Positions 1 through 43,704 of a stretch of 43,704 nucleotides of DNA are shown one piece after another (position 1 is the stretch's first letter; each line of letters opens with the position of its first letter). Where the stretch lies: positions 1 through 43,704 of the forward strand of contig CAWEXD010000009.1 of NCBI GenBank assembly GCA_963812945.1, in the 5' to 3' direction. The position numbers were made by a program, and so were the translations under genes. The DNA is from DASRDR01 sp963812945 [NCBI: uncultured Candidatus Rokubacteria bacterium] (lineage in GTDB: Bacteria; Methylomirabilota; Methylomirabilia; Rokubacteriales). The notes below the pieces were generated by a model, which was not told the DNA's origin, did not search any database, and saw only the letters and a program-made list of their open reading frames with translations.

Positions 1-325
1 ACGACCGAAGTAGGTAACCCCGGCAGCCGGCCGGCCACGACCGCCTCAAGCCGCCCCTCGGCCGTGAAGCTCCAGCCGCCGTCGCGGTCGGGCGTGAAGA
101 CCAGGCGCCCGGCGAGCAGCTTGCGGAGCGCCTGCTGGCTCTGCTGAACGTTCTCGTGGAGGGCGGTCTGCCACTCCATCAAGACTTGCTCCATGGCTGA
201 CCGGACGGCCGCGTCATCGAGGGCTGGCGCGGCGGGCAGCGCCGTGCGATCTCGGCCTCGAGGTCGGCCTTCTCCGCCTCCCGCCGCGTGATCGCGGCGA
301 TCACGGTCGGCAGCCCGGCGCCGCC
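1..325 (-). pseudogene. C-terminal remnant of a serine recombinase
   Basis: The minus strand encodes a stretch ending in QQSQQALRKLLAGRLVF and DRDGGWSFTAEGR. This resembles the C-terminal tail of resolvase/invertase-type serine recombinases, where a helical stretch precedes a short LxxLLxGRLxFTP-like segment. The upstream part (TRREAEKADLEAEIARR) is in another frame, so a one-base shift near 248-252 separates the two. The catalytic N-terminal domain is absent and the 5' portion runs off the window. It is a decayed piece of a mobile element. The family call rests on tail similarity only. Confidence 0.45.
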
Positions 326-331
326 CTGGGC

Positions 332-446
332 GAACGGGAAAGTTCTCGGAGTTGACGCAGGAGTGGGCATAGCCGTAGCGCCCCGCGGCCACCAGTTCCT
401 CGGTGGACCGGCCGTCTCCGACGACGATCCGATAGCTCGCCGTCAT
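332..446 (-). pseudogene. Fragment of an unrecognised small protein, fused to recombinase debris
   Basis: An ATG at 446 overlaps the TGA of the upstream EamA gene (ATGA). It opens a frame with a protein-like start (MTASYRIVVGDGRSTEE), followed by a GRYGYAHSCVNSENF segment. After about 38 residues the sequence becomes arginine-rich and reads out of frame through recombinase-like DNA. The frame stays open to position 1. I do not recognise the family. The stop/start overlap suggests it was once translated together with the transporter, and that recombinase debris replaced its 3' part. Confidence 0.35.
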
Positions 447-856
447 CCGCCCTGGGCCTGGAGCAGCAGGATCCCGGACACGATCAGGACGATCGCCAGC
501 AAGCGAACTGCCGTCAGCGGCTCCTGCAGAGCGACGAACCCCCACCAGGAGCACCAGCGCGGTCGAGGTCCCTCCGATGATGACCGACGAGGTCACCCGC
601 AATCCCCGCTCGTAGGCGAGAAGACCGAAGATATCGACCCCGGACGCCGCGACTCCCGCCAGAGCCAGGAGCCAGAGCGCGTTGGGCTTGAGCACGATCT
701 CCTGCCCGCTGGCCCGCATCGCGACCAGAGCGATCGCGTTGACCAGGAAGGCCACGCCGCCGCGTTGACCTTCGTCGATCCGAGCTTCAGACAGATCGTC
801 CAGGTGGCCGCGGACGCGCCTGCCAGGAGCGCGAACAGCACGGCGGAGGTGAGCAT
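443..856 (-). pseudogene. Single-domain EamA/DMT-type membrane transporter, two frameshifts
   Basis: Joining three frames gives a small membrane protein of about 138 residues. It starts MLTSAVLFALLAGASAATW, continues through further hydrophobic helices and ends GILLLQAQGG. Length and helix pattern fit single-EamA-domain members of the drug/metabolite transporter superfamily. One frameshift lies near 752-757, in a GCGGCGGCG run. A second lies near 541-545, in a run of five G. Both are at low-complexity tracts, so either real decay or sequencing error would explain them. The stop overlaps the ATG of the next frame. Confidence 0.6.
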
Positions 857-859
857 CGT

Positions 860-1237
860 TCAGCCGCGTCCGTAGGGGTCGTCGATCACGACCCGCCAGC
901 TGCCGTCGGGCTGCCGGCGCATGACCTCGATGGCCTTGCCCGTTCGCTCGATCGGGCTGCCGTCGGGGCCGGTCGCCGACATGCCCCAGTCGTTGTAGAC
1001 GATGGCGAGGTCGCCGGCGCCGGCCACGACCTTGACCACGTTCAGCCTGAGCTTGGGCCGCAGAGCCACCAGCCGGCTGAGCACCTGGCGGATGGCGGCG
1101 TGGCCGTGCACCACCTGGCCATCATGCTGAACGAGGCTCGCGTTCTCCTCGTACAAGGCCACCACCTTGTCCAGATCGCCCGCGCTGACATACTCGCCGA
1201 ACAGACGGTCGCACTCCTCCGGGCTTCGAGCCGGCAT
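860..1237 (-). CDS. SnoaL/NTF2-like protein (ketosteroid-isomerase fold)
   Basis: This 125-residue protein has the layout of the NTF2-like/SnoaL superfamily. An N-terminal helix pair (SPEECDRLFGEYVSAGDLDKV) is followed by ALYEENASLV, a HGHAAIRQVL segment, and β-strands ending in the typical GSWRVVIDDPYGRG. The family covers small α+β barrel enzymes and binding proteins, so the substrate cannot be told from sequence. The ATG at 1237 is chosen because the family motif starts directly after it; an in-frame extension upstream is arginine-rich and unlike coding sequence. A truncated VOC gene lies just upstream on the same strand. Confidence 0.7.
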   Translation of the reverse strand: MPARSPEECDRLFGEYVSAGDLDKVVALYEENASLVQHDGQVVHGHAAIRQVLSRLVALRPKLRLNVVKVVAGAGDLAIVYNDWGMSATGPDGSPIERTGKAIEVMRRQPDGSWRVVIDDPYGRG

Positions 1238-1254
1238 CGTCGCAACCTCCAGTC

Positions 1255-1413
1255 TCAAGGCGCCGCATCTTCTCCCTTGCTGGCCAGGGGGACGTTCGCA
1301 CTCGCCGGCAGCGAGCCGCTCACACAGACCCGGTAGCCATCGGGATCCTCGACCTCGAATTCCACCAGGCCGTAGAACATCCGCTCCGGAGCGCTGAGAC
1401 TGTAGCCGTCGCC
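1255..1413 (-). pseudogene. 3' fragment of a VOC/glyoxalase-fold gene
   Basis: The reading frame ends with a segment (ERMFYGLVEFEVEDPDGYR) typical of the last βαβββ module of glyoxalase/VOC proteins, where 'DPDGY' precedes the final strand. Only about 50 residues remain of an expected 120-140. Upstream sequence in this frame shows no family features. It is a truncated gene remnant; the metal-binding Glu would fall in 'EFEVEDPDG'. Confidence 0.5.
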
Positions 1414-1496
1414 GACCCGCGGACAAGGGCGCGTCGGAAGGTTGGAGCGCTTGGGCCTGGCCCCCCCTCGGCCCGTCAAAGAAATCCCTTCCAACG

Positions 1497-3140
1497 TTAG
1501 TTCGCGGTCCTCGTCTGCGCTAGAGACTCAGCGGCCAGCTCCCGCAGCCGGAACTTCTGCACCTTGCCGCTCGAGGTCATGGGGAATTCCTCCATGACCA
1601 ACGTGTGACGTGGGATCTTGAAGCTCGCCAGCTTGCCTCGACAGAAGTCCCTCAAGTCGTCGTTGCTCAGTTGCTGACCCGCCTTGAAAACGACGCAGGC
1701 ACAGGGGACTTCGCTTAAGTGAGAATCCGGAACACCGACGACCTGGACTTTGTCTATGGCTGGATGACGCAGCAGGAATGCTTCCACTTCGATCGGGTCC
1801 ACATTCTCCCCGCCGACCTTGAGCAAGTCCTTGTATCGGCCGAGGATGCGAATCCGGCCGTCATCCCTCATGGCCATCAGATCGCCGGTATGTAACCAAC
1901 CATCCGAGTCGATCGCTTTCGCAGTCTCTTCCGGTTTCTTGTAGTAGCCCTGCATGACCGAGTAACCACGCACGCACAGCTCCCCGAGCGTCCCATACGG
2001 CATCATCTCACCGGTCGTCGGATCGATGACCTTGAATTCGTAGCCGGGCAGTGGATTACCCGAGGCCAGGCACCGGTCTTCCTCCGGAGAATCCAGAAAC
2101 GATCTGGACACGCCACACCCGACCTCGGTCATTCCCCATCCGGTGACCGTGCGGCATAACAGCTGCTGCGCACGCCGTGCTGCCGGCTCGGTGCTGGCCA
2201 TGCCGGCGGCAAACAGCGCCGTGCGCAGGCTCGAGCGGTCAGTGTTTTTACACTCCGGGTGAGTCGTCAGCTCATGAAAGTGAGTATCGAAACCATCGAG
2301 AATCGTGACCCGTTCCTGCTCGATCAGGCCCAGCATTTCCCCCGCGTCGAAGCGATCGACCAGCAGCATTCTCGCGCCCGTACACAGAGACATGAGCGCT
2401 CCCTCGTAGAGCCCGAACACATGGAACAGAGGCATGTACATCAGGATCACGTCTCGGGTCGTCACGCCCATGCGGTTCGCGCCGTCTACGACGGTCCGCT
2501 GGATGTTGTGGCAGTGCATGACGCCCTTGGGGAAACCGGTCGAGCCCGAGGTGTACGTGATGAGGGCTGTTCCATCAGGGTCGACCTGCTGCTGTCGGCG
2601 CTCCAATTCCTCCCGGGAGCACGCAGTGCCCGCGGCCAACACTGCCTCCCAGTCACGGGTTCCCTTATGGGGGCTCTGTCCCAGGACGACGATCCGTTTC
2701 AGCTCCGGAACCTTTGTAGGACGCAGGTTGTCGGGATCTCCCGATCCGATCTCAGGACAGACTCGATGCACGGTCTCCAGATAGTCCACGGGACCGGAGC
2801 GATCCACCGTGATGAGCGTGGCAGAGTCGGACTGCCGCACGACGTATTCCAGATCATCGGTGCGAAAGCGAGTGTTGATCGGCACGACAATCGCTCCAAT
2901 CTTTGCGAGCGCGAAAAAGGCGTATAGCCACTCCGGACGATTGGGCATCCAGAGCGCGACCTTCTCGCCAGGCTGCACGCGGAGCTGGACAAAACCACGA
3001 GCGGTGCGATCGACTTCGTCCCGCAGATGTGCAAACGTCCAGCGCCGGCCCTCGTACCACAAAGCTTCACGGCTTCCCCAGCGACTGGCGGCCTGGTCCA
3101 CCAGCGATCCCAATGTTTGCTTTTCGAACCACTCGGTCAT
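1497..3140 (-). CDS. Acyl-CoA synthetase (AMP-dependent, ANL superfamily)
   Basis: The 547-residue product carries the ANL P-loop TALITYTSGSTGFPKG, the GWGMTEVG motif (A5), HTGDLMAMRDDGRIRILGR (A7/A8 hinge) and a C-terminal SGKVQKFRLREL with the catalytic lysine. Such enzymes activate a carboxylic acid to the acyl-AMP and transfer it to CoA. The overall pattern is closest to FadD-type fatty or aryl acyl-CoA ligases, but the substrate is not predictable. The ATG at 3140 is preferred over one at 3188 because GAAGGG lies about 7 nt before it and the protein then begins MTEWFEKQTLGSLVDQAA, a normal start for the family. It is probably cytosolic and monocistronic. Confidence 0.88.
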   Translation of the reverse strand: MTEWFEKQTLGSLVDQAASRWGSREALWYEGRRWTFAHLRDEVDRTARGFVQLRVQPGEKVALWMPNRPEWLYAFFALAKIGAIVVPINTRFRTDDLEYVVRQSDSATLITVDRSGPVDYLETVHRVCPEIGSGDPDNLRPTKVPELKRIVVLGQSPHKGTRDWEAVLAAGTACSREELERRQQQVDPDGTALITYTSGSTGFPKGVMHCHNIQRTVVDGANRMGVTTRDVILMYMPLFHVFGLYEGALMSLCTGARMLLVDRFDAGEMLGLIEQERVTILDGFDTHFHELTTHPECKNTDRSSLRTALFAAGMASTEPAARRAQQLLCRTVTGWGMTEVGCGVSRSFLDSPEEDRCLASGNPLPGYEFKVIDPTTGEMMPYGTLGELCVRGYSVMQGYYKKPEETAKAIDSDGWLHTGDLMAMRDDGRIRILGRYKDLLKVGGENVDPIEVEAFLLRHPAIDKVQVVGVPDSHLSEVPCACVVFKAGQQLSNDDLRDFCRGKLASFKIPRHTLVMEEFPMTSSGKVQKFRLRELAAESLAQTRTAN

Positions 3141-3361
3141 CGCACGCCCTTCACTTCTGCGCCGACTCTTCGGCTGCCCGCGCTCCACTCAATGAATGGA
3201 GACTTCCCCCGGTGAACCGACGTGCTAGCCACCTTGCTCGGTCCCCTTCCCCCGTCCGGGCTCCCCGCTCGGCCCTGCCGCGCGCCCGGACTGTAGCGCC
3301 TCGCCGGACCATCGGGCAAGGGCTTCATGAAGTTGGGGTCCTGATGGAAGGGAGGGGAATT

Positions 3362-3913
3362 CTACGGTGCCTGCATCTTGCGGCGCAGGTCTGCGGACCA
3401 TGTTTCACGAGGCTGAAAGCCGGGCAGGGAGCGGGCGAGCTTCTCGGTCCACTGCATGATCTCGGCGTCGCTCTTCGAGAAGTCCACCGTCTCGCGGCAG
3501 GGCTGCTCGCAGTACCACGGCGTGTCGAAGAACAGTTCGAGGCGGTTGCCCTCGGGGTCGCGGAAGTAGACCGAGATGGCGTTGCCGTGCGTGACCGGGG
3601 AGACCTCGGTCACCTTTTCGCCCTTCAGTGCCTCGTTGAATTGGCGCAGCGCCTTGAAATCGGGCACGCGGAAGGAGATCTGGTTGATGACGTTGAAAGG
3701 CAGATTGTCCGGCCGCCCGGTGGCGAGCACGATCTGGTGATGCTCGTTCGGGTCGCGGCTGAGAAACACCAGGCCCACCTTGCCCTTCGGCGTGGGCAGC
3801 TCGCCGCGGTCGGTGACCGTGAAGCCGAGCACGCGGGAATAGAAGTCCTCCATGAGTGGAAGGTCGCGCACGTAGAAACCCATGTGACTGAAGGCGAGGC
3901 TGGGGACGCTCAC
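3362..3913 (-). CDS. VOC-superfamily dioxygenase-like protein
   Basis: This is a 183-residue single-module protein of the vicinal-oxygen-chelate fold. SHMGFYVRDLPLMEDFYSRVLGF supplies the first metal-ligand His, and ISVYFRDPEGNRLELFFD supplies the typical DPEGN...E end with the Glu ligand. A middle HHQIVLATG strand supplies a second His. It resembles type I extradiol dioxygenases/glyoxalases in layout. A C-terminal extension (about 50 residues with PGFQPRETW) is beyond the core fold. The GTG at 3913 is chosen because GGGGAG lies 6 nt upstream; a GTG at 3967 has no such site. The substrate is unknown; an aromatic-catabolic role is only a guess. Confidence 0.75.
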   Translation of the reverse strand: MSVPSLAFSHMGFYVRDLPLMEDFYSRVLGFTVTDRGELPTPKGKVGLVFLSRDPNEHHQIVLATGRPDNLPFNVINQISFRVPDFKALRQFNEALKGEKVTEVSPVTHGNAISVYFRDPEGNRLELFFDTPWYCEQPCRETVDFSKSDAEIMQWTEKLARSLPGFQPRETWSADLRRKMQAP

Positions 3914-4445
3914 GGTTGTCTCCCCATTCGATGCCGGGAAGCAGTTAGATAACTTTACCTGAGGCACAAGCGGCGCTTACAGGCGCACCGCAAACTGCTC
4001 CGGTCCCTCTACAAGAGGGTGGTCGACATAACGCCCCTCCTCGGTCGGGTCCCATTGGGGGCTGGCGGACAACGCTCGCCCTGCGTGACGGCCTCCCGCG
4101 ACCCCAAGCCTGCGCCGTCGGCGCGGAGGGTGTCAAGGACGGCACGGGGTGGGATCCGCGGCGTCCAGGACTTCGGCGTCGTTCGGTGAGGGCGCGAGGA
4201 AGCACGGGCGGGCCCGATCCGCCGCAGCGAGTCTAGAGATCGAGCGCCCCCCCCGTGAGACCCGGCGCGATGGCGGACGCACCAGGCGGCGGGCCGCGCC
4301 CGAGCTGGCGAATCAAAATATATGGACCAATTCGATCATCTGGGCTTAGGCAACCTTGGGCTAGGGGAGAGTGGCGAGTGTTCTGCCATCAGGCCGCCCG
4401 TACCCGGACGCGGATGGGTACCGCGGAGGTCGTCGATCGTGACGA
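3914..4445. other. Non-coding stretch with one copy of a 29-bp repeat
   Basis: No frame here has credible protein signals on either strand; the open frames are arginine-rich shadows. The only structure noted is one copy of a 29-bp repeat at 4393-4421. A locally AT-richer stretch around 4310-4345 may hold a promoter, but no clear pair of hexamers stands out. Confidence 0.5.
4393..4421. repeat. 29-bp direct repeat copy 1 (contains GTACCC/GGGTAC dyad)
   Basis: These 29 bases occur identically at 5225-5253. Each copy contains GTACCC and GGGTAC separated by ten bases, so each could form a short hairpin. The two copies flank the GNAT gene and the inverted substrate-binding-protein fragment (about 800 bp). 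Confidence 0.85.
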
Positions 4446-5207
4446 CTATGGCGTGATGGGGTGGGGTCCCCGCCGCATGAACCAGAGGTGCGGCCCCTCG
4501 TCGGGGACCTCCCCCTCGACGGCGATCTCGAAGCCGTACCGCTGGTAGAGCGGCACGTTCAGCGGCGTCTCGGTGAACAGCCGGCACTCGACCCCGTCCT
4601 GGTCGACGCGCGAGAGCCCGGCTCGCAACAGCAGGGTTCCGAGGCCGAGACCCTGCCGCGCGGGGTCCACGCCGATAAAGGGGAGATGCCAGTGCGGGAC
4701 GGACGGGGCGGCCTCGCGGATGCGACGCTGGTGCTGGAGCATCCCGTCGTAGCGCGCTCGCGCCCCGTCGCTGAACGCGCTGACGACCGCGGTCAGCCCC
4801 GCTCGGTCTGCGCGCTCGTCGGTCCGCCCGATCGCGGCGCTCGGCGGCAGCCAGATAGCGGTCGCCTCGACCGGCCCGGCGGTCACGTACACCTCCCCAA
4901 AGAGGAGGCCGTACTGCGTCCAGGCTGCCATGAGCGGCGGCAGGAGGCGCTCCCGCTCGACGGGGTCAGAGAGCACGTGGGTGAAGAACGGATCGTTGGC
5001 GAAGGCCCGCGCCAGCACCGCTCCCGATGCCGCGACCTGCCCCAACTCGTCATCAACGGCAAGACCGCGAAGGCCCTCGGCCTCACGATCCCGCCGGCGG
5101 TGCTCGCGCGGGCGGACGAGGTGATCCAGTAGATCGAGTACTGGGCGAGGTGAGTTCGGGCGAGTAGTTGCCGAGCGCACCTGCTCGCTCTGTGTGCTTG
5201 CGTCCAC
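4446..5207 (-). CDS. GNAT-family N-acetyltransferase with a chimeric N-terminus
   Basis: Residues from about 62 onward form a GNAT domain: a start-like ASGAVLARAFANDPFF, then HLPFIGVDPARQGLGLGTLL (the acetyl-CoA-binding R/Q-x-x-G-x-G/A loop) and LYQRYGFEIAVEGEVP near the end. The first ~55 residues are unlike any acetyltransferase. They are the antisense translation of a substrate-binding-protein 3' end that lies on the plus strand at 5043-5132. The native N-terminus is therefore lost, or translation begins at GTG 5018 (191 codons). The substrate is unknown. A 29-bp repeat lies on each side, which marks the segment as rearranged. Confidence 0.6.
   Translation of the reverse strand: MDASTQSEQVRSATTRPNSPRPVLDLLDHLVRPREHRRRDREAEGLRGLAVDDELGQVAASGAVLARAFANDPFFTHVLSDPVERERLLPPLMAAWTQYGLLFGEVYVTAGPVEATAIWLPPSAAIGRTDERADRAGLTAVVSAFSDGARARYDGMLQHQRRIREAAPSVPHWHLPFIGVDPARQGLGLGTLLLRAGLSRVDQDGVECRLFTETPLNVPLYQRYGFEIAVEGEVPDEGPHLWFMRRGPHPITP
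5043..5132 (+). pseudogene. 3' fragment of an ABC substrate-binding-protein gene, inverted
   Basis: The plus strand reads LVINGKTAKALGLTIPP then AVLARADEVIQ and a stop. This is nearly identical to the last 29 codons of the intact gene at 5422-6408 on the other strand (LVINLKTAKALGLTIPP...). The two copies form an inverted pair about 290 bp apart. The rest of this gene copy is missing. Its antisense supplies the aberrant N-terminus of the GNAT frame. Confidence 0.85.
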
Positions 5208-5224
5208 GCGAGCCCCGACGTCAT

Positions 5225-5253
5225 GCCGCCCGTACCCGGACGCGGATGGGTAC
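5225..5253. repeat. 29-bp direct repeat copy 2 (contains GTACCC/GGGTAC dyad)
   Basis: Identical to 4393-4421 over 29 bases; flanking bases differ on both sides. It ends the block that holds the GNAT frame and the inverted gene fragment. Confidence 0.85.
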
Positions 5254-5339
5254 GAGCAACCTAAGGGGGGCAGTTCCCGTCGGGGACACCAGCGCTTTAG
5301 GTTGACCGTCCCGCTGCACGGTCCTGTGACGGCTGCCTA

Positions 5340-5421
5340 GTGGCCCCGGCTCGGCATCGGCGGCGAGGGGCGAGGCGAGAACGCTCAGACCAAGTAGATG
5401 CAGGAGCGCCCGCCGGCCCAA
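5340..5421 (-). pseudogene. Signal-peptide fragment of a second substrate-binding protein
   Basis: Immediately after the stop of the intact substrate-binding protein, a TTG at 5421 opens GRRALLHLLGLSVLASPLAA followed by DAEPGPL. This is the kind of signal peptide found on the same family of periplasmic proteins. The mature part is absent and the frame continues through non-family sequence into the 29-bp repeat. Together with the inverted 3' piece at 5043-5132 it suggests a tandem paralogue that was deleted and partly inverted. Confidence 0.5.
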
Positions 5422-6408
5422 CTACTGAATCACCTCATCCGCCCGCGCGAGCACCGCCGGCGGGATCGTGAGGCCGAGGGCCTTCGCGGTCTTGAGGTTG
5501 ATGACCAGCTCGAACTTCGTCGGCTGCTCGACGGGCAGGTCGGCGGGCTTGGCCCCTTTGAGGACCTTGTCCACGTAGGTGGCGGCGCGGCGCAACTGGT
5601 CGTAGTAGTTCACCGCATAAGACATGAGACCGCCGGCATCGACAAACTGCCGGTGGCCCCACATCGTCGGTATCCGATGCTTGGCCGCGAGGTCCACGAT
5701 GGTTCTTCGGTGCTCGAAGGTCAGAACACCGGCAGCGCCAAAAAGGGCGTGGGCGCGCTCCCGGGCTATCGCGACAAAAGCGCTCTCAAACTCGCCAGGT
5801 CCTCGCACCTCGTGCGGTTGCAGTGTCAGGCCCAGTGCCGGAGCCGAATCCTTCAGTTCCTTTAACACCAGCACATTGGATCGGTCGGCCGGGTTATAGA
5901 GGATCGCCACGCGGGATGCGGTGGGAGCAACTTGCTTTAGGAGTTCCAACCGTTTCCCGCCTAACTCGGCGCTGACGCTTGCCAAGCCCGTGATGTTCCC
6001 ACCCGGTCGCGCGAAGTTGGCAATGAGCCCGGCGCCAACCGCATCGGCAACGGCCACGAAGACGATAGGGATTGTGCTGGTCGCCTGCTTGGCGGCCATG
6101 GCCGCTGGCGTAGTAGGGGTGACGATAACGTCCAGCTTGAGGCGCGCCAGCTCGGTCGCAAGTTCGGGCAGACGGGCCACCTGCCCGTTTGCAAATCTGT
6201 ACTCGATAGCAATGTTCTGCCCCTCGACGTAACCGAGCGCCTGCAAGCCCTGCCGGAAGGCGTCCACCTCCGGCGAGGGTCCGGCAGTCCCGTAGTGCAG
6301 GAACCCAATCCGGGGGACCTTCCCCGCCTGCTGCGCCTGAGCGGCGAGCGGCGCGGCGAGGAGGGCCAGGACGAGGGTGGCTGGGGCCGTGAGCCGGCCG
6401 AGCCTCAT
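5422..6408 (-). CDS. Periplasmic substrate-binding protein of the ABC_sub_bind (PF04392-type) family
   Basis: This 328-residue protein starts with a signal peptide (LVLALLAAPLAAQAQQ) and continues KVPRIGFLHYGTAGPSPEV, a typical start of this family. It keeps the conserved DVIVTPTTPAAMAAK, TIPIVFVAVADAVGAGL and FARPGGNITGLASVSAEL stretches and ends ALGLTIPPAVLARADEVIQ. Members bind small organic ligands for ABC importers, although many are encoded alone, as here, with no permease or ATPase nearby. The ATG at 6408 is preceded by GGAGG at 4-5 nt spacing. The ligand is unknown. A paralogue's signal peptide and an inverted 3' copy lie downstream. Confidence 0.88.
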   Translation of the reverse strand: MRLGRLTAPATLVLALLAAPLAAQAQQAGKVPRIGFLHYGTAGPSPEVDAFRQGLQALGYVEGQNIAIEYRFANGQVARLPELATELARLKLDVIVTPTTPAAMAAKQATSTIPIVFVAVADAVGAGLIANFARPGGNITGLASVSAELGGKRLELLKQVAPTASRVAILYNPADRSNVLVLKELKDSAPALGLTLQPHEVRGPGEFESAFVAIARERAHALFGAAGVLTFEHRRTIVDLAAKHRIPTMWGHRQFVDAGGLMSYAVNYYDQLRRAATYVDKVLKGAKPADLPVEQPTKFELVINLKTAKALGLTIPPAVLARADEVIQ

Positions 6409-7063
6409 GGGTCCTCCTGTTTGTCTCGGAGGCCAGAGCGGTGGCCATACCTGCGGAGAGTCGCCTCGACCCTACCAGGGAGCCGGGGTGAAGCGCCAGG
6501 CGGCCTCCTTACGCCGCTGAAGTCGCGCTTGTGTCGAGGCGCCGAGACCAGATTCCGGAGCCCCGCCGAGTGGCCAGCCCGCCGTCGCCGCGCCCGGATC
6601 AGGGCCGCCACCGCCGGGAGAACTTTCACCGGGAATAGCCCCCGGACCTCCTGGGTCTCCGAACTTGCCAGCGGCGGATCCACTTTCTAGGCCGCCAGTA
6701 TCCCTCGAAACTCCCTGGTAAACGTGTCACGTCCGCTCGGGGGCACACTAGCCCACGATGCCCCATCTAATCGTGAGTTTAGGCGGCGGCGCGGGCGGTC
6801 GTGTCCCGGGTGTGGTGGAAAAACGAAAAGGCGCATTCTTCCGGTTCGGTAAGGGTGGTCAAACCCAAGACCGGCCGCCTGCCAGGACGGCCACCGGAGG
6901 AACGCGCTATGGACGAGCATGCCAGGAAGGGCGGGTGTCCACATGACGGGCGTGCGGGCACACTTGGCGAACTGATCCATGAGGCCATGTGGAGTTCCAG
7001 GCGCGTGGAGTCGGCGTTTGCTTGGGGTTACTTGGGGGCGGTTGGCGGCGATCTCGGCCATGC
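6409..7063. other. Non-coding stretch upstream of a tRNA remnant
   Basis: About 650 bases show no convincing gene on either strand. The minus-strand frames upstream of the substrate-binding protein and the plus-strand frame that reads into the tRNA are low in protein-like signal. The 6409-6430 part holds the ribosome-binding site of the substrate-binding-protein gene. Confidence 0.5.
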
Positions 7064-7113
7064 CGGGGCTCATAACCCAAAGGTCGCTGGTTCAAATCCA
7101 GCCCCCGCGACCA
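7064..7113 (+). tRNA. 3' half of tRNA-Met (CAT), truncated
   Basis: The sequence holds an anticodon loop CTCATAA (anticodon CAT at 7071-7073), a variable region AAGGTC, a T-arm GCTGG-TTCAAAT-CCAGC, a 3' acceptor strand CCCCGCG, discriminator A and an encoded CCA (7111-7113). Only three G:C pairs (GGG/CCC) remain next to the anticodon loop. The bases upstream form neither a D-arm nor the CGCGGGG acceptor partner, so the 5' half is missing. A 3' tRNA half like this is what an integrated element leaves at its attachment site. Confidence 0.7.
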
Positions 7114-7119
7114 AATCTA

Positions 7120-7160
7120 GGCCTCGGAAGGTAAGACCTTCCGGGGCCTTCGCCTTTTTC
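7120..7160 (+). terminator. Rho-independent terminator after the tRNA remnant
   Basis: A 13-bp stem (7120-7132 paired with 7136-7148, one G·T pair) with a three-base loop is followed by TTCGCCTTTTTC. Position and shape fit the native terminator of the tRNA gene. Confidence 0.8.
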
Positions 7161-7292
7161 GGGCTGAGTCGCCACCGATGCAAAGTGTGCGGGAACTGTG
7201 CCGGAGCCACCTCCGGACGATACCTGAGTAGCCAGGGTTCAATCGCGGTAACATGGCCGGCCGATACAAAGCCGATACCCAAGGAGTGCGTG

Positions 7293-8312
7293 ATGCCTTC
7301 GTCCAAGCCCGCTGCCAAGCTCACTCCGAAGGGAACCGCGGCGGAGCTCGTGACGCCCCGGATGGTACGGATCGCCCGGTGGTCGCTTGCGACTTTCGTG
7401 GCGGTCATCCTGCTTCTGATCTTCGCCGTGCCGCGCAAGCCCCCGCCTCCGCCATCGCTCGCGCAGCCCACCCAGGCCTTCGTCGACCGAGTCGGGATCG
7501 TGTCGCCCAAGTTTGCCAGCGAGTGGGCCGGGGCCTTGCTCAATGACGAGCGCGCGGAGATCGTTGTCTATATCGACCGCAAGCCGCCGGCCGGGGACCT
7601 TGCGGCGTGGGCGATTCAGACCGCCACCGACTGGAAGATCGGCGCGGCGAAGAACGACACCGGGCTCGTCGTATTCGTCTTCACGGAGCCGCGGATCGCG
7701 CGCATCGACGTGGGCTACGGGCTCGAGTCGGTGTTCACTGACGCCCGCGTGCGGCAGCTGCTCGAGTCGCATCTCGCCCCCGCCTTTCCGCAGGGCCAGT
7801 ACGAGCGCGGATTCGACGCCCTCATCAGGGCCCTGCGCAAAGAAATGGGCAACGACGATGCGGAGGCGATTCACGCGAGGGCGGCCGAGGACCGGCGCTC
7901 ACAGCGACCGTGGTTCTCGCGGATCGGCGAGGCGTTCGCACGCACCCCACGCCTGGTTGCCGCCACGACGCAAAACTATCTCGAGGGCAGCGCCGGCACG
8001 CGCTTCGTTATCCTCGTGTTCGTCGGCGTCGGACTCGCGATCGCCGCCGTGGGAATCGCCTTGGCGGCCAATACCGCGTGGCGCGTGGCGACGATCCCGG
8101 CGAAGCTGCGGGCGCGCCGGGAACGCGGGGGCAGCTCGATACCCTCGCTGTTCGAGAATCTCAAGATCCTCGAGATCGTGATCGGCATCGCGATGTTCCT
8201 GGTCTGCCTGTCCTTGCTCATGATCGTGCTCCTGAGCGCGGAAAGCTTCCTCACCCGCCGGGGCGAATTCAGCGGCGCGGGCGCGGCCATCGTCTGGCCG
8301 GCACCCCGCTAG
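7293..8312 (+). CDS. Membrane protein with a TPM domain
   Basis: The 339-residue protein has an N-terminal membrane helix (WSLATFVAVILLLIFAV, about residues 30-46), a proline-rich linker, then a TPM-type domain (PF04536-like). That domain runs from FVDRVGIVSPKFASEWAGAL through EIVVYIDRKPPAGDLAAWA and KNDTGLVVFVFTEPR to VGYGLESVFTDARVRQLL. Two more helices follow (about 230-255 and 285-310). TPM proteins are linked to membrane-protein quality control or acid-phosphatase-like activity in other organisms; the role here is unknown. The ATG at 7293 has AAGGAG 7 nt upstream. An in-frame extension through the tRNA remnant is not credible. Confidence 0.78.
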   Translation: MPSSKPAAKLTPKGTAAELVTPRMVRIARWSLATFVAVILLLIFAVPRKPPPPPSLAQPTQAFVDRVGIVSPKFASEWAGALLNDERAEIVVYIDRKPPAGDLAAWAIQTATDWKIGAAKNDTGLVVFVFTEPRIARIDVGYGLESVFTDARVRQLLESHLAPAFPQGQYERGFDALIRALRKEMGNDDAEAIHARAAEDRRSQRPWFSRIGEAFARTPRLVAATTQNYLEGSAGTRFVILVFVGVGLAIAAVGIALAANTAWRVATIPAKLRARRERGGSSIPSLFENLKILEIVIGIAMFLVCLSLLMIVLLSAESFLTRRGEFSGAGAAIVWPAPR

Positions 8313-8769
8313 CCGCGCCCCCTTGGGGGAAACGACCGAGAAGGGGCTAGCGAGTCAAGCCGTCGGTCGAGGACACCGCCCACCACGGACGCCTCACTCC
8401 TACTAGACTCGAACGAGGAGTGCGCCTGGGACGAATCCCGTGGAGGACACCAACGCTTTACCCATATCCGCCAGGACGGTCCCGGCGAACGAGGGTCCGG
8501 CGTCTGTCTCGCGCGGGCACAGAGCGTCCCCGTCGTCTGGCCTGACCTAGGGCCCAGACTTTCAAGTCGGACCGAGGCCGGTCCGTCGGACGCACTCGGT
8601 GGCGCTCGGTCACCAGGCGTCGCACGATTCCCGCATCCGGCGCGGCCCCCCAGAGCGCGTGTGGTGCCGCGGGGGAAGGCCGGGACGGCGATCGTTGACT
8701 ACCTTCCAACGATGTGATTGAGTCGGCGAAGCCGGGTGGGTGAGTCGGCGCGACACGAAGGAGGCTTCC
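8313..8769. other. Non-coding stretch
   Basis: No gene is supported on either strand. A 26-base segment near 8435-8460 (ending GGACACCAACGCTTTA) resembles a segment near 5272-5297 (GGACACCAGCGCTTTA) with a few mismatches, so both may be decayed copies of a dispersed repeat. The far right end holds the AAGGAGG ribosome-binding site of the next gene. Confidence 0.4.
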
Positions 8770-9258
8770 ATGTGTATCAGCCGCCGTGCTTGGACTCTGT
8801 TGCTGATCGTCGGTCCGATGCTTCTGCAGGGCTGTGCAGGCCTGCAAGGCGGTGATCCATTGAAGGTGACGGTCGCCGGCATCGAGCCGTTGCAGGGGCA
8901 GGGGATGGAGATGCGGATGATGGTGAAGCTGCGGGTACAGAATCCGAACGATACGCCGGTAGACTACAGCGGTGTGGCGCTCGACATGGAGGTGCAGGGC
9001 AAGAGCTTCGCCAGCGGCGTCAGCGATGAGGCTGGCAGTGTGCCGCGGTTTGGCGAAACGGTGATCAATGTGCCGGTCACCATCGCTGCTTTTAAGATGG
9101 TGCGACAAGCCATCGCCCTGATTCAGGGCGGCGGTGCCAGCAAGATTCAGTACGAGATGAAGGGAAAGTTGAGCGGTTCCGCTTTCGGCATTAACCGCTT
9201 CTCGAGCCAGGGTGAGTTCGACATGCCCACGGAGGCCGGTGCGCCGAAGGCTCCGTGA
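8770..9258 (+). CDS. LEA14-like lipoprotein (LEA_2/WHy domain)
   Basis: The 162-residue product begins MCISRRAWTLLLIVGPMLL and then QGC, a lipobox, so it is a probable outer- or inner-membrane lipoprotein. The mature part has the water-stress LEA_2/WHy pattern: LKVTVAGIEPLQGQGMEMRM, then VKLRVQNPNDTPVDYSGVAL with the family's hallmark NPN. The ATG at 8770 has AAGGAGG upstream with good spacing. Its codon use looks less GC-rich than its neighbours, which may indicate separate acquisition. It stands alone between non-coding DNA and a minus-strand gene remnant. Confidence 0.8.
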   Translation: MCISRRAWTLLLIVGPMLLQGCAGLQGGDPLKVTVAGIEPLQGQGMEMRMMVKLRVQNPNDTPVDYSGVALDMEVQGKSFASGVSDEAGSVPRFGETVINVPVTIAAFKMVRQAIALIQGGGASKIQYEMKGKLSGSAFGINRFSSQGEFDMPTEAGAPKAP

Positions 9259-9274
9259 GCGGCCGCTCTAGCAC

Positions 9275-9418
9275 CTAGAGGGCATTGGCCGTCTGGCGCC
9301 CGACCGGGGAGCCGTAGTAGACGATCCCCCAAGTCACGGTCTCGGTGATCGAGAGGGTGGCGACGATGACCCAGCCGTACTCGGCCCGTAGCCGGGGCCG
9401 GCGACCGCCGAGCGGCAT
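9275..9418 (-). pseudogene. N-terminal stub of an MFS transporter
   Basis: A 47-codon frame reads YGWVIVATLSITETVTWGIV then YYGSPV. This is the usual start of the first helix of a major-facilitator transporter, but the frame stops 10 residues later. It sits directly downstream of arsO on the same strand, so the second arsenic unit may once have ended with a transporter gene. Confidence 0.55.
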
Positions 9419-9423
9419 GACGC

Positions 9424-10968
9424 CTAGCTGCAGCAGTGGCCCGACTGTCCCCCGCCTCGGCGCGTTCCAAAGGAGATGAGCTGCGGCGTGCTCGGCTTGA
9501 CGGTGGTGCGGGTCGCCGCGGACCCTGGCGCCGCCACCCGAGTGGCATCGGGCGGCGCGCTCTCTCCTTCCGCATCGGTCGACTCGCACCCGCAGCCCTC
9601 GTGGCCGATGGCCTTCGCTTCTGCATCCTGGGCGCAACAGGCATTGACCGACGCGGGCGCCGGCCCGCCACAGCACGACGCCGCGCTGTCGGAGGCAACG
9701 ACGCGCGGGAGAGATGATCCAGCGGGCAGCGAGCTGCAGACACCGGTCTCCGGCAGCGTCAGCTCCACGGCGGCGGCGCCCGCCGCGTCGCCGGTCAGCG
9801 CACAGGCGATCGAGCGCACCTGCTCGTAGCCCGTCAGCATGAGGAAGGTCGGCGCCCGGCCGTAGCTCTTCATGCCGACCACGTAGAAGCCTGGCTCCGG
9901 ATGGCGGAGCTCGGCCTCGCCATGGGGCGGCACGGTGCCGCAGCTATGGACGTTCGGATCGATCAAGGGCGCCAGGGCCTTCGGCGCCTCCATGATCGGG
10001 TCGAGGTCGAGCCGCAGCTCGCGCAGCGGGGCGAGGTCCGGGCGCAGCCCGGTGACCGCGACCACCTCATCGACCACCGCCAGGGTCGAGCCGGTCTCGT
10101 CAAGGATGGCCGCGCCGCGCGGCGTACGGGCGAGAGCCGCGACCCGACCCACGACCAGCGCGACCGCGCCGCCGTCGAGGAGCTGGCGGGCCTGGTGCCC
10201 CAGGGCGCCCCGGGCCGGCAGGGCGTCGGCGGCCCCCCCGCCGAACACCCGCGCCGAGAGCGGGCGCCGGACGATCCAGGTGATCTCGGTCCGGGACTCC
10301 GCCTTCGCCAGCTCGGCGAGGTCGAGGAGCGTGTTCAGCGCCGAGTGGCCGCTCCCGACGACCGCCACGCGCCGTCCGGCGTAGCGGTCGCGATGCATCC
10401 CCAGCACGTCGGGGATCCCGTAGAGGACGTGCTCGCGCACCGCGCCTTCCCCGCGCGCGAGCGTGCCGTCGGCACCGAGCGGGTTCGGAGACCCCGAGGT
10501 CCCGGACGCGTCGATGACCGCCCGCGCCAGGATCTCCCGCTCCTCGCCGGCGGGCGTCCGCACGCGCAGCACGAACGGCGCCGCGTCACGGCCCTCGGTC
10601 CGGAGCTTGTCGACGCCGCGACGGCTGACGCTCAGGACCCGCGTGCCGAGCCGGAGGGACGGCTGGATCTCCGCGAGCGCGGCCAGCGGCTCGAGGTATT
10701 CCTCGACGAGCTCCCGGCCGGTCGGCAGGTGCTCCGGGTCCGGCATCGTCCACCCGGCCTTCGTCAGCATGCTGGCCGCGGTGGGGTCGACGTTGTAGCG
10801 CCAAGGCGAGAACACGCGCACGTGCGCCCACTGCCGGACCGCCGCGCCGACCTGGTCGCCGGCTTCGAGGACGATCGGGATCTCACCTCGGAGGACGAGG
10901 TGCGCGGCAGCCGCCAGTCCGACAGGGCCGGCGCCGATGATGGCAACGGGAAGCGTTTCGGACGTCAT
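9424..10968 (-). CDS. arsO: ArsO-like flavin monooxygenase with a Cys-rich tail
   Basis: The 514-residue protein has an N-terminal FAD-binding GAGPVGLAAAAHL (about residues 12-24), a WAHVRVFSPW segment, and a second dinucleotide motif VVGSGHSALNTLLDL near 205. This is the two-Rossmann layout of flavin-dependent monooxygenases encoded in arsenic operons as ArsO. The last ~100 residues add a cysteine-rich tail (SCCGGPAPASVNACC, HEGCGCES and a final GHCCS) that could bind As(III) or another soft metal. It follows arsR2 on the same strand with about 65 bp between. Its precise reaction is unproven; the ars role rests on family and context. Confidence 0.8.
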   Translation of the reverse strand: MTSETLPVAIIGAGPVGLAAAAHLVLRGEIPIVLEAGDQVGAAVRQWAHVRVFSPWRYNVDPTAASMLTKAGWTMPDPEHLPTGRELVEEYLEPLAALAEIQPSLRLGTRVLSVSRRGVDKLRTEGRDAAPFVLRVRTPAGEEREILARAVIDASGTSGSPNPLGADGTLARGEGAVREHVLYGIPDVLGMHRDRYAGRRVAVVGSGHSALNTLLDLAELAKAESRTEITWIVRRPLSARVFGGGAADALPARGALGHQARQLLDGGAVALVVGRVAALARTPRGAAILDETGSTLAVVDEVVAVTGLRPDLAPLRELRLDLDPIMEAPKALAPLIDPNVHSCGTVPPHGEAELRHPEPGFYVVGMKSYGRAPTFLMLTGYEQVRSIACALTGDAAGAAAVELTLPETGVCSSLPAGSSLPRVVASDSAASCCGGPAPASVNACCAQDAEAKAIGHEGCGCESTDAEGESAPPDATRVAAPGSAATRTTVKPSTPQLISFGTRRGGGQSGHCCS

Positions 10969-11033
10969 GTCGATTTCCCCCCGCGTCGATGCAGGTCGTT
11001 AGTCGGCGTTCGACGACTTACCGGGACAAAAAA

Positions 11034-11396
11034 CTACAGCCGCCCGACGAGGGCCCGCAGTTGCCTGAGCGCCTCGGGATTCACACAGTAGAGAACGTTC
11101 CGACCGCAGCGCCCCGCGGAGAGCAGGCCCGCCTCCTTGAGCACCTTGATGTGCTGCATCGTGGTGGAGTGCGCCAGCGGCACGACCTCTGAGAGGTCTG
11201 TGCACACGGACTCACCCTGCTCGAGCAGATACCGGACGATCGCCACGCGGATCGGGTGCCCAAGGGCCCGGGTCAGCCCGGCGAGCTCCTCATCGGCCGC
11301 CGTGATCGCCAAACCGCGGGCCGACAGCCCCGCCGAGCGCGTCGCCGAACGTGATGCACCGGATGGTGTCCTGACTGCCGGGCTGCCGACTTCCAT
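11034..11396 (-). CDS. arsR: ArsR-family repressor (ArsR2)
   Basis: This 120-residue winged-helix protein reads ALGHPIRVAIVRYLLEQG, then ESVCTDLSEVV and HSTTMQHIKVLKEAGLL, the DNA-recognition helix. The single Cys in 'ESVCTDLS' sits at the site where ArsR proteins carry As(III)-binding thiols, and a second (GRCGRNVLYC) lies in the wing. The first ~30 residues are a non-conserved extension. The ATG lies two bases from a perfect 16-bp palindrome and about 8 nt from a -10 hexamer, so translation from this ATG would be nearly leaderless; an internal start cannot be excluded. It probably controls arsO. Confidence 0.85.
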   Translation of the reverse strand: MEVGSPAVRTPSGASRSATRSAGLSARGLAITAADEELAGLTRALGHPIRVAIVRYLLEQGESVCTDLSEVVPLAHSTTMQHIKVLKEAGLLSAGRCGRNVLYCVNPEALRQLRALVGRL

Positions 11397-11398
11397 GG

Positions 11399-11432
11399 GT
11401 CGTAATATTACGACTTATCGGTCTCGTGTCAA
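11399..11432 (-). promoter_or_regulatory. arsR2 promoter with a 16-bp palindromic operator
   Basis: On the minus strand TTGACA (11427-11432) is followed after 16 bases by TAATAT (11405-11410). A perfect palindrome GTCGTAATATTACGAC (11399-11414) covers the -10 element. A repressor bound there would block RNA polymerase, as expected for autoregulated ArsR. The start codon at 11396 is 8 nt past the -10. Confidence 0.85.
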
Positions 11433-11500
11433 GGGGTAGGAGGAGGTCTGCGGAAGCGCCCGATCGAGAACTGGCGGTTGACCTCCCGGTACTGCTCGTC

Positions 11501-12757
11501 TCAGGGCCGGTTCGAGGGCGGGGTCGCAGCGGTGGCCGTGGCCAACGAACGATCACCGGCAAGATCGGCCGGCCGCAGCCAGACGAATGCGAGCGCCCCG
11601 AGGAGCAGCACGACCGTGACGTGGCCGAAGGCCACCCCCCATCCGAGCACGCTCGGGCCGCCGAGAAGATCCAGCGTCGCGCCGAGTGCCAGCGGGCCGA
11701 GGAAACCGCCGGCGTACCCGAGCGTCGAGTGGACGGCGAGCGTTGCCCCGCGCCGGCCGGGTTCCGCGCTGCCAGCGCTACCCGCGGTCAACGACGACGA
11801 GTCCGACCAGATCAACATCGCGTACAGCAGCACCACCGCGGCCGCGGCCGCATACGGCAGGGCCGCGCTGAAGCCGATCACGGCTGCCAGCCCGCCGGAA
11901 CCAAGCATGGTGCCAAGAATGAAGCGGCGGCGGCCGAATCGAATGGCCAGCTCGTTGCCCCACACGCTGGCCCACACGCCGAGCAAGGCCATCGCGGTGG
12001 CGACGGTGGCGGGCGCCAGCGGCGCCCATGCGTTGGGTGCCTGGGCGGCCACGAAGGTCAGAAACACGACAACCCAGCCGCGCAGTGCGGACATCTCCCA
12101 CGTGTGGACGCAGTACGCCACCGAGTAGGCGAGCGCCGACCGGTTGCGGAGGATCGGACGGAAGTCGAGCAGTGCGCGGCGGGGGCCCGCGGCCCTTCCC
12201 GGAGGGCGGGACGGTAGGCCCACCAGCACCAGCACGAATGCCAGGGCGGCGCCGAGTGCTCCCGGCACCAGGGCCCAGTGCCAGCCGAACCAGGCGTTCA
12301 CGGCGCCCGCGACCCCGAACGAGAGGGCGCCGCTCACGCCGACCGCCGCCGCGTGTGCGGCCACGGCCCGGGACTGCTGCGGGCCTTCCGCCAGGTCGGT
12401 CAAGGCTTTGAGCCCGGGCATGTAGCTCCCGGCCCACCCGGCGCCCATCAGCGCCCGGAACGCCAGCGCCGACCAGAAGCCGGTCGCGGCCCAGGCAAAC
12501 CCGACGAAGGCGATGGCGGTCAGGGCGACGGAGCCGAGATAGACGCGCTTGGAATCCACGCGGTCGGTCAGCGACGAGAGGAGCGGCACGGCGAGCGTGT
12601 AGGCGGCGTAGTAGATCCCGCTGATCCACCCGGCCTCGGTGTGGCTCAACGACCAGGCGGCGATCAGCGTCGGCAGGAGCGCGGCGACGCTGAAGGCTCC
12701 GATCTGAGCGCAGGCCTGCGCGGCGCACATCGCGACCACCCCGTGGTTCGGCGTCAT
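11501..12757 (-). CDS. Major facilitator superfamily transporter
   Basis: The 418-residue protein has twelve predicted hydrophobic segments and the MFS loop signature: LLSSLTDRVDSKRVYLG after helix 2 and GNELAIRFGRRRFILG in the second half. Helix 4 holds FRALMGAGWAGSYMPGL. It lies between arsN1 and arsR2 on the same strand, about 120 bp after arsN1, so it may be the last gene of the arsR1 unit. MFS exporters for organoarsenicals are known in ars operons, but this sequence cannot be tied to a named one. With no ArsB or Acr3 in the window, it is the best candidate exporter. Confidence 0.8.
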   Translation of the reverse strand: MTPNHGVVAMCAAQACAQIGAFSVAALLPTLIAAWSLSHTEAGWISGIYYAAYTLAVPLLSSLTDRVDSKRVYLGSVALTAIAFVGFAWAATGFWSALAFRALMGAGWAGSYMPGLKALTDLAEGPQQSRAVAAHAAAVGVSGALSFGVAGAVNAWFGWHWALVPGALGAALAFVLVLVGLPSRPPGRAAGPRRALLDFRPILRNRSALAYSVAYCVHTWEMSALRGWVVVFLTFVAAQAPNAWAPLAPATVATAMALLGVWASVWGNELAIRFGRRRFILGTMLGSGGLAAVIGFSAALPYAAAAAVVLLYAMLIWSDSSSLTAGSAGSAEPGRRGATLAVHSTLGYAGGFLGPLALGATLDLLGGPSVLGWGVAFGHVTVVLLLGALAFVWLRPADLAGDRSLATATAATPPSNRP

Positions 12758-12880
12758 CGCCCGAAGGGCCGGAGGCCGGTCGAACGTCGCGCCTCGCGAA
12801 GCGTGTCCACGCTCTGTGCCACGATGGCGCGACCCGCGCGCGGGTTCACTCGGGTCCGCTCGGTCCCGGCACGGATCGGG

Positions 12881-13390
12881 TCATCCGTCGGCGGTGGACC
12901 CCAGCAGCCTCTCGACGATGACGCAGTCGCGCCATTGGCCGTCCAGCCGGCCATGGCGCCGATAGACGCCCACGACGCGGAATCCGGCCCGCTCATGCAG
13001 GGCCAGGCTGGCCTGGTTCTCGGGGAAGATCCGTGAGACGAGCTTCCAGAAGCCGCGGGCCTCGTACGCTCGGATCAAGGCCTCCAGCGCCGCCCGGCCG
13101 GCGCCGGTGCCACGCGCCTCCCGCGCCGTGTAGACGGAGTGCTCGGCGACGCCCGCATAGGCTTCCCGGGTCCGGTACGGCCCGGCGCCCGCCCAGGCCA
13201 GGACCTCGCCGTCGCGCTCGACGACGATCGTCGGGTAGCGGTCGCCCTTCTCGGTCAGCTGCGCCTCGATCTGCGCGGCCGAGCGCGGCTCGCTCTCGAA
13301 GGTCGCGATGCGCTCCTGGATGCCCTGGTTGTAGATCCGCGCGATCGCGGCGGCATCGGCGACTGTCGCCAGCCGGGTAGTCACGTCCAT
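12881..13390 (-). CDS. arsN1: ArsN1-like N-acetyltransferase (GNAT)
   Basis: The 169-residue protein begins VTTRLATVADAAAIARIYNQ and carries ERIATFESEPRS, TAREARGTGAGRAALEALI (acetyl-CoA loop) and FPENQASLALHERAGFRVVG. This is the arrangement of the phosphinothricin acetyltransferase family. Within ars clusters this family includes ArsN1, which acetylates the amino group of arsinothricin. It starts 26 bp after arsC on the same strand, which supports the ArsN1 reading over a herbicide-type Pat. Which substrate it prefers is inference. Confidence 0.75.
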   Translation of the reverse strand: MDVTTRLATVADAAAIARIYNQGIQERIATFESEPRSAAQIEAQLTEKGDRYPTIVVERDGEVLAWAGAGPYRTREAYAGVAEHSVYTAREARGTGAGRAALEALIRAYEARGFWKLVSRIFPENQASLALHERAGFRVVGVYRRHGRLDGQWRDCVIVERLLGSTADG

Positions 13391-13415
13391 GGGGCACCCA
13401 GGACGTTACGACTGA

Positions 13416-13835
13416 TCAGCGCGTCGTCGCCAGCCACGCCCGGAGGCGCGTCTCGATCTCGTCCCGGACGCGCCGGAAGGTGTCGAGCCGCTCGTCCTCG
13501 GTACCGGTGGCCCGGGACGGGTCGTCGAAGCTCCAGTGGAGCCGGGTCGTGCGGCCGGGGAACAGGGGACACCGGGCGTTCGCGCTGTCGCAGACGGTGA
13601 TCACGTAGTCCCACGGACGGTCGACGAGGCCGTCCAGCGTCTTGGACGTGTGCGTGCTGAGGCCCACCCCTACCTCTCCCATCACGCGAACCGCCAGGGG
13701 GTGGACCCGCGTCGCCTCGGTCCCGGCACTCGCCGCCTCGAAGCGATCACCGGCGAGGTGGCGCAGGAAGCCCTCCGCCATCTGGCTCCGCGCGGAGTTG
13801 TGCGTGCACAGGAACAAGACCCGGGACCGCGTCAT
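13416..13835 (-). CDS. arsC: Arsenate reductase, thioredoxin-coupled type
   Basis: The 139-residue protein is a low-molecular-weight phosphatase-fold ArsC. The P-loop CTHNSARSQ starts at Cys10, and ITVCDSANARCP places cysteines at 82 and 89. These three cysteine positions match the thioredoxin-linked ArsC type (Cys10/82/89), which reduces arsenate to arsenite through a disulfide cascade. The start overlaps the aquaporin stop (TGATG), so the two are translationally coupled. The arsenite produced would leave by channel or exporter, or go to ArsM. Confidence 0.93.
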   Translation of the reverse strand: MTRSRVLFLCTHNSARSQMAEGFLRHLAGDRFEAASAGTEATRVHPLAVRVMGEVGVGLSTHTSKTLDGLVDRPWDYVITVCDSANARCPLFPGRTTRLHWSFDDPSRATGTEDERLDTFRRVRDEIETRLRAWLATTR

Positions 13836-14506
13836 CAGACCTCCGGATCGGCGAGGCGCGATCGGGGCAGGAGCCAGCGCATGGTGATAACGGCCAGGGC
13901 GCCGCCGAGACACTGGGCGCCGATGAATCCCGGCACGTCCTGCGGGCGAATGCCGGCGAAGGAATCGCTGACGGCGCGCGCGAGCGTCACGGCGGGGTTG
14001 GCGAACGAGGTCGATGCCGTGAACCAGTACGCGGCCGTGATGTAGGCCGCCACGGCGAACGGGACCGCGCTCGGTCGTCCCCGGACGCACGTCCCGATGA
14101 TGAGAAGCAATCCAAAGGTCGCGACGACCTCGCTCAGGAGCTGCGCGGGGCCGGCGCGGGCGTGTCCCGACAGCGAGAACAGCGGGCTCTCGAACATGAG
14201 GTGGGCGAACGCCGTGCCGAGCAAGCCGCCCAGCACCTGCCCGCCGATGTACGCCGGGACTTCGCGCCACGGGAAGTCGCCGCCCGCGCCGGCGGCGAGC
14301 GTCACGACCGGGTTGAGATGAGCCCCCGACAGCGGCCCCAGCGCGACGATCAGCGCCACGAGCATCGCGCCGGTCGCGGCCGTGTTGGCCAGCAGCGCCA
14401 GGCCAACGTTGCCCCCGGCGAGCCGCTCCGCCATGATGCCCGAGCCCACGACGGCGGCGACCAGGAACCCGGTCCCCAGCGTCTCGGTCGCCGCGCGCTG
14501 GGCCAA
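13835..14506 (-). CDS. Aquaporin/MIP-family channel of an ars operon (AqpS-like)
   Basis: The protein has six membrane helices and the two half-helix signatures of the MIP family: HLNPVVTLA and FANPAVTLA. The second has Ala rather than Val after the Asn-Pro, still a permitted variant. MIP channels in ars operons conduct arsenite, and coupling to arsC fits downhill exit of As(III). The start is uncertain. No ATG or GTG lies in frame between the arsM stop and the first helix; TTG at 14506 gives a 223-residue protein of normal length, and another TTG lies further upstream. Confidence 0.85.
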   Translation of the reverse strand: MAQRAATETLGTGFLVAAVVGSGIMAERLAGGNVGLALLANTAATGAMLVALIVALGPLSGAHLNPVVTLAAGAGGDFPWREVPAYIGGQVLGGLLGTAFAHLMFESPLFSLSGHARAGPAQLLSEVVATFGLLLIIGTCVRGRPSAVPFAVAAYITAAYWFTASTSFANPAVTLARAVSDSFAGIRPQDVPGFIGAQCLGGALAVITMRWLLPRSRLADPEV

Positions 14507-14624
14507 TCGGAGCCGAGGGCCAGCGGCCCGGGCCCCGCCGGTTCGGGACCCGTCACCGGTCGGCGGGCGAATCCGGGCCCGCGCATCGATGGCGGTCAAG
14601 AGGGCGCTTCTCTCTGCGGCCGCC

Positions 14625-15446
14625 TCAGGCCGCCGGCTTCCGGGCCCGCACGAACGCGCTCGCGAACTTGCCGTCCACCTGGGGCGCGATGGCGTCGGCG
14701 TCCAGACCCGCATCGCGGAGGAGGAACTCGCGGGCGTCCTCGGCCCGGTAGATGCGCGTGGGATCGACATCGACGCCCTCGAAGCCCGCCTTGGCCAGCT
14801 TCTCCCGGTACTCGCGCTCCTCCAGCGCTCCGGCGACACAGCCGATCCAGAGCTCGACACTCCGCCGGATCGCGGCGGGCACCTCGCCACGGACCACCAC
14901 GTCGGAGACGGCGAACCGGCCCCCCGGCTTGAGCACGCGGAAGGCCTCGGCGAGGACGCGATCCTTGTCGGCCGAGAGGTTGATCACGCAGTTCGAGATG
15001 ATCACGTCCACGGTGCTGTCGGGGAGCGGGATGGCCTCGATCGCGCCCTTGAGGAACTCGACGTTCGTGACCCCGGCCTTGCGCTGGCTCTCCTTGGCCA
15101 GGGCCAGCATCTCGTCCGTCATGTCGAGGCCGTAGGCCTTCCCGGTCGGCCCCACCCGCTGGGCGGAGAGCAGCACGTCGATGCCGCCGCCGGAACCGAG
15201 GTCCAGTACCACCTCGCCAGGGCGGAGCTCGGCCAGCGCCGTCGGGTTCCCGCAGCCGAGCGACGCTCGCACCGCTGCCTCCGGCACGGCTTCGGTCTCG
15301 TGGGTCGTGTACAGGCGGCTCGTGATGGGGTCATCCCCGCCGCGAGTCGTCGCGGGACTGCAGCACCCGCCTTCCCCGGTGACGACCCGGAGTGCTGCCT
15401 TCGCATACTTCTCGCGGACCACGTCGGTCAGGTTGGGTTCGGTCAT
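14625..15446 (-). CDS. arsM: Arsenite S-adenosylmethionine methyltransferase
   Basis: The 273-residue protein has the SAM motif [17 protein letters not shown] and a second [10 protein letters not shown] motif. The As(III)-binding cysteines fall in SLGCGNP (Cys65), IISNCVINL (Cys153) and WIGCVAG (Cys203), the trio conserved in ArsM. An N-terminal Cys pair (28-29) is also present. The enzyme methylates arsenite to mono-, di- and trimethyl species. GAAGGGAG precedes the ATG at 15446. It is second in the arsR1 unit, about 117 bp after arsR1. Confidence 0.93.
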
Positions 15447-15563
15447 GGGTGGCTCCCTTCGTTCGGCGTCAACGGCCAGGTGTCCTCGCTCGAGGCCCGT
15501 TCGTCGTGGCGGAGTCCTGATCAAGAACCGTTGATGAATATGGGCAAAAAAGGGGCACTAAAT

Positions 15564-15893
15564 TTAGTCGCAACGCCGGGACACGAGGCGCAATCCGCCG
15601 GGACGCGGGGCGCCAAGGGTCGACACGACCTCGCGCAACCCGGCAAGAGTCTCCGGATTCAGTCCGTAGTAGATCCATCGGCCCTCCCGCCGATCCACGA
15701 CGAGCCCGGCGTCCTTCAAGGTCCTGAGATGGAACGACAGTCGGGACTGGCCTGCGTCCAGCACGTCGGTCAGCTCACAGACACACTGCTCGCCGTCGGC
15801 CAGCTGTTCGAGGATTCGAAGGCGCGTCGGATCCGAGAGCGCGTGAAACAGGCGCGCCGTCCGCTGCGCATCGCGTGCGAGAAGCGTGGCCAC
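15564..15893 (-). CDS. arsR: ArsR-family As(III)-responsive repressor (ArsR1)
   Basis: This is a winged-helix protein with LFHALSDPTRLRILEQL, the metal-site GEQCVCELTDVL (CxC in the first recognition helix, as in classical ArsR) and SRLSFHLRTLKDAGLV. It likely represses arsM-aqp-arsC-arsN1-MFS and is released by arsenite. An ATG at 15914 would place the first seven codons inside the -10/-35 spacer of its own promoter. The GTG at 15893 lies 6 nt after the -10 and gives a 109-residue protein starting just before the conserved region, so I prefer it. Confidence 0.85.
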   Translation of the reverse strand: MATLLARDAQRTARLFHALSDPTRLRILEQLADGEQCVCELTDVLDAGQSRLSFHLRTLKDAGLVVDRREGRWIYYGLNPETLAGLREVVSTLGAPRPGGLRLVSRRCD

Positions 15894-15899
15894 GGGCAC

Positions 15900-15927
15900 A
15901 TGGTATCGAGACATCTTGATGTGTCAA
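15900..15927 (-). promoter_or_regulatory. arsR1 promoter with a short dyad operator
   Basis: On the minus strand TTGACA (15922-15927) and TACCAT (15900-15905) are 16 bases apart. The spacer holds ACATC-AA-GATGT (15911-15922), a likely ArsR site overlapping the -35. This repeats the architecture of the arsR2 promoter. Confidence 0.7.
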
Positions 15928-16088
15928 CCTCCGGATACGGGCGCCCTGGGACCACGATGTGTCGCACGCTCGGGCGTCCCGGCCGGCGGGTCCCGATTGC
16001 GACCCGGGTCCGACGGCGCCGAAGCGCCAGTCGCCGGCTGACGTCGCCGGGAGATCCGCAGTAGGATGCAACGATCGGGGGACGATGG

Positions 16089-17744
16089 ATGACGGGCACG
16101 GCGGCGCCGGTGGCCTCCTGGCGCGCCCGCCGGGGAGACGTTGCCAGCGCGGCCCGCCTGTTCCTGGGCCTGCCGACCTTCCTGCGGCGCCCCGAGCCGG
16201 CCGACACGGCGCACGCCGTGATCCGCCGCCGCCTCGCGGAGCGCGAGGCGGTCTTCCTGGACCTCGTTCAGCGGGCGATCTACGCGCGGCCCGAGAGCCC
16301 GTACCGCCGGCTGCTCCGGCTGGCCGGCTGCGAGTGGGGCGATCTCGCCCGCATGGTCCGGCAGGACGGCATCGAGGGCAGCCTGGCGGCCCTCTATCGC
16401 GCCGGCGTGTTCCTGCGGGCGGACGAGGCCAAGGGGCGCCAGCCCGTGGTCCGGGGCGGCCACGACTTCACGATCGGACCGGGCGAGCTGCACAACCCGC
16501 TCCTGGCGACTCACTTCCTCATGCACACGGGCGGGAGCGGCGGCGCGCCCGCCACGATTCCCATCGATCTGGCAACCATCCGCGACCGCGCGGTCAACCG
16601 CCACGTTCTCCTCGAGGCGAGGGGTGGCGTCGGCGCGACCTACGTCGAGTGGGGGGTGCCGGGCAGCCAGACGCTCTTCACCGTGCTCGAGTACGCCTGT
16701 GCCGGCATGCCGGTCCGGCACTGGTTCCTCAAGGTCGATCCCGCGAGCCCGTCCCTCCACGCCGCCTATCGCTGGAGCTTTCGTCTCACCCGTGCCGCCA
16801 GTCTGGTCGCCGGGAGGCCGCTGGCCCGGCCCGAGTACGTTCCCGTGGACCAGGCGCTCATCGTGGCCCGCCGGATCGCGGGGATTCTCCGCGCGGGGCG
16901 AAAAGCCTGGTACAACGGCACGGTCAGCAGCGGGGTCGCGATCGTGGCCGCGGCCGAGGACGCGGGGCTGGACCTTGGCGGCGCGCTCTTCTCGATCGGG
17001 TCCGAGCCCATGACGGCGGCGCGCCAGGCCGCCATCCGCCGGGCCGACGTGTCGGCGGTCGCCGGCTTCGGCACGACCGAGACGAGCCGGATCGGGTACG
17101 GCTGTCTCGACGGGAGCACCGTGAACGAGGTGCACGTCCTGACCGACCTGAACGCGGTGATCCAGCCGGGGCCGTCCGGCGGGGCGCCGACGGGCGACCC
17201 CGGCCCGGCCCTCCCGCCCGGCGCCCTCCTGCTCACGACCGTGAGCCCGACGGCGCCCCTGGTCGTGCTGAATCTCTCGCTGGGCGACCAGGGACACGTG
17301 GAGCGGCGGGACTGCGGCTGTCCCTACGAGCGGACCGGGTGGACCACGCACCTGCGCGACATCGAGAGCTTCGAGAAGCTCAAGGCTGGCGGGATGACGT
17401 TTCTCGATACGGACGTCGTCCGGATCCTGGAGGTGGACCTCCCGACGCGCTTCGGGGGCAGCCCGACCGACTACCAGCTCCTCGAGGAGGAAGGCGCGGA
17501 CGGTCGCCCGCGAGTCGTGCTGGTCGTGCGGCCGGAGGTGGGCGCCCTCGATCCCACCGGAGTCGCCGCGTGGTTCCTGGATCGCCTGGGCCGGGGGTCC
17601 GGCGCCGAGCGCGTCATGGCGCTGACCTGGCAGCGAAGCGGCATTCTCGAGGTCGCGCGGCGCGCTCCGCAGGTCACCGCCGCCGGCAAGATCCTCCCCG
17701 TGCTGCGGCGCACCGTCGGGCCGGGGCCTCCGACGGCGGGCTGA
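16089..17744 (+). CDS. ANL-superfamily protein of the PaaK/LuxE type
   Basis: This 551-residue protein has a FLMHTGGSGGAPATIPID segment corresponding to the nucleotide-binding loop of phenylacetate-CoA ligase/LuxE proteins, an AGFGTTETSRIGYGC (A5-like) motif, and DLGHxE-like strands (LGDQGHVERRDCGC). The C-terminal lysine region is AAGKILPVLRRT. Such enzymes adenylate acids and pass them to CoA, protein or cysteine thiols; the substrate here is unknown. A TAGGAT hexamer at 16062-16067 and GGGG near 16080 precede the start. It is transcribed away from the ars cluster and has no obvious partner gene. Confidence 0.65.
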   Translation: MTGTAAPVASWRARRGDVASAARLFLGLPTFLRRPEPADTAHAVIRRRLAEREAVFLDLVQRAIYARPESPYRRLLRLAGCEWGDLARMVRQDGIEGSLAALYRAGVFLRADEAKGRQPVVRGGHDFTIGPGELHNPLLATHFLMHTGGSGGAPATIPIDLATIRDRAVNRHVLLEARGGVGATYVEWGVPGSQTLFTVLEYACAGMPVRHWFLKVDPASPSLHAAYRWSFRLTRAASLVAGRPLARPEYVPVDQALIVARRIAGILRAGRKAWYNGTVSSGVAIVAAAEDAGLDLGGALFSIGSEPMTAARQAAIRRADVSAVAGFGTTETSRIGYGCLDGSTVNEVHVLTDLNAVIQPGPSGGAPTGDPGPALPPGALLLTTVSPTAPLVVLNLSLGDQGHVERRDCGCPYERTGWTTHLRDIESFEKLKAGGMTFLDTDVVRILEVDLPTRFGGSPTDYQLLEEEGADGRPRVVLVVRPEVGALDPTGVAAWFLDRLGRGSGAERVMALTWQRSGILEVARRAPQVTAAGKILPVLRRTVGPGPPTAG

Positions 17745-17831
17745 GCGGCGCCTGCTGCCGCTCTCACGCCCGCGGCCGGCCGCCGCGCTACGAGGTCGCG
17801 ACGGATCTCCCGCGCCGTCGGCGATCCAGCG

Positions 17832-18017
17832 TTAGCGCTGCGCGCGGTACGCCTTGCTGTGCGCCCGGTCGGTCTCGTCGATGTATTGCTGGGGATTCGC
17901 GTCGAACTTCCGCTTGCACTCCTGCGAGCAGAAGTAGAAGGTCTGCCCCTCGTACTCGGACTGCGCTTCGGCGGATGCCGGATTCACTTCCATCTTGCAC
18001 ACCGGGTCGAGTCCCAT
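17832..18017 (-). CDS. YHS-domain protein
   Basis: The 61-residue protein begins GLDPVCKMEVNPASA and continues QTFYFCSQECKRKFDANPQQY. This is a complete YHS domain with the conserved DPVCKM and FCSxxCKxxF cysteines. YHS domains bind heavy metals or act as small metal-handling modules on their own. AAGGAG precedes the ATG at 18017. It lies downstream of the PRC-barrel gene on the same strand; the ars cluster is only 2 kb away, so a metal-stress role is possible but unproven. Confidence 0.85.
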   Translation of the reverse strand: MGLDPVCKMEVNPASAEAQSEYEGQTFYFCSQECKRKFDANPQQYIDETDRAHSKAYRAQR

Positions 18018-18078
18018 CACGCTCTCCTTTGTCGCTCGGGTTGCGCCAGGCGATCCGGGCCCCGGGTCACCGGGGCCC

Positions 18079-18852
18079 CTACTCCTCCTCGTTCCAGTAC
18101 GCGGGCCGGCGGTAGTGCTCGTACAGGCGTGTCTCGAGGGCACGCTCCATCGGCCTCTGCGGGTCGTACTCCGGAGCCCCTTCCACCTCGCTCCGGGTGA
18201 GGTCCACGTGAATCTTCGACTCCTCCCAGCTCACGGTCCTGATCCAGGGGGGAGCGATCACGACCGTGCGGCCGAAGAGCCAGTTCCTGGTGTCCACGAC
18301 GACGTAGCGGATCGCCCAGGTCCGCTCGTCGACGAGGAAGTCCTCCACGTGGCCGACGTCGTCGTCCGCGGCTTCTACGTAGGCGCCGATCACGTCACTC
18401 GCGCTGTGGAGGTTCGGGTCCGCGCTCTCCCGTTCCCGCGCGAGGATCTCCTCCTCGACGGGATTCGGAGGCAGGATGGGGGCGACGCCGGTCAGGGGAT
18501 CCCACCCGAGACCCCAGCGCGCGGGGCCCCTCCAGTAGTACGGGTAGTCGTAGTGCCGCGCATGGGCGATCTCGTGTTGCCGGGACACCGGCTTGTCGGT
18601 GTCCCAGCTCGGCGCTTGCTCGACCTGGGCCCGGGTGAGGCCCACGTTCAGGCGGTCTCCGATCACCCCCCCGGCATGGAGTGACATGGGCGAGATGAGA
18701 ACCCGGCGCGCCGAGAGCCATGTGCCGGTGTCCACCACGAAGTAGCGCACCGTCCACTGGCGAGCGTCGAAATAGGCGTCGTGGACGTGACCGATGTCAC
18801 CGCCGATCGCGCTCAGGGTCAGCCCCTTCAGGGCCGAGATGGGTCGGAGCAT
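18079..18852 (-). CDS. Double PRC-barrel protein
   Basis: The 257-residue protein contains two PRC-barrel modules. The first is ISALKGLTLSAIGGDIGHVHDAYFD style (residues 5-70). The second is about 115-190, with VGHVEDFLVDERTWAIRYVV and NWLFGRTVVIAPPW. Each is followed by a short HYDYPYYW/HYRRPAYW aromatic segment. This pair recurs in bacterial stress-related proteins; the molecular role is not known. The ATG at 18852 is used because GAGGAG lies upstream and the domain begins at once. It may form a unit with the YHS gene 61 bp downstream. Confidence 0.8.
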   Translation of the reverse strand: MLRPISALKGLTLSAIGGDIGHVHDAYFDARQWTVRYFVVDTGTWLSARRVLISPMSLHAGGVIGDRLNVGLTRAQVEQAPSWDTDKPVSRQHEIAHARHYDYPYYWRGPARWGLGWDPLTGVAPILPPNPVEEEILARERESADPNLHSASDVIGAYVEAADDDVGHVEDFLVDERTWAIRYVVVDTRNWLFGRTVVIAPPWIRTVSWEESKIHVDLTRSEVEGAPEYDPQRPMERALETRLYEHYRRPAYWNEEE

Positions 18853-19118
18853 CGCGCGGGCTCTCCTCTTGACGTCCTTGCTCTGGCGGCCGGCGCCGGA
18901 GGGTGGCGGACTCTGGGGCGGCCTTGTGGTTTTCATGCGCAGGCCTCCACGCATGTGCAGCAAGTCCTGTGCCTCTGGCGACGCCTCGCGGTCCCAAGCG
19001 TCGGTGGCGATCTGATCCGGCGACTGGGCCCGCGGCTCGGTGGGGACAGGCGTCACCGTGTCGTCGGTCCGTCACGATGGCGCCTCACCGAGCAGGTGAA
19101 AGGAGCGGAGTCGCCCGC

Positions 19119-19892
19119 CTAGGACCCTTCCACGCCCGCCATCTCCACGCGCCACACCGGGCCGTTGAGGAACATGGCGCCCTCGAAGCGCACGAACGCG
19201 GGCACCTCGCCGAGCACGAGCCAGTAGCGCAGATCGGGCGGATTCTTGCCGATCACGGACGCCACCACGCCGGTGACCCCGCCGATCTCCAGGTTCACCA
19301 GGTGGCGCGCGGCCTGCTTGGCGTCACCGGCAAAGACGACGCGGTCCTCGCCTTCGCGGTGGAGCTCCATCCGGAGCAGCCGGGGCTTCGGCGTGAAGGC
19401 GACAAGGTGCCCAGTGGCCCGCTCACCGGGAGCCAGGTTCTTCAGGACGAGCAGGGACATCCCGTTGTACAGGTCGGGCGGCATCTCGAAGTCACCGCTC
19501 GCGGTGTCTTTCGGGCCATCCGGGCGCTCACGCGTCTTCGCCTGGTAGCGCCCCGTCTTCCGGTCGAAGGAGACCTCCGTGCCCGGAAACGACGGGCCGC
19601 GCTGGGTGAGCTTGTACGATTCGAGCCGGAACACGCCACGCTGGGAGTACGTCGTGACCTCGTCGTGAACCGAGCCGTCCTTGAACTGCAGCAGGAGCCG
19701 GCTGTCGACCTGGTCGCCGCGTGGCTTCTGGCGGAGCTCGCCGTGGCCGATCAGCTCTCCCTGGGGAGTCCGGATGGCGAGGAATCCGCGGGTGACTCCT
19801 TCGGGGAAGCGGACCCGGACCGTCGCGGCGTCGAGGACGGTCGCGCCGAGGAGCGAGACGAGGACGAGACCGACGTGTCGAGTGAATCTCAA
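19119..19892 (-). CDS. Exported protein of unknown function (DUF3108-like)
   Basis: A signal peptide (FTRHVGLVLVSLLGATVLDA) precedes about 230 residues of mostly β-strand. The repeating pattern of a lipocalin-like sheet includes RLESYKLTQRGPSFPGTEVS, DLYNGMSLLVLKNLAPGE and PPDLRYWLVLGEVPAFVRFE. It looks like the periplasmic DUF3108/DUF6134 type, but I am not certain. A TTG at 19892 lies 7 nt after GGAGGG and places the signal peptide at the N-terminus. An upstream in-frame ATG adds an arginine-rich stretch. Confidence 0.6.
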   Translation of the reverse strand: MRFTRHVGLVLVSLLGATVLDAATVRVRFPEGVTRGFLAIRTPQGELIGHGELRQKPRGDQVDSRLLLQFKDGSVHDEVTTYSQRGVFRLESYKLTQRGPSFPGTEVSFDRKTGRYQAKTRERPDGPKDTASGDFEMPPDLYNGMSLLVLKNLAPGERATGHLVAFTPKPRLLRMELHREGEDRVVFAGDAKQAARHLVNLEIGGVTGVVASVIGKNPPDLRYWLVLGEVPAFVRFEGAMFLNGPVWRVEMAGVEGS

Positions 19893-20147
19893 GGTCAACC
19901 CTCCGTCGAGGCCGATCGCGCGACGGCTCCGGACCGTCCGAGGACCGCGCACGCGCACACCTCTGAGGAGGACCCCTCGCAAGACACGTGCCGGAGGCCC
20001 GCCACGCCGCGAGCGCGGGAGCGTTGCCCACGCGTCGCCGCGTTCCGTAGGGTCGAGCGCCCTGGCGCGCCGTGGGCAGGTGCGTTACCGTCGGTGGGCG
20101 CGGTGGCCCCCGGTCGAGCGGCGGGCGGGCCGCGAAGGAGGATCCCG

Positions 20148-21203
20148 ATGCCGCGGTCGCCCATCGCCGGACAGGCCCAGACGGTGCTCGGCCCCATCGC
20201 GGCGTCGGCCATGGGCGTGACCCTGCCCCACGAGCACCTCTTCATCGACTTCACGGTGATGTTCAAGGAGCCGGAGAGCGCCCGCGACCGCGAGCTGGCG
20301 CGCCAGCCCGTGAGCCTGGGGAACCTCGGTTGGGTGCGCCGGAACTTCAGCTCGAGCCTGGACAACCTGCAGCTTTCCGACGAGAGCGTGATGCGCGACG
20401 AGATCCTCTTGTTCCGGGACGCCGGCGGCCGCACCGTCGTCGATCCCACCAATCAGGGGCTGTCCCGCGATCCTCGCGCCCTGGCGCGGCTGGCCCAGGC
20501 CACCGGCGTCAACATCATCATGGGCTCGGGCTACTACGTGGCGGCCTCGCACCCCCCCGACATGGGCGCGAAGAGCGTGGACGACGTCACGCGCGAGATC
20601 GTGGCGGACCTGACCATCGGCGTGGGGGACACCGGCGTCCGCGCGGGATTCATCGGGGAGATCGGCACGACGTCACCGTGGACCGCCAGCGAGCGCAAGG
20701 TGGTCCAGGCCGCGGTGCTGGCCCAGCGGGAGACGGGCGCCCCGCTCATGATCCACCCCGGCCGCCACGAGCGGCTGCCCCTCGAGATCGCCGACGCCGT
20801 GCGCCGGGAGGGCGGGGACGTGCGCCGGACCATCATGTGCCACATCGAGCGGACGATCGTGGATCGGGCCGTGCTGCTCGAGCTGGCCGCCACCGGGGTC
20901 TACCTCGAGTACGACCTCTTCGGCCTGGAGACCTCGTACTACCCCTACAATCCCGCCTTCGACATGCCCAACGACGGCGAGCGCCTCCGCCAGATCCTGT
21001 TCCTCATCGAGCACGGATACGAGAAGCAGATCCTCATGTCCCACGACATCGCCTACAAGCACTGTCTCACGCGGTGGGGCGGGTACGGCTTCCACCACCT
21101 GCTCGTCAGCGTGATTCCGCGGCTGCGCATGAAGGGCGCCGACGACCGGACCATCCAGACCCTGCTGGTGGACAACCCCCGGCGGGCGTTCGTGTTCGCG
21201 TGA
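20148..21203 (+). CDS. Phosphotriesterase-family metal-dependent hydrolase
   Basis: The 351-residue TIM-barrel protein shows the family ligands in order: PHEHLFID (HxH), FIGEIGTT (bridging Glu in place of carboxylated Lys), MIHPGRHE (His), MCHIERT (His) and MSHDIAYK (Asp). Bacterial relatives include PTE-like lactonases and proteins of unknown substrate. The Glu in the bridging position points away from paraoxonase-type PTE and toward the lactonase/unknown group. GAAGGAGG precedes the ATG at 20148. It stands alone; the neighbours on both sides are on the minus strand. Confidence 0.88.
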   Translation: MPRSPIAGQAQTVLGPIAASAMGVTLPHEHLFIDFTVMFKEPESARDRELARQPVSLGNLGWVRRNFSSSLDNLQLSDESVMRDEILLFRDAGGRTVVDPTNQGLSRDPRALARLAQATGVNIIMGSGYYVAASHPPDMGAKSVDDVTREIVADLTIGVGDTGVRAGFIGEIGTTSPWTASERKVVQAAVLAQRETGAPLMIHPGRHERLPLEIADAVRREGGDVRRTIMCHIERTIVDRAVLLELAATGVYLEYDLFGLETSYYPYNPAFDMPNDGERLRQILFLIEHGYEKQILMSHDIAYKHCLTRWGGYGFHHLLVSVIPRLRMKGADDRTIQTLLVDNPRRAFVFA

Positions 21204-21222
21204 GGCCGGCGCGGCGCTCGGG

Positions 21223-21684
21223 CTAGTACACGCGGATCTCCACCGTCACCTGCTCGCGGTCCACCCGGAAGCGCGCCTTGTCGAAGTCGGGGAACCAGAG
21301 GATCTTCCCCTTGTAGTTGGAGATGCCCTTGAGCTCTGCCGAGAACGGGCTCTCGCTGATCTTCCCGTCCTTGTTGACGTCGTGACCGACGATGAGAGCG
21401 TACGTCCCGCGGGGGACGTCCTTGATCACGAACTCGCACTGCCCGTTCTTGATCGGATGCACGCCCTTCGCGACGACGCCGTCCTTGGTGGCGAACCCTT
21501 CCTTCTTGTTGTAGAGGCCGAAGCGGAGCTCTCCCTGATCCGACTGGAAGCCCAGGACCTTCACCCGGATCTCGCCGGACGTCTCGGCCGGGCTCGGCGA
21601 CGCGATGAGGGCGAGCAGGCAGAAGCTCAGGGCGAGGGGCCAGCGATAACGGCCGGGTCGCGGCTGACTGGCGTGCCGGTTCAT
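21223..21684 (-). CDS. DUF2141 exported protein
   Basis: A signal peptide (LALSFCLLALIASPSPAET) precedes an immunoglobulin-like β-domain with VKVLGFQSDQGELRFGLYN, VIKDVPRGTYALIVGHDVNK and DGKISESPFSAELKG. The sequence VNKDGKI and the surrounding pattern are typical of DUF2141 proteins, which are periplasmic and of unknown function. MNRHAS at 21684 is a more usual start than the ATG six codons upstream. It lies tail-to-tail with the phosphotriesterase-family gene. Confidence 0.82.
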   Translation of the reverse strand: MNRHASQPRPGRYRWPLALSFCLLALIASPSPAETSGEIRVKVLGFQSDQGELRFGLYNKKEGFATKDGVVAKGVHPIKNGQCEFVIKDVPRGTYALIVGHDVNKDGKISESPFSAELKGISNYKGKILWFPDFDKARFRVDREQVTVEIRVY

Positions 21685-21711
21685 GCAGACAGTGTCTTGC
21701 AAGCCTCGCGC

Positions 21712-21999
21712 CTAAGGTCGGGACGGCTCCTGGAAACTGAGGACGGGCGGGGGAATCAGCCGAAAGCCGATGGTCTCCCACAGCTCGAGCTCGGCGGCCG
21801 TGAGTGGCGTCCGCCGCGGCGCCTGACGCAGGCCCCCCGCCACCGGCGAGCGCTCGGCGCGCCGCTCCCGCACGCGGCGGTCCAGGATCACCGCCATCGG
21901 GGGGGTGTCCGCGAACGCCTTGGACAGGTCGCGGAAGAGATCGGGCTTGTCTCGTCGGACGACGATCAGCCATCGCGCTGCCGCCGCGTCGCCGTGCAT
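21712..21999 (-). CDS. Small conserved hypothetical protein
   Basis: This 95-residue soluble protein reads ARWLIVVRRDKPDLFRDLSK, then AVILDRRVRERR and a C-terminal LWETIGFRLIPPPV. I cannot name the family; the spacing of VxxRD...LFxxLxxxFxxxxxxxVxLDRR looks like a recurrent small bacterial protein. The ATG at 21999 has GGGAGG about 7 nt upstream. The DUF2141 gene starts 27 bp downstream on the same strand, so they may be cotranscribed. Confidence 0.55.
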   Translation of the reverse strand: MHGDAAAARWLIVVRRDKPDLFRDLSKAFADTPPMAVILDRRVRERRAERSPVAGGLRQAPRRTPLTAAELELWETIGFRLIPPPVLSFQEPSRP

Positions 22000-22196
22000 G
22001 TCTGCCCTCCCGTCGTCTGGTGTGAACCGGACCGTGGCGTCGGGCCGTCGCGGAGGGGATCCGGTGGCCACCGATGAGCCGGCCTGGGCCCGCGCGGGGC
22101 TCTCGGGGGCTCGGCTCGCCCGTATGATACTAGCGCGAGCCGTGGAACCGCGAGGAATGCGCCAACGGGCGCCATGGAGCCACGGGAGGAGGGAGC

Positions 22197-22523
22197 ATGC
22201 TGGCGATCTGGGTGAAGGTGCGAGTCAAGCCCGAGCAGCGTCGGCGCTTCCTGGAGGCGATCGAGGTGGATGCCCTGGGCTCCGAGCGCGACGAGCCAGG
22301 CTGCCACCGCTTCAACGTCCTCCAGGACGAGCAGGACGAGAACGTCTACTACTTCTACGAGGTCTACGCGAGCGCCGCGGCGCTGGAGGCCCATCGCGCC
22401 GCCCCGCACTACGCGGTCTGGCGCGCGGCGGCCGACGCGCTGGACGGGCCGACCGAGGCGATCCGGTGCCGGCCGATCTTCCCTGCGTCCCGCGCCTACT
22501 GGGACGGCAAGGCCGGGTCATGA
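22197..22523 (+). CDS. Antibiotic-biosynthesis-monooxygenase-fold protein
   Basis: This 108-residue single-domain protein starts LAIWVKVRVKPEQRRRFLEA and contains DEPGCHRFNVLQDEQDEN, YFYEVYASAAALEAHR and HYAVWR. This is the ABM dimeric α+β barrel, small cofactor-free oxygenases or quinol-handling proteins. GGAGGAGGGAGC precedes the ATG. Its stop overlaps the ATG of the next gene (ATGA), so the two are translated together. Confidence 0.88.
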   Translation: MLAIWVKVRVKPEQRRRFLEAIEVDALGSERDEPGCHRFNVLQDEQDENVYYFYEVYASAAALEAHRAAPHYAVWRAAADALDGPTEAIRCRPIFPASRAYWDGKAGS

Positions 22524-22963
22524 GCCGCGCGGCGATCGCGCGCGCCGCGGGCGTGTGCCTCCTCGCGATGCTGGTCCCATGGGCGGCGGCTCGCGCCCAG
22601 GCCCGGGACGGCGCGTACGCCGGCACGATCCAGTGCGACGCGCTTCCGGCGCTGCGGCCGCTCAAGACCAAGGTGTCCATGACGGTCGCCGAGGGGCGCG
22701 CGCGCTACGAGCGCGAGATCCTGACTCCCACCGGCACGCCCTCGGGCAACTTCGAGCGCGGCGAGGGACCGGTCGGCCCGGGCGGCGAGGTCACGCTGAC
22801 CACCCGGGCGGCCGCGCCGGGCTACAGCTACGAGGCGGATTACCGCGGCCAGATCGGGGACGGCAGCGCTCGCCTCGCCGGCAGCCAGCGCTGGAAGATC
22901 CAGCGGGAGAGCGGCACGCTCGTCCGCGCCTGCGTCCTCGAGCTCATGCGAGCCTCGCAGTAG
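22520..22963 (+). CDS. Exported hypothetical protein
   Basis: The ATG overlaps the upstream stop by four bases. The 147-residue product has a signal peptide (CLLAMLVPWAAARAQARDGA) and a β-rich mature part with a single disulfide candidate (TIQCDALPAL ... VRACVLELM). The pattern DGxYxGTIxCD...L is seen in small secreted bacterial proteins of unknown role. Coupling to the ABM-fold gene suggests a shared pathway, but nothing names it. Confidence 0.65.
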   Translation: MSRAAIARAAGVCLLAMLVPWAAARAQARDGAYAGTIQCDALPALRPLKTKVSMTVAEGRARYEREILTPTGTPSGNFERGEGPVGPGGEVTLTTRAAAPGYSYEADYRGQIGDGSARLAGSQRWKIQRESGTLVRACVLELMRASQ

Positions 22964-22966
22964 CAT

Positions 22967-22999
22967 TCCCGGCGACGGCAGGCGCGCCGTCCGCCGGGA
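22967..22999. terminator. Hairpin between convergent genes
   Basis: TCCCGGCG (22967-22974) plus ACGGC pairs with GCCGT plus CGCCGGGA (ending 22999), with one bulged base and a six-base loop. It lies between the convergent stops at 22963 and 23000 and may act as a bidirectional terminator. There is no T-tract. Confidence 0.55.
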
Positions 23000-23944
23000 T
23001 CAGCGGCGCGGGCTCCGCTCGCCCCCGCCAAGCGCCTGCGTAAGGATCGCGAGGATGATCAGCCCGCCGCCGATCAGCGTCGCCGCATTCGGCGTTTCCC
23101 CCATCCCGATCCACACCCAGAGGGGCGCCAGCACCAGCTCGGCCGTGGCGACCAGCTGGAGCTCCGCGGCCGGCAGGTCGCGCGACGCGCGGGTGTAAAG
23201 GATGAGGCCGAGGCTCAGCTGGATCGCGCCCATCGCGAGCCCCAGCGCGAGATCCCGGAGGGGCACGTGGGGCGACAGGCCCAGCAGGCCGAGCGCGGCC
23301 AGGGCGACCACGGTGCCGAAGATCCCCGCATAGAGGACCGCCGGCAGCATGTCGGTCTGCCGGTTCGACCGCAGGAGCAGCGCGTTGGCGGCGAAGCTCG
23401 TGGCCGAGCCGAGGGCGAGGAGGTTCCCGGCGAGCTGCCCGAGAGCCAGGCCGCTCCCCAGCATCACGGCGACGCCGGTCGTCGCCAGCGCCATGGCGCC
23501 CCAGGCCCGGCGAGGGACGCGCTCGCCCAGGATCGCCTGGCCCCCGATCGCCGCGAGGAAGGGCGTGATGCCCAGCATGAAGAGGGCGTTCGCCACCGTG
23601 ACGCGGGCGAGCGCCAGGATGAACAGGACCGACGACGCGGTCGCGCAGAGCCCGGCCAGGACCGCGGGCCAGCCGGCGAGCCGGATCGCCTCGGCGACCC
23701 GCCCGCGGTGGACGACCGCGATGATGGCCCCGAGCGTCCCCGTCACCCCCAGCGAGCGGTAGAGGATGATGTGCCAGCTGGTCCCCACCTCGACGAGGCG
23801 GACCAGGATGCCGGCGAGGCTCCAGCAGACCGCCGCGCTGAGGGCGAGGACGAAACCGCGCGCCCGGATCGCTCGAGCCGCATCCGACGGCGCCGCCCCG
23901 CCGCTGGCCCGGTGCGGGGCGGCTGATTCCGTGGACTCAGCCAT
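23000..23944 (-). CDS. EamA/DMT-family transporter
   Basis: The 314-residue protein has ten predicted helices in two EamA repeats. GFVLALSAAVCWSLAGILVR opens the first and LGSATSFAANALLLRS the second; LPAAELQLVATAELVLAPLW is the typical second-repeat signature. It is an inner-membrane metabolite exporter of unknown substrate. The ATG at 23944 is used because upstream sequence in frame lies under the divergent nucleotidyltransferase gene. Confidence 0.9.
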   Translation of the reverse strand: MAESTESAAPHRASGGAAPSDAARAIRARGFVLALSAAVCWSLAGILVRLVEVGTSWHIILYRSLGVTGTLGAIIAVVHRGRVAEAIRLAGWPAVLAGLCATASSVLFILALARVTVANALFMLGITPFLAAIGGQAILGERVPRRAWGAMALATTGVAVMLGSGLALGQLAGNLLALGSATSFAANALLLRSNRQTDMLPAVLYAGIFGTVVALAALGLLGLSPHVPLRDLALGLAMGAIQLSLGLILYTRASRDLPAAELQLVATAELVLAPLWVWIGMGETPNAATLIGGGLIILAILTQALGGGERSPRR

Positions 23945-24045
23945 CGCCGCGCCGGAGGAGCATCCCATCACTCTACAGAATCTTTCGGGGCCGCCCGAGC
24001 GAAACGACGCGATGGGGTTCGGTGGACCGCGCAGGATCGCGGCGG

Positions 24046-24051
24046 TAGCAT
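24046..24051 (+). promoter_or_regulatory. -10 element for the nucleotidyltransferase gene
   Basis: TAGCAT ends 7 nt before the GTG at 24059. A weak -35 (TGGACC, 24023-24028) lies 17 bases upstream. No ribosome-binding site is visible, so the mRNA is likely leaderless. Confidence 0.5.
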
Positions 24052-24058
24052 CCCGAGC

Positions 24059-25096
24059 GTGAGGCCGCCGAAGGACCGGGACTTCGTCGAGACGACCGAG
24101 GGGCTCTTCTTTTGCCTGGTGGGCTATCTCCATCCGCCGGGGCGGTACGCCGCGTACCTCAAGTACACGCCGGCCCGCGCGGGGAAGTGGGCGCGTGGCG
24201 CCGTCTCGTACCGGCGGGAATTGCCCTACTACCACGTGGAGCACGTCCGCCGGACGCTCGACTGGCTCGAGTCCGAGCATCCGCGCTACCTCTGGACCGA
24301 TCCCGCGACGGGCCTCCGCTTCTCCCACGTGCCGGCGGACGCCGTCGCCCGCCACTACGTCCCGGAGGAGCGGCTCGCGGAGATCGTCGCCGCGCCCGCG
24401 GACCCGCTCGAGCGCGAGGTCCGGGACCTGGTCACGCTGCTGGCGGCCGCGACGGGCCTCCCGCTCCAGGCCTTCGGGATCTCGGGGTCGGTTCTGCTCG
24501 GCCTCCACAACCCCGCGTTCTCCGACATCGATCTCCTCGTCTACGGGGCCGACCGGGCCCGGAGACTCCAGACCGTGATCGACGACCTGGACGAGGACGG
24601 ACTCGTGCCGCTGCCGGAGGAGCGGCGCGCCCGGTGGCGCAGGGAGACGTCGGCCCGCTTCGGCCTGGACGGGGACGCGGTGGCGAGCCTCGACGCGCGG
24701 CGCTGGCACTACCGGCTCTTCCGCGGGCGCTACGTGTCCCTCCACGCGACTCGCGCGGACGAGGAGATCCGCGAGGCCTACGGGGACCGGCGCTACACGC
24801 CGCTCGGCCGCGCGGTCGTGGAGGCCTGCGTGACCGACGCCGGCGAGGCCATGTTCCTGCCTGCCGTGTATCGCGTCGCGGACGTGAGCTGGCACGAGGG
24901 GCAGCCGGGCCCTCTAGAGGAGGTCGCGAGCTTCGAGGGCCTCTACTGCGGCGCGGCGGCCGAGGGGGAGCGGATCCTGGTCACGGGCCATCTCGAGAGG
25001 GAGCGCGGAGGCGGGCACCGCCTGGTCGTCGGGTCGGGCTTCCTGCCCGACGGCGGCTCGCTGCGCGTCCTCGATCCGGGGCCCGCTCGGCCGTGA
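24059..25096 (+). CDS. Predicted nucleotidyltransferase (COG2413-like)
   Basis: The 345-residue protein opens RDFVETTEGLFFCLVGYLHP and contains a nucleotidyltransferase-fold motif GSVLLGLHNPAFSDIDLLVYG (about 143-163), with the GS and DxD residues that bind metal and NTP. The N-terminal and C-terminal parts have no other motif I know. The whole layout resembles archaeal COG2413 proteins, which are uncommon in bacteria. The GTG at 24059 starts the conserved region. The FAH-type gene follows 55 bp later on the same strand but has its own promoter-like sequence. Confidence 0.7.
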   Translation: MRPPKDRDFVETTEGLFFCLVGYLHPPGRYAAYLKYTPARAGKWARGAVSYRRELPYYHVEHVRRTLDWLESEHPRYLWTDPATGLRFSHVPADAVARHYVPEERLAEIVAAPADPLEREVRDLVTLLAAATGLPLQAFGISGSVLLGLHNPAFSDIDLLVYGADRARRLQTVIDDLDEDGLVPLPEERRARWRRETSARFGLDGDAVASLDARRWHYRLFRGRYVSLHATRADEEIREAYGDRRYTPLGRAVVEACVTDAGEAMFLPAVYRVADVSWHEGQPGPLEEVASFEGLYCGAAAEGERILVTGHLERERGGGHRLVVGSGFLPDGGSLRVLDPGPARP

Positions 25097-25113
25097 CGTC
25101 GGCCACGAGCCCG

Positions 25114-25142
25114 TTGCCGGGCGCGTCCGGGCGCGCTAGGCT
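25114..25142 (+). promoter_or_regulatory. Promoter of the FAH-family gene
   Basis: TTGCCG (25114-25119) and TAGGCT (25137-25142) are 17 bases apart. The ATG at 25152 lies 9 nt after the -10, so the transcript would have little or no leader. Confidence 0.55.
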
Positions 25143-25151
25143 CGATCGGCG

Positions 25152-26024
25152 ATGAAGCTCGTCCGCTACGGCCGCGCCGGCGCCGAGAAGCCGGGGCTGA
25201 TCGACGCCGACGGCACGCTGCGAGACCTCTCGCGCGTCGTCGGGGACATCACGCCGGCGCTCTTCGCCCCGGGTGGCCTGGCGCGCCTCCGCGGCGTCAC
25301 GATCGCGCGCCTGCCGGCCGTGAAGGGCCGCCCGCGCCTCGGCTGCCCGCTCTCCGAGATCGGCAAGCTGGTCTGCATCGGGCTCAACTACACGGACCAC
25401 GCCGAGGAAGTGGGGCTCCCGCTGCCGAAGGAGCCCACCGTGTTCATCAAGGCGCCGAGCGCAGTGTGCGGGCCGACCGACCCGATCGTGCGCCCACGGG
25501 ACGCGACGAAGCTCGACTACGAGGTGGAGCTCGCGGTGGTGATCGGGCGCGAGGCGCGCTACGTCGAGGAGGGGCGGGCGCTCGCGCACGTGGCTGGCTA
25601 CTGTATCGTCAACGACGTCTCCGAGCGCGCCTTCCAGATGGAGCGCGGCGGCACGACCACGAAGGGGAAGAGCGCGGACACCTTCGGTCCGGTGGGGCCC
25701 TGGCTGGTCACTGCCGACGAGGTGCCCGATCCCCAGGCGCTCCGGCTCTGGACCACCGTCAACGGCGAGCGGCGCCAGGACGGACACACGCGCCACATGG
25801 TGTTCCCGGTCCGGGAGCTTGTGGCCTACGTGAGCCGCTTCATGTCGCTCCAGCCGGGCGACCTGATCTCGACCGGCACGCCGGCCGGGGTGGGCCACGG
25901 CGCCAGGCCGCCGCGCTACCTCCAGCCGGGGGACGTGGTCGAGATGGGGATCGACCGCCTCGGCGTCCAGCGGCACGTCGTCAGGGACTGGACGCCCACG
26001 GGCGCGAGGCGCGCCCCAGCCTGA
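25152..26024 (+). CDS. Fumarylacetoacetate-hydrolase-family protein
   Basis: The 290-residue protein has the family core from CIGLNYTDHAEEVGLPLP through PTVFIKAPSAVCGPTD and DYEVELAVVIGREARYV (metal-binding Glu pair) to GDLISTGTPAGVG. It includes YCIVNDVSERAFQ and KSADTFGPVGPWL. FAH-family members hydrolyse or decarboxylate β-keto or 2-oxo acids in aromatic catabolism; YcgM-type acylpyruvases are similar in size. The exact substrate is not deducible. It ends before a 13-bp hairpin. Confidence 0.9.
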   Translation: MKLVRYGRAGAEKPGLIDADGTLRDLSRVVGDITPALFAPGGLARLRGVTIARLPAVKGRPRLGCPLSEIGKLVCIGLNYTDHAEEVGLPLPKEPTVFIKAPSAVCGPTDPIVRPRDATKLDYEVELAVVIGREARYVEEGRALAHVAGYCIVNDVSERAFQMERGGTTTKGKSADTFGPVGPWLVTADEVPDPQALRLWTTVNGERRQDGHTRHMVFPVRELVAYVSRFMSLQPGDLISTGTPAGVGHGARPPRYLQPGDVVEMGIDRLGVQRHVVRDWTPTGARRAPA

Positions 26025-26046
26025 GGGCATCCCGGCGCCGGGAAGA

Positions 26047-26089
26047 ATCCGGGCCGCTCACGTCCCCTGATCGCGCGAGCGGCCCGGAT
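26047..26089. terminator. Strong hairpin between convergent genes
   Basis: ATCCGGGCCGCTC (26047-26059) pairs perfectly over 13 bases with GAGCGGCCCGGAT (26077-26089), with a 17-base loop. It lies between the FAH-family gene and the convergent repeat-protein gene. There is no T-tract, so it may be a Rho-assisted or bidirectional terminator. Confidence 0.65.
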
Positions 26090-26118
26090 GCTCTGCCGGG
26101 GTGTTTCGCGGGGAGGGT

Positions 26119-27084
26119 CTATGCCCTCTTGAAGGGCTCCTTCGCGACGACCTTGACCCCGGAGATGACCCCGGTCGCCGCCCGAGTGACCTGGTCGACC
26201 GCGGCAGTGCTGATCTCGCCAGCCGCTTTGAGGGCCCCGGTGGCCGCCGCGGACGCCGCGTCCTCAGCGCTCACCCCGACCTCCTTGGCCCCCTGGATGG
26301 CACCCTCGACCGCGTTTCTGGCCGCGGTGCCGACGTCACCCCCCACGGCGGCGACGCTCTTCACGATCTGACTCGCGGTGGAGCTGGCTGCGGAAACCGT
26401 TTCACCTCCGACCTCCTTGGTCCCGCGCAGCACACCGACGATTGTCCCCTTGGCCGCCGCGCCCACGTCGCCTCCCGTCTGTGCGGTGGTCTCGATGATC
26501 CCGTCCACCGCCCCCCGGACGGCCACGCCGACATCGCCGCCCACGGCCGCGACGCTCTTCACGATCTGACTGGCGGTGGAGCTGACTGCGGAAACCGCTT
26601 CACCTCCGACCTCCCTGGTTCCGCGCAGCACACCGACGACCGTCGCCTTGGCCACCGCGCCCACGTCGCCTCCCGTCTGCGCGGTGCTCTCGATGATCCC
26701 GTCCACCGCCCCCCGGACGGCCACGCCGACATCGCCGCCCACGGCCGACACACTCTTGACCACCTCGCGGGCGGTCGTGCTCACCGTGTCCAGCGTCTGG
26801 ACCCCGACCTCCTTCGTGCCCCGCAACACGCCCACGGCGGCGCCCTTGGCCGCTGTGCCGACGTCGCCACCGATCTGCGAGGTCCCCTGAATCGCGCCGC
26901 GCACCACGTCCGCGAGGGTCGACGTCAGCGTCGAGCCGACCGCCCCCGTCCCCCTGATCAGCCTGACGAGACTCCCGCTCACGGTGTCGACGACCGCGTT
27001 CGCGATGTCTCCGACCCCCTTGATACCCCCGACGATCTCCCGGGTCACCGTCTCGGCGATGGTCTTGTCGTCCTCGGCCATCAT
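26119..27084 (-). CDS. Repeat protein of ~66-residue units (Gly/Val/Ala-rich)
   Basis: The 321-residue protein is built of repeated units holding IVKSVAAVGGDVGVAVRGAV, DGIIETTAQTGGDVGAAAKG and VGVLRGTKEVGGETVSA. Each 66-residue unit is itself two related halves (~33 residues), so there are about seven half-repeats from residue ~70 to ~280. The sequence is rich in Gly, Val, Ala and Thr, lacks Cys and Trp, and has no signal peptide. The amphipathic pattern suggests helices that could coat a lipid or granule surface (a phasin- or LEA-like role), but I do not recognise the family. AAGGGAG precedes the ATG. Confidence 0.7.
   Translation of the reverse strand: MMAEDDKTIAETVTREIVGGIKGVGDIANAVVDTVSGSLVRLIRGTGAVGSTLTSTLADVVRGAIQGTSQIGGDVGTAAKGAAVGVLRGTKEVGVQTLDTVSTTAREVVKSVSAVGGDVGVAVRGAVDGIIESTAQTGGDVGAVAKATVVGVLRGTREVGGEAVSAVSSTASQIVKSVAAVGGDVGVAVRGAVDGIIETTAQTGGDVGAAAKGTIVGVLRGTKEVGGETVSAASSTASQIVKSVAAVGGDVGTAARNAVEGAIQGAKEVGVSAEDAASAAATGALKAAGEISTAAVDQVTRAATGVISGVKVVAKEPFKRA
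26353..26750. repeat. Tandem 198-bp repeats within the repeat-protein gene
   Basis: The sequence starting GACGCTCTTCACGATCTG at 26353 recurs at 26551, exactly 198 bases (66 codons) later, with few changes. A third, more diverged unit follows to about 26750. The period is a whole number of codons, so copy number could change without breaking the frame. Confidence 0.85.
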
Positions 27085-27283
27085 GGTCTCCCTTCCCCTA
27101 GTTCCCCTGGGTGCGAAGTCGGTGCCGCCAGTGGGAATCGCTACGTGGCCTAGCTCACCAGTGGTGTGTCGTCGTTGCCGCGCGGGCGAGAAGCACCATA
27201 AGGAAACAGCTTCCGCCTGTCAAGGGCGCGCCAGATGTAGTGAAATGGCCCGCCGTCCCGCGTGAGGTGGAGCGCCTCCCGCG

Positions 27284-28420
27284 CTATCCCTCGATGCAGT
27301 AGACGCGCCGGACGTTCTCCCAGAGCACCTGCCGCTGCACGGCGGGGTCGATCCCGCGGAACTGCTCCTCGATGGCCTTCTGGGAAAACGGCCACGTGCC
27401 GTCCCGGTGGGGGTAGTCGGAGCCCCACATGACGTTGCCGGGGGCGATCTCCGCCATGGCGCGGACGCCGTGGAAGTCCTTCTGGAAGGTCGCGTACATC
27501 TGCCGCTTGAAGTAGGCGCTGGGCGGCAGCGGCAGCCCGAGGTCGTCGGCCAGACGCTCCTCGTAGGTGTCGTCGAGCCGCTCCAGCACGTAGGGGAGCC
27601 ACCCGATCCCGCTCTCGCCCAGGACGAGCCTGAGCCTGGGATGACGCTCGCACACGCCCGAGAGGATCAGCGAGACCATGATCTCGTCCATCTGGAGCGG
27701 GGCGACCACGGTCCAGGATCCGATCACGGCCGGCGTGCTGACGCCCTTTACCTCGTAGCCCACGGTGGCGCCGCCGCCCTCGAAGACGTGGAACGAGACC
27801 ACGAGACCCGTCTCCTCGCCCGCCGCCCAGAGCGGCTCCCACATCTCGTGCCACACGGGCATCGCCGCGCCCCATGGCACCAGGACGGCGCCCCGCAGCC
27901 CCAGCGACGCGCAGTGGCGCATCTCCTCGGCCGCGATCCGCCCGTCGTGGTTCGGGAGGCAGCCCAGGCCGAAGAAGCGGCCCGGCTGGGTCCGGTTGAA
28001 GTCGGCGATGTACTGGTTGTAGGCGTGATAGACGGCGCTCAGGAGCTCGGGGTCGGTGATGCCCTTCCGGCCGAAGAGGCCGCGCGAGATGCCGATGATC
28101 CCGTAGATCACCTCCGCCTCCACGCCGTCACGCTCCTGGTCCTCCCGGCGCTGGCCGGGGTCGGACGGCCGCGTCTGTTGCCCGGAGGCGAAGCCCGCCT
28201 CGGCCAGGATCCGCCCCCGCCGGCCGCCGGTGACGCCGGGGCCGTAGACTCCGTAGGGGCCGAGCACGTCCTCGCCCGAGACCCAGACTCGCCGGCCGTC
28301 GCGCTCGACCACGTGAGGCGTCCGCTCGCCCCACCGCGCGGGCATCCGCGAGCGGAAGGTGTCCGGCGGGATGTAGATCAGGTCCATGTGGCTGTCGGCG
28401 GACATTGCTCTCGGCGCCAT
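27284..28420 (-). CDS. Amidohydrolase (TIM-barrel, ACMSD-like)
   Basis: The 378-residue protein starts with a metal-site DSHMDLIYIPPDTF, continues RPSDPGQRREDQERDGVEAEV and SVYHAYNQYIADFNRTQPGRF, and has LVVSFHVFEGGGAT (His), LGESGIGWLPYVLERLD and a C-terminal GSDYPHRDGTWPFS with catalytic Asp. This matches the amidohydrolase_2 (aminocarboxymuconate-semialdehyde decarboxylase-like) family, which decarboxylates or hydrolyses aromatic-derived acids. The first position after the initial Asp is Ser-His rather than a His-x-His, a common variant in this subfamily. A promoter at 28459-28487 makes it independent of the ATP-grasp gene upstream. Confidence 0.87.
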   Translation of the reverse strand: MAPRAMSADSHMDLIYIPPDTFRSRMPARWGERTPHVVERDGRRVWVSGEDVLGPYGVYGPGVTGGRRGRILAEAGFASGQQTRPSDPGQRREDQERDGVEAEVIYGIIGISRGLFGRKGITDPELLSAVYHAYNQYIADFNRTQPGRFFGLGCLPNHDGRIAAEEMRHCASLGLRGAVLVPWGAAMPVWHEMWEPLWAAGEETGLVVSFHVFEGGGATVGYEVKGVSTPAVIGSWTVVAPLQMDEIMVSLILSGVCERHPRLRLVLGESGIGWLPYVLERLDDTYEERLADDLGLPLPPSAYFKRQMYATFQKDFHGVRAMAEIAPGNVMWGSDYPHRDGTWPFSQKAIEEQFRGIDPAVQRQVLWENVRRVYCIEG

Positions 28421-28458
28421 GTCGGCCTCCCTCGGTCGCGTTTCGGCGGGTGCTCGGT

Positions 28459-28487
28459 ATCCTAGTCTCGCCTTGCGGAGGAGGCAA
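28459..28487 (-). promoter_or_regulatory. Promoter of the amidohydrolase gene, beside a hairpin
   Basis: On the minus strand TTGCCT (28482-28487) and TAGGAT (28459-28464) are 17 bases apart. The same stretch holds GCCTTGC/GCAAGGC (28470-28490), a 7-bp hairpin that may end the preceding transcript. Confidence 0.6.
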
Positions 28488-28528
28488 GGCGCGCAGATCG
28501 GCGTGCTCCATGTCTGTGACCGCCGCGG

Positions 28529-29653
28529 CTACGCGTCGTCCTCCACCTCCTCGCCCGAGCCCGGCGCGTCGACCGGCGCGCAGGCGGCCCGGATCCGAGC
28601 TGCCTCGCTCCGGAGCGCAGCGTCGCAGCCCGCGCGGGTCGGCGCCGAGGCGAGCACCGTGCAGATGGGATGCCCGGCGCGGATGATCTCGCCGGGGTGG
28701 GGGACGTCCCGGACGCCCCCTGCGAGCCATGCGGTCGTGTCCGGGGCCGCCACGGTCCGGGTGGCGTAGACGATGGCCTTGCCCCAGACGCCGGAAGGCT
28801 CGGCCGCGGGGCCGGGGAGCTGTCCCCGGCAGGCGGCGAGGTGAAGGCCGAACACCGACGCCCCGGACGCGCGCTCCACCAGCTCCATCGAGGCGCAGTA
28901 GCGCGGGTTCACTTCCAGCACCACGGGGCGATCACCGCGCAGGATGAAGTCGAAGCCGTTCAGCCCGCGGAGCCCGTACTCCCGGGTGAGCGCGTCGGCG
29001 ATCCCGGCGACCTCCTGGCGCGCCGCGGCCGGGCCGTCGAGCGGCATGACGTTGCCCGCATACCGGAAGCTCCGGGGCGCGTGGAGCTGCGCGGTCCACG
29101 CGAGGACCACGTTCCGGCGGCCGTCGGCCACGAACGCGGCCGACGCGCTCACCCCCTCGACGAGCTCCTGGAGGATCTGGGTTCCCGCGGGCGGCTGGCC
29201 GTCCCAGTGGCGCACGCCCTGGCCGCCGCCGCCGCGCGCGGGCTTCGAGAGCCATCGGCCGGCCACGGGCAGAGGATCCGACTCGCCGCGCGTGTCCGGC
29301 ACCGCAAACCCGTGCTGCGCGAGAAACGAGAGGAGCGCTCCGGGGTCGCGCACGCGACGGAGCATGTCGGGCGCGTTCCCGAGGAGCACGCGGTCCCGGG
29401 CGAGCTCGGCGACCACGCCCGGGTGGTTCTCGAGGCCCCCGCAGTACACGATCGCCTCGTAGTCGAGCTCGCGCGCCGCCTCGAGGATCGCCGCGGCCGA
29501 GTACCCGCGCCCGAGCTCCCGGAGGGAGTGCGTCTCGCAGAGGCGCACCTGGTCGAGGTCGCCGAAGTAGTCGACGGTGACGATGGCCGCGCCGGCGCGC
29601 ACGGCCGACTCGGCCAGCGCGCGGGTGGTGAGGCCCGCGATCAGGATCCGCAC
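28529..29653 (-). CDS. ATP-grasp ligase of the C1 island (MfnD-like)
   Basis: The 374-residue protein has the ATP-grasp order: a pre-ATP-grasp domain (RILIAGLTTRALAESAVRAG), then GRWLSKPARGGGGQGVRHW (ATP-binding loop), ILQELVEGVSASAAFVADG, and LNGFDFILRGDRPVVLEVNP with the Mg-binding ENPR-like Glu/Asn. It overlaps the DUF1464 gene by 13 bases and is next to mtdB, which places it in the H4MPT/methanofuran set. ATP-grasp enzymes there include tyramine-glutamate ligase MfnD. This identity is inferred from fold and position; another carboxylate-amine ligase role is possible. Confidence 0.7.
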   Translation of the reverse strand: MRILIAGLTTRALAESAVRAGAAIVTVDYFGDLDQVRLCETHSLRELGRGYSAAAILEAARELDYEAIVYCGGLENHPGVVAELARDRVLLGNAPDMLRRVRDPGALLSFLAQHGFAVPDTRGESDPLPVAGRWLSKPARGGGGQGVRHWDGQPPAGTQILQELVEGVSASAAFVADGRRNVVLAWTAQLHAPRSFRYAGNVMPLDGPAAARQEVAGIADALTREYGLRGLNGFDFILRGDRPVVLEVNPRYCASMELVERASGASVFGLHLAACRGQLPGPAAEPSGVWGKAIVYATRTVAAPDTTAWLAGGVRDVPHPGEIIRAGHPICTVLASAPTRAGCDAALRSEAARIRAACAPVDAPGSGEEVEDDA

Positions 29654-30744
29654 GCGAGCCCGAAGTCGCGCCGCACCTCGTCCGCGCCGGCCATGTATAG
29701 GTGGTCCAGCACGGTGCCGCGGCTCTGGCGGAGGCGCATGGCGTCGACCACGTCCCGGTGCGTCCCGCCGGCGAGACCGTCGGCGATCAGCGCCGCCCCC
29801 TGCGCCGCCTCCTTCACGCGCGTGGTGAAGCCGCCGAGCGGCCGCACGGGCGGCGTCCCGCCGAGCCGCTCGCCGAGGGCCAGGGCGACCGCGGGCACTC
29901 GGCCCACGCGGCCGGAGAGCAGCACCTCGCGGGCGCCCGGCGCGACCACGCGGAGCGTCGCGACCAGCTTCGCGGCCGCCTCCATCAGCGCCTCCCAGGC
30001 GAGCCGGGCCCGGGGCTCGCGGGTCGCGCGATCGGCGAGCTCGTCCGGCGCGAGGTCGGGCGCGCCGGCGACGAAGGCCGCTCCGCCGGTGAAGAGCGTC
30101 GACTTCCGCACGCGGCCGAGCGCGTAGGCGACCTCGCCATCGAGCGCGCCGAGCGCCCGGTAGCCGAGGCCGCCGGCGCTGCCACCGATGCCGTCCACGA
30201 TCCGCCCGCCCTCCACCGCCAGCGCCGCCGTGAAGAAGCTGCCCAGCTCGAGGAGCACGAACGCGGTCTCCTCGGGCGGGATCCGGAGCCGGCGCCCCTG
30301 GTCCCAGACGCCGAGCGCGGCGGCGCAGAGCTTGTCAGCGGTGCCCATGTCCACTCGGTTCACCTTCCGGTGCGCGGGGACCGTGTCGAGGTGGACGACG
30401 CCCGGCAGGAGGACGGCGGGGAGGCCACGGTCTCGCAGGAGCTCCACGATCGCCCGCAGGCCTCCGACGCGCTCCGGCTGCCCGCGGTCCTCCGGCCGCG
30501 CGAGGACCGCCAGATCCAGCTTCGCCGCGTCGAGGTCGGCGACGGGAAACAGCGGCAGCCCGTAGCCCGAGGGCGCGGCGATCAGGTCGAGCGGGCCCGC
30601 CGCCTCGAGCCGCGCCACCAGCTCCGCCGGGGCCCGGCGCGCGTCGTCGGCCGCGACCGACGCCTCGAGGAACACGCGACCGTCGGCGAGGCCGCAGAGG
30701 TCGAAGCTCTCGGTGCCGGGGTCGACGCCGACGACGCGGGGCAT
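29641..30744 (-). CDS. DUF1464-family ASKHA protein
   Basis: The 367-residue protein starts VVGVDPGTESFDLCGLADG, an ASKHA phosphate-binding start, and has LLELGSFFTAALAVEGGRIVD and TGGAAFVAGAPDLAP, with a later LLSGRVGRVPAV. This is the pattern of the DUF1464/COG2441 family, mostly known from archaea and from bacteria with the H4MPT pathway. It may be a kinase-like enzyme of cofactor synthesis. It follows mtdB by 29 bp and overlaps the ATP-grasp gene, so the three form one operon. The function is unproven. Confidence 0.72.
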   Translation of the reverse strand: MPRVVGVDPGTESFDLCGLADGRVFLEASVAADDARRAPAELVARLEAAGPLDLIAAPSGYGLPLFPVADLDAAKLDLAVLARPEDRGQPERVGGLRAIVELLRDRGLPAVLLPGVVHLDTVPAHRKVNRVDMGTADKLCAAALGVWDQGRRLRIPPEETAFVLLELGSFFTAALAVEGGRIVDGIGGSAGGLGYRALGALDGEVAYALGRVRKSTLFTGGAAFVAGAPDLAPDELADRATREPRARLAWEALMEAAAKLVATLRVVAPGAREVLLSGRVGRVPAVALALGERLGGTPPVRPLGGFTTRVKEAAQGAALIADGLAGGTHRDVVDAMRLRQSRGTVLDHLYMAGADEVRRDFGLACGS

Positions 30745-30773
30745 GGCGACGCGGCTCCGGGCGCGGTCAGCGG

Positions 30774-31628
30774 TCAGCTGGCGCGCGCGACCTCGTAGAT
30801 GCGCTCCAGGTCGATGACGGCGTCGTTCCGCTCGAAGAGCTGCGCGACGCAGGCGCGGTGGACCTTCATCTTCAGGCCGCCGATCCCGAGCGCGCCGAAC
30901 ACGCGCTTCCCGTCCTTCTCCGCGCCCTTGTCGGTGGCCTCGATGCCCTCGATGCCGAGGGGCGGCACCGCGTTGACGTCGGCCAGGGCCTTCAGGGTCG
31001 GGTGCTCGGCCCAGACCGCCCGGGGGAGGAAGCGGACGCCGGCGGCGCCGGCGCTCAGGCACACCCCGGCGCCGTCGAGCGCGCGCGTCATGCCGGCCTC
31101 GTCCCACGCCTCGAAGGGCGTGACGTCGACGCCGAAGCGCGCCTCGAGCCGCTCGCACGCCACCCGCGCGCGCGCGAGGGACCGGGAGCAGAGGGTGACG
31201 GTCGCCCCCTCGCGCGCCAGCATCGCCGCCGCCCGGATGCCGACGGGGCCGGTGCCGCCCAGGACCACCGCGCGCTCGCCGGTCAGCGTGACGACCCCGG
31301 CCAGGCGCGCCACCGCGGCGGCCGCCGTCGTGTTGCACCCGTTGGCGTCCATCATCACGCTCACGCGAAACGGGCCGAAGAAGGCCATCTGGACGGCTTC
31401 GGCGAGCGCCTCGGCCGCCGTCACGTCGGTGCCGCCCACCCAGATCGCGGTGTTGCGCAGCTCCGCCGGGCCGCGCGTGAAGATCGCGCCGTGCACGAGG
31501 GGAGTGACGTCCGCGGGCGCGACGCTCCCGTAGCTCAGGACAGCGTCGGCCCCGGCGTCATGGGCCACGATGCGATCGAAGGCGCTCGGGTGCCGATCCG
31601 GGTCGAGCTGCACGAGCACCTTCTTCAC
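30774..31628 (-). CDS. mtdB: NAD(P)-dependent methylene-H4MPT dehydrogenase
   Basis: The 284-residue protein begins KKVLVQLDPDRHPSAFDRIV and has the MtdA/MtdB signature VMMDANGCNTTAAAAVA, then a Rossmann AVVLGGTGPVGIRAAAMLAREG. It oxidises methylene-H4MPT to methenyl-H4MPT with NAD+ or NADP+, next to Mch in formaldehyde oxidation. The start is GTG with TAGGAT only 6 nt upstream and no ribosome-binding site, suggesting a leaderless transcript. It leads the DUF1464/ATP-grasp operon. Confidence 0.92.
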   Translation of the reverse strand: MKKVLVQLDPDRHPSAFDRIVAHDAGADAVLSYGSVAPADVTPLVHGAIFTRGPAELRNTAIWVGGTDVTAAEALAEAVQMAFFGPFRVSVMMDANGCNTTAAAAVARLAGVVTLTGERAVVLGGTGPVGIRAAAMLAREGATVTLCSRSLARARVACERLEARFGVDVTPFEAWDEAGMTRALDGAGVCLSAGAAGVRFLPRAVWAEHPTLKALADVNAVPPLGIEGIEATDKGAEKDGKRVFGALGIGGLKMKVHRACVAQLFERNDAVIDLERIYEVARAS

Positions 31629-31634
31629 GTTCCA

Positions 31635-31640
31635 ATCCTA
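31635..31640 (-). promoter_or_regulatory. -10 element for mtdB
   Basis: TAGGAT on the minus strand ends 6 nt before the mtdB GTG. No good -35 is seen 17 bases upstream. Confidence 0.45.
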
Positions 31641-31687
31641 CCCCAGAGCCGGGCGGCGCCGCGGGAGGGCGGACGGGTGCTCGTTCG

Positions 31688-31990
31688 CTATCGCCAGTGG
31701 CGTCCGTGCCCTCGCCACCCGTGCCCGTGCCCGTGCCACGCGTGCCCGCGCCATCCCCACCATCCGTAGAGGGGCGCGGGACTCACGTAGACCGGGGCCG
31801 GCGCCACGTACACCGGCGCGGGCGCCACGTAGGCTGGCCCGGGCGCGACGTAGGCGGTCTGGGCCGGCACGACGTAGCAGCCGCTGGCCACGAGCGCCCC
31901 GCCCAGGAGGAGTAGCCCGGCCCGGAGACCTCGCGCCGCGTGTGACACTGGCACCGCGCGTCCTGTGACTCGATCGCCCGTCCCGTGCAT
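31688..31990 (-). CDS. Small lipoprotein with YVAPAPVY repeats
   Basis: The 100-residue product has a hydrophobic segment ending in a lipobox (LVASGC, after GALVASG), then YVVPAQTAYVAPGPAYVAPA repeats and a C-terminal tail rich in Trp, His and Gly (GWWGWRGHAWHGHGHGW). Lipoproteins with repeated YxAPxPVY and a His/Gly-rich end are common in proteobacteria-like genomes; the histidines may bind metal. The ATG at 31990 is chosen to put the signal at the start. It separates mtdB from the GNAT-like gene. Confidence 0.6.
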   Translation of the reverse strand: MHGTGDRVTGRAVPVSHAARGLRAGLLLLGGALVASGCYVVPAQTAYVAPGPAYVAPAPVYVAPAPVYVSPAPLYGWWGWRGHAWHGHGHGWRGHGRHWR

Positions 31991-32105
31991 GACCTTCCCC
32001 CCCTTCCTCCCACGGTTGGACGCCACGGCCGGGACGGGCATTCCCTCCCACGAGGGGACTCTTCGGCGCACCGGGGATTGAGCGGGGGCGTGCGGGAGGC
32101 TGGCG

Positions 32106-32909
32106 CTAGGACGGGTTGGCGCGGGACGCGCGCCGCCGCCCCTCGATCCGGACCCGGCGGTGCGGCGTCTCACCATTCCCGTGTGCGCTCTCGGCGCCGC
32201 GCGGATCAGGGTTGCCGGTGCACCGAGAGGCTCTGTCGGCTGCGGCAGGCATCGGGCCCGCGACCGAGAGTCGCCCCGCGGTGAGCCGCACGTCGCCCGT
32301 GACCCGAAGCGAGCTCAGGGGCCCGAGCGACCAGAGCGTGACGGTGCCGGCAACGCGGCCCGACACCTTGACCAGGCCGACGCGAAGCGAGGGCGCGTGC
32401 CAGCCTGCGACGAACGTGACGGAGCGGGTCATACCTTGGGCGCGCGCGGCCTCGAGTCGCCGGATGCTGGCGAGGTGATGGATTCCTCGCGCCCGGTAGG
32501 CAGGGAGCGTGAAGGCCTCGACGACGAGGGTGTCGCCTTCCATCGGTGAGAACACGGCGCCGAGGAACGGAAGGTAGGCGGGATCGTTGGTGTCCCAGCG
32601 GTAGTAGACAAGCATGGGGCCCAACCAGCCGAGGAGACATTCCTGGCCCTCGCGCAGCCGCCGTCGGATCTCGCCCGAGGAGAGGCTCGAATTCATCGCA
32701 CGGAGGTGCCTGATGCCTCCGTCGTCCAGGGGCGCCCAATGGAGGTCCCCGAGGCCGCCACGGGACGCGTCGGTGAAGCGCGGTGCGGCCAGATCGCGGA
32801 CGATTGCCACGTAGTCCCGACGTATGGCCCACCGTGGGGCCAGCGTCAGGACGCGATGGAGGCCGAGGATGGCCCGGGCCTCGAGGAATCGACGCCACAG
32901 GTCTGCCAC
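32106..32909 (-). CDS. GNAT-like acetyltransferase
   Basis: The 267-residue protein starts ADLWRRFLEARAILGLHRVL and contains LRAMNSSLSSGEIRRRL, LVVEAFTLPAYRARGIHHLA (acetyl-CoA-type loop with RARG) and ARAQGMTRSVTFV. This is a GNAT-fold protein in the style of polysaccharide-biosynthesis acetyltransferases. Its last 20 residues (HRRVRIEGRRR...) are the same as the end of the DHPS-like gene upstream, and a 30-bp DNA repeat underlies this. The gene appears to be inserted between the DHPS-like gene and the lipoprotein, bounded by that repeat. Its C-terminal tail is borrowed from its neighbour. Confidence 0.6.
   Translation of the reverse strand: MADLWRRFLEARAILGLHRVLTLAPRWAIRRDYVAIVRDLAAPRFTDASRGGLGDLHWAPLDDGGIRHLRAMNSSLSSGEIRRRLREGQECLLGWLGPMLVYYRWDTNDPAYLPFLGAVFSPMEGDTLVVEAFTLPAYRARGIHHLASIRRLEAARAQGMTRSVTFVAGWHAPSLRVGLVKVSGRVAGTVTLWSLGPLSSLRVTGDVRLTAGRLSVAGPMPAAADRASRCTGNPDPRGAESAHGNGETPHRRVRIEGRRRASRANPS
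32133..32162. repeat. 30-bp direct repeat copy 1
   Basis: These 30 bases (CCGCCGCCCCTCGATC... to GGCGGTG) are identical to 32980-33009. They encode the same VRIEGRRR residues at the end of two neighbouring genes. Confidence 0.9.
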
Positions 32910-32961
32910 GCCATGTCCTCCGGCGCGCCAAGCCCGGAGCTTTGGCGCACCCCGCCCCGCC

Positions 32962-34344
32962 CTAGGGCTCTCGCGGTCTCCGCCGCCCCTCGATCCGGAC
33001 CCGGCGGTGAGACGTGTCCTCGCGCTCCGGCGTCAGGTACCCCCAGCGGAGTGGCTGCTCCTGCACGTAGGTCTTCCCGAGGAGAAGTGCCAGGCGGGCC
33101 TTCATCAGCTCCTTGCCGAGGTAGAACGCGTGGCCGGGGTCCTGCACGGGGAGCTGCTCGAAGAGCGTCTGGATGTCCGTCCCGCTGACGAACAGCGTGT
33201 TGTTGAAGACGCAGATGGCGTCGCGCGTCGTGGCGATCCGGAAGTTCGGGTCCGTGATCGCCCCGTGGAGGGCGCGGAGCTCCGCCTCCGTGTAGTACTT
33301 GGGGCGGGCGTCCTTGACGGTGAGCAGCCGGTCGTCGATGTGCTTGGGGAGGACGCCGCGGTGACGCGCCGCGTACATGAGGCGGCGCGCCACGTCGACC
33401 TCCCGGACCGCGCCCCGCGCCCACGGGATCACCTCGGTCGTGAGCACGTGCCGGATGCCCAGCTCCTGGCAGAACCCGATCAGGAGCGCGTTCATCCCGG
33501 TCGTGTCGGCGTCGGTCAGCTCGGTGATGTTGCCGATCCCCATCAGCATCTCGGCCCCGGGGTGCCGCGCCCGCACCTGCACGTACCGGTCGAGCGCCGC
33601 GGCGAACCCGAAGCCGACGGGCTCGATCACCGGATCGACGATGCAGGGGCGGCCCAGCGCCTCCAGGTGGGCGATGGTCCGGTCCAGGGAGTCGAGATCC
33701 TGCGGGGTGTCCGGGATGAGGACCGGGGTGGCCCGGAGCTGGGCGGCCACCGGGAGGTTCTGGCTGTTGAGGCTCAGCACGTAGTCGACGCCGGCCCGGT
33801 CGGCGGCGAAAATCTCGGCGGGATCGAGGGTGTCGATGCTCAGGCGGAAGCCTCGCTCCTTGAGGAGGCCGACGACGCCGGCGACGTCGTCGAACTTCCG
33901 GTCGAGCGAGCAGCCGAGGTCGACGACGTCGGCGCCGCCCTGCCGGTAGTAGTCGGCCGCGCGCACGACCTCCTCGCGTGACAGGTACGGCACGTTGTTG
34001 ATCTCGGCGAAGATCAGGATGTCGTGGGCGCCGTACTCCTCCTTCAGGGTCGCCTGCCCGAAGTGCTCGGGCAGGTCGCGAAGGTCGGCGGGACCCTTCT
34101 CGGCCGGCACGCCCCAGCGGTCCTCGATCGCCCGCACGTCGCCTTCGCACAGGCCCGGGATGACGATGCGCTCCGAGCCCGCGACGCCGGTGAGGTGCTT
34201 CGCGATCCAGGAGGTCGTCATCAGCGCGGCGACCGTGATGCGGAGGACCGCCACCTCGTGGGGAAAGTCGGGCGCCATGCGCGCGAGCGTCGCGCGGAGG
34301 GCGGGCTCGGCGAGCTTGCCCGTGACGAACAGCGTCGTGGGCAC
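32962..34344 (-). CDS. Dihydropteroate-synthase-like protein of the H4MPT island (DUF6513-type)
   Basis: The ~460-residue protein opens TTLFVTGKLAEPALRATLAR and holds a TIM-barrel DHPS-like part with GGADVVDLGCSLDRKFDD, LSIDTLDPAEIFAADRAGV and YVLSLNSQNLPVA. C-terminally it has AITDPNFRIATTRDAICVFN. In bacteria this type is restricted to H4MPT/methanofuran gene sets and probably joins a pterin diphosphate to an aromatic amine, as DHPS does for folate. The GTG at 34344 begins the conserved region. A TTG at 34386 overlapping the PCD stop would add 14 residues and couple the genes. Confidence 0.8.
   Translation of the reverse strand: MPTTLFVTGKLAEPALRATLARMAPDFPHEVAVLRITVAALMTTSWIAKHLTGVAGSERIVIPGLCEGDVRAIEDRWGVPAEKGPADLRDLPEHFGQATLKEEYGAHDILIFAEINNVPYLSREEVVRAADYYRQGGADVVDLGCSLDRKFDDVAGVVGLLKERGFRLSIDTLDPAEIFAADRAGVDYVLSLNSQNLPVAAQLRATPVLIPDTPQDLDSLDRTIAHLEALGRPCIVDPVIEPVGFGFAAALDRYVQVRARHPGAEMLMGIGNITELTDADTTGMNALLIGFCQELGIRHVLTTEVIPWARGAVREVDVARRLMYAARHRGVLPKHIDDRLLTVKDARPKYYTEAELRALHGAITDPNFRIATTRDAICVFNNTLFVSGTDIQTLFEQLPVQDPGHAFYLGKELMKARLALLLGKTYVQEQPLRWGYLTPEREDTSHRRVRIEGRRRPREP
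32980..33009. repeat. 30-bp direct repeat copy 2
   Basis: Identical to 32133-32162 over 30 bases. It lies inside the 3' end of the DHPS-like gene; the two copies are 847 bases apart and bracket the GNAT-like gene. Confidence 0.9.
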
Positions 34345-34382
34345 GCGGCCGGGGGCCCGCGGCCGCTCGCGGTCGGCTTTGC

Positions 34383-34763
34383 TCAAGCGGGCTTGTCCGG
34401 ACTGCCGCCCTTCACCCACTTGTTGGGCGTGCCCTCCATGTGCGAGTCCGCGGCGGGCCGCCACAGCGCCGCGTCCTCGATCCGCCGGGCGAGCGCGAAG
34501 TCGCGGTCGGTGACCCCGTTGGCGGAATGCGTGCGGAGCTTCACCCACACCTTGCCCCACGTCACCTCGAGGTCGGGATGGTGGTACGCCGCCTCGGACA
34601 GGAAGCCGATCGTGTTCACGAGGGCGAGCGTGGTCAGCCAGCCGTCCGTGTTGTATTTTCGGCGGATCCAGCGGCCCTCGTACCACCAGCCCGGCAGCTC
34701 GGCGGGGAGCCGCCGCTCGATCTCGTCGTCGGCCAGGACGGGGAGCTTCTTCTCTTCCGCCAT
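34383..34763 (-). CDS. Pterin-4a-carbinolamine dehydratase-like protein
   Basis: The 126-residue protein has the PCD core GWWYEGRWIRRKYNTDG, LSEAAYHHPDLEVTWGKVWV (catalytic HH-P motif) and RTHSANGVTDRDFALARRI. PCD/DcoH dehydrates 4a-hydroxy-pterins or acts as a pterin-binding protein. Homologues are common in bacterial H4MPT clusters, where they have been suggested to act in H4MPT synthesis. It lies between the SDR and DHPS-like genes on the same strand. Confidence 0.9.
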   Translation of the reverse strand: MAEEKKLPVLADDEIERRLPAELPGWWYEGRWIRRKYNTDGWLTTLALVNTIGFLSEAAYHHPDLEVTWGKVWVKLRTHSANGVTDRDFALARRIEDAALWRPAADSHMEGTPNKWVKGGSPDKPA

Positions 34764-34857
34764 CGGGCACCTCCTGCGGAACCGGGCTCCGCCGATCTGT
34801 GTGAGTCCTGGAGACCCCCGGCCGCGCGCCGGCAGGCGAGGTCTCGCGGGCTCGGCC

Positions 34858-35649
34858 TCAGGCCATCACGACTCCTCCGTTCACCGCCAGCGTCTGACCC
34901 GTGATGAACGCGGCCTCGGCCGAGGCGAGGAACGCGACCGCCCCGGCCACGTCGTCGGGCGTGCCGGGGCGCCCGAGCGGCGTCGCCTCCGCGACGCGGC
35001 GCTGGACCTCGGCGCCCGCGCCGTCGAGCCACCGGGTGCGGATCCATCCGGGCGCCACCACGTTCACCCGCACCTCCGGCGCGAACTCCCGGGCGAGGCT
35101 CCGGCTCATCGCCGCGACGCCGCCCTTGGCGGCGGCGTAGATCGCGGCGGTCTGGTTCCCCATACCGTGGGCCACGTGATCCCACGAGAAGTTCACGATC
35201 GCCCCGCCGCCGTCACGGCGCATCGCGACCGCCGCGGCCCGCGAGCAGAGCCACGTGCCCTTGAGGTCGACGGCCATCACCTCGTCCCACTGGCGCTCGG
35301 CCGGCCACGCGCGCGCCTCGCCGGTGAGGATGTCGGCGCCCGCGTTGTTGACCCACGCGTCGACGCGCCCGAAGGCCGCGAGCGCCGCTCCGAGCAGGCC
35401 CTCGACCTCCGCGGACCGCGAGACGTCCGCCCGAACGGCGAGCGCCACGCCGCCGGCCGCCCGGATCTCGGCCACCAGGGTGTCCGCCAGCTCGGGCGAG
35501 CGCGCGTGGTTGACGACGACCCGTGCGCCCTCGCGAGCGAGGGTCAGGGCGATCGCGCGTCCGATCCCCCGGCTCGCGCCGGTGACGACCGCTGCCTGTC
35601 CCCCGAGACGTCTCGCGGGAAGGGGGGTGCTCGGTTGTCGCGGTTCCAC
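34858..35649 (-). CDS. Short-chain dehydrogenase/reductase in the H4MPT island
   Basis: The 263-residue protein is a classical SDR: VTGASRGIGRAIALTLA (TGxxxGxG), VNNAGADILT (NNAG), catalytic Ser in VNFSWDH, and YAAAKGG (YxxxK). NHARS after β2 suggests an NADP preference. It is divergent from mfnB, with only 23 bp between, and upstream of PCD. No dihydromethanopterin reductase of the DHFR type is seen, so this SDR is a candidate for that step or for another pterin reduction; that is inference from position only. Confidence 0.75.
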   Translation of the reverse strand: MEPRQPSTPLPARRLGGQAAVVTGASRGIGRAIALTLAREGARVVVNHARSPELADTLVAEIRAAGGVALAVRADVSRSAEVEGLLGAALAAFGRVDAWVNNAGADILTGEARAWPAERQWDEVMAVDLKGTWLCSRAAAVAMRRDGGGAIVNFSWDHVAHGMGNQTAAIYAAAKGGVAAMSRSLAREFAPEVRVNVVAPGWIRTRWLDGAGAEVQRRVAEATPLGRPGTPDDVAGAVAFLASAEAAFITGQTLAVNGGVVMA

Positions 35650-35663
35650 CCGACTACTATAAT
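35635..35663 (+). promoter_or_regulatory. mfnB promoter
   Basis: TTGTCG (35635-35640) and a consensus TATAAT (35658-35663) are 17 bases apart. The ATG of mfnB is 9 nt after the -10. On the other strand the same bases read TATAGT, about 5 nt from the SDR start codon, so both genes may share overlapping -10 elements. Confidence 0.75.
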
Positions 35664-35672
35664 GCGGCTCCG

Positions 35673-36392
35673 ATGCGCCTTCTGGTCAGCGTCGTGGATG
35701 CGTTGGAGGCACGGGTGGCGGCCGCGGCCGGCGCCGACGTCATCGACGTCAAGGACCCGTCCCGGGGCGCCCTCGGCGAGGCGGCGCCGCACGTCGTGCG
35801 CGCCGTGCGGGACGCCACCCCGGCGCACCTGCCGGTGAGCGCGGCGCTCGGGGACGGGCCCTTCACGCCCGCCGGCGCGGCGGACCTCGCCGGCGCGTCG
35901 GCGGCGAGCGGGGCGGCGTTCGTGAAGCTCGGCCTTCGCGACACCTCGCTCAGGGCGGCGTCCGCGAGCCTCCGCGCCGCGCGGGCGCGCCTGCCCGAGG
36001 GCGTCCGGCTGGTGGTGGCCGGGTTCGCCGACTTCGCCCGCGCCGGCGCGCCGCCGCCCCGCGACCTGCCGGCCCTCGCGGCCGCCGCGGGCGTGGACGG
36101 CTGTCTCCTCGACACCGCGGTGAAGGACGGGCGGGGGCTCTTCCACTGGCTCGACGACGCCGAGCTCCTGGCGTTCGTCGAGTCCTGCCGCCGCCACGGG
36201 CTCTTCTCGGCCCTGGCGGGCTCGCTCACGGTCGAGGACCTGGCGCGCCTCGGCCCGATCGGCCCGGACCTGGTCGGCGTTCGCGGCGCCGCGTGCGTGG
36301 GGGACCGGGTCGGCGGGCGTGTCGACGCCGAGCGCGTCCGCGCCCTCGTCCGGGCGCGAGGAAGCCGGCCGACGGCCGGTCTCCTGGCCTGA
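35673..36392 (+). CDS. mfnB: (5-formylfuran-3-yl)methyl phosphate synthase
   Basis: The 239-residue TIM-barrel enzyme joins two glyceraldehyde-3-phosphate molecules to form the furan ring of methanofuran. Catalytic lysines are at the expected places: Lys27 (DVIDVKDPSRGALG), Lys85 (AFVKLGL) and Lys151 in DTAVKDGRGLF, with Asp147. It is the only methanofuran gene here on the plus strand besides the HisA-like gene and diverges from the SDR. Its 3' end overlaps the convergent mfnE reading frame by 167 bases. Confidence 0.93.
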   Translation: MRLLVSVVDALEARVAAAAGADVIDVKDPSRGALGEAAPHVVRAVRDATPAHLPVSAALGDGPFTPAGAADLAGASAASGAAFVKLGLRDTSLRAASASLRAARARLPEGVRLVVAGFADFARAGAPPPRDLPALAAAAGVDGCLLDTAVKDGRGLFHWLDDAELLAFVESCRRHGLFSALAGSLTVEDLARLGPIGPDLVGVRGAACVGDRVGGRVDAERVRALVRARGSRPTAGLLA

Positions 36393-37041
36393 CCACGCCC
36401 AGGGCGCCGCCCGTCTCGATCAGGCGCGCGATCCGGTGCGGCAGGTGGCCGCGGACGAGCCAGCACCCGATCGCGGGCTCCAGGGCCCGGCGGAAGTACG
36501 GATCCACCACGCCCGCGAAGACATCGAGCGCGATCCGCCGGACGTGCGGGGGCATGCTCTGCGGCCCGCGGTCGGGGCCGATGAACCCATCCTGGTGCTT
36601 CACGAGCATGATGCGCCGGACGCGCAGGGTCCGGGCGAACCAGGCGGCGATCGAGTCCGAGGTCACGTCCCAGGAGTGGGGGAGCGGGTCGGCCCGCCGG
36701 AGCCAGGCTGACGGCGCCAGCACGTTCAGCCCGCCAGGCGAGAGCTCGCGCCGGCTCCGCACCAGCCTCGCGCGGGGAGCGAGATGCGCCAGGAGGTGGC
36801 CGTACTGGTCCATGGCCAGGATGGCCATCCAGTGGGCGGCCGAATCGCCGAGCCGGAAGCGCCGGTCGGCAAGGCGCACCGCGTCCGCGAAGCTTCCGCC
36901 GCCGGGGACCACGACGATCCAGTGTCGCCGCGCGGTGGCGGCCAGGGTCTCCATGAGGCGGCGAAGGTGCGTGGGCCGCGCGCCCAGGCTCCCCCCCACC
37001 TTGACCACCCAGTCTGGGGTCAGACTTTGACTTCGGGACAT
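36226..37041 (-). CDS. mfnE: [5-(Aminomethyl)furan-3-yl]methyl phosphate kinase
   Basis: The amino-acid-kinase-fold protein has VVKVGGSLG, a second WIVVVPGGGSFADAVR and IMLVKHQDGFIGPD. MfnE adds a second phosphate to aminomethylfuran phosphate before coupling to tyramine. The listed ATG at 37041 lies inside an inverted repeat; the GTG at 37008, directly at VKVGGSLG, may be the original start. The C-terminal ~60 residues are Arg/Gly/Pro-rich, antisense to mfnB, and probably not functional. Confidence 0.82.
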   Translation of the reverse strand: MSRSQSLTPDWVVKVGGSLGARPTHLRRLMETLAATARRHWIVVVPGGGSFADAVRLADRRFRLGDSAAHWMAILAMDQYGHLLAHLAPRARLVRSRRELSPGGLNVLAPSAWLRRADPLPHSWDVTSDSIAAWFARTLRVRRIMLVKHQDGFIGPDRGPQSMPPHVRRIALDVFAGVVDPYFRRALEPAIGCWLVRGHLPHRIARLIETGGALGVVRPGDRPSAGFLAPGRGRGRARRRHARRPGPPRTRRRERRPGPGRSGRGAPGPRP

Positions 37042-37090
37042 TTTCGTGACGCCACTGGCTCGACTTGTCCGGAAGTCAAAGTCTGACCCC
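37016..37090. repeat. REPIN/MITE-like inverted repeat between mfnF and mfnE
   Basis: GGGGTCAGACTTTGACTTC (37016-37034) is repeated as its exact reverse complement at 37072-37090. One mismatch and five more pairs extend each arm to about 25 bases around a loop of about 25. Arms of this size and sequence resemble REP-type dispersed repeats. The right arm supplies the TGA of mfnF and the left side supplies the ATG of mfnE. Confidence 0.9.
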
Positions 37091-38104
37091 GTCGAGGGCG
37101 AGCCAGGCGACCGCGACGGCCGGCGCGACGGTGCCCACGTCGACCTCGAGCACGCCGGCGAGATCCTGCGCCGGCATCCCGGCCCGCTCGGCCGCCCGGC
37201 GCGCGAGAAAGCTGCCGAGCCCGGTCGCGATCACGGGCGCCGGTCGCGCGAGGCGTCGCGCGACCTGGTGGAGGGCGCCGGCGATCTCCGCCACCTGCGC
37301 CTCGGCGACCGCCTCCGCGATGGCGCGGATCTCCCCGGCCAGGAGCATCTCGCCATCGGCGCACACGACTCGCGCCAGTCGCTCGCCGGCGAACTCCGCC
37401 GTGGGGGGGCGGCCATCCGGCGTCGGGGAGGTGTAGTCGGCCGCCGACAACGACCCCAGTAGCACGTGGACGTCGCCGCTCACCGCGAAGAGCTCCGAGG
37501 CCACGGGACACGCCCCGCCTCGGAACGGGACGCGGCGGACGATGGCGGCGACGTTGGTGCGGAGCACGCCCGTGTAGACCAGCTCCCCCGCGGAGAGCCG
37601 TTCGGGATCGGTCCGGCCGGTGGCGATCACACGCCCCCCGGCCACCGGAGTCACGTCGGTGGTGGTGGAGCCGATGTCCACCAGGAGCGCGTCGGGCACG
37701 AATCCTCCGACCAGCATCGCGGTGGCCAGCCAGTTGGAGGCGGCGGCGTCGAGCGGATGCGCCCGCGCGGTCGCCGTGTCCACGAAGGCGCCGGCGGTGG
37801 TGAACACGCGGACCGGCGCCCGCGACACGGCCTCCACGGCGTCGAGCACGAAGCCGACGCCCTCGCGCTTCGTCCGGAACACGTCGGACAGCTCCGCGGT
37901 CATCGTCACCGCGACCAGCTCGGCCGCCGGCAGCCCGGCGGCGAGCGCGCGGAGCACGTCCGGCAGGGCGTGCTTGTCGCGCCAGATCTCGAAGGGGCGG
38001 CTGGCCGTCTCCACCGTCCGCCCGCTCGCGCCCGCCTCGACGACGGCGGCCTTGACGTTGGCGCCGCCCACGTCCCAGCCGAGCACCCGGCTCGCACCTC
38101 CCAC
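37076..38104 (-). CDS. mfnF: MfnF-like H4MPT-linked C1-transfer/methanofuran synthesis protein (ASKHA)
   Basis: The 342-residue protein starts RVLGWDVGGANVKAAVVEAG and has VDIGSTTTDVTPVAGGRV and TGVLRTNVAAIVRR, the ASKHA nucleotide-binding layout of the hydantoinase-like COG1548 family. MfnF joins the aminomethylfuran diphosphate with γ-glutamyltyramine. The protein ends DGVRL, and these last codons and the stop lie in the inverted repeat, so the native C-terminus may be altered by a few residues. The start is GTG at 38104 or, with GGAGG nearby, GTG at 38086. Confidence 0.83.
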   Translation of the reverse strand: MGGASRVLGWDVGGANVKAAVVEAGASGRTVETASRPFEIWRDKHALPDVLRALAAGLPAAELVAVTMTAELSDVFRTKREGVGFVLDAVEAVSRAPVRVFTTAGAFVDTATARAHPLDAAASNWLATAMLVGGFVPDALLVDIGSTTTDVTPVAGGRVIATGRTDPERLSAGELVYTGVLRTNVAAIVRRVPFRGGACPVASELFAVSGDVHVLLGSLSAADYTSPTPDGRPPTAEFAGERLARVVCADGEMLLAGEIRAIAEAVAEAQVAEIAGALHQVARRLARPAPVIATGLGSFLARRAAERAGMPAQDLAGVLEVDVGTVAPAVAVAWLALDGVRL

Positions 38105-38111
38105 TGCGTGC

Positions 38112-38117
38112 TATCCT
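38112..38117 (+). promoter_or_regulatory. -10 element for the HisA-like gene
   Basis: TATCCT ends 8 nt before the ATG at 38126. No good -35 is seen. The divergent mfnF start is only 21 nt away. Confidence 0.4.
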
Positions 38118-38125
38118 CCCCCGCG

Positions 38126-38881
38126 ATGCGCCCGACCGTGCGCGTGATCCCGGTGCTCGATCTCAAGGGCGGCGTGGCCGTGCACGCGGTGCGCGGCGAG
38201 CGCCACGCCTACCGGCCGGTCGAGAGCGTGCTCTCCGCCTCGGCGGAACCCGTCGCGCTCGCCCGGGCCTTCCACGAGCGCCTCGGCTCGGATGCGTGCT
38301 ACGTGGCGGACCTCGACGCCATCGCCGGCGCCGGCGACCACGGTGCGGTCATCGGGACGATCGCCGCGCTCGGCCTGTCGGTCTGGCTCGACGCGGGCGT
38401 GGCGACGGCGGACGACGCGCGCCGCGCCGTCCTGTGCGGCGCCTCGCGCGTGATCATCGGGACCGAGACGCTCCGGGACGCGCGCGACTTGCCGGCGATG
38501 GCGGAAGCCGTGAGGGCAGCCGGCCGGGGGCGGGCAGACTGCATCCTGAGCCTGGACCATCGCGACGGTCAGCTCCTCGGCGGCGCGCCGGCCGTGGCCG
38601 CGGCCGGCCCGGCGGATCTGGCGGCCACCGCCTGGGCGGCGGGCATCCGCGCGTTCATCGTGCTGGACCTCGCGAGGGTCGGGGCCCGGACCGGTCCGCC
38701 GGTGGAGACGGCCCGCCCGTACCGCGAGCATCTGCCGGACGCGGAGATCGTGCTGGGCGGCGGGGTGCGGGACCGGGAGGACCTCCGCGCCCTCGCGAGC
38801 GCCGGATATCACGGGGTCCTGGTCGGGACGGCGCTCCACACCGGCGTGCTCGGGCCCGAAGACCTGGTCCCGGCCGGCTAG
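38126..38881 (+). CDS. HisA/HisF-related TIM-barrel protein of the C1 island
   Basis: The 251-residue protein begins RVIPVLDLKGGVAVHAVRGE, with LDLKGG where HisA has the first phosphate site. It has VADLDAIAGAG, WLDAGVATADDAR and VLGGGVRDREDLRALA with GVLVGTALHTG at the second phosphate site. It resembles HisA but sits in the H4MPT/methanofuran island rather than a his operon; homologues recur in such islands with no assigned step. Its stop overlaps the convergent stop of folK-mptA (CTAG). Confidence 0.82.
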   Translation: MRPTVRVIPVLDLKGGVAVHAVRGERHAYRPVESVLSASAEPVALARAFHERLGSDACYVADLDAIAGAGDHGAVIGTIAALGLSVWLDAGVATADDARRAVLCGASRVIIGTETLRDARDLPAMAEAVRAAGRGRADCILSLDHRDGQLLGGAPAVAAAGPADLAATAWAAGIRAFIVLDLARVGARTGPPVETARPYREHLPDAEIVLGGGVRDREDLRALASAGYHGVLVGTALHTGVLGPEDLVPAG

Positions 38882-40338
38882 GCGTCGAGGCGCGCCGCGA
38901 GCCACGCCGGGAGCGTGGTGCTCCCGCGCGGCTGGCCGTCCGCGAGCTCGCCCCGGATCTCGCCGAGCCGCCCCCCGCGCTGGGCGAAGACGTCGTGCTT
39001 GTGGATCGTCTCCATGTTGACCTGCCGCGCGTGGACGTAGGCGTCGTCGGGCAGCTCGGGGTACGTGTTGACGAAGTTCCGCAGGATCTCGCGGACCGTG
39101 TCCTCGACGAAGCGCGGATGCCGGTGCGCCTTCTCCACGACGAACAGCTCGTCCGGGCGCTTCAGCAGATCGTAGCTCTCCGAGCTCATCGAGGCCTCGA
39201 CGATCTCGACCAGGTCCTCGGCGCGGAGCGGGCGGTCGGCGCCGACGAGGAGCCGCCCGCGCCCTCGCTGGTTGTGGGTCGCGACCGGCACCAGGGACAG
39301 CACCTGCTCGGTGAGGTCCGGCGAGAGGCCGTGCTCGCGCAGGCGCGCCGCCGCCTGCGCGCGGACCATTTCCTGGGCGCACGGACAGGCCATCATGCCC
39401 TCCGCCTCCACGCCGATCAGCTGGACCGTGCGGCGGGGCGTGGCGGCGGCGATGCCGATCAGGGTGTAGAGCTCCTGGGAGGGCTTCCCCGAGACGGGCG
39501 CTCGCCGCTCGAGGGGAAACTGGGCGCGGATCTCCACGTCCGCCCGCCCGGCGCGGTGTCCCACGGTCAGGGCCTGGGCGATCCGCTCGGCCAGGGTCTC
39601 GATCATCGGCGCCTCGAACGCGCCGAGGTCCTCCAGCACCTCCTCCACGGTGTCGCTGAAGCGCGACATGTGCGCGCCCTTCTGGTCCGGCGGGAGCTCG
39701 ACGAAGAGGTCGAGCGTCGCGTAGAAGAGCCCGCCGCCGTCGGCCAGCCGGATGATCCGGTGAAGGCCCGTCACGCCCGTCTGGTCGAGCCGGAGGCGCG
39801 CCGACGGCGATTCCTCCTGGACGTCCCGCTCGAGGCGCGCCGTCAGGCCCCGCTCCACCCGGACGATGCCGCGCGTGTCCCCGAGGTCCTGGAGGAGCTC
39901 GGCGACGGTCCGCCCGAGCACCGGGTGCCGGAGGTCGGGCGCGATGTCGTGGAGCGGCACCAGGACGAACCCGCGCTCGGCGACGCGCGGGTGCGGCACC
40001 TGGAGCGTCTCGGTGTCGACCACCTGGTCGCCGAAGAAGAGGATATCGATGTCGATCGGCCGCGGGCCGTACCGCTCGCCGCCGCGGCGGCCCATGCGGG
40101 CCTCGATGCGCTTGACGACGGCCAGGAGGCCCGCCGGGTCGAGCGCGGTGACGCCCTTCAGCGCCAGGTTCAGGAACCGGGGCTGATCGGCGACGTGCGC
40201 GGGCTCCGTCTCGTAGACGGGCGAGACGCGCTCGATGCGCACGTGGCTGCGGAGGCTCTGGAGCGCCTCCGCCAGGTTTGCCTGGCGGTCGCCCAGGTTG
40301 GCGCCCAGCCCGAGGTACACGACCGACGGCGACGTCAC
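38878..40338 (-). CDS. FolK::MptA fusion: HPPK plus GTP cyclohydrolase (MptA/FolE2 type)
   Basis: The 486-residue protein has two domains. Residues ~5-165 are 6-hydroxymethyl-dihydropterin pyrophosphokinase (VVYLGLGANLGDRQANL; RYGPRPIDIDILFF is the HPPK signature). Residues ~195-486 are a FolE2/MptA-type GTP cyclohydrolase, with SGKPSQELYTLIGIAA, GMMACPCAQEMVRAQ (metal Cys) and NMETIHKHDVFAQ. Together they would make early and late intermediates of the pterin branch of H4MPT. The GTG overlaps the PTPS stop (GTGA). A fused HPPK-MptA enzyme is unusual. Confidence 0.85.
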   Translation of the reverse strand: MTSPSVVYLGLGANLGDRQANLAEALQSLRSHVRIERVSPVYETEPAHVADQPRFLNLALKGVTALDPAGLLAVVKRIEARMGRRGGERYGPRPIDIDILFFGDQVVDTETLQVPHPRVAERGFVLVPLHDIAPDLRHPVLGRTVAELLQDLGDTRGIVRVERGLTARLERDVQEESPSARLRLDQTGVTGLHRIIRLADGGGLFYATLDLFVELPPDQKGAHMSRFSDTVEEVLEDLGAFEAPMIETLAERIAQALTVGHRAGRADVEIRAQFPLERRAPVSGKPSQELYTLIGIAAATPRRTVQLIGVEAEGMMACPCAQEMVRAQAAARLREHGLSPDLTEQVLSLVPVATHNQRGRGRLLVGADRPLRAEDLVEIVEASMSSESYDLLKRPDELFVVEKAHRHPRFVEDTVREILRNFVNTYPELPDDAYVHARQVNMETIHKHDVFAQRGGRLGEIRGELADGQPRGSTTLPAWLAARLDA

Positions 40339-40850
40339 GGACGCTCCGCCCGGCCCTGCGGGCCCCCGCCGAGCGCCTCGCGGTAGATGGCGCACTGGCC
40401 GAACGACTCGTCCACCTCGACCTGGAGCGCCGTGGCGCCCGGCGGCAGCGTGTGGAGCGCCTGCCGGAGCTCCTGGGCGATCCACCAGGCCAGCATCTCG
40501 GCGGTGGTGTTGGGGATCGGGAGGAGCACCACGTCGCTCAGGGGGAACACGTACCGCTTCTCGCGGTAGGCGGCCTCGACCTCGGTCCCGCCGGGAGTGA
40601 CGCGGATGAGCGCGCTCTTCGTCGGGAGGAGCATCCGGTGGTCCAGGCGGTCCACCACGGCCTTGAGCGCGCGCTTGAGCCGCGTGAAGTCGAACACGTA
40701 CGCGTTCTCGTCGAGCGGGCCCTCGAGCGCGACCGCCACCCGGTAGTTGTGCCCGTGGAGCGGCTCGCACTCGTGCCCGTCGTAGGTGATGAAGTGACCG
40801 GCGCAGAACACGGTGTAGTCCTTCTCGATGCGCACCCGGTAGTCGCTCAC
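40335..40850 (-). CDS. 6-Pyruvoyl-tetrahydropterin synthase-like (PTPS/QueD family)
   Basis: The 171-residue protein has the PTPS zinc site: FCAGHFITY and CEPLHGHNYRV, with a later LDHRMLL and C-terminal PNTTAEMLAWWIAQEL. The active motif CEPLHGH has both the Cys of the QueD type and the Glu found in PTPS-III, the version that converts dihydroneopterin triphosphate to hydroxymethyl-dihydropterin in place of FolB. In this position it could supply substrate for the FolK domain of its neighbour. It is joined to both neighbours by GTGA overlaps. Confidence 0.88.
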   Translation of the reverse strand: MSDYRVRIEKDYTVFCAGHFITYDGHECEPLHGHNYRVAVALEGPLDENAYVFDFTRLKRALKAVVDRLDHRMLLPTKSALIRVTPGGTEVEAAYREKRYVFPLSDVVLLPIPNTTAEMLAWWIAQELRQALHTLPPGATALQVEVDESFGQCAIYREALGGGPQGRAERP

Positions 40851-41872
40851 GGGCGGATTCCCGCCCTGTGCGCCCGGTGGACGGGCTTCCGGCGTGCCTG
40901 GCGGGCCGGCCGGTCTCGCGCGGGGGCCTCGAGCAGCCACACGAAGAGCGCGGCCGCGACGAGATCCGCCGAGGTTCCGGGATTGAGGCGGTTGCCGCGC
41001 CGCCGGAGATCCCGGTCGAGCCGCCGCGCGGCGGCGAGCCCTTTCGGGGTCTCGAAGCCCCCGGCCCGCACCGCCGCCCCGGCCTGCCGGGCCACCGCCG
41101 CCGCGGCGGCGGCGCCGGCCTTGCGGGCGATGAGCGTGTCCGGCACCCGGGCCATCAGCTCGAGATGAGCCTCCGCGATGGCGTCGAGCAGCCCGAGACC
41201 CCGGCCGAGCGCCCGGCGGAGGCTCGCCAGGACCAGGTCGAACGTGACTGCGAACCCTCGCACGTACTCCGACGCGATGGTGTCGCGCCCGGCGGACAGC
41301 CGCATCGCCTCGCGCAGGGTGACCGCGGGCGGCCGCCGGACGTCCGCGGCCCCGCCCGATCCGAGCCCGCCTGGCCGAGCCAGCCGGATCGCCCGGTACG
41401 CCCAGCGCGCGTCGTTCACGTCGAGCCCGCGCAGGACGCGGGCGAGCCGGCGCCGGAAGTCCGTCCGCTCCGGCGACCGCGCGGCCGCCGCGAGCGGCGC
41501 GAACAGGAGGGCCATGCCGAGGTTCGTGTTGGAGGGCGCCACGCGGGCGGTCGCCGCCACCGCGCGGTACACCGTCCGGCCGACCCGCCCCGGCGCGGCG
41601 GAGGCGACGGCGGCCCCGAGCGCCTGGGCGCTCAGGGCGAAGTCCTCGAAGCGCGCATCCGCGAAGCCGCGGGTCGGCGTCACGTTGCCGACCTTCTCCG
41701 CGCACGCCTCGAGCGCGCAGGCGAGCGTGGCGGCGGCGGCGAGGCGCGCCGCCGACGGCCGCACGGCCGAGATGGAGTTGACCAGACGGCCTGCGGCCTG
41801 CGGCGGACGCCGTGCGGCCTGCGGCGGACGACCCGAGGCCTGCGCCAACGGCCGTGCGGCCTGGGCGCTCAC
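40847..41872 (-). CDS. Triphosphoribosyl-dephospho-CoA-synthase-like (CitG/MdcB) protein of the H4MPT island
   Basis: The 341-residue mostly helical protein has LACALEACAEKVGNVTPTRG, PSNTNLGMALLFAPLAAAAR and TPKGLAAARRLDRDLRRRG then NPGTSADLVAAALFVWLLE. These are landmarks of CitG/MdcB-type proteins. Homologues occur in bacterial H4MPT clusters without citrate lyase, and may transfer a phosphoribosyl-type group during cofactor assembly; this is inference. The first ~28 residues are a Pro/Ala/Gln/Arg repeat (RPPQAARRPPQAAGR) made of a ~21-bp DNA repeat. It is joined by GTGA overlaps on both sides. Confidence 0.78.
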   Translation of the reverse strand: MSAQAARPLAQASGRPPQAARRPPQAAGRLVNSISAVRPSAARLAAAATLACALEACAEKVGNVTPTRGFADARFEDFALSAQALGAAVASAAPGRVGRTVYRAVAATARVAPSNTNLGMALLFAPLAAAARSPERTDFRRRLARVLRGLDVNDARWAYRAIRLARPGGLGSGGAADVRRPPAVTLREAMRLSAGRDTIASEYVRGFAVTFDLVLASLRRALGRGLGLLDAIAEAHLELMARVPDTLIARKAGAAAAAAVARQAGAAVRAGGFETPKGLAAARRLDRDLRRRGNRLNPGTSADLVAAALFVWLLEAPARDRPARQARRKPVHRAHRAGIRP

Positions 41873-42822
41873 CGGAGCGCTCCCGCGGGCAGGGCGCGCC
41901 CCCGCGCCGCGACCGCGTGCTCCGCGATCACGGCGGCGACGTCGACCTCCGTCGTCTGCTGGAGCCCGCGCCATCCGGGGATTCCGTTGACCTCGATCAC
42001 GAGCGCCCGTCCGTCCTCCGCGTGCAGGAGGTCCACCCCGGCATAGTCCGCCTCCACGAGGGCCGCCGCCTGGAGGCTCAGGCGCTCCAGCGCGCCGGAC
42101 AGGACGGCGGCCTCCGTCCGGGCGCCCTGCGACACGTTCGTCTTCCAGCCGGCGGCTCGCCGCGTCATCGCGGCCACCAGCCGCCCGCCGACGACGAACG
42201 CGCGGAGATCGCGCCCGCCATGAGGCACGAACTCCTGGAGATAGAACACCGAGCGCGTCACTTCCAGCGCCCGGCAGGTACGGTAGGCGAGGTCGGGGTC
42301 GGTCACCCGCACGATGCCACGGCCCTCGGAGCCGAAGAGGGGCTTGATGACGACGTCCCCTCCGAGCGCCTCGAAGGCCTCCAGCGCGTCGTCGAGCCGC
42401 TCGCAGACCCGGGTTCGTGGCGTCGGCAGCCCCGCGTCCTCTAGGAGCGCCGAGGTGAAGTACTTGTCCACGGTGCGCTCGATGCAGCGCGGGGAGTTGA
42501 CGACCGCCACACCGAGCCGCGCCAGGCGGTGGAGGGCGTCGACCCGGAAGATGACCTGCTCGAGCGAGCCCGCGGGGATCGCGCGCACGATCACCGTCGC
42601 GCAGTCGTCGAGGCGGACGCCCCCGGCGGCGACGCGGGATCGATCACCGGCGGCGGCTGAGGCAGCGGTGCCCCCCGTAGCGGCGGTGGCTCCCGTCGTG
42701 GACACGGCGGCCGCGAGGGCCGTGATGGGAGCCACGACCGTCTCCGCGCCCCGCTCCCGGAGGGCGTGCGCCAGGCGAGCCTCGTGCCAGCCGGACCGCG
42801 AGCCCAGGATGGCGACCTTCAC
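41869..42822 (-). CDS. RimK/MptN-like ATP-grasp ligase
   Basis: The 317-residue protein starts KVAILGSRSGWHEARLAHAL. It contains the RimK-type signature NSPRCIERTVDKYFTSALLE, DVVIKPLFGSEGRGIVRV (ATP loop), LQEFVPHGGRDLRAFVVG and LVIEVNGIPGWRGLQ. It is probably a glutamate or other amino-acid ligase that extends the side chain of the pterin or furan cofactor (MptN-like; the position matches the 'orf17' type gene of methylotroph clusters). It is joined by GTGA overlaps to mch and the CitG-like gene. Confidence 0.83.
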   Translation of the reverse strand: MKVAILGSRSGWHEARLAHALRERGAETVVAPITALAAAVSTTGATAATGGTAASAAAGDRSRVAAGGVRLDDCATVIVRAIPAGSLEQVIFRVDALHRLARLGVAVVNSPRCIERTVDKYFTSALLEDAGLPTPRTRVCERLDDALEAFEALGGDVVIKPLFGSEGRGIVRVTDPDLAYRTCRALEVTRSVFYLQEFVPHGGRDLRAFVVGGRLVAAMTRRAAGWKTNVSQGARTEAAVLSGALERLSLQAAALVEADYAGVDLLHAEDGRALVIEVNGIPGWRGLQQTTEVDVAAVIAEHAVAARGRALPAGALR

Positions 42823-43704
42823 GCGGTCCTCCCGCCGCCGGCCGCCCCGCCGACGCCGGCCACGCCGCCAACTCCGAACGATGCCTTCAGCACGTCCGGC
42901 GCGAGCCGCCCCGCATGGAAGACGCGTCCCGAGGCCAGGTTGTTGACGACCACCTCGGCCGGGCTGAACAGCATCCGGTCGATCTTGTAGAAGTCGTTGC
43001 CGGCCCGCTTGAAGATCTCGTAGAAGGGCGTCCCGTAGTCCGCCGACGTCGAGGCCGGCAGCCGCTCGACCATCGCCCCGACCTCGTCGTCGTCCGCGTG
43101 GACCGCGAAGTACGCGCGCGTGCCGTAGAGGATGCAGTCGTTGGTCCACCCGATGGCGCGGAGGTCGTTCTTCGCCACCGGCGCGAGTGGGCAGACGCCC
43201 GCGCCGCTCCGCACGCGGCGCACGTCGAAGCCGAGCTCGAGCATCTTGTGGAGCCCGGTCTCGACCGAGCGCGCGGCCACCTGAACGCAGCCGGCGATGC
43301 TCGCGGTGGGGGCGATGAGGAGCCGGAGGGCCGCCGGCCGGACCCGGCACTTGTCGGCGACGAATCGGACGACCGCCTCGTCGGGCAGTGCCCGTCCCTC
43401 GAGCACGAGCACGGCCGTGTCCGCGGTCTCCGTGTAGCCGATCCGCTCGTAGAGCTCCTTCTCCACGCGGGCGACGCTGCGGGCCGGCCCCGAGCCCATC
43501 GCGAAGTAGCCGGGCGGGTCGATCGCCCAGCCGGCGTACTGGCTCGCCAGGCACGCGGCCACCGGGTGGTCGGTCGTCACGCCCACGGCGGGGAGCCAGA
43601 GCCCGCCCACGTCGACGCTGGTGAAGGACACCGAGGCGAGCCCCGCAAGGCAGACCTCCGCCAGCCTCCGTCCGGTCTCGAGCCCGCCGGCGACGGCGAC
43701 GCCG
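42819..43704 (-). CDS. mch: Methenyl-H4MPT cyclohydrolase (5' end cut by window)
   Basis: The visible ~295 residues read GVAVAGGLETGRRLAEVCLA, then LWLPAVGVTTDHPVAACLA, YAGWAID, LIAPTASIAGCVQVAARSVE and GTPFYEIFKRAGNDFYKID. This matches Mch, which hydrolyses methenyl-H4MPT to formyl-H4MPT. The start lies beyond 43704. The last ~15 residues are Gly/Ala-rich and not conserved. It heads, or lies within, the unit mch-MptN-like-CitG-like-PTPS-FolK::MptA. Confidence 0.95.
   Translation of the reverse strand, partial: GVAVAGGLETGRRLAEVCLAGLASVSFTSVDVGGLWLPAVGVTTDHPVAACLASQYAGWAIDPPGYFAMGSGPARSVARVEKELYERIGYTETADTAVLVLEGRALPDEAVVRFVADKCRVRPAALRLLIAPTASIAGCVQVAARSVETGLHKMLELGFDVRRVRSGAGVCPLAPVAKNDLRAIGWTNDCILYGTRAYFAVHADDDEVGAMVERLPASTSADYGTPFYEIFKRAGNDFYKIDRMLFSPAEVVVNNLASGRVFHAGRLAPDVLKASFGVGGVAGVGGAAGGGRTA

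What the first reader, a model, noticed from the sequence alone, without database searches (positions are those of the whole stretch)
38878..40338. HPPK (FolK) fused to an MptA-type GTP cyclohydrolase
A bacterial folate-type kinase domain and an archaeal-type cyclohydrolase domain are in one chain, inside an H4MPT island. Archaea use an unrelated kinase (MptE) at this step, so this looks like a bacterial remodelling of H4MPT pterin synthesis, with entry (MptA) and activation (FolK) placed in one protein. Seen: both domain signatures in one frame of 486 codons with no stop or frameshift between. Inference: dedicated to H4MPT rather than folate.
Basis: partly seen in the sequence, partly recalled or inferred. 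Interest (0 to 1): 0.68.

Follow-up and report, generated by a model that had tools for sequence, protein, structure and literature searches.

The report
Two-in-one pterin enzyme, not H4MPT-specific
One bacterial gene joins the first and third enzymes of the pathway to the pterin core of folate-like coenzymes; here it sits among genes for an archaeal-type coenzyme, but in relatives that show no sign of that coenzyme the same joined gene seems to be the ordinary folate enzyme.

Summary
Window 40338-38878 is one 486-codon frame: HPPK domain (residues 8-134), short flexible linker, MptA-class GTP cyclohydrolase (172-465). Codon-position composition is uniform across the junction and the same fusion occurs in two named MAGs, so it is no artefact. 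It lies in a real H4MPT/methylofuran island, directly behind a PTPS gene with the CExxHGH (PTPS-I/III) motif.

'Dedicated to H4MPT' is not supported. Of 201 genomes drawn from the phylum of the best match, 12 have an MptA above cut-off and all 12 have HPPK in front (11 in one frame, one across an assembly gap). Ten of the 12 lack both H4MPT markers tested. Setting aside G020, whose locus resembles a marker-positive one, nine remain: in all nine the fused copy is the only HPPK found, in seven also the only GTP cyclohydrolase found, and all nine have a DHPS match. There it most likely serves folate. Against this: G020 has a second, truncated HPPK behind a DHPS gene.

Best reading: the fusion does steps 1 and 3, PTPS (FolB in one genome) does step 2, supplying pterin diphosphate to folate and, in this island, H4MPT. 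New variant of a known kind (compare FolKE).

The parts
38878..40338 (-). HPPK - MptA-class GTP cyclohydrolase fusion, 486 aa, GTG start
39937..40317 (-). HPPK (FolK) domain, residues 8-134; D96, D98, H116, R122 kept
   Evidence: PF01288 4.2e-37; TIGR01498 over cut-off; residues
39826..39852 (-). flexible linker, residues 163-171
   Evidence: only stretch with pLDDT under 50
38944..39825 (-). MptA-class GTP cyclohydrolase domain, residues 172-465; C318, C320, H355, E397, H446, H448 kept
   Evidence: TIGR00294 282.7 bits, cut-off 220; these residues invariant in 3 fusions and in 19 rows, 16 of them unfused
40335..40850 (-). PTPS (COG0720-type) gene, 171 aa, overlapping the fusion by 4 bases
   Evidence: PF01242 3.1e-26; translation and start contexts
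40749..40769 (-). CEPLHGH motif in PTPS = CExxHGH of PTPS-I/III
   Evidence: sequence; motif definition PMC5041015 passages
40847..41974 (-). CitG-like (triphosphoribosyl-dephospho-CoA synthase family) gene, overlapping PTPS by 4 bases
   Evidence: PF01874 4.6e-67
41914..42792 (-). RimK-type ATP-grasp glutamate ligase domain (MptN / MyfB-like)
   Evidence: PF08443; NF040720 MptN 249 bits, under cut-off 350
42819..43631 (-). methenyl-H4MPT cyclohydrolase Mch (frame runs on towards the window end; profile matched from position 63-64)
   Evidence: PF02289 3.3e-102; TIGR03120 341 bits, cut-off 228.8
38126..38881 (+). HisA/HisF-like gene (Orf17-like), convergent with the fusion, ends overlap by 4 bases
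   Evidence: PF00977 6.5e-34; Orf17 = PF00977 and needed for methylofuran, PMC8141765 passages
37076..38104 (-). MfnF-like / Orf9-type protein
   Evidence: TIGR03123 'probable H4MPT-linked C1 transfer pathway protein' 340.3 bits, cut-off 244.1; MfnF model 219.1, under cut-off 520
36226..37041 (-). MfnE-like amino-acid-kinase-family protein
   Evidence: PF00696; NF040622 99.5 bits, under cut-off 300
32962..34770 (-). dihydropteroate-synthase-like protein (DUF6513 + DUF4346), candidate consumer of the pterin diphosphate for H4MPT
   Evidence: PF20123 3.4e-23, PF14251 3e-8; TIGR00284 180 bits, under cut-off 256.65
30774..31628 (-). methylene-H4MPT dehydrogenase (MtdB-type)
   Evidence: PF09176 3.1e-31

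Best explanation
The gene encodes a bifunctional pterin-branch enzyme. Its C-terminal MptA-class domain acts on GTP (step 1). The side chain is cut to give 6-hydroxymethyl-7,8-dihydropterin by the PTPS-I/III protein encoded by the overlapping upstream gene (step 2; FolB in one relative). The N-terminal HPPK domain then adds diphosphate from ATP (step 3). PTPS plus the fusion thus form a three-step GTP-to-pterin-diphosphate module. The module is general, not H4MPT-specific: in relatives without the H4MPT markers it feeds folate; here, inside an H4MPT/methylofuran island with a DHPS-like protein, it most likely feeds H4MPT, and probably folate as well. Shown: fusion, domain classes, kept motif residues, gene order, distribution in the relatives sampled. 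Inferred: both activities, that PTPS accepts the product of the cyclohydrolase, and the destination of the product.
For: Domain and cut-off tests (six other fusions); motif residues; two folded domains. Same fusion in L001 and L002. In 201 genomes of the L001 phylum, 15 match TIGR00294 and 12 pass the cut-off; all 12 have HPPK in front (the one in two frames is split by a run of N). MCH in 1 of these 12, DUF6513 in 2. FolE absent in 9 of 12; a second HPPK match in only 1 of the 12 (G020). CExxHGH PTPS in 10 of 12, adjacent to the fusion in G001, G007, G020; G163 has FolB and no PTPS; FolB over cut-off in 1 of 12; archaeal MptD family PF04038 in 0 of 20 genomes, with 3 of 14 controls ringing. 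PTPS-III can replace FolB: PMC4674097 and PMC5041015 passages.
Against: No activity is shown. Archaeal MptA is taken to make a 2',3'-cyclic phosphate (recalled; implied by a reference title), which PTPS-III is not known to me to use; MptB was not searched for. G137 has neither FolB nor a CExxHGH PTPS in the assembly. The CExxHGH PTPS is not peculiar to fusion genomes: of 7 non-fusion genomes searched (G003, G004, G005, G010, G016, G018, G027), G016 and G027, both without FolB, have it too. G020 carries the start of a second HPPK behind DHPS, cut by a contig end, so the fused HPPK need not be the folate one there. No genome is held for the window, so separate folE/folK cannot be checked. Fused MptA domains form one side of a branch with only 75/67 support, and fused HPPK domains do not form one clade. 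Most relatives are MAGs or drafts of untold completeness.
Confidence: 0.71

Rival explanations
1. One reading: in H4MPT islands this is an enzyme dedicated to H4MPT, with folate made by separate FolE and FolK elsewhere in the genome (even if the fusion first arose for folate).
For: Operon-like setting with mch, an MptN-like ligase, CitG-like and PTPS; much the same gene set in the L001 island; G001 has a separate FolE; G020 has the start of a separate HPPK directly behind a DHPS gene, cut by a contig end.
Against: G001, the one relative with Mch, has no second HPPK match. Ten of 12 relatives with the fusion lack both MCH and DUF6513. G024 has two MCH matches and no TIGR00294 match, so MCH occurs in bacteria without it.
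Confidence: 0.2
2. Two proteins from one frame: an internal start makes free MptA as well as the fusion, or the fusion is cut after translation.
For: GTG codons at residues 140 and 161 and a low-confidence linker at 163-171.
Against: No clear ribosome site before them by eye; junction length nearly constant in three distant fusions; in the window, L001, L002 and 11 further genomes (14 of 14 fusion loci examined) the two coding parts stay in tandem.
Confidence: 0.07
3. Misassembly or frameshift chimera.
For: None beyond the window being of unknown origin.
Against: Same order and junction in other assemblies, two of them on contigs of 5.96 and 5.61 Mb; uniform codon bias.
Confidence: 0.01

Closest known systems
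FolKE of Lactococcus lactis (HPPK + GTP cyclohydrolase I)
   Same: HPPK and a GTP cyclohydrolase in one gene, steps 3 and 1 of the pterin branch (PMC6153639 passage; folKEPQC cluster in PMC1971073 passages)
   Different: Its cyclohydrolase is FolE-type (recalled); here it is MptA-class (PF02649/TIGR00294), another Pfam family
MptA of Methanocaldococcus / Haloferax
   Same: TIGR00294 over cut-off; Haloferax uses MptA for folate (PMC8305020 passages)
   Different: Of 14 controls five match TIGR00294 and three pass the cut-off (which three is not told); whether the archaeal ones are free-standing was not read; metal and product of the bacterial form untested
PTPS-I/III of COG0720
   Same: CExxHGH motif (PMC5041015 passages)
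   Different: Here encoded next to the enzyme of the steps before and after it, in an H4MPT island
'Archaeal-like' H4MPT/methylofuran cluster of methylotrophic bacteria
   Same: mch, mtdB-type, MfnE-like, MfnF-like, HisA-like Orf17 (PMC8141765 passages)
   Different: Carries its own GTP-to-pterin-diphosphate genes; that the Methylobacterium cluster lacks these is recalled, not tested
FolB-FolK fusion of Bifidobacterium longum and HPPK-DHPS fusions
   Same: HPPK joined to another enzyme of the pathway (PMC1971073 passage; molecule names)
   Different: Other partners

Membership tests
HPPK (FolK) | Match over the curated cut-off of TIGR01498 / PF01288 | tested here: met
   136.4 bits (54.1); 127.5 (25.7)
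HPPK (FolK) | Acidic pair and His/Arg of the active site (E. coli D95, D97, H115, R121; roles recalled, D95, D97 and H115 also named in PDB titles) | tested here: met
   D96, D98, H116, R122 in the window protein, invariant in 3 fusions
HPPK (FolK) | Diphosphoryl transfer activity | not testable with these tools
   needs an assay
MptA (TIGR00294) | Match over its curated cut-off and under that of FolE2 | tested here: met
   282.7 (220) against FolE2 137.7 (215); 6 of 6 other fusions likewise
MptA (TIGR00294) | Metal ligands of the COG1469 fold (gonococcal FolE2 C147, H159, E201, H246; roles recalled) | tested here: met
   aligned to C318, H355, E397, H446
MptA (TIGR00294) | Fe2+ dependence and cyclic phosphate product | not testable with these tools
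   PTPS/FolB co-occurrence hints at another product; not shown
FolKE | HPPK + GTP cyclohydrolase in one chain | tested here: met
FolKE | Cyclohydrolase of the FolE family PF01227 | tested here: not met
   Only PF02649 and PF01288 match the protein
PTPS-I/III | CExxHGH | tested here: met
   CEPLHGH; motif from PMC5041015 passages
H4MPT-dedicated enzyme | Found only with H4MPT genes | tested here: not met
   10 of 12 genomes with the fusion lack both MCH and DUF6513; some may be incomplete, two are near-whole on one contig
H4MPT-dedicated enzyme | Separate folK and folE in the same genome | tested here: inconclusive
   Window genome not held; G001: FolE yes, second HPPK no; G020: FolE no, truncated second HPPK yes; G007: neither

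The most novel reading that the evidence does not exclude
Some bacterial H4MPT islands carry a complete private GTP-to-pterin-diphosphate module (PTPS + HPPK-MptA) that runs beside a separate folate route, and their MptA-class domain, unlike archaeal MptA, releases dihydroneopterin triphosphate for PTPS to cleave, so that MptB, MptD, MptE and FolB are all bypassed.
Probability: 0.32. Interest if true: 0.55.

Novelty: new variant of a known kind. Interest (0 to 1): 0.4.

Why it matters
It gives a concrete candidate for how some bacteria make the pterin half of H4MPT, and shows an 'archaeal' GTP cyclohydrolase class in bacteria, apparently often for folate. The FolB/PTPS pattern among fusion genomes makes the product of bacterial MptA directly testable. 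Annotators should not read TIGR00294 as proof of H4MPT.

Tried and rejected
Rejected: misassembly; FolE2 identity of the second domain; the archaeal aldolase family PF04038 as the middle step in the 20 genomes searched; an H4MPT-only distribution. Led nowhere: lineage of the window (no genome held; best relative 66% identical in its best segment); papers sought by identifier (not held); phylum of G002, where 108 of 288 genomes match TIGR00294 but only G002 passes the cut-off; neighbours of the fusion in L002 (10 proteins scanned), none an H4MPT gene (aldehyde ferredoxin oxidoreductase, DNA polymerase B, a lyase and others). One search read the HisA-like gene in a wrong frame (no hit); one search corrected it.

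Full report
What is there. The interval holds one open frame on the minus strand, 40338 to 38878, 486 codons. Pfam finds HPPK at residues 8-134 and GCHY-1 (FolE2/MptA family) at 171-452. NCBIfam places the second domain in MptA (TIGR00294, 282.7 bits, cut-off 220) and not in FolE2 (137.7, cut-off 215). Residues that I recall as catalytic or metal-binding are kept in both domains. The codon-position pattern does not change across the junction. AlphaFold2 with a 19-row alignment (3 fusions, 16 unfused MptA) gives two folded domains and a linker of low confidence at 163-171; pTM is 0.62, so the way the domains sit together is unsure. Foldseek returns GTP cyclohydrolase-IB and HPPK structures.

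Setting. On the same strand upstream lie PTPS (4-base overlap), a CitG-like gene (4-base overlap with PTPS), a RimK-type ligase close to MptN, and Mch. Downstream lie a convergent HisA-like gene, an MfnF-like protein (TIGR03123, over cut-off), an MfnE-like kinase, a DHPS-like protein with DUF6513 and DUF4346, and an MtdB-type dehydrogenase. HisA-like Orf17 and homologues of MfnE and MfnF belong to methylofuran synthesis in methylotrophs (passages of PMC8141765). Several of these names rest on matches under NCBIfam cut-offs (MptN, MfnE, MfnF, TIGR00284).

Relatives. A scan of genome contigs with the MptA domain alone confirmed 139 relatives and kept 80. The two best, L001 (record title: Ardenticatenia bacterium) and L002 (Lentisphaerae bacterium), have the HPPK fused in front; in the other 78 a search with the window's HPPK found none in the locus, some loci being short. 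Most of those titles name Thermoleophilia-type Actinobacteria. The scan needs exact short peptides, so it misses relatives. L001 repeats much of the window island: ATP-grasp, Mch, RimK, CitG, PTPS, fusion, SDR, HisA-like, amino-acid kinase, DUF6513.

Whole genomes. Of 201 genomes drawn from the phylum of G001 (the genome of L001; group names are not told), 15 match TIGR00294 and 12 pass the cut-off. All 12 have HPPK directly in front: 11 in one frame, and G169 in two frames because of a run of N between them. Methenyl-H4MPT cyclohydrolase is in 1 of the 12, G001, and in 2 of 400 genomes of that phylum; DUF6513 is in 2 of the 12, G001 and G007. So ten of the 12 lack both markers. One of the ten, G020, is near-identical to G007 at the locus and shares its PTPS and HisA-like neighbours, so I set it aside as possibly H4MPT-linked and count nine as not. 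In these nine the fused copy is the only HPPK match, a strong PF00809 match in a frame of DHPS size (297-404 aa) is present in all nine, and FolE is absent in seven (G055, G064, G073, G113, G137, G153, G163) and present in two (G121, G169). The G153 and G073 copies lie on contigs of 5.96 and 5.61 Mb in genomes of 6.0 and 5.6 Mb. The genes around the fusion there gave no match to the window's island genes; I saw only their first residues and did not run them against a library. So the fusion most likely serves folate in at least those seven.

The middle step. FolB passes its cut-off in only 1 of the 12 (G163), and that genome has no PTPS match. A PTPS with CExxHGH is in 10 of the other 11; G137 is the exception. 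In G001, as in the window, it lies directly upstream of the fusion; in G007 and G020 directly downstream; elsewhere it is apart. The motif marks PTPS-I/III enzymes that can act in folate as well as queuosine synthesis (passages of PMC5041015); PTPS-III can stand in for FolB (passage of PMC4674097). PMC5041015 also says that in some archaea PTPS-III acts in H4MPT synthesis, perhaps on the monophosphate. The motif is not peculiar to fusion genomes: G016 and G027, without the fusion and without FolB, have it too. The archaeal aldolase family PF04038 was found in 0 of 20 genomes. This pattern supports, but does not prove, a three-step module: MptA-class domain, PTPS, HPPK domain.

Is it dedicated to H4MPT? 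In G001, the only relative with the island and Mch, a separate FolE exists but no second HPPK match and no FolB over cut-off. So the HPPK half is probably shared with folate there, allowing for MAG gaps. G020 points the other way: behind its DHPS gene on contig C143 it has the first 46 or so residues of another HPPK, running off the contig end; whether that gene goes on into a cyclohydrolase cannot be seen. G007 has neither FolE nor a second HPPK match. G002 has a separate FolE, HPPK and FolB together on one contig besides the fusion, but no MCH or DUF6513, and it is a 14.1 Mb assembly that I would not trust far. G024 has two MCH matches and no TIGR00294 match. For the window itself no genome is held.

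Trees. In an MptA tree of 40 rows the 14 fusions are one side of a branch (75/67, weak), and the window pairs with L001 (91/83). In an HPPK tree of 23 rows the fused ones are not one clade: the free HPPK of G027, a genome that has FolE and is not among the TIGR00294 matches, sits with eight fused ones at 99/96. One fusion event with later loss is possible; it is not shown.

Known or new. FolKE of Lactococcus joins HPPK with GTP cyclohydrolase I activity (passage of PMC6153639). The present fusion has the same logic with a different cyclohydrolase family. Searches listed no paper that I recognised as describing an HPPK-MptA fusion. I saw passages of PMC1971073, PMC5041015, PMC8305020, PMC4674097, PMC5103831, PMC3334880, PMC6153639 and PMC8141765 and the first of three parts of PMC5020050, not whole papers, and the library lacks most subscription journals. 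PMC5020050 lists Chloroflexi among bacteria with H4MPT-linked genes.

Verdict. The island is right. The claim that the fusion is an H4MPT adaptation is not borne out: it is a more general pterin-branch enzyme, found here in an H4MPT island together with the enzyme of the step between its two domains. Most useful open points: what the bacterial MptA-class domain releases, and whether organisms with the island keep a second folate route.

Noticed in passing
L003-L080; G003, G004, G005: Unfused MptA-class enzymes in many loci with Thermoleophilia-type titles; 3 of 3 genomes tested lack FolE but have FolB, HPPK and DHPS matches, so this 'archaeal' class seems to serve bacterial folate.
   Followed up: partly
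G020:C143:5350-6291 (L127): A DHPS gene followed by the start of a second HPPK gene that runs off the contig end, in a genome that also has the fusion.
   Followed up: partly
G024:C28:124914-125846 and 136604-137539: Two MCH matches on one contig in a genome without a TIGR00294 match; of the window's island genes only an SDR was matched nearby.
   Followed up: partly
G027:C69:6887-7267 (L212): Free HPPK (192-residue frame) that groups with fused HPPKs; the genome has FolE and a CExxHGH PTPS: possible loss of the cyclohydrolase half.
   Followed up: partly
L002:6846-13591: Fusion beside an aldehyde ferredoxin oxidoreductase and a family B DNA polymerase, while a separate FolE, HPPK and FolB lie together on another contig of the same 14.1 Mb assembly.
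   Followed up: partly
L001 (G001:C29:11332-12266) and the end of its fusion: Mch of L001 is matched over two frames, and the last residues of its fusion differ from the window and L002, which suggests frame errors in that MAG.
   Followed up: no
window 29641-31338 (-): DUF1464 protein (298 bits) next to the MtdB-type gene; only a weak match to 'methanogenesis marker 12' (26.8 bits). Role in the island unknown to me.
   Followed up: no
window 40847-41974 (-): CitG-like gene between the RimK-type ligase and PTPS, also in L001 at the same place; its role in H4MPT or methylofuran synthesis is not known to me.
   Followed up: no
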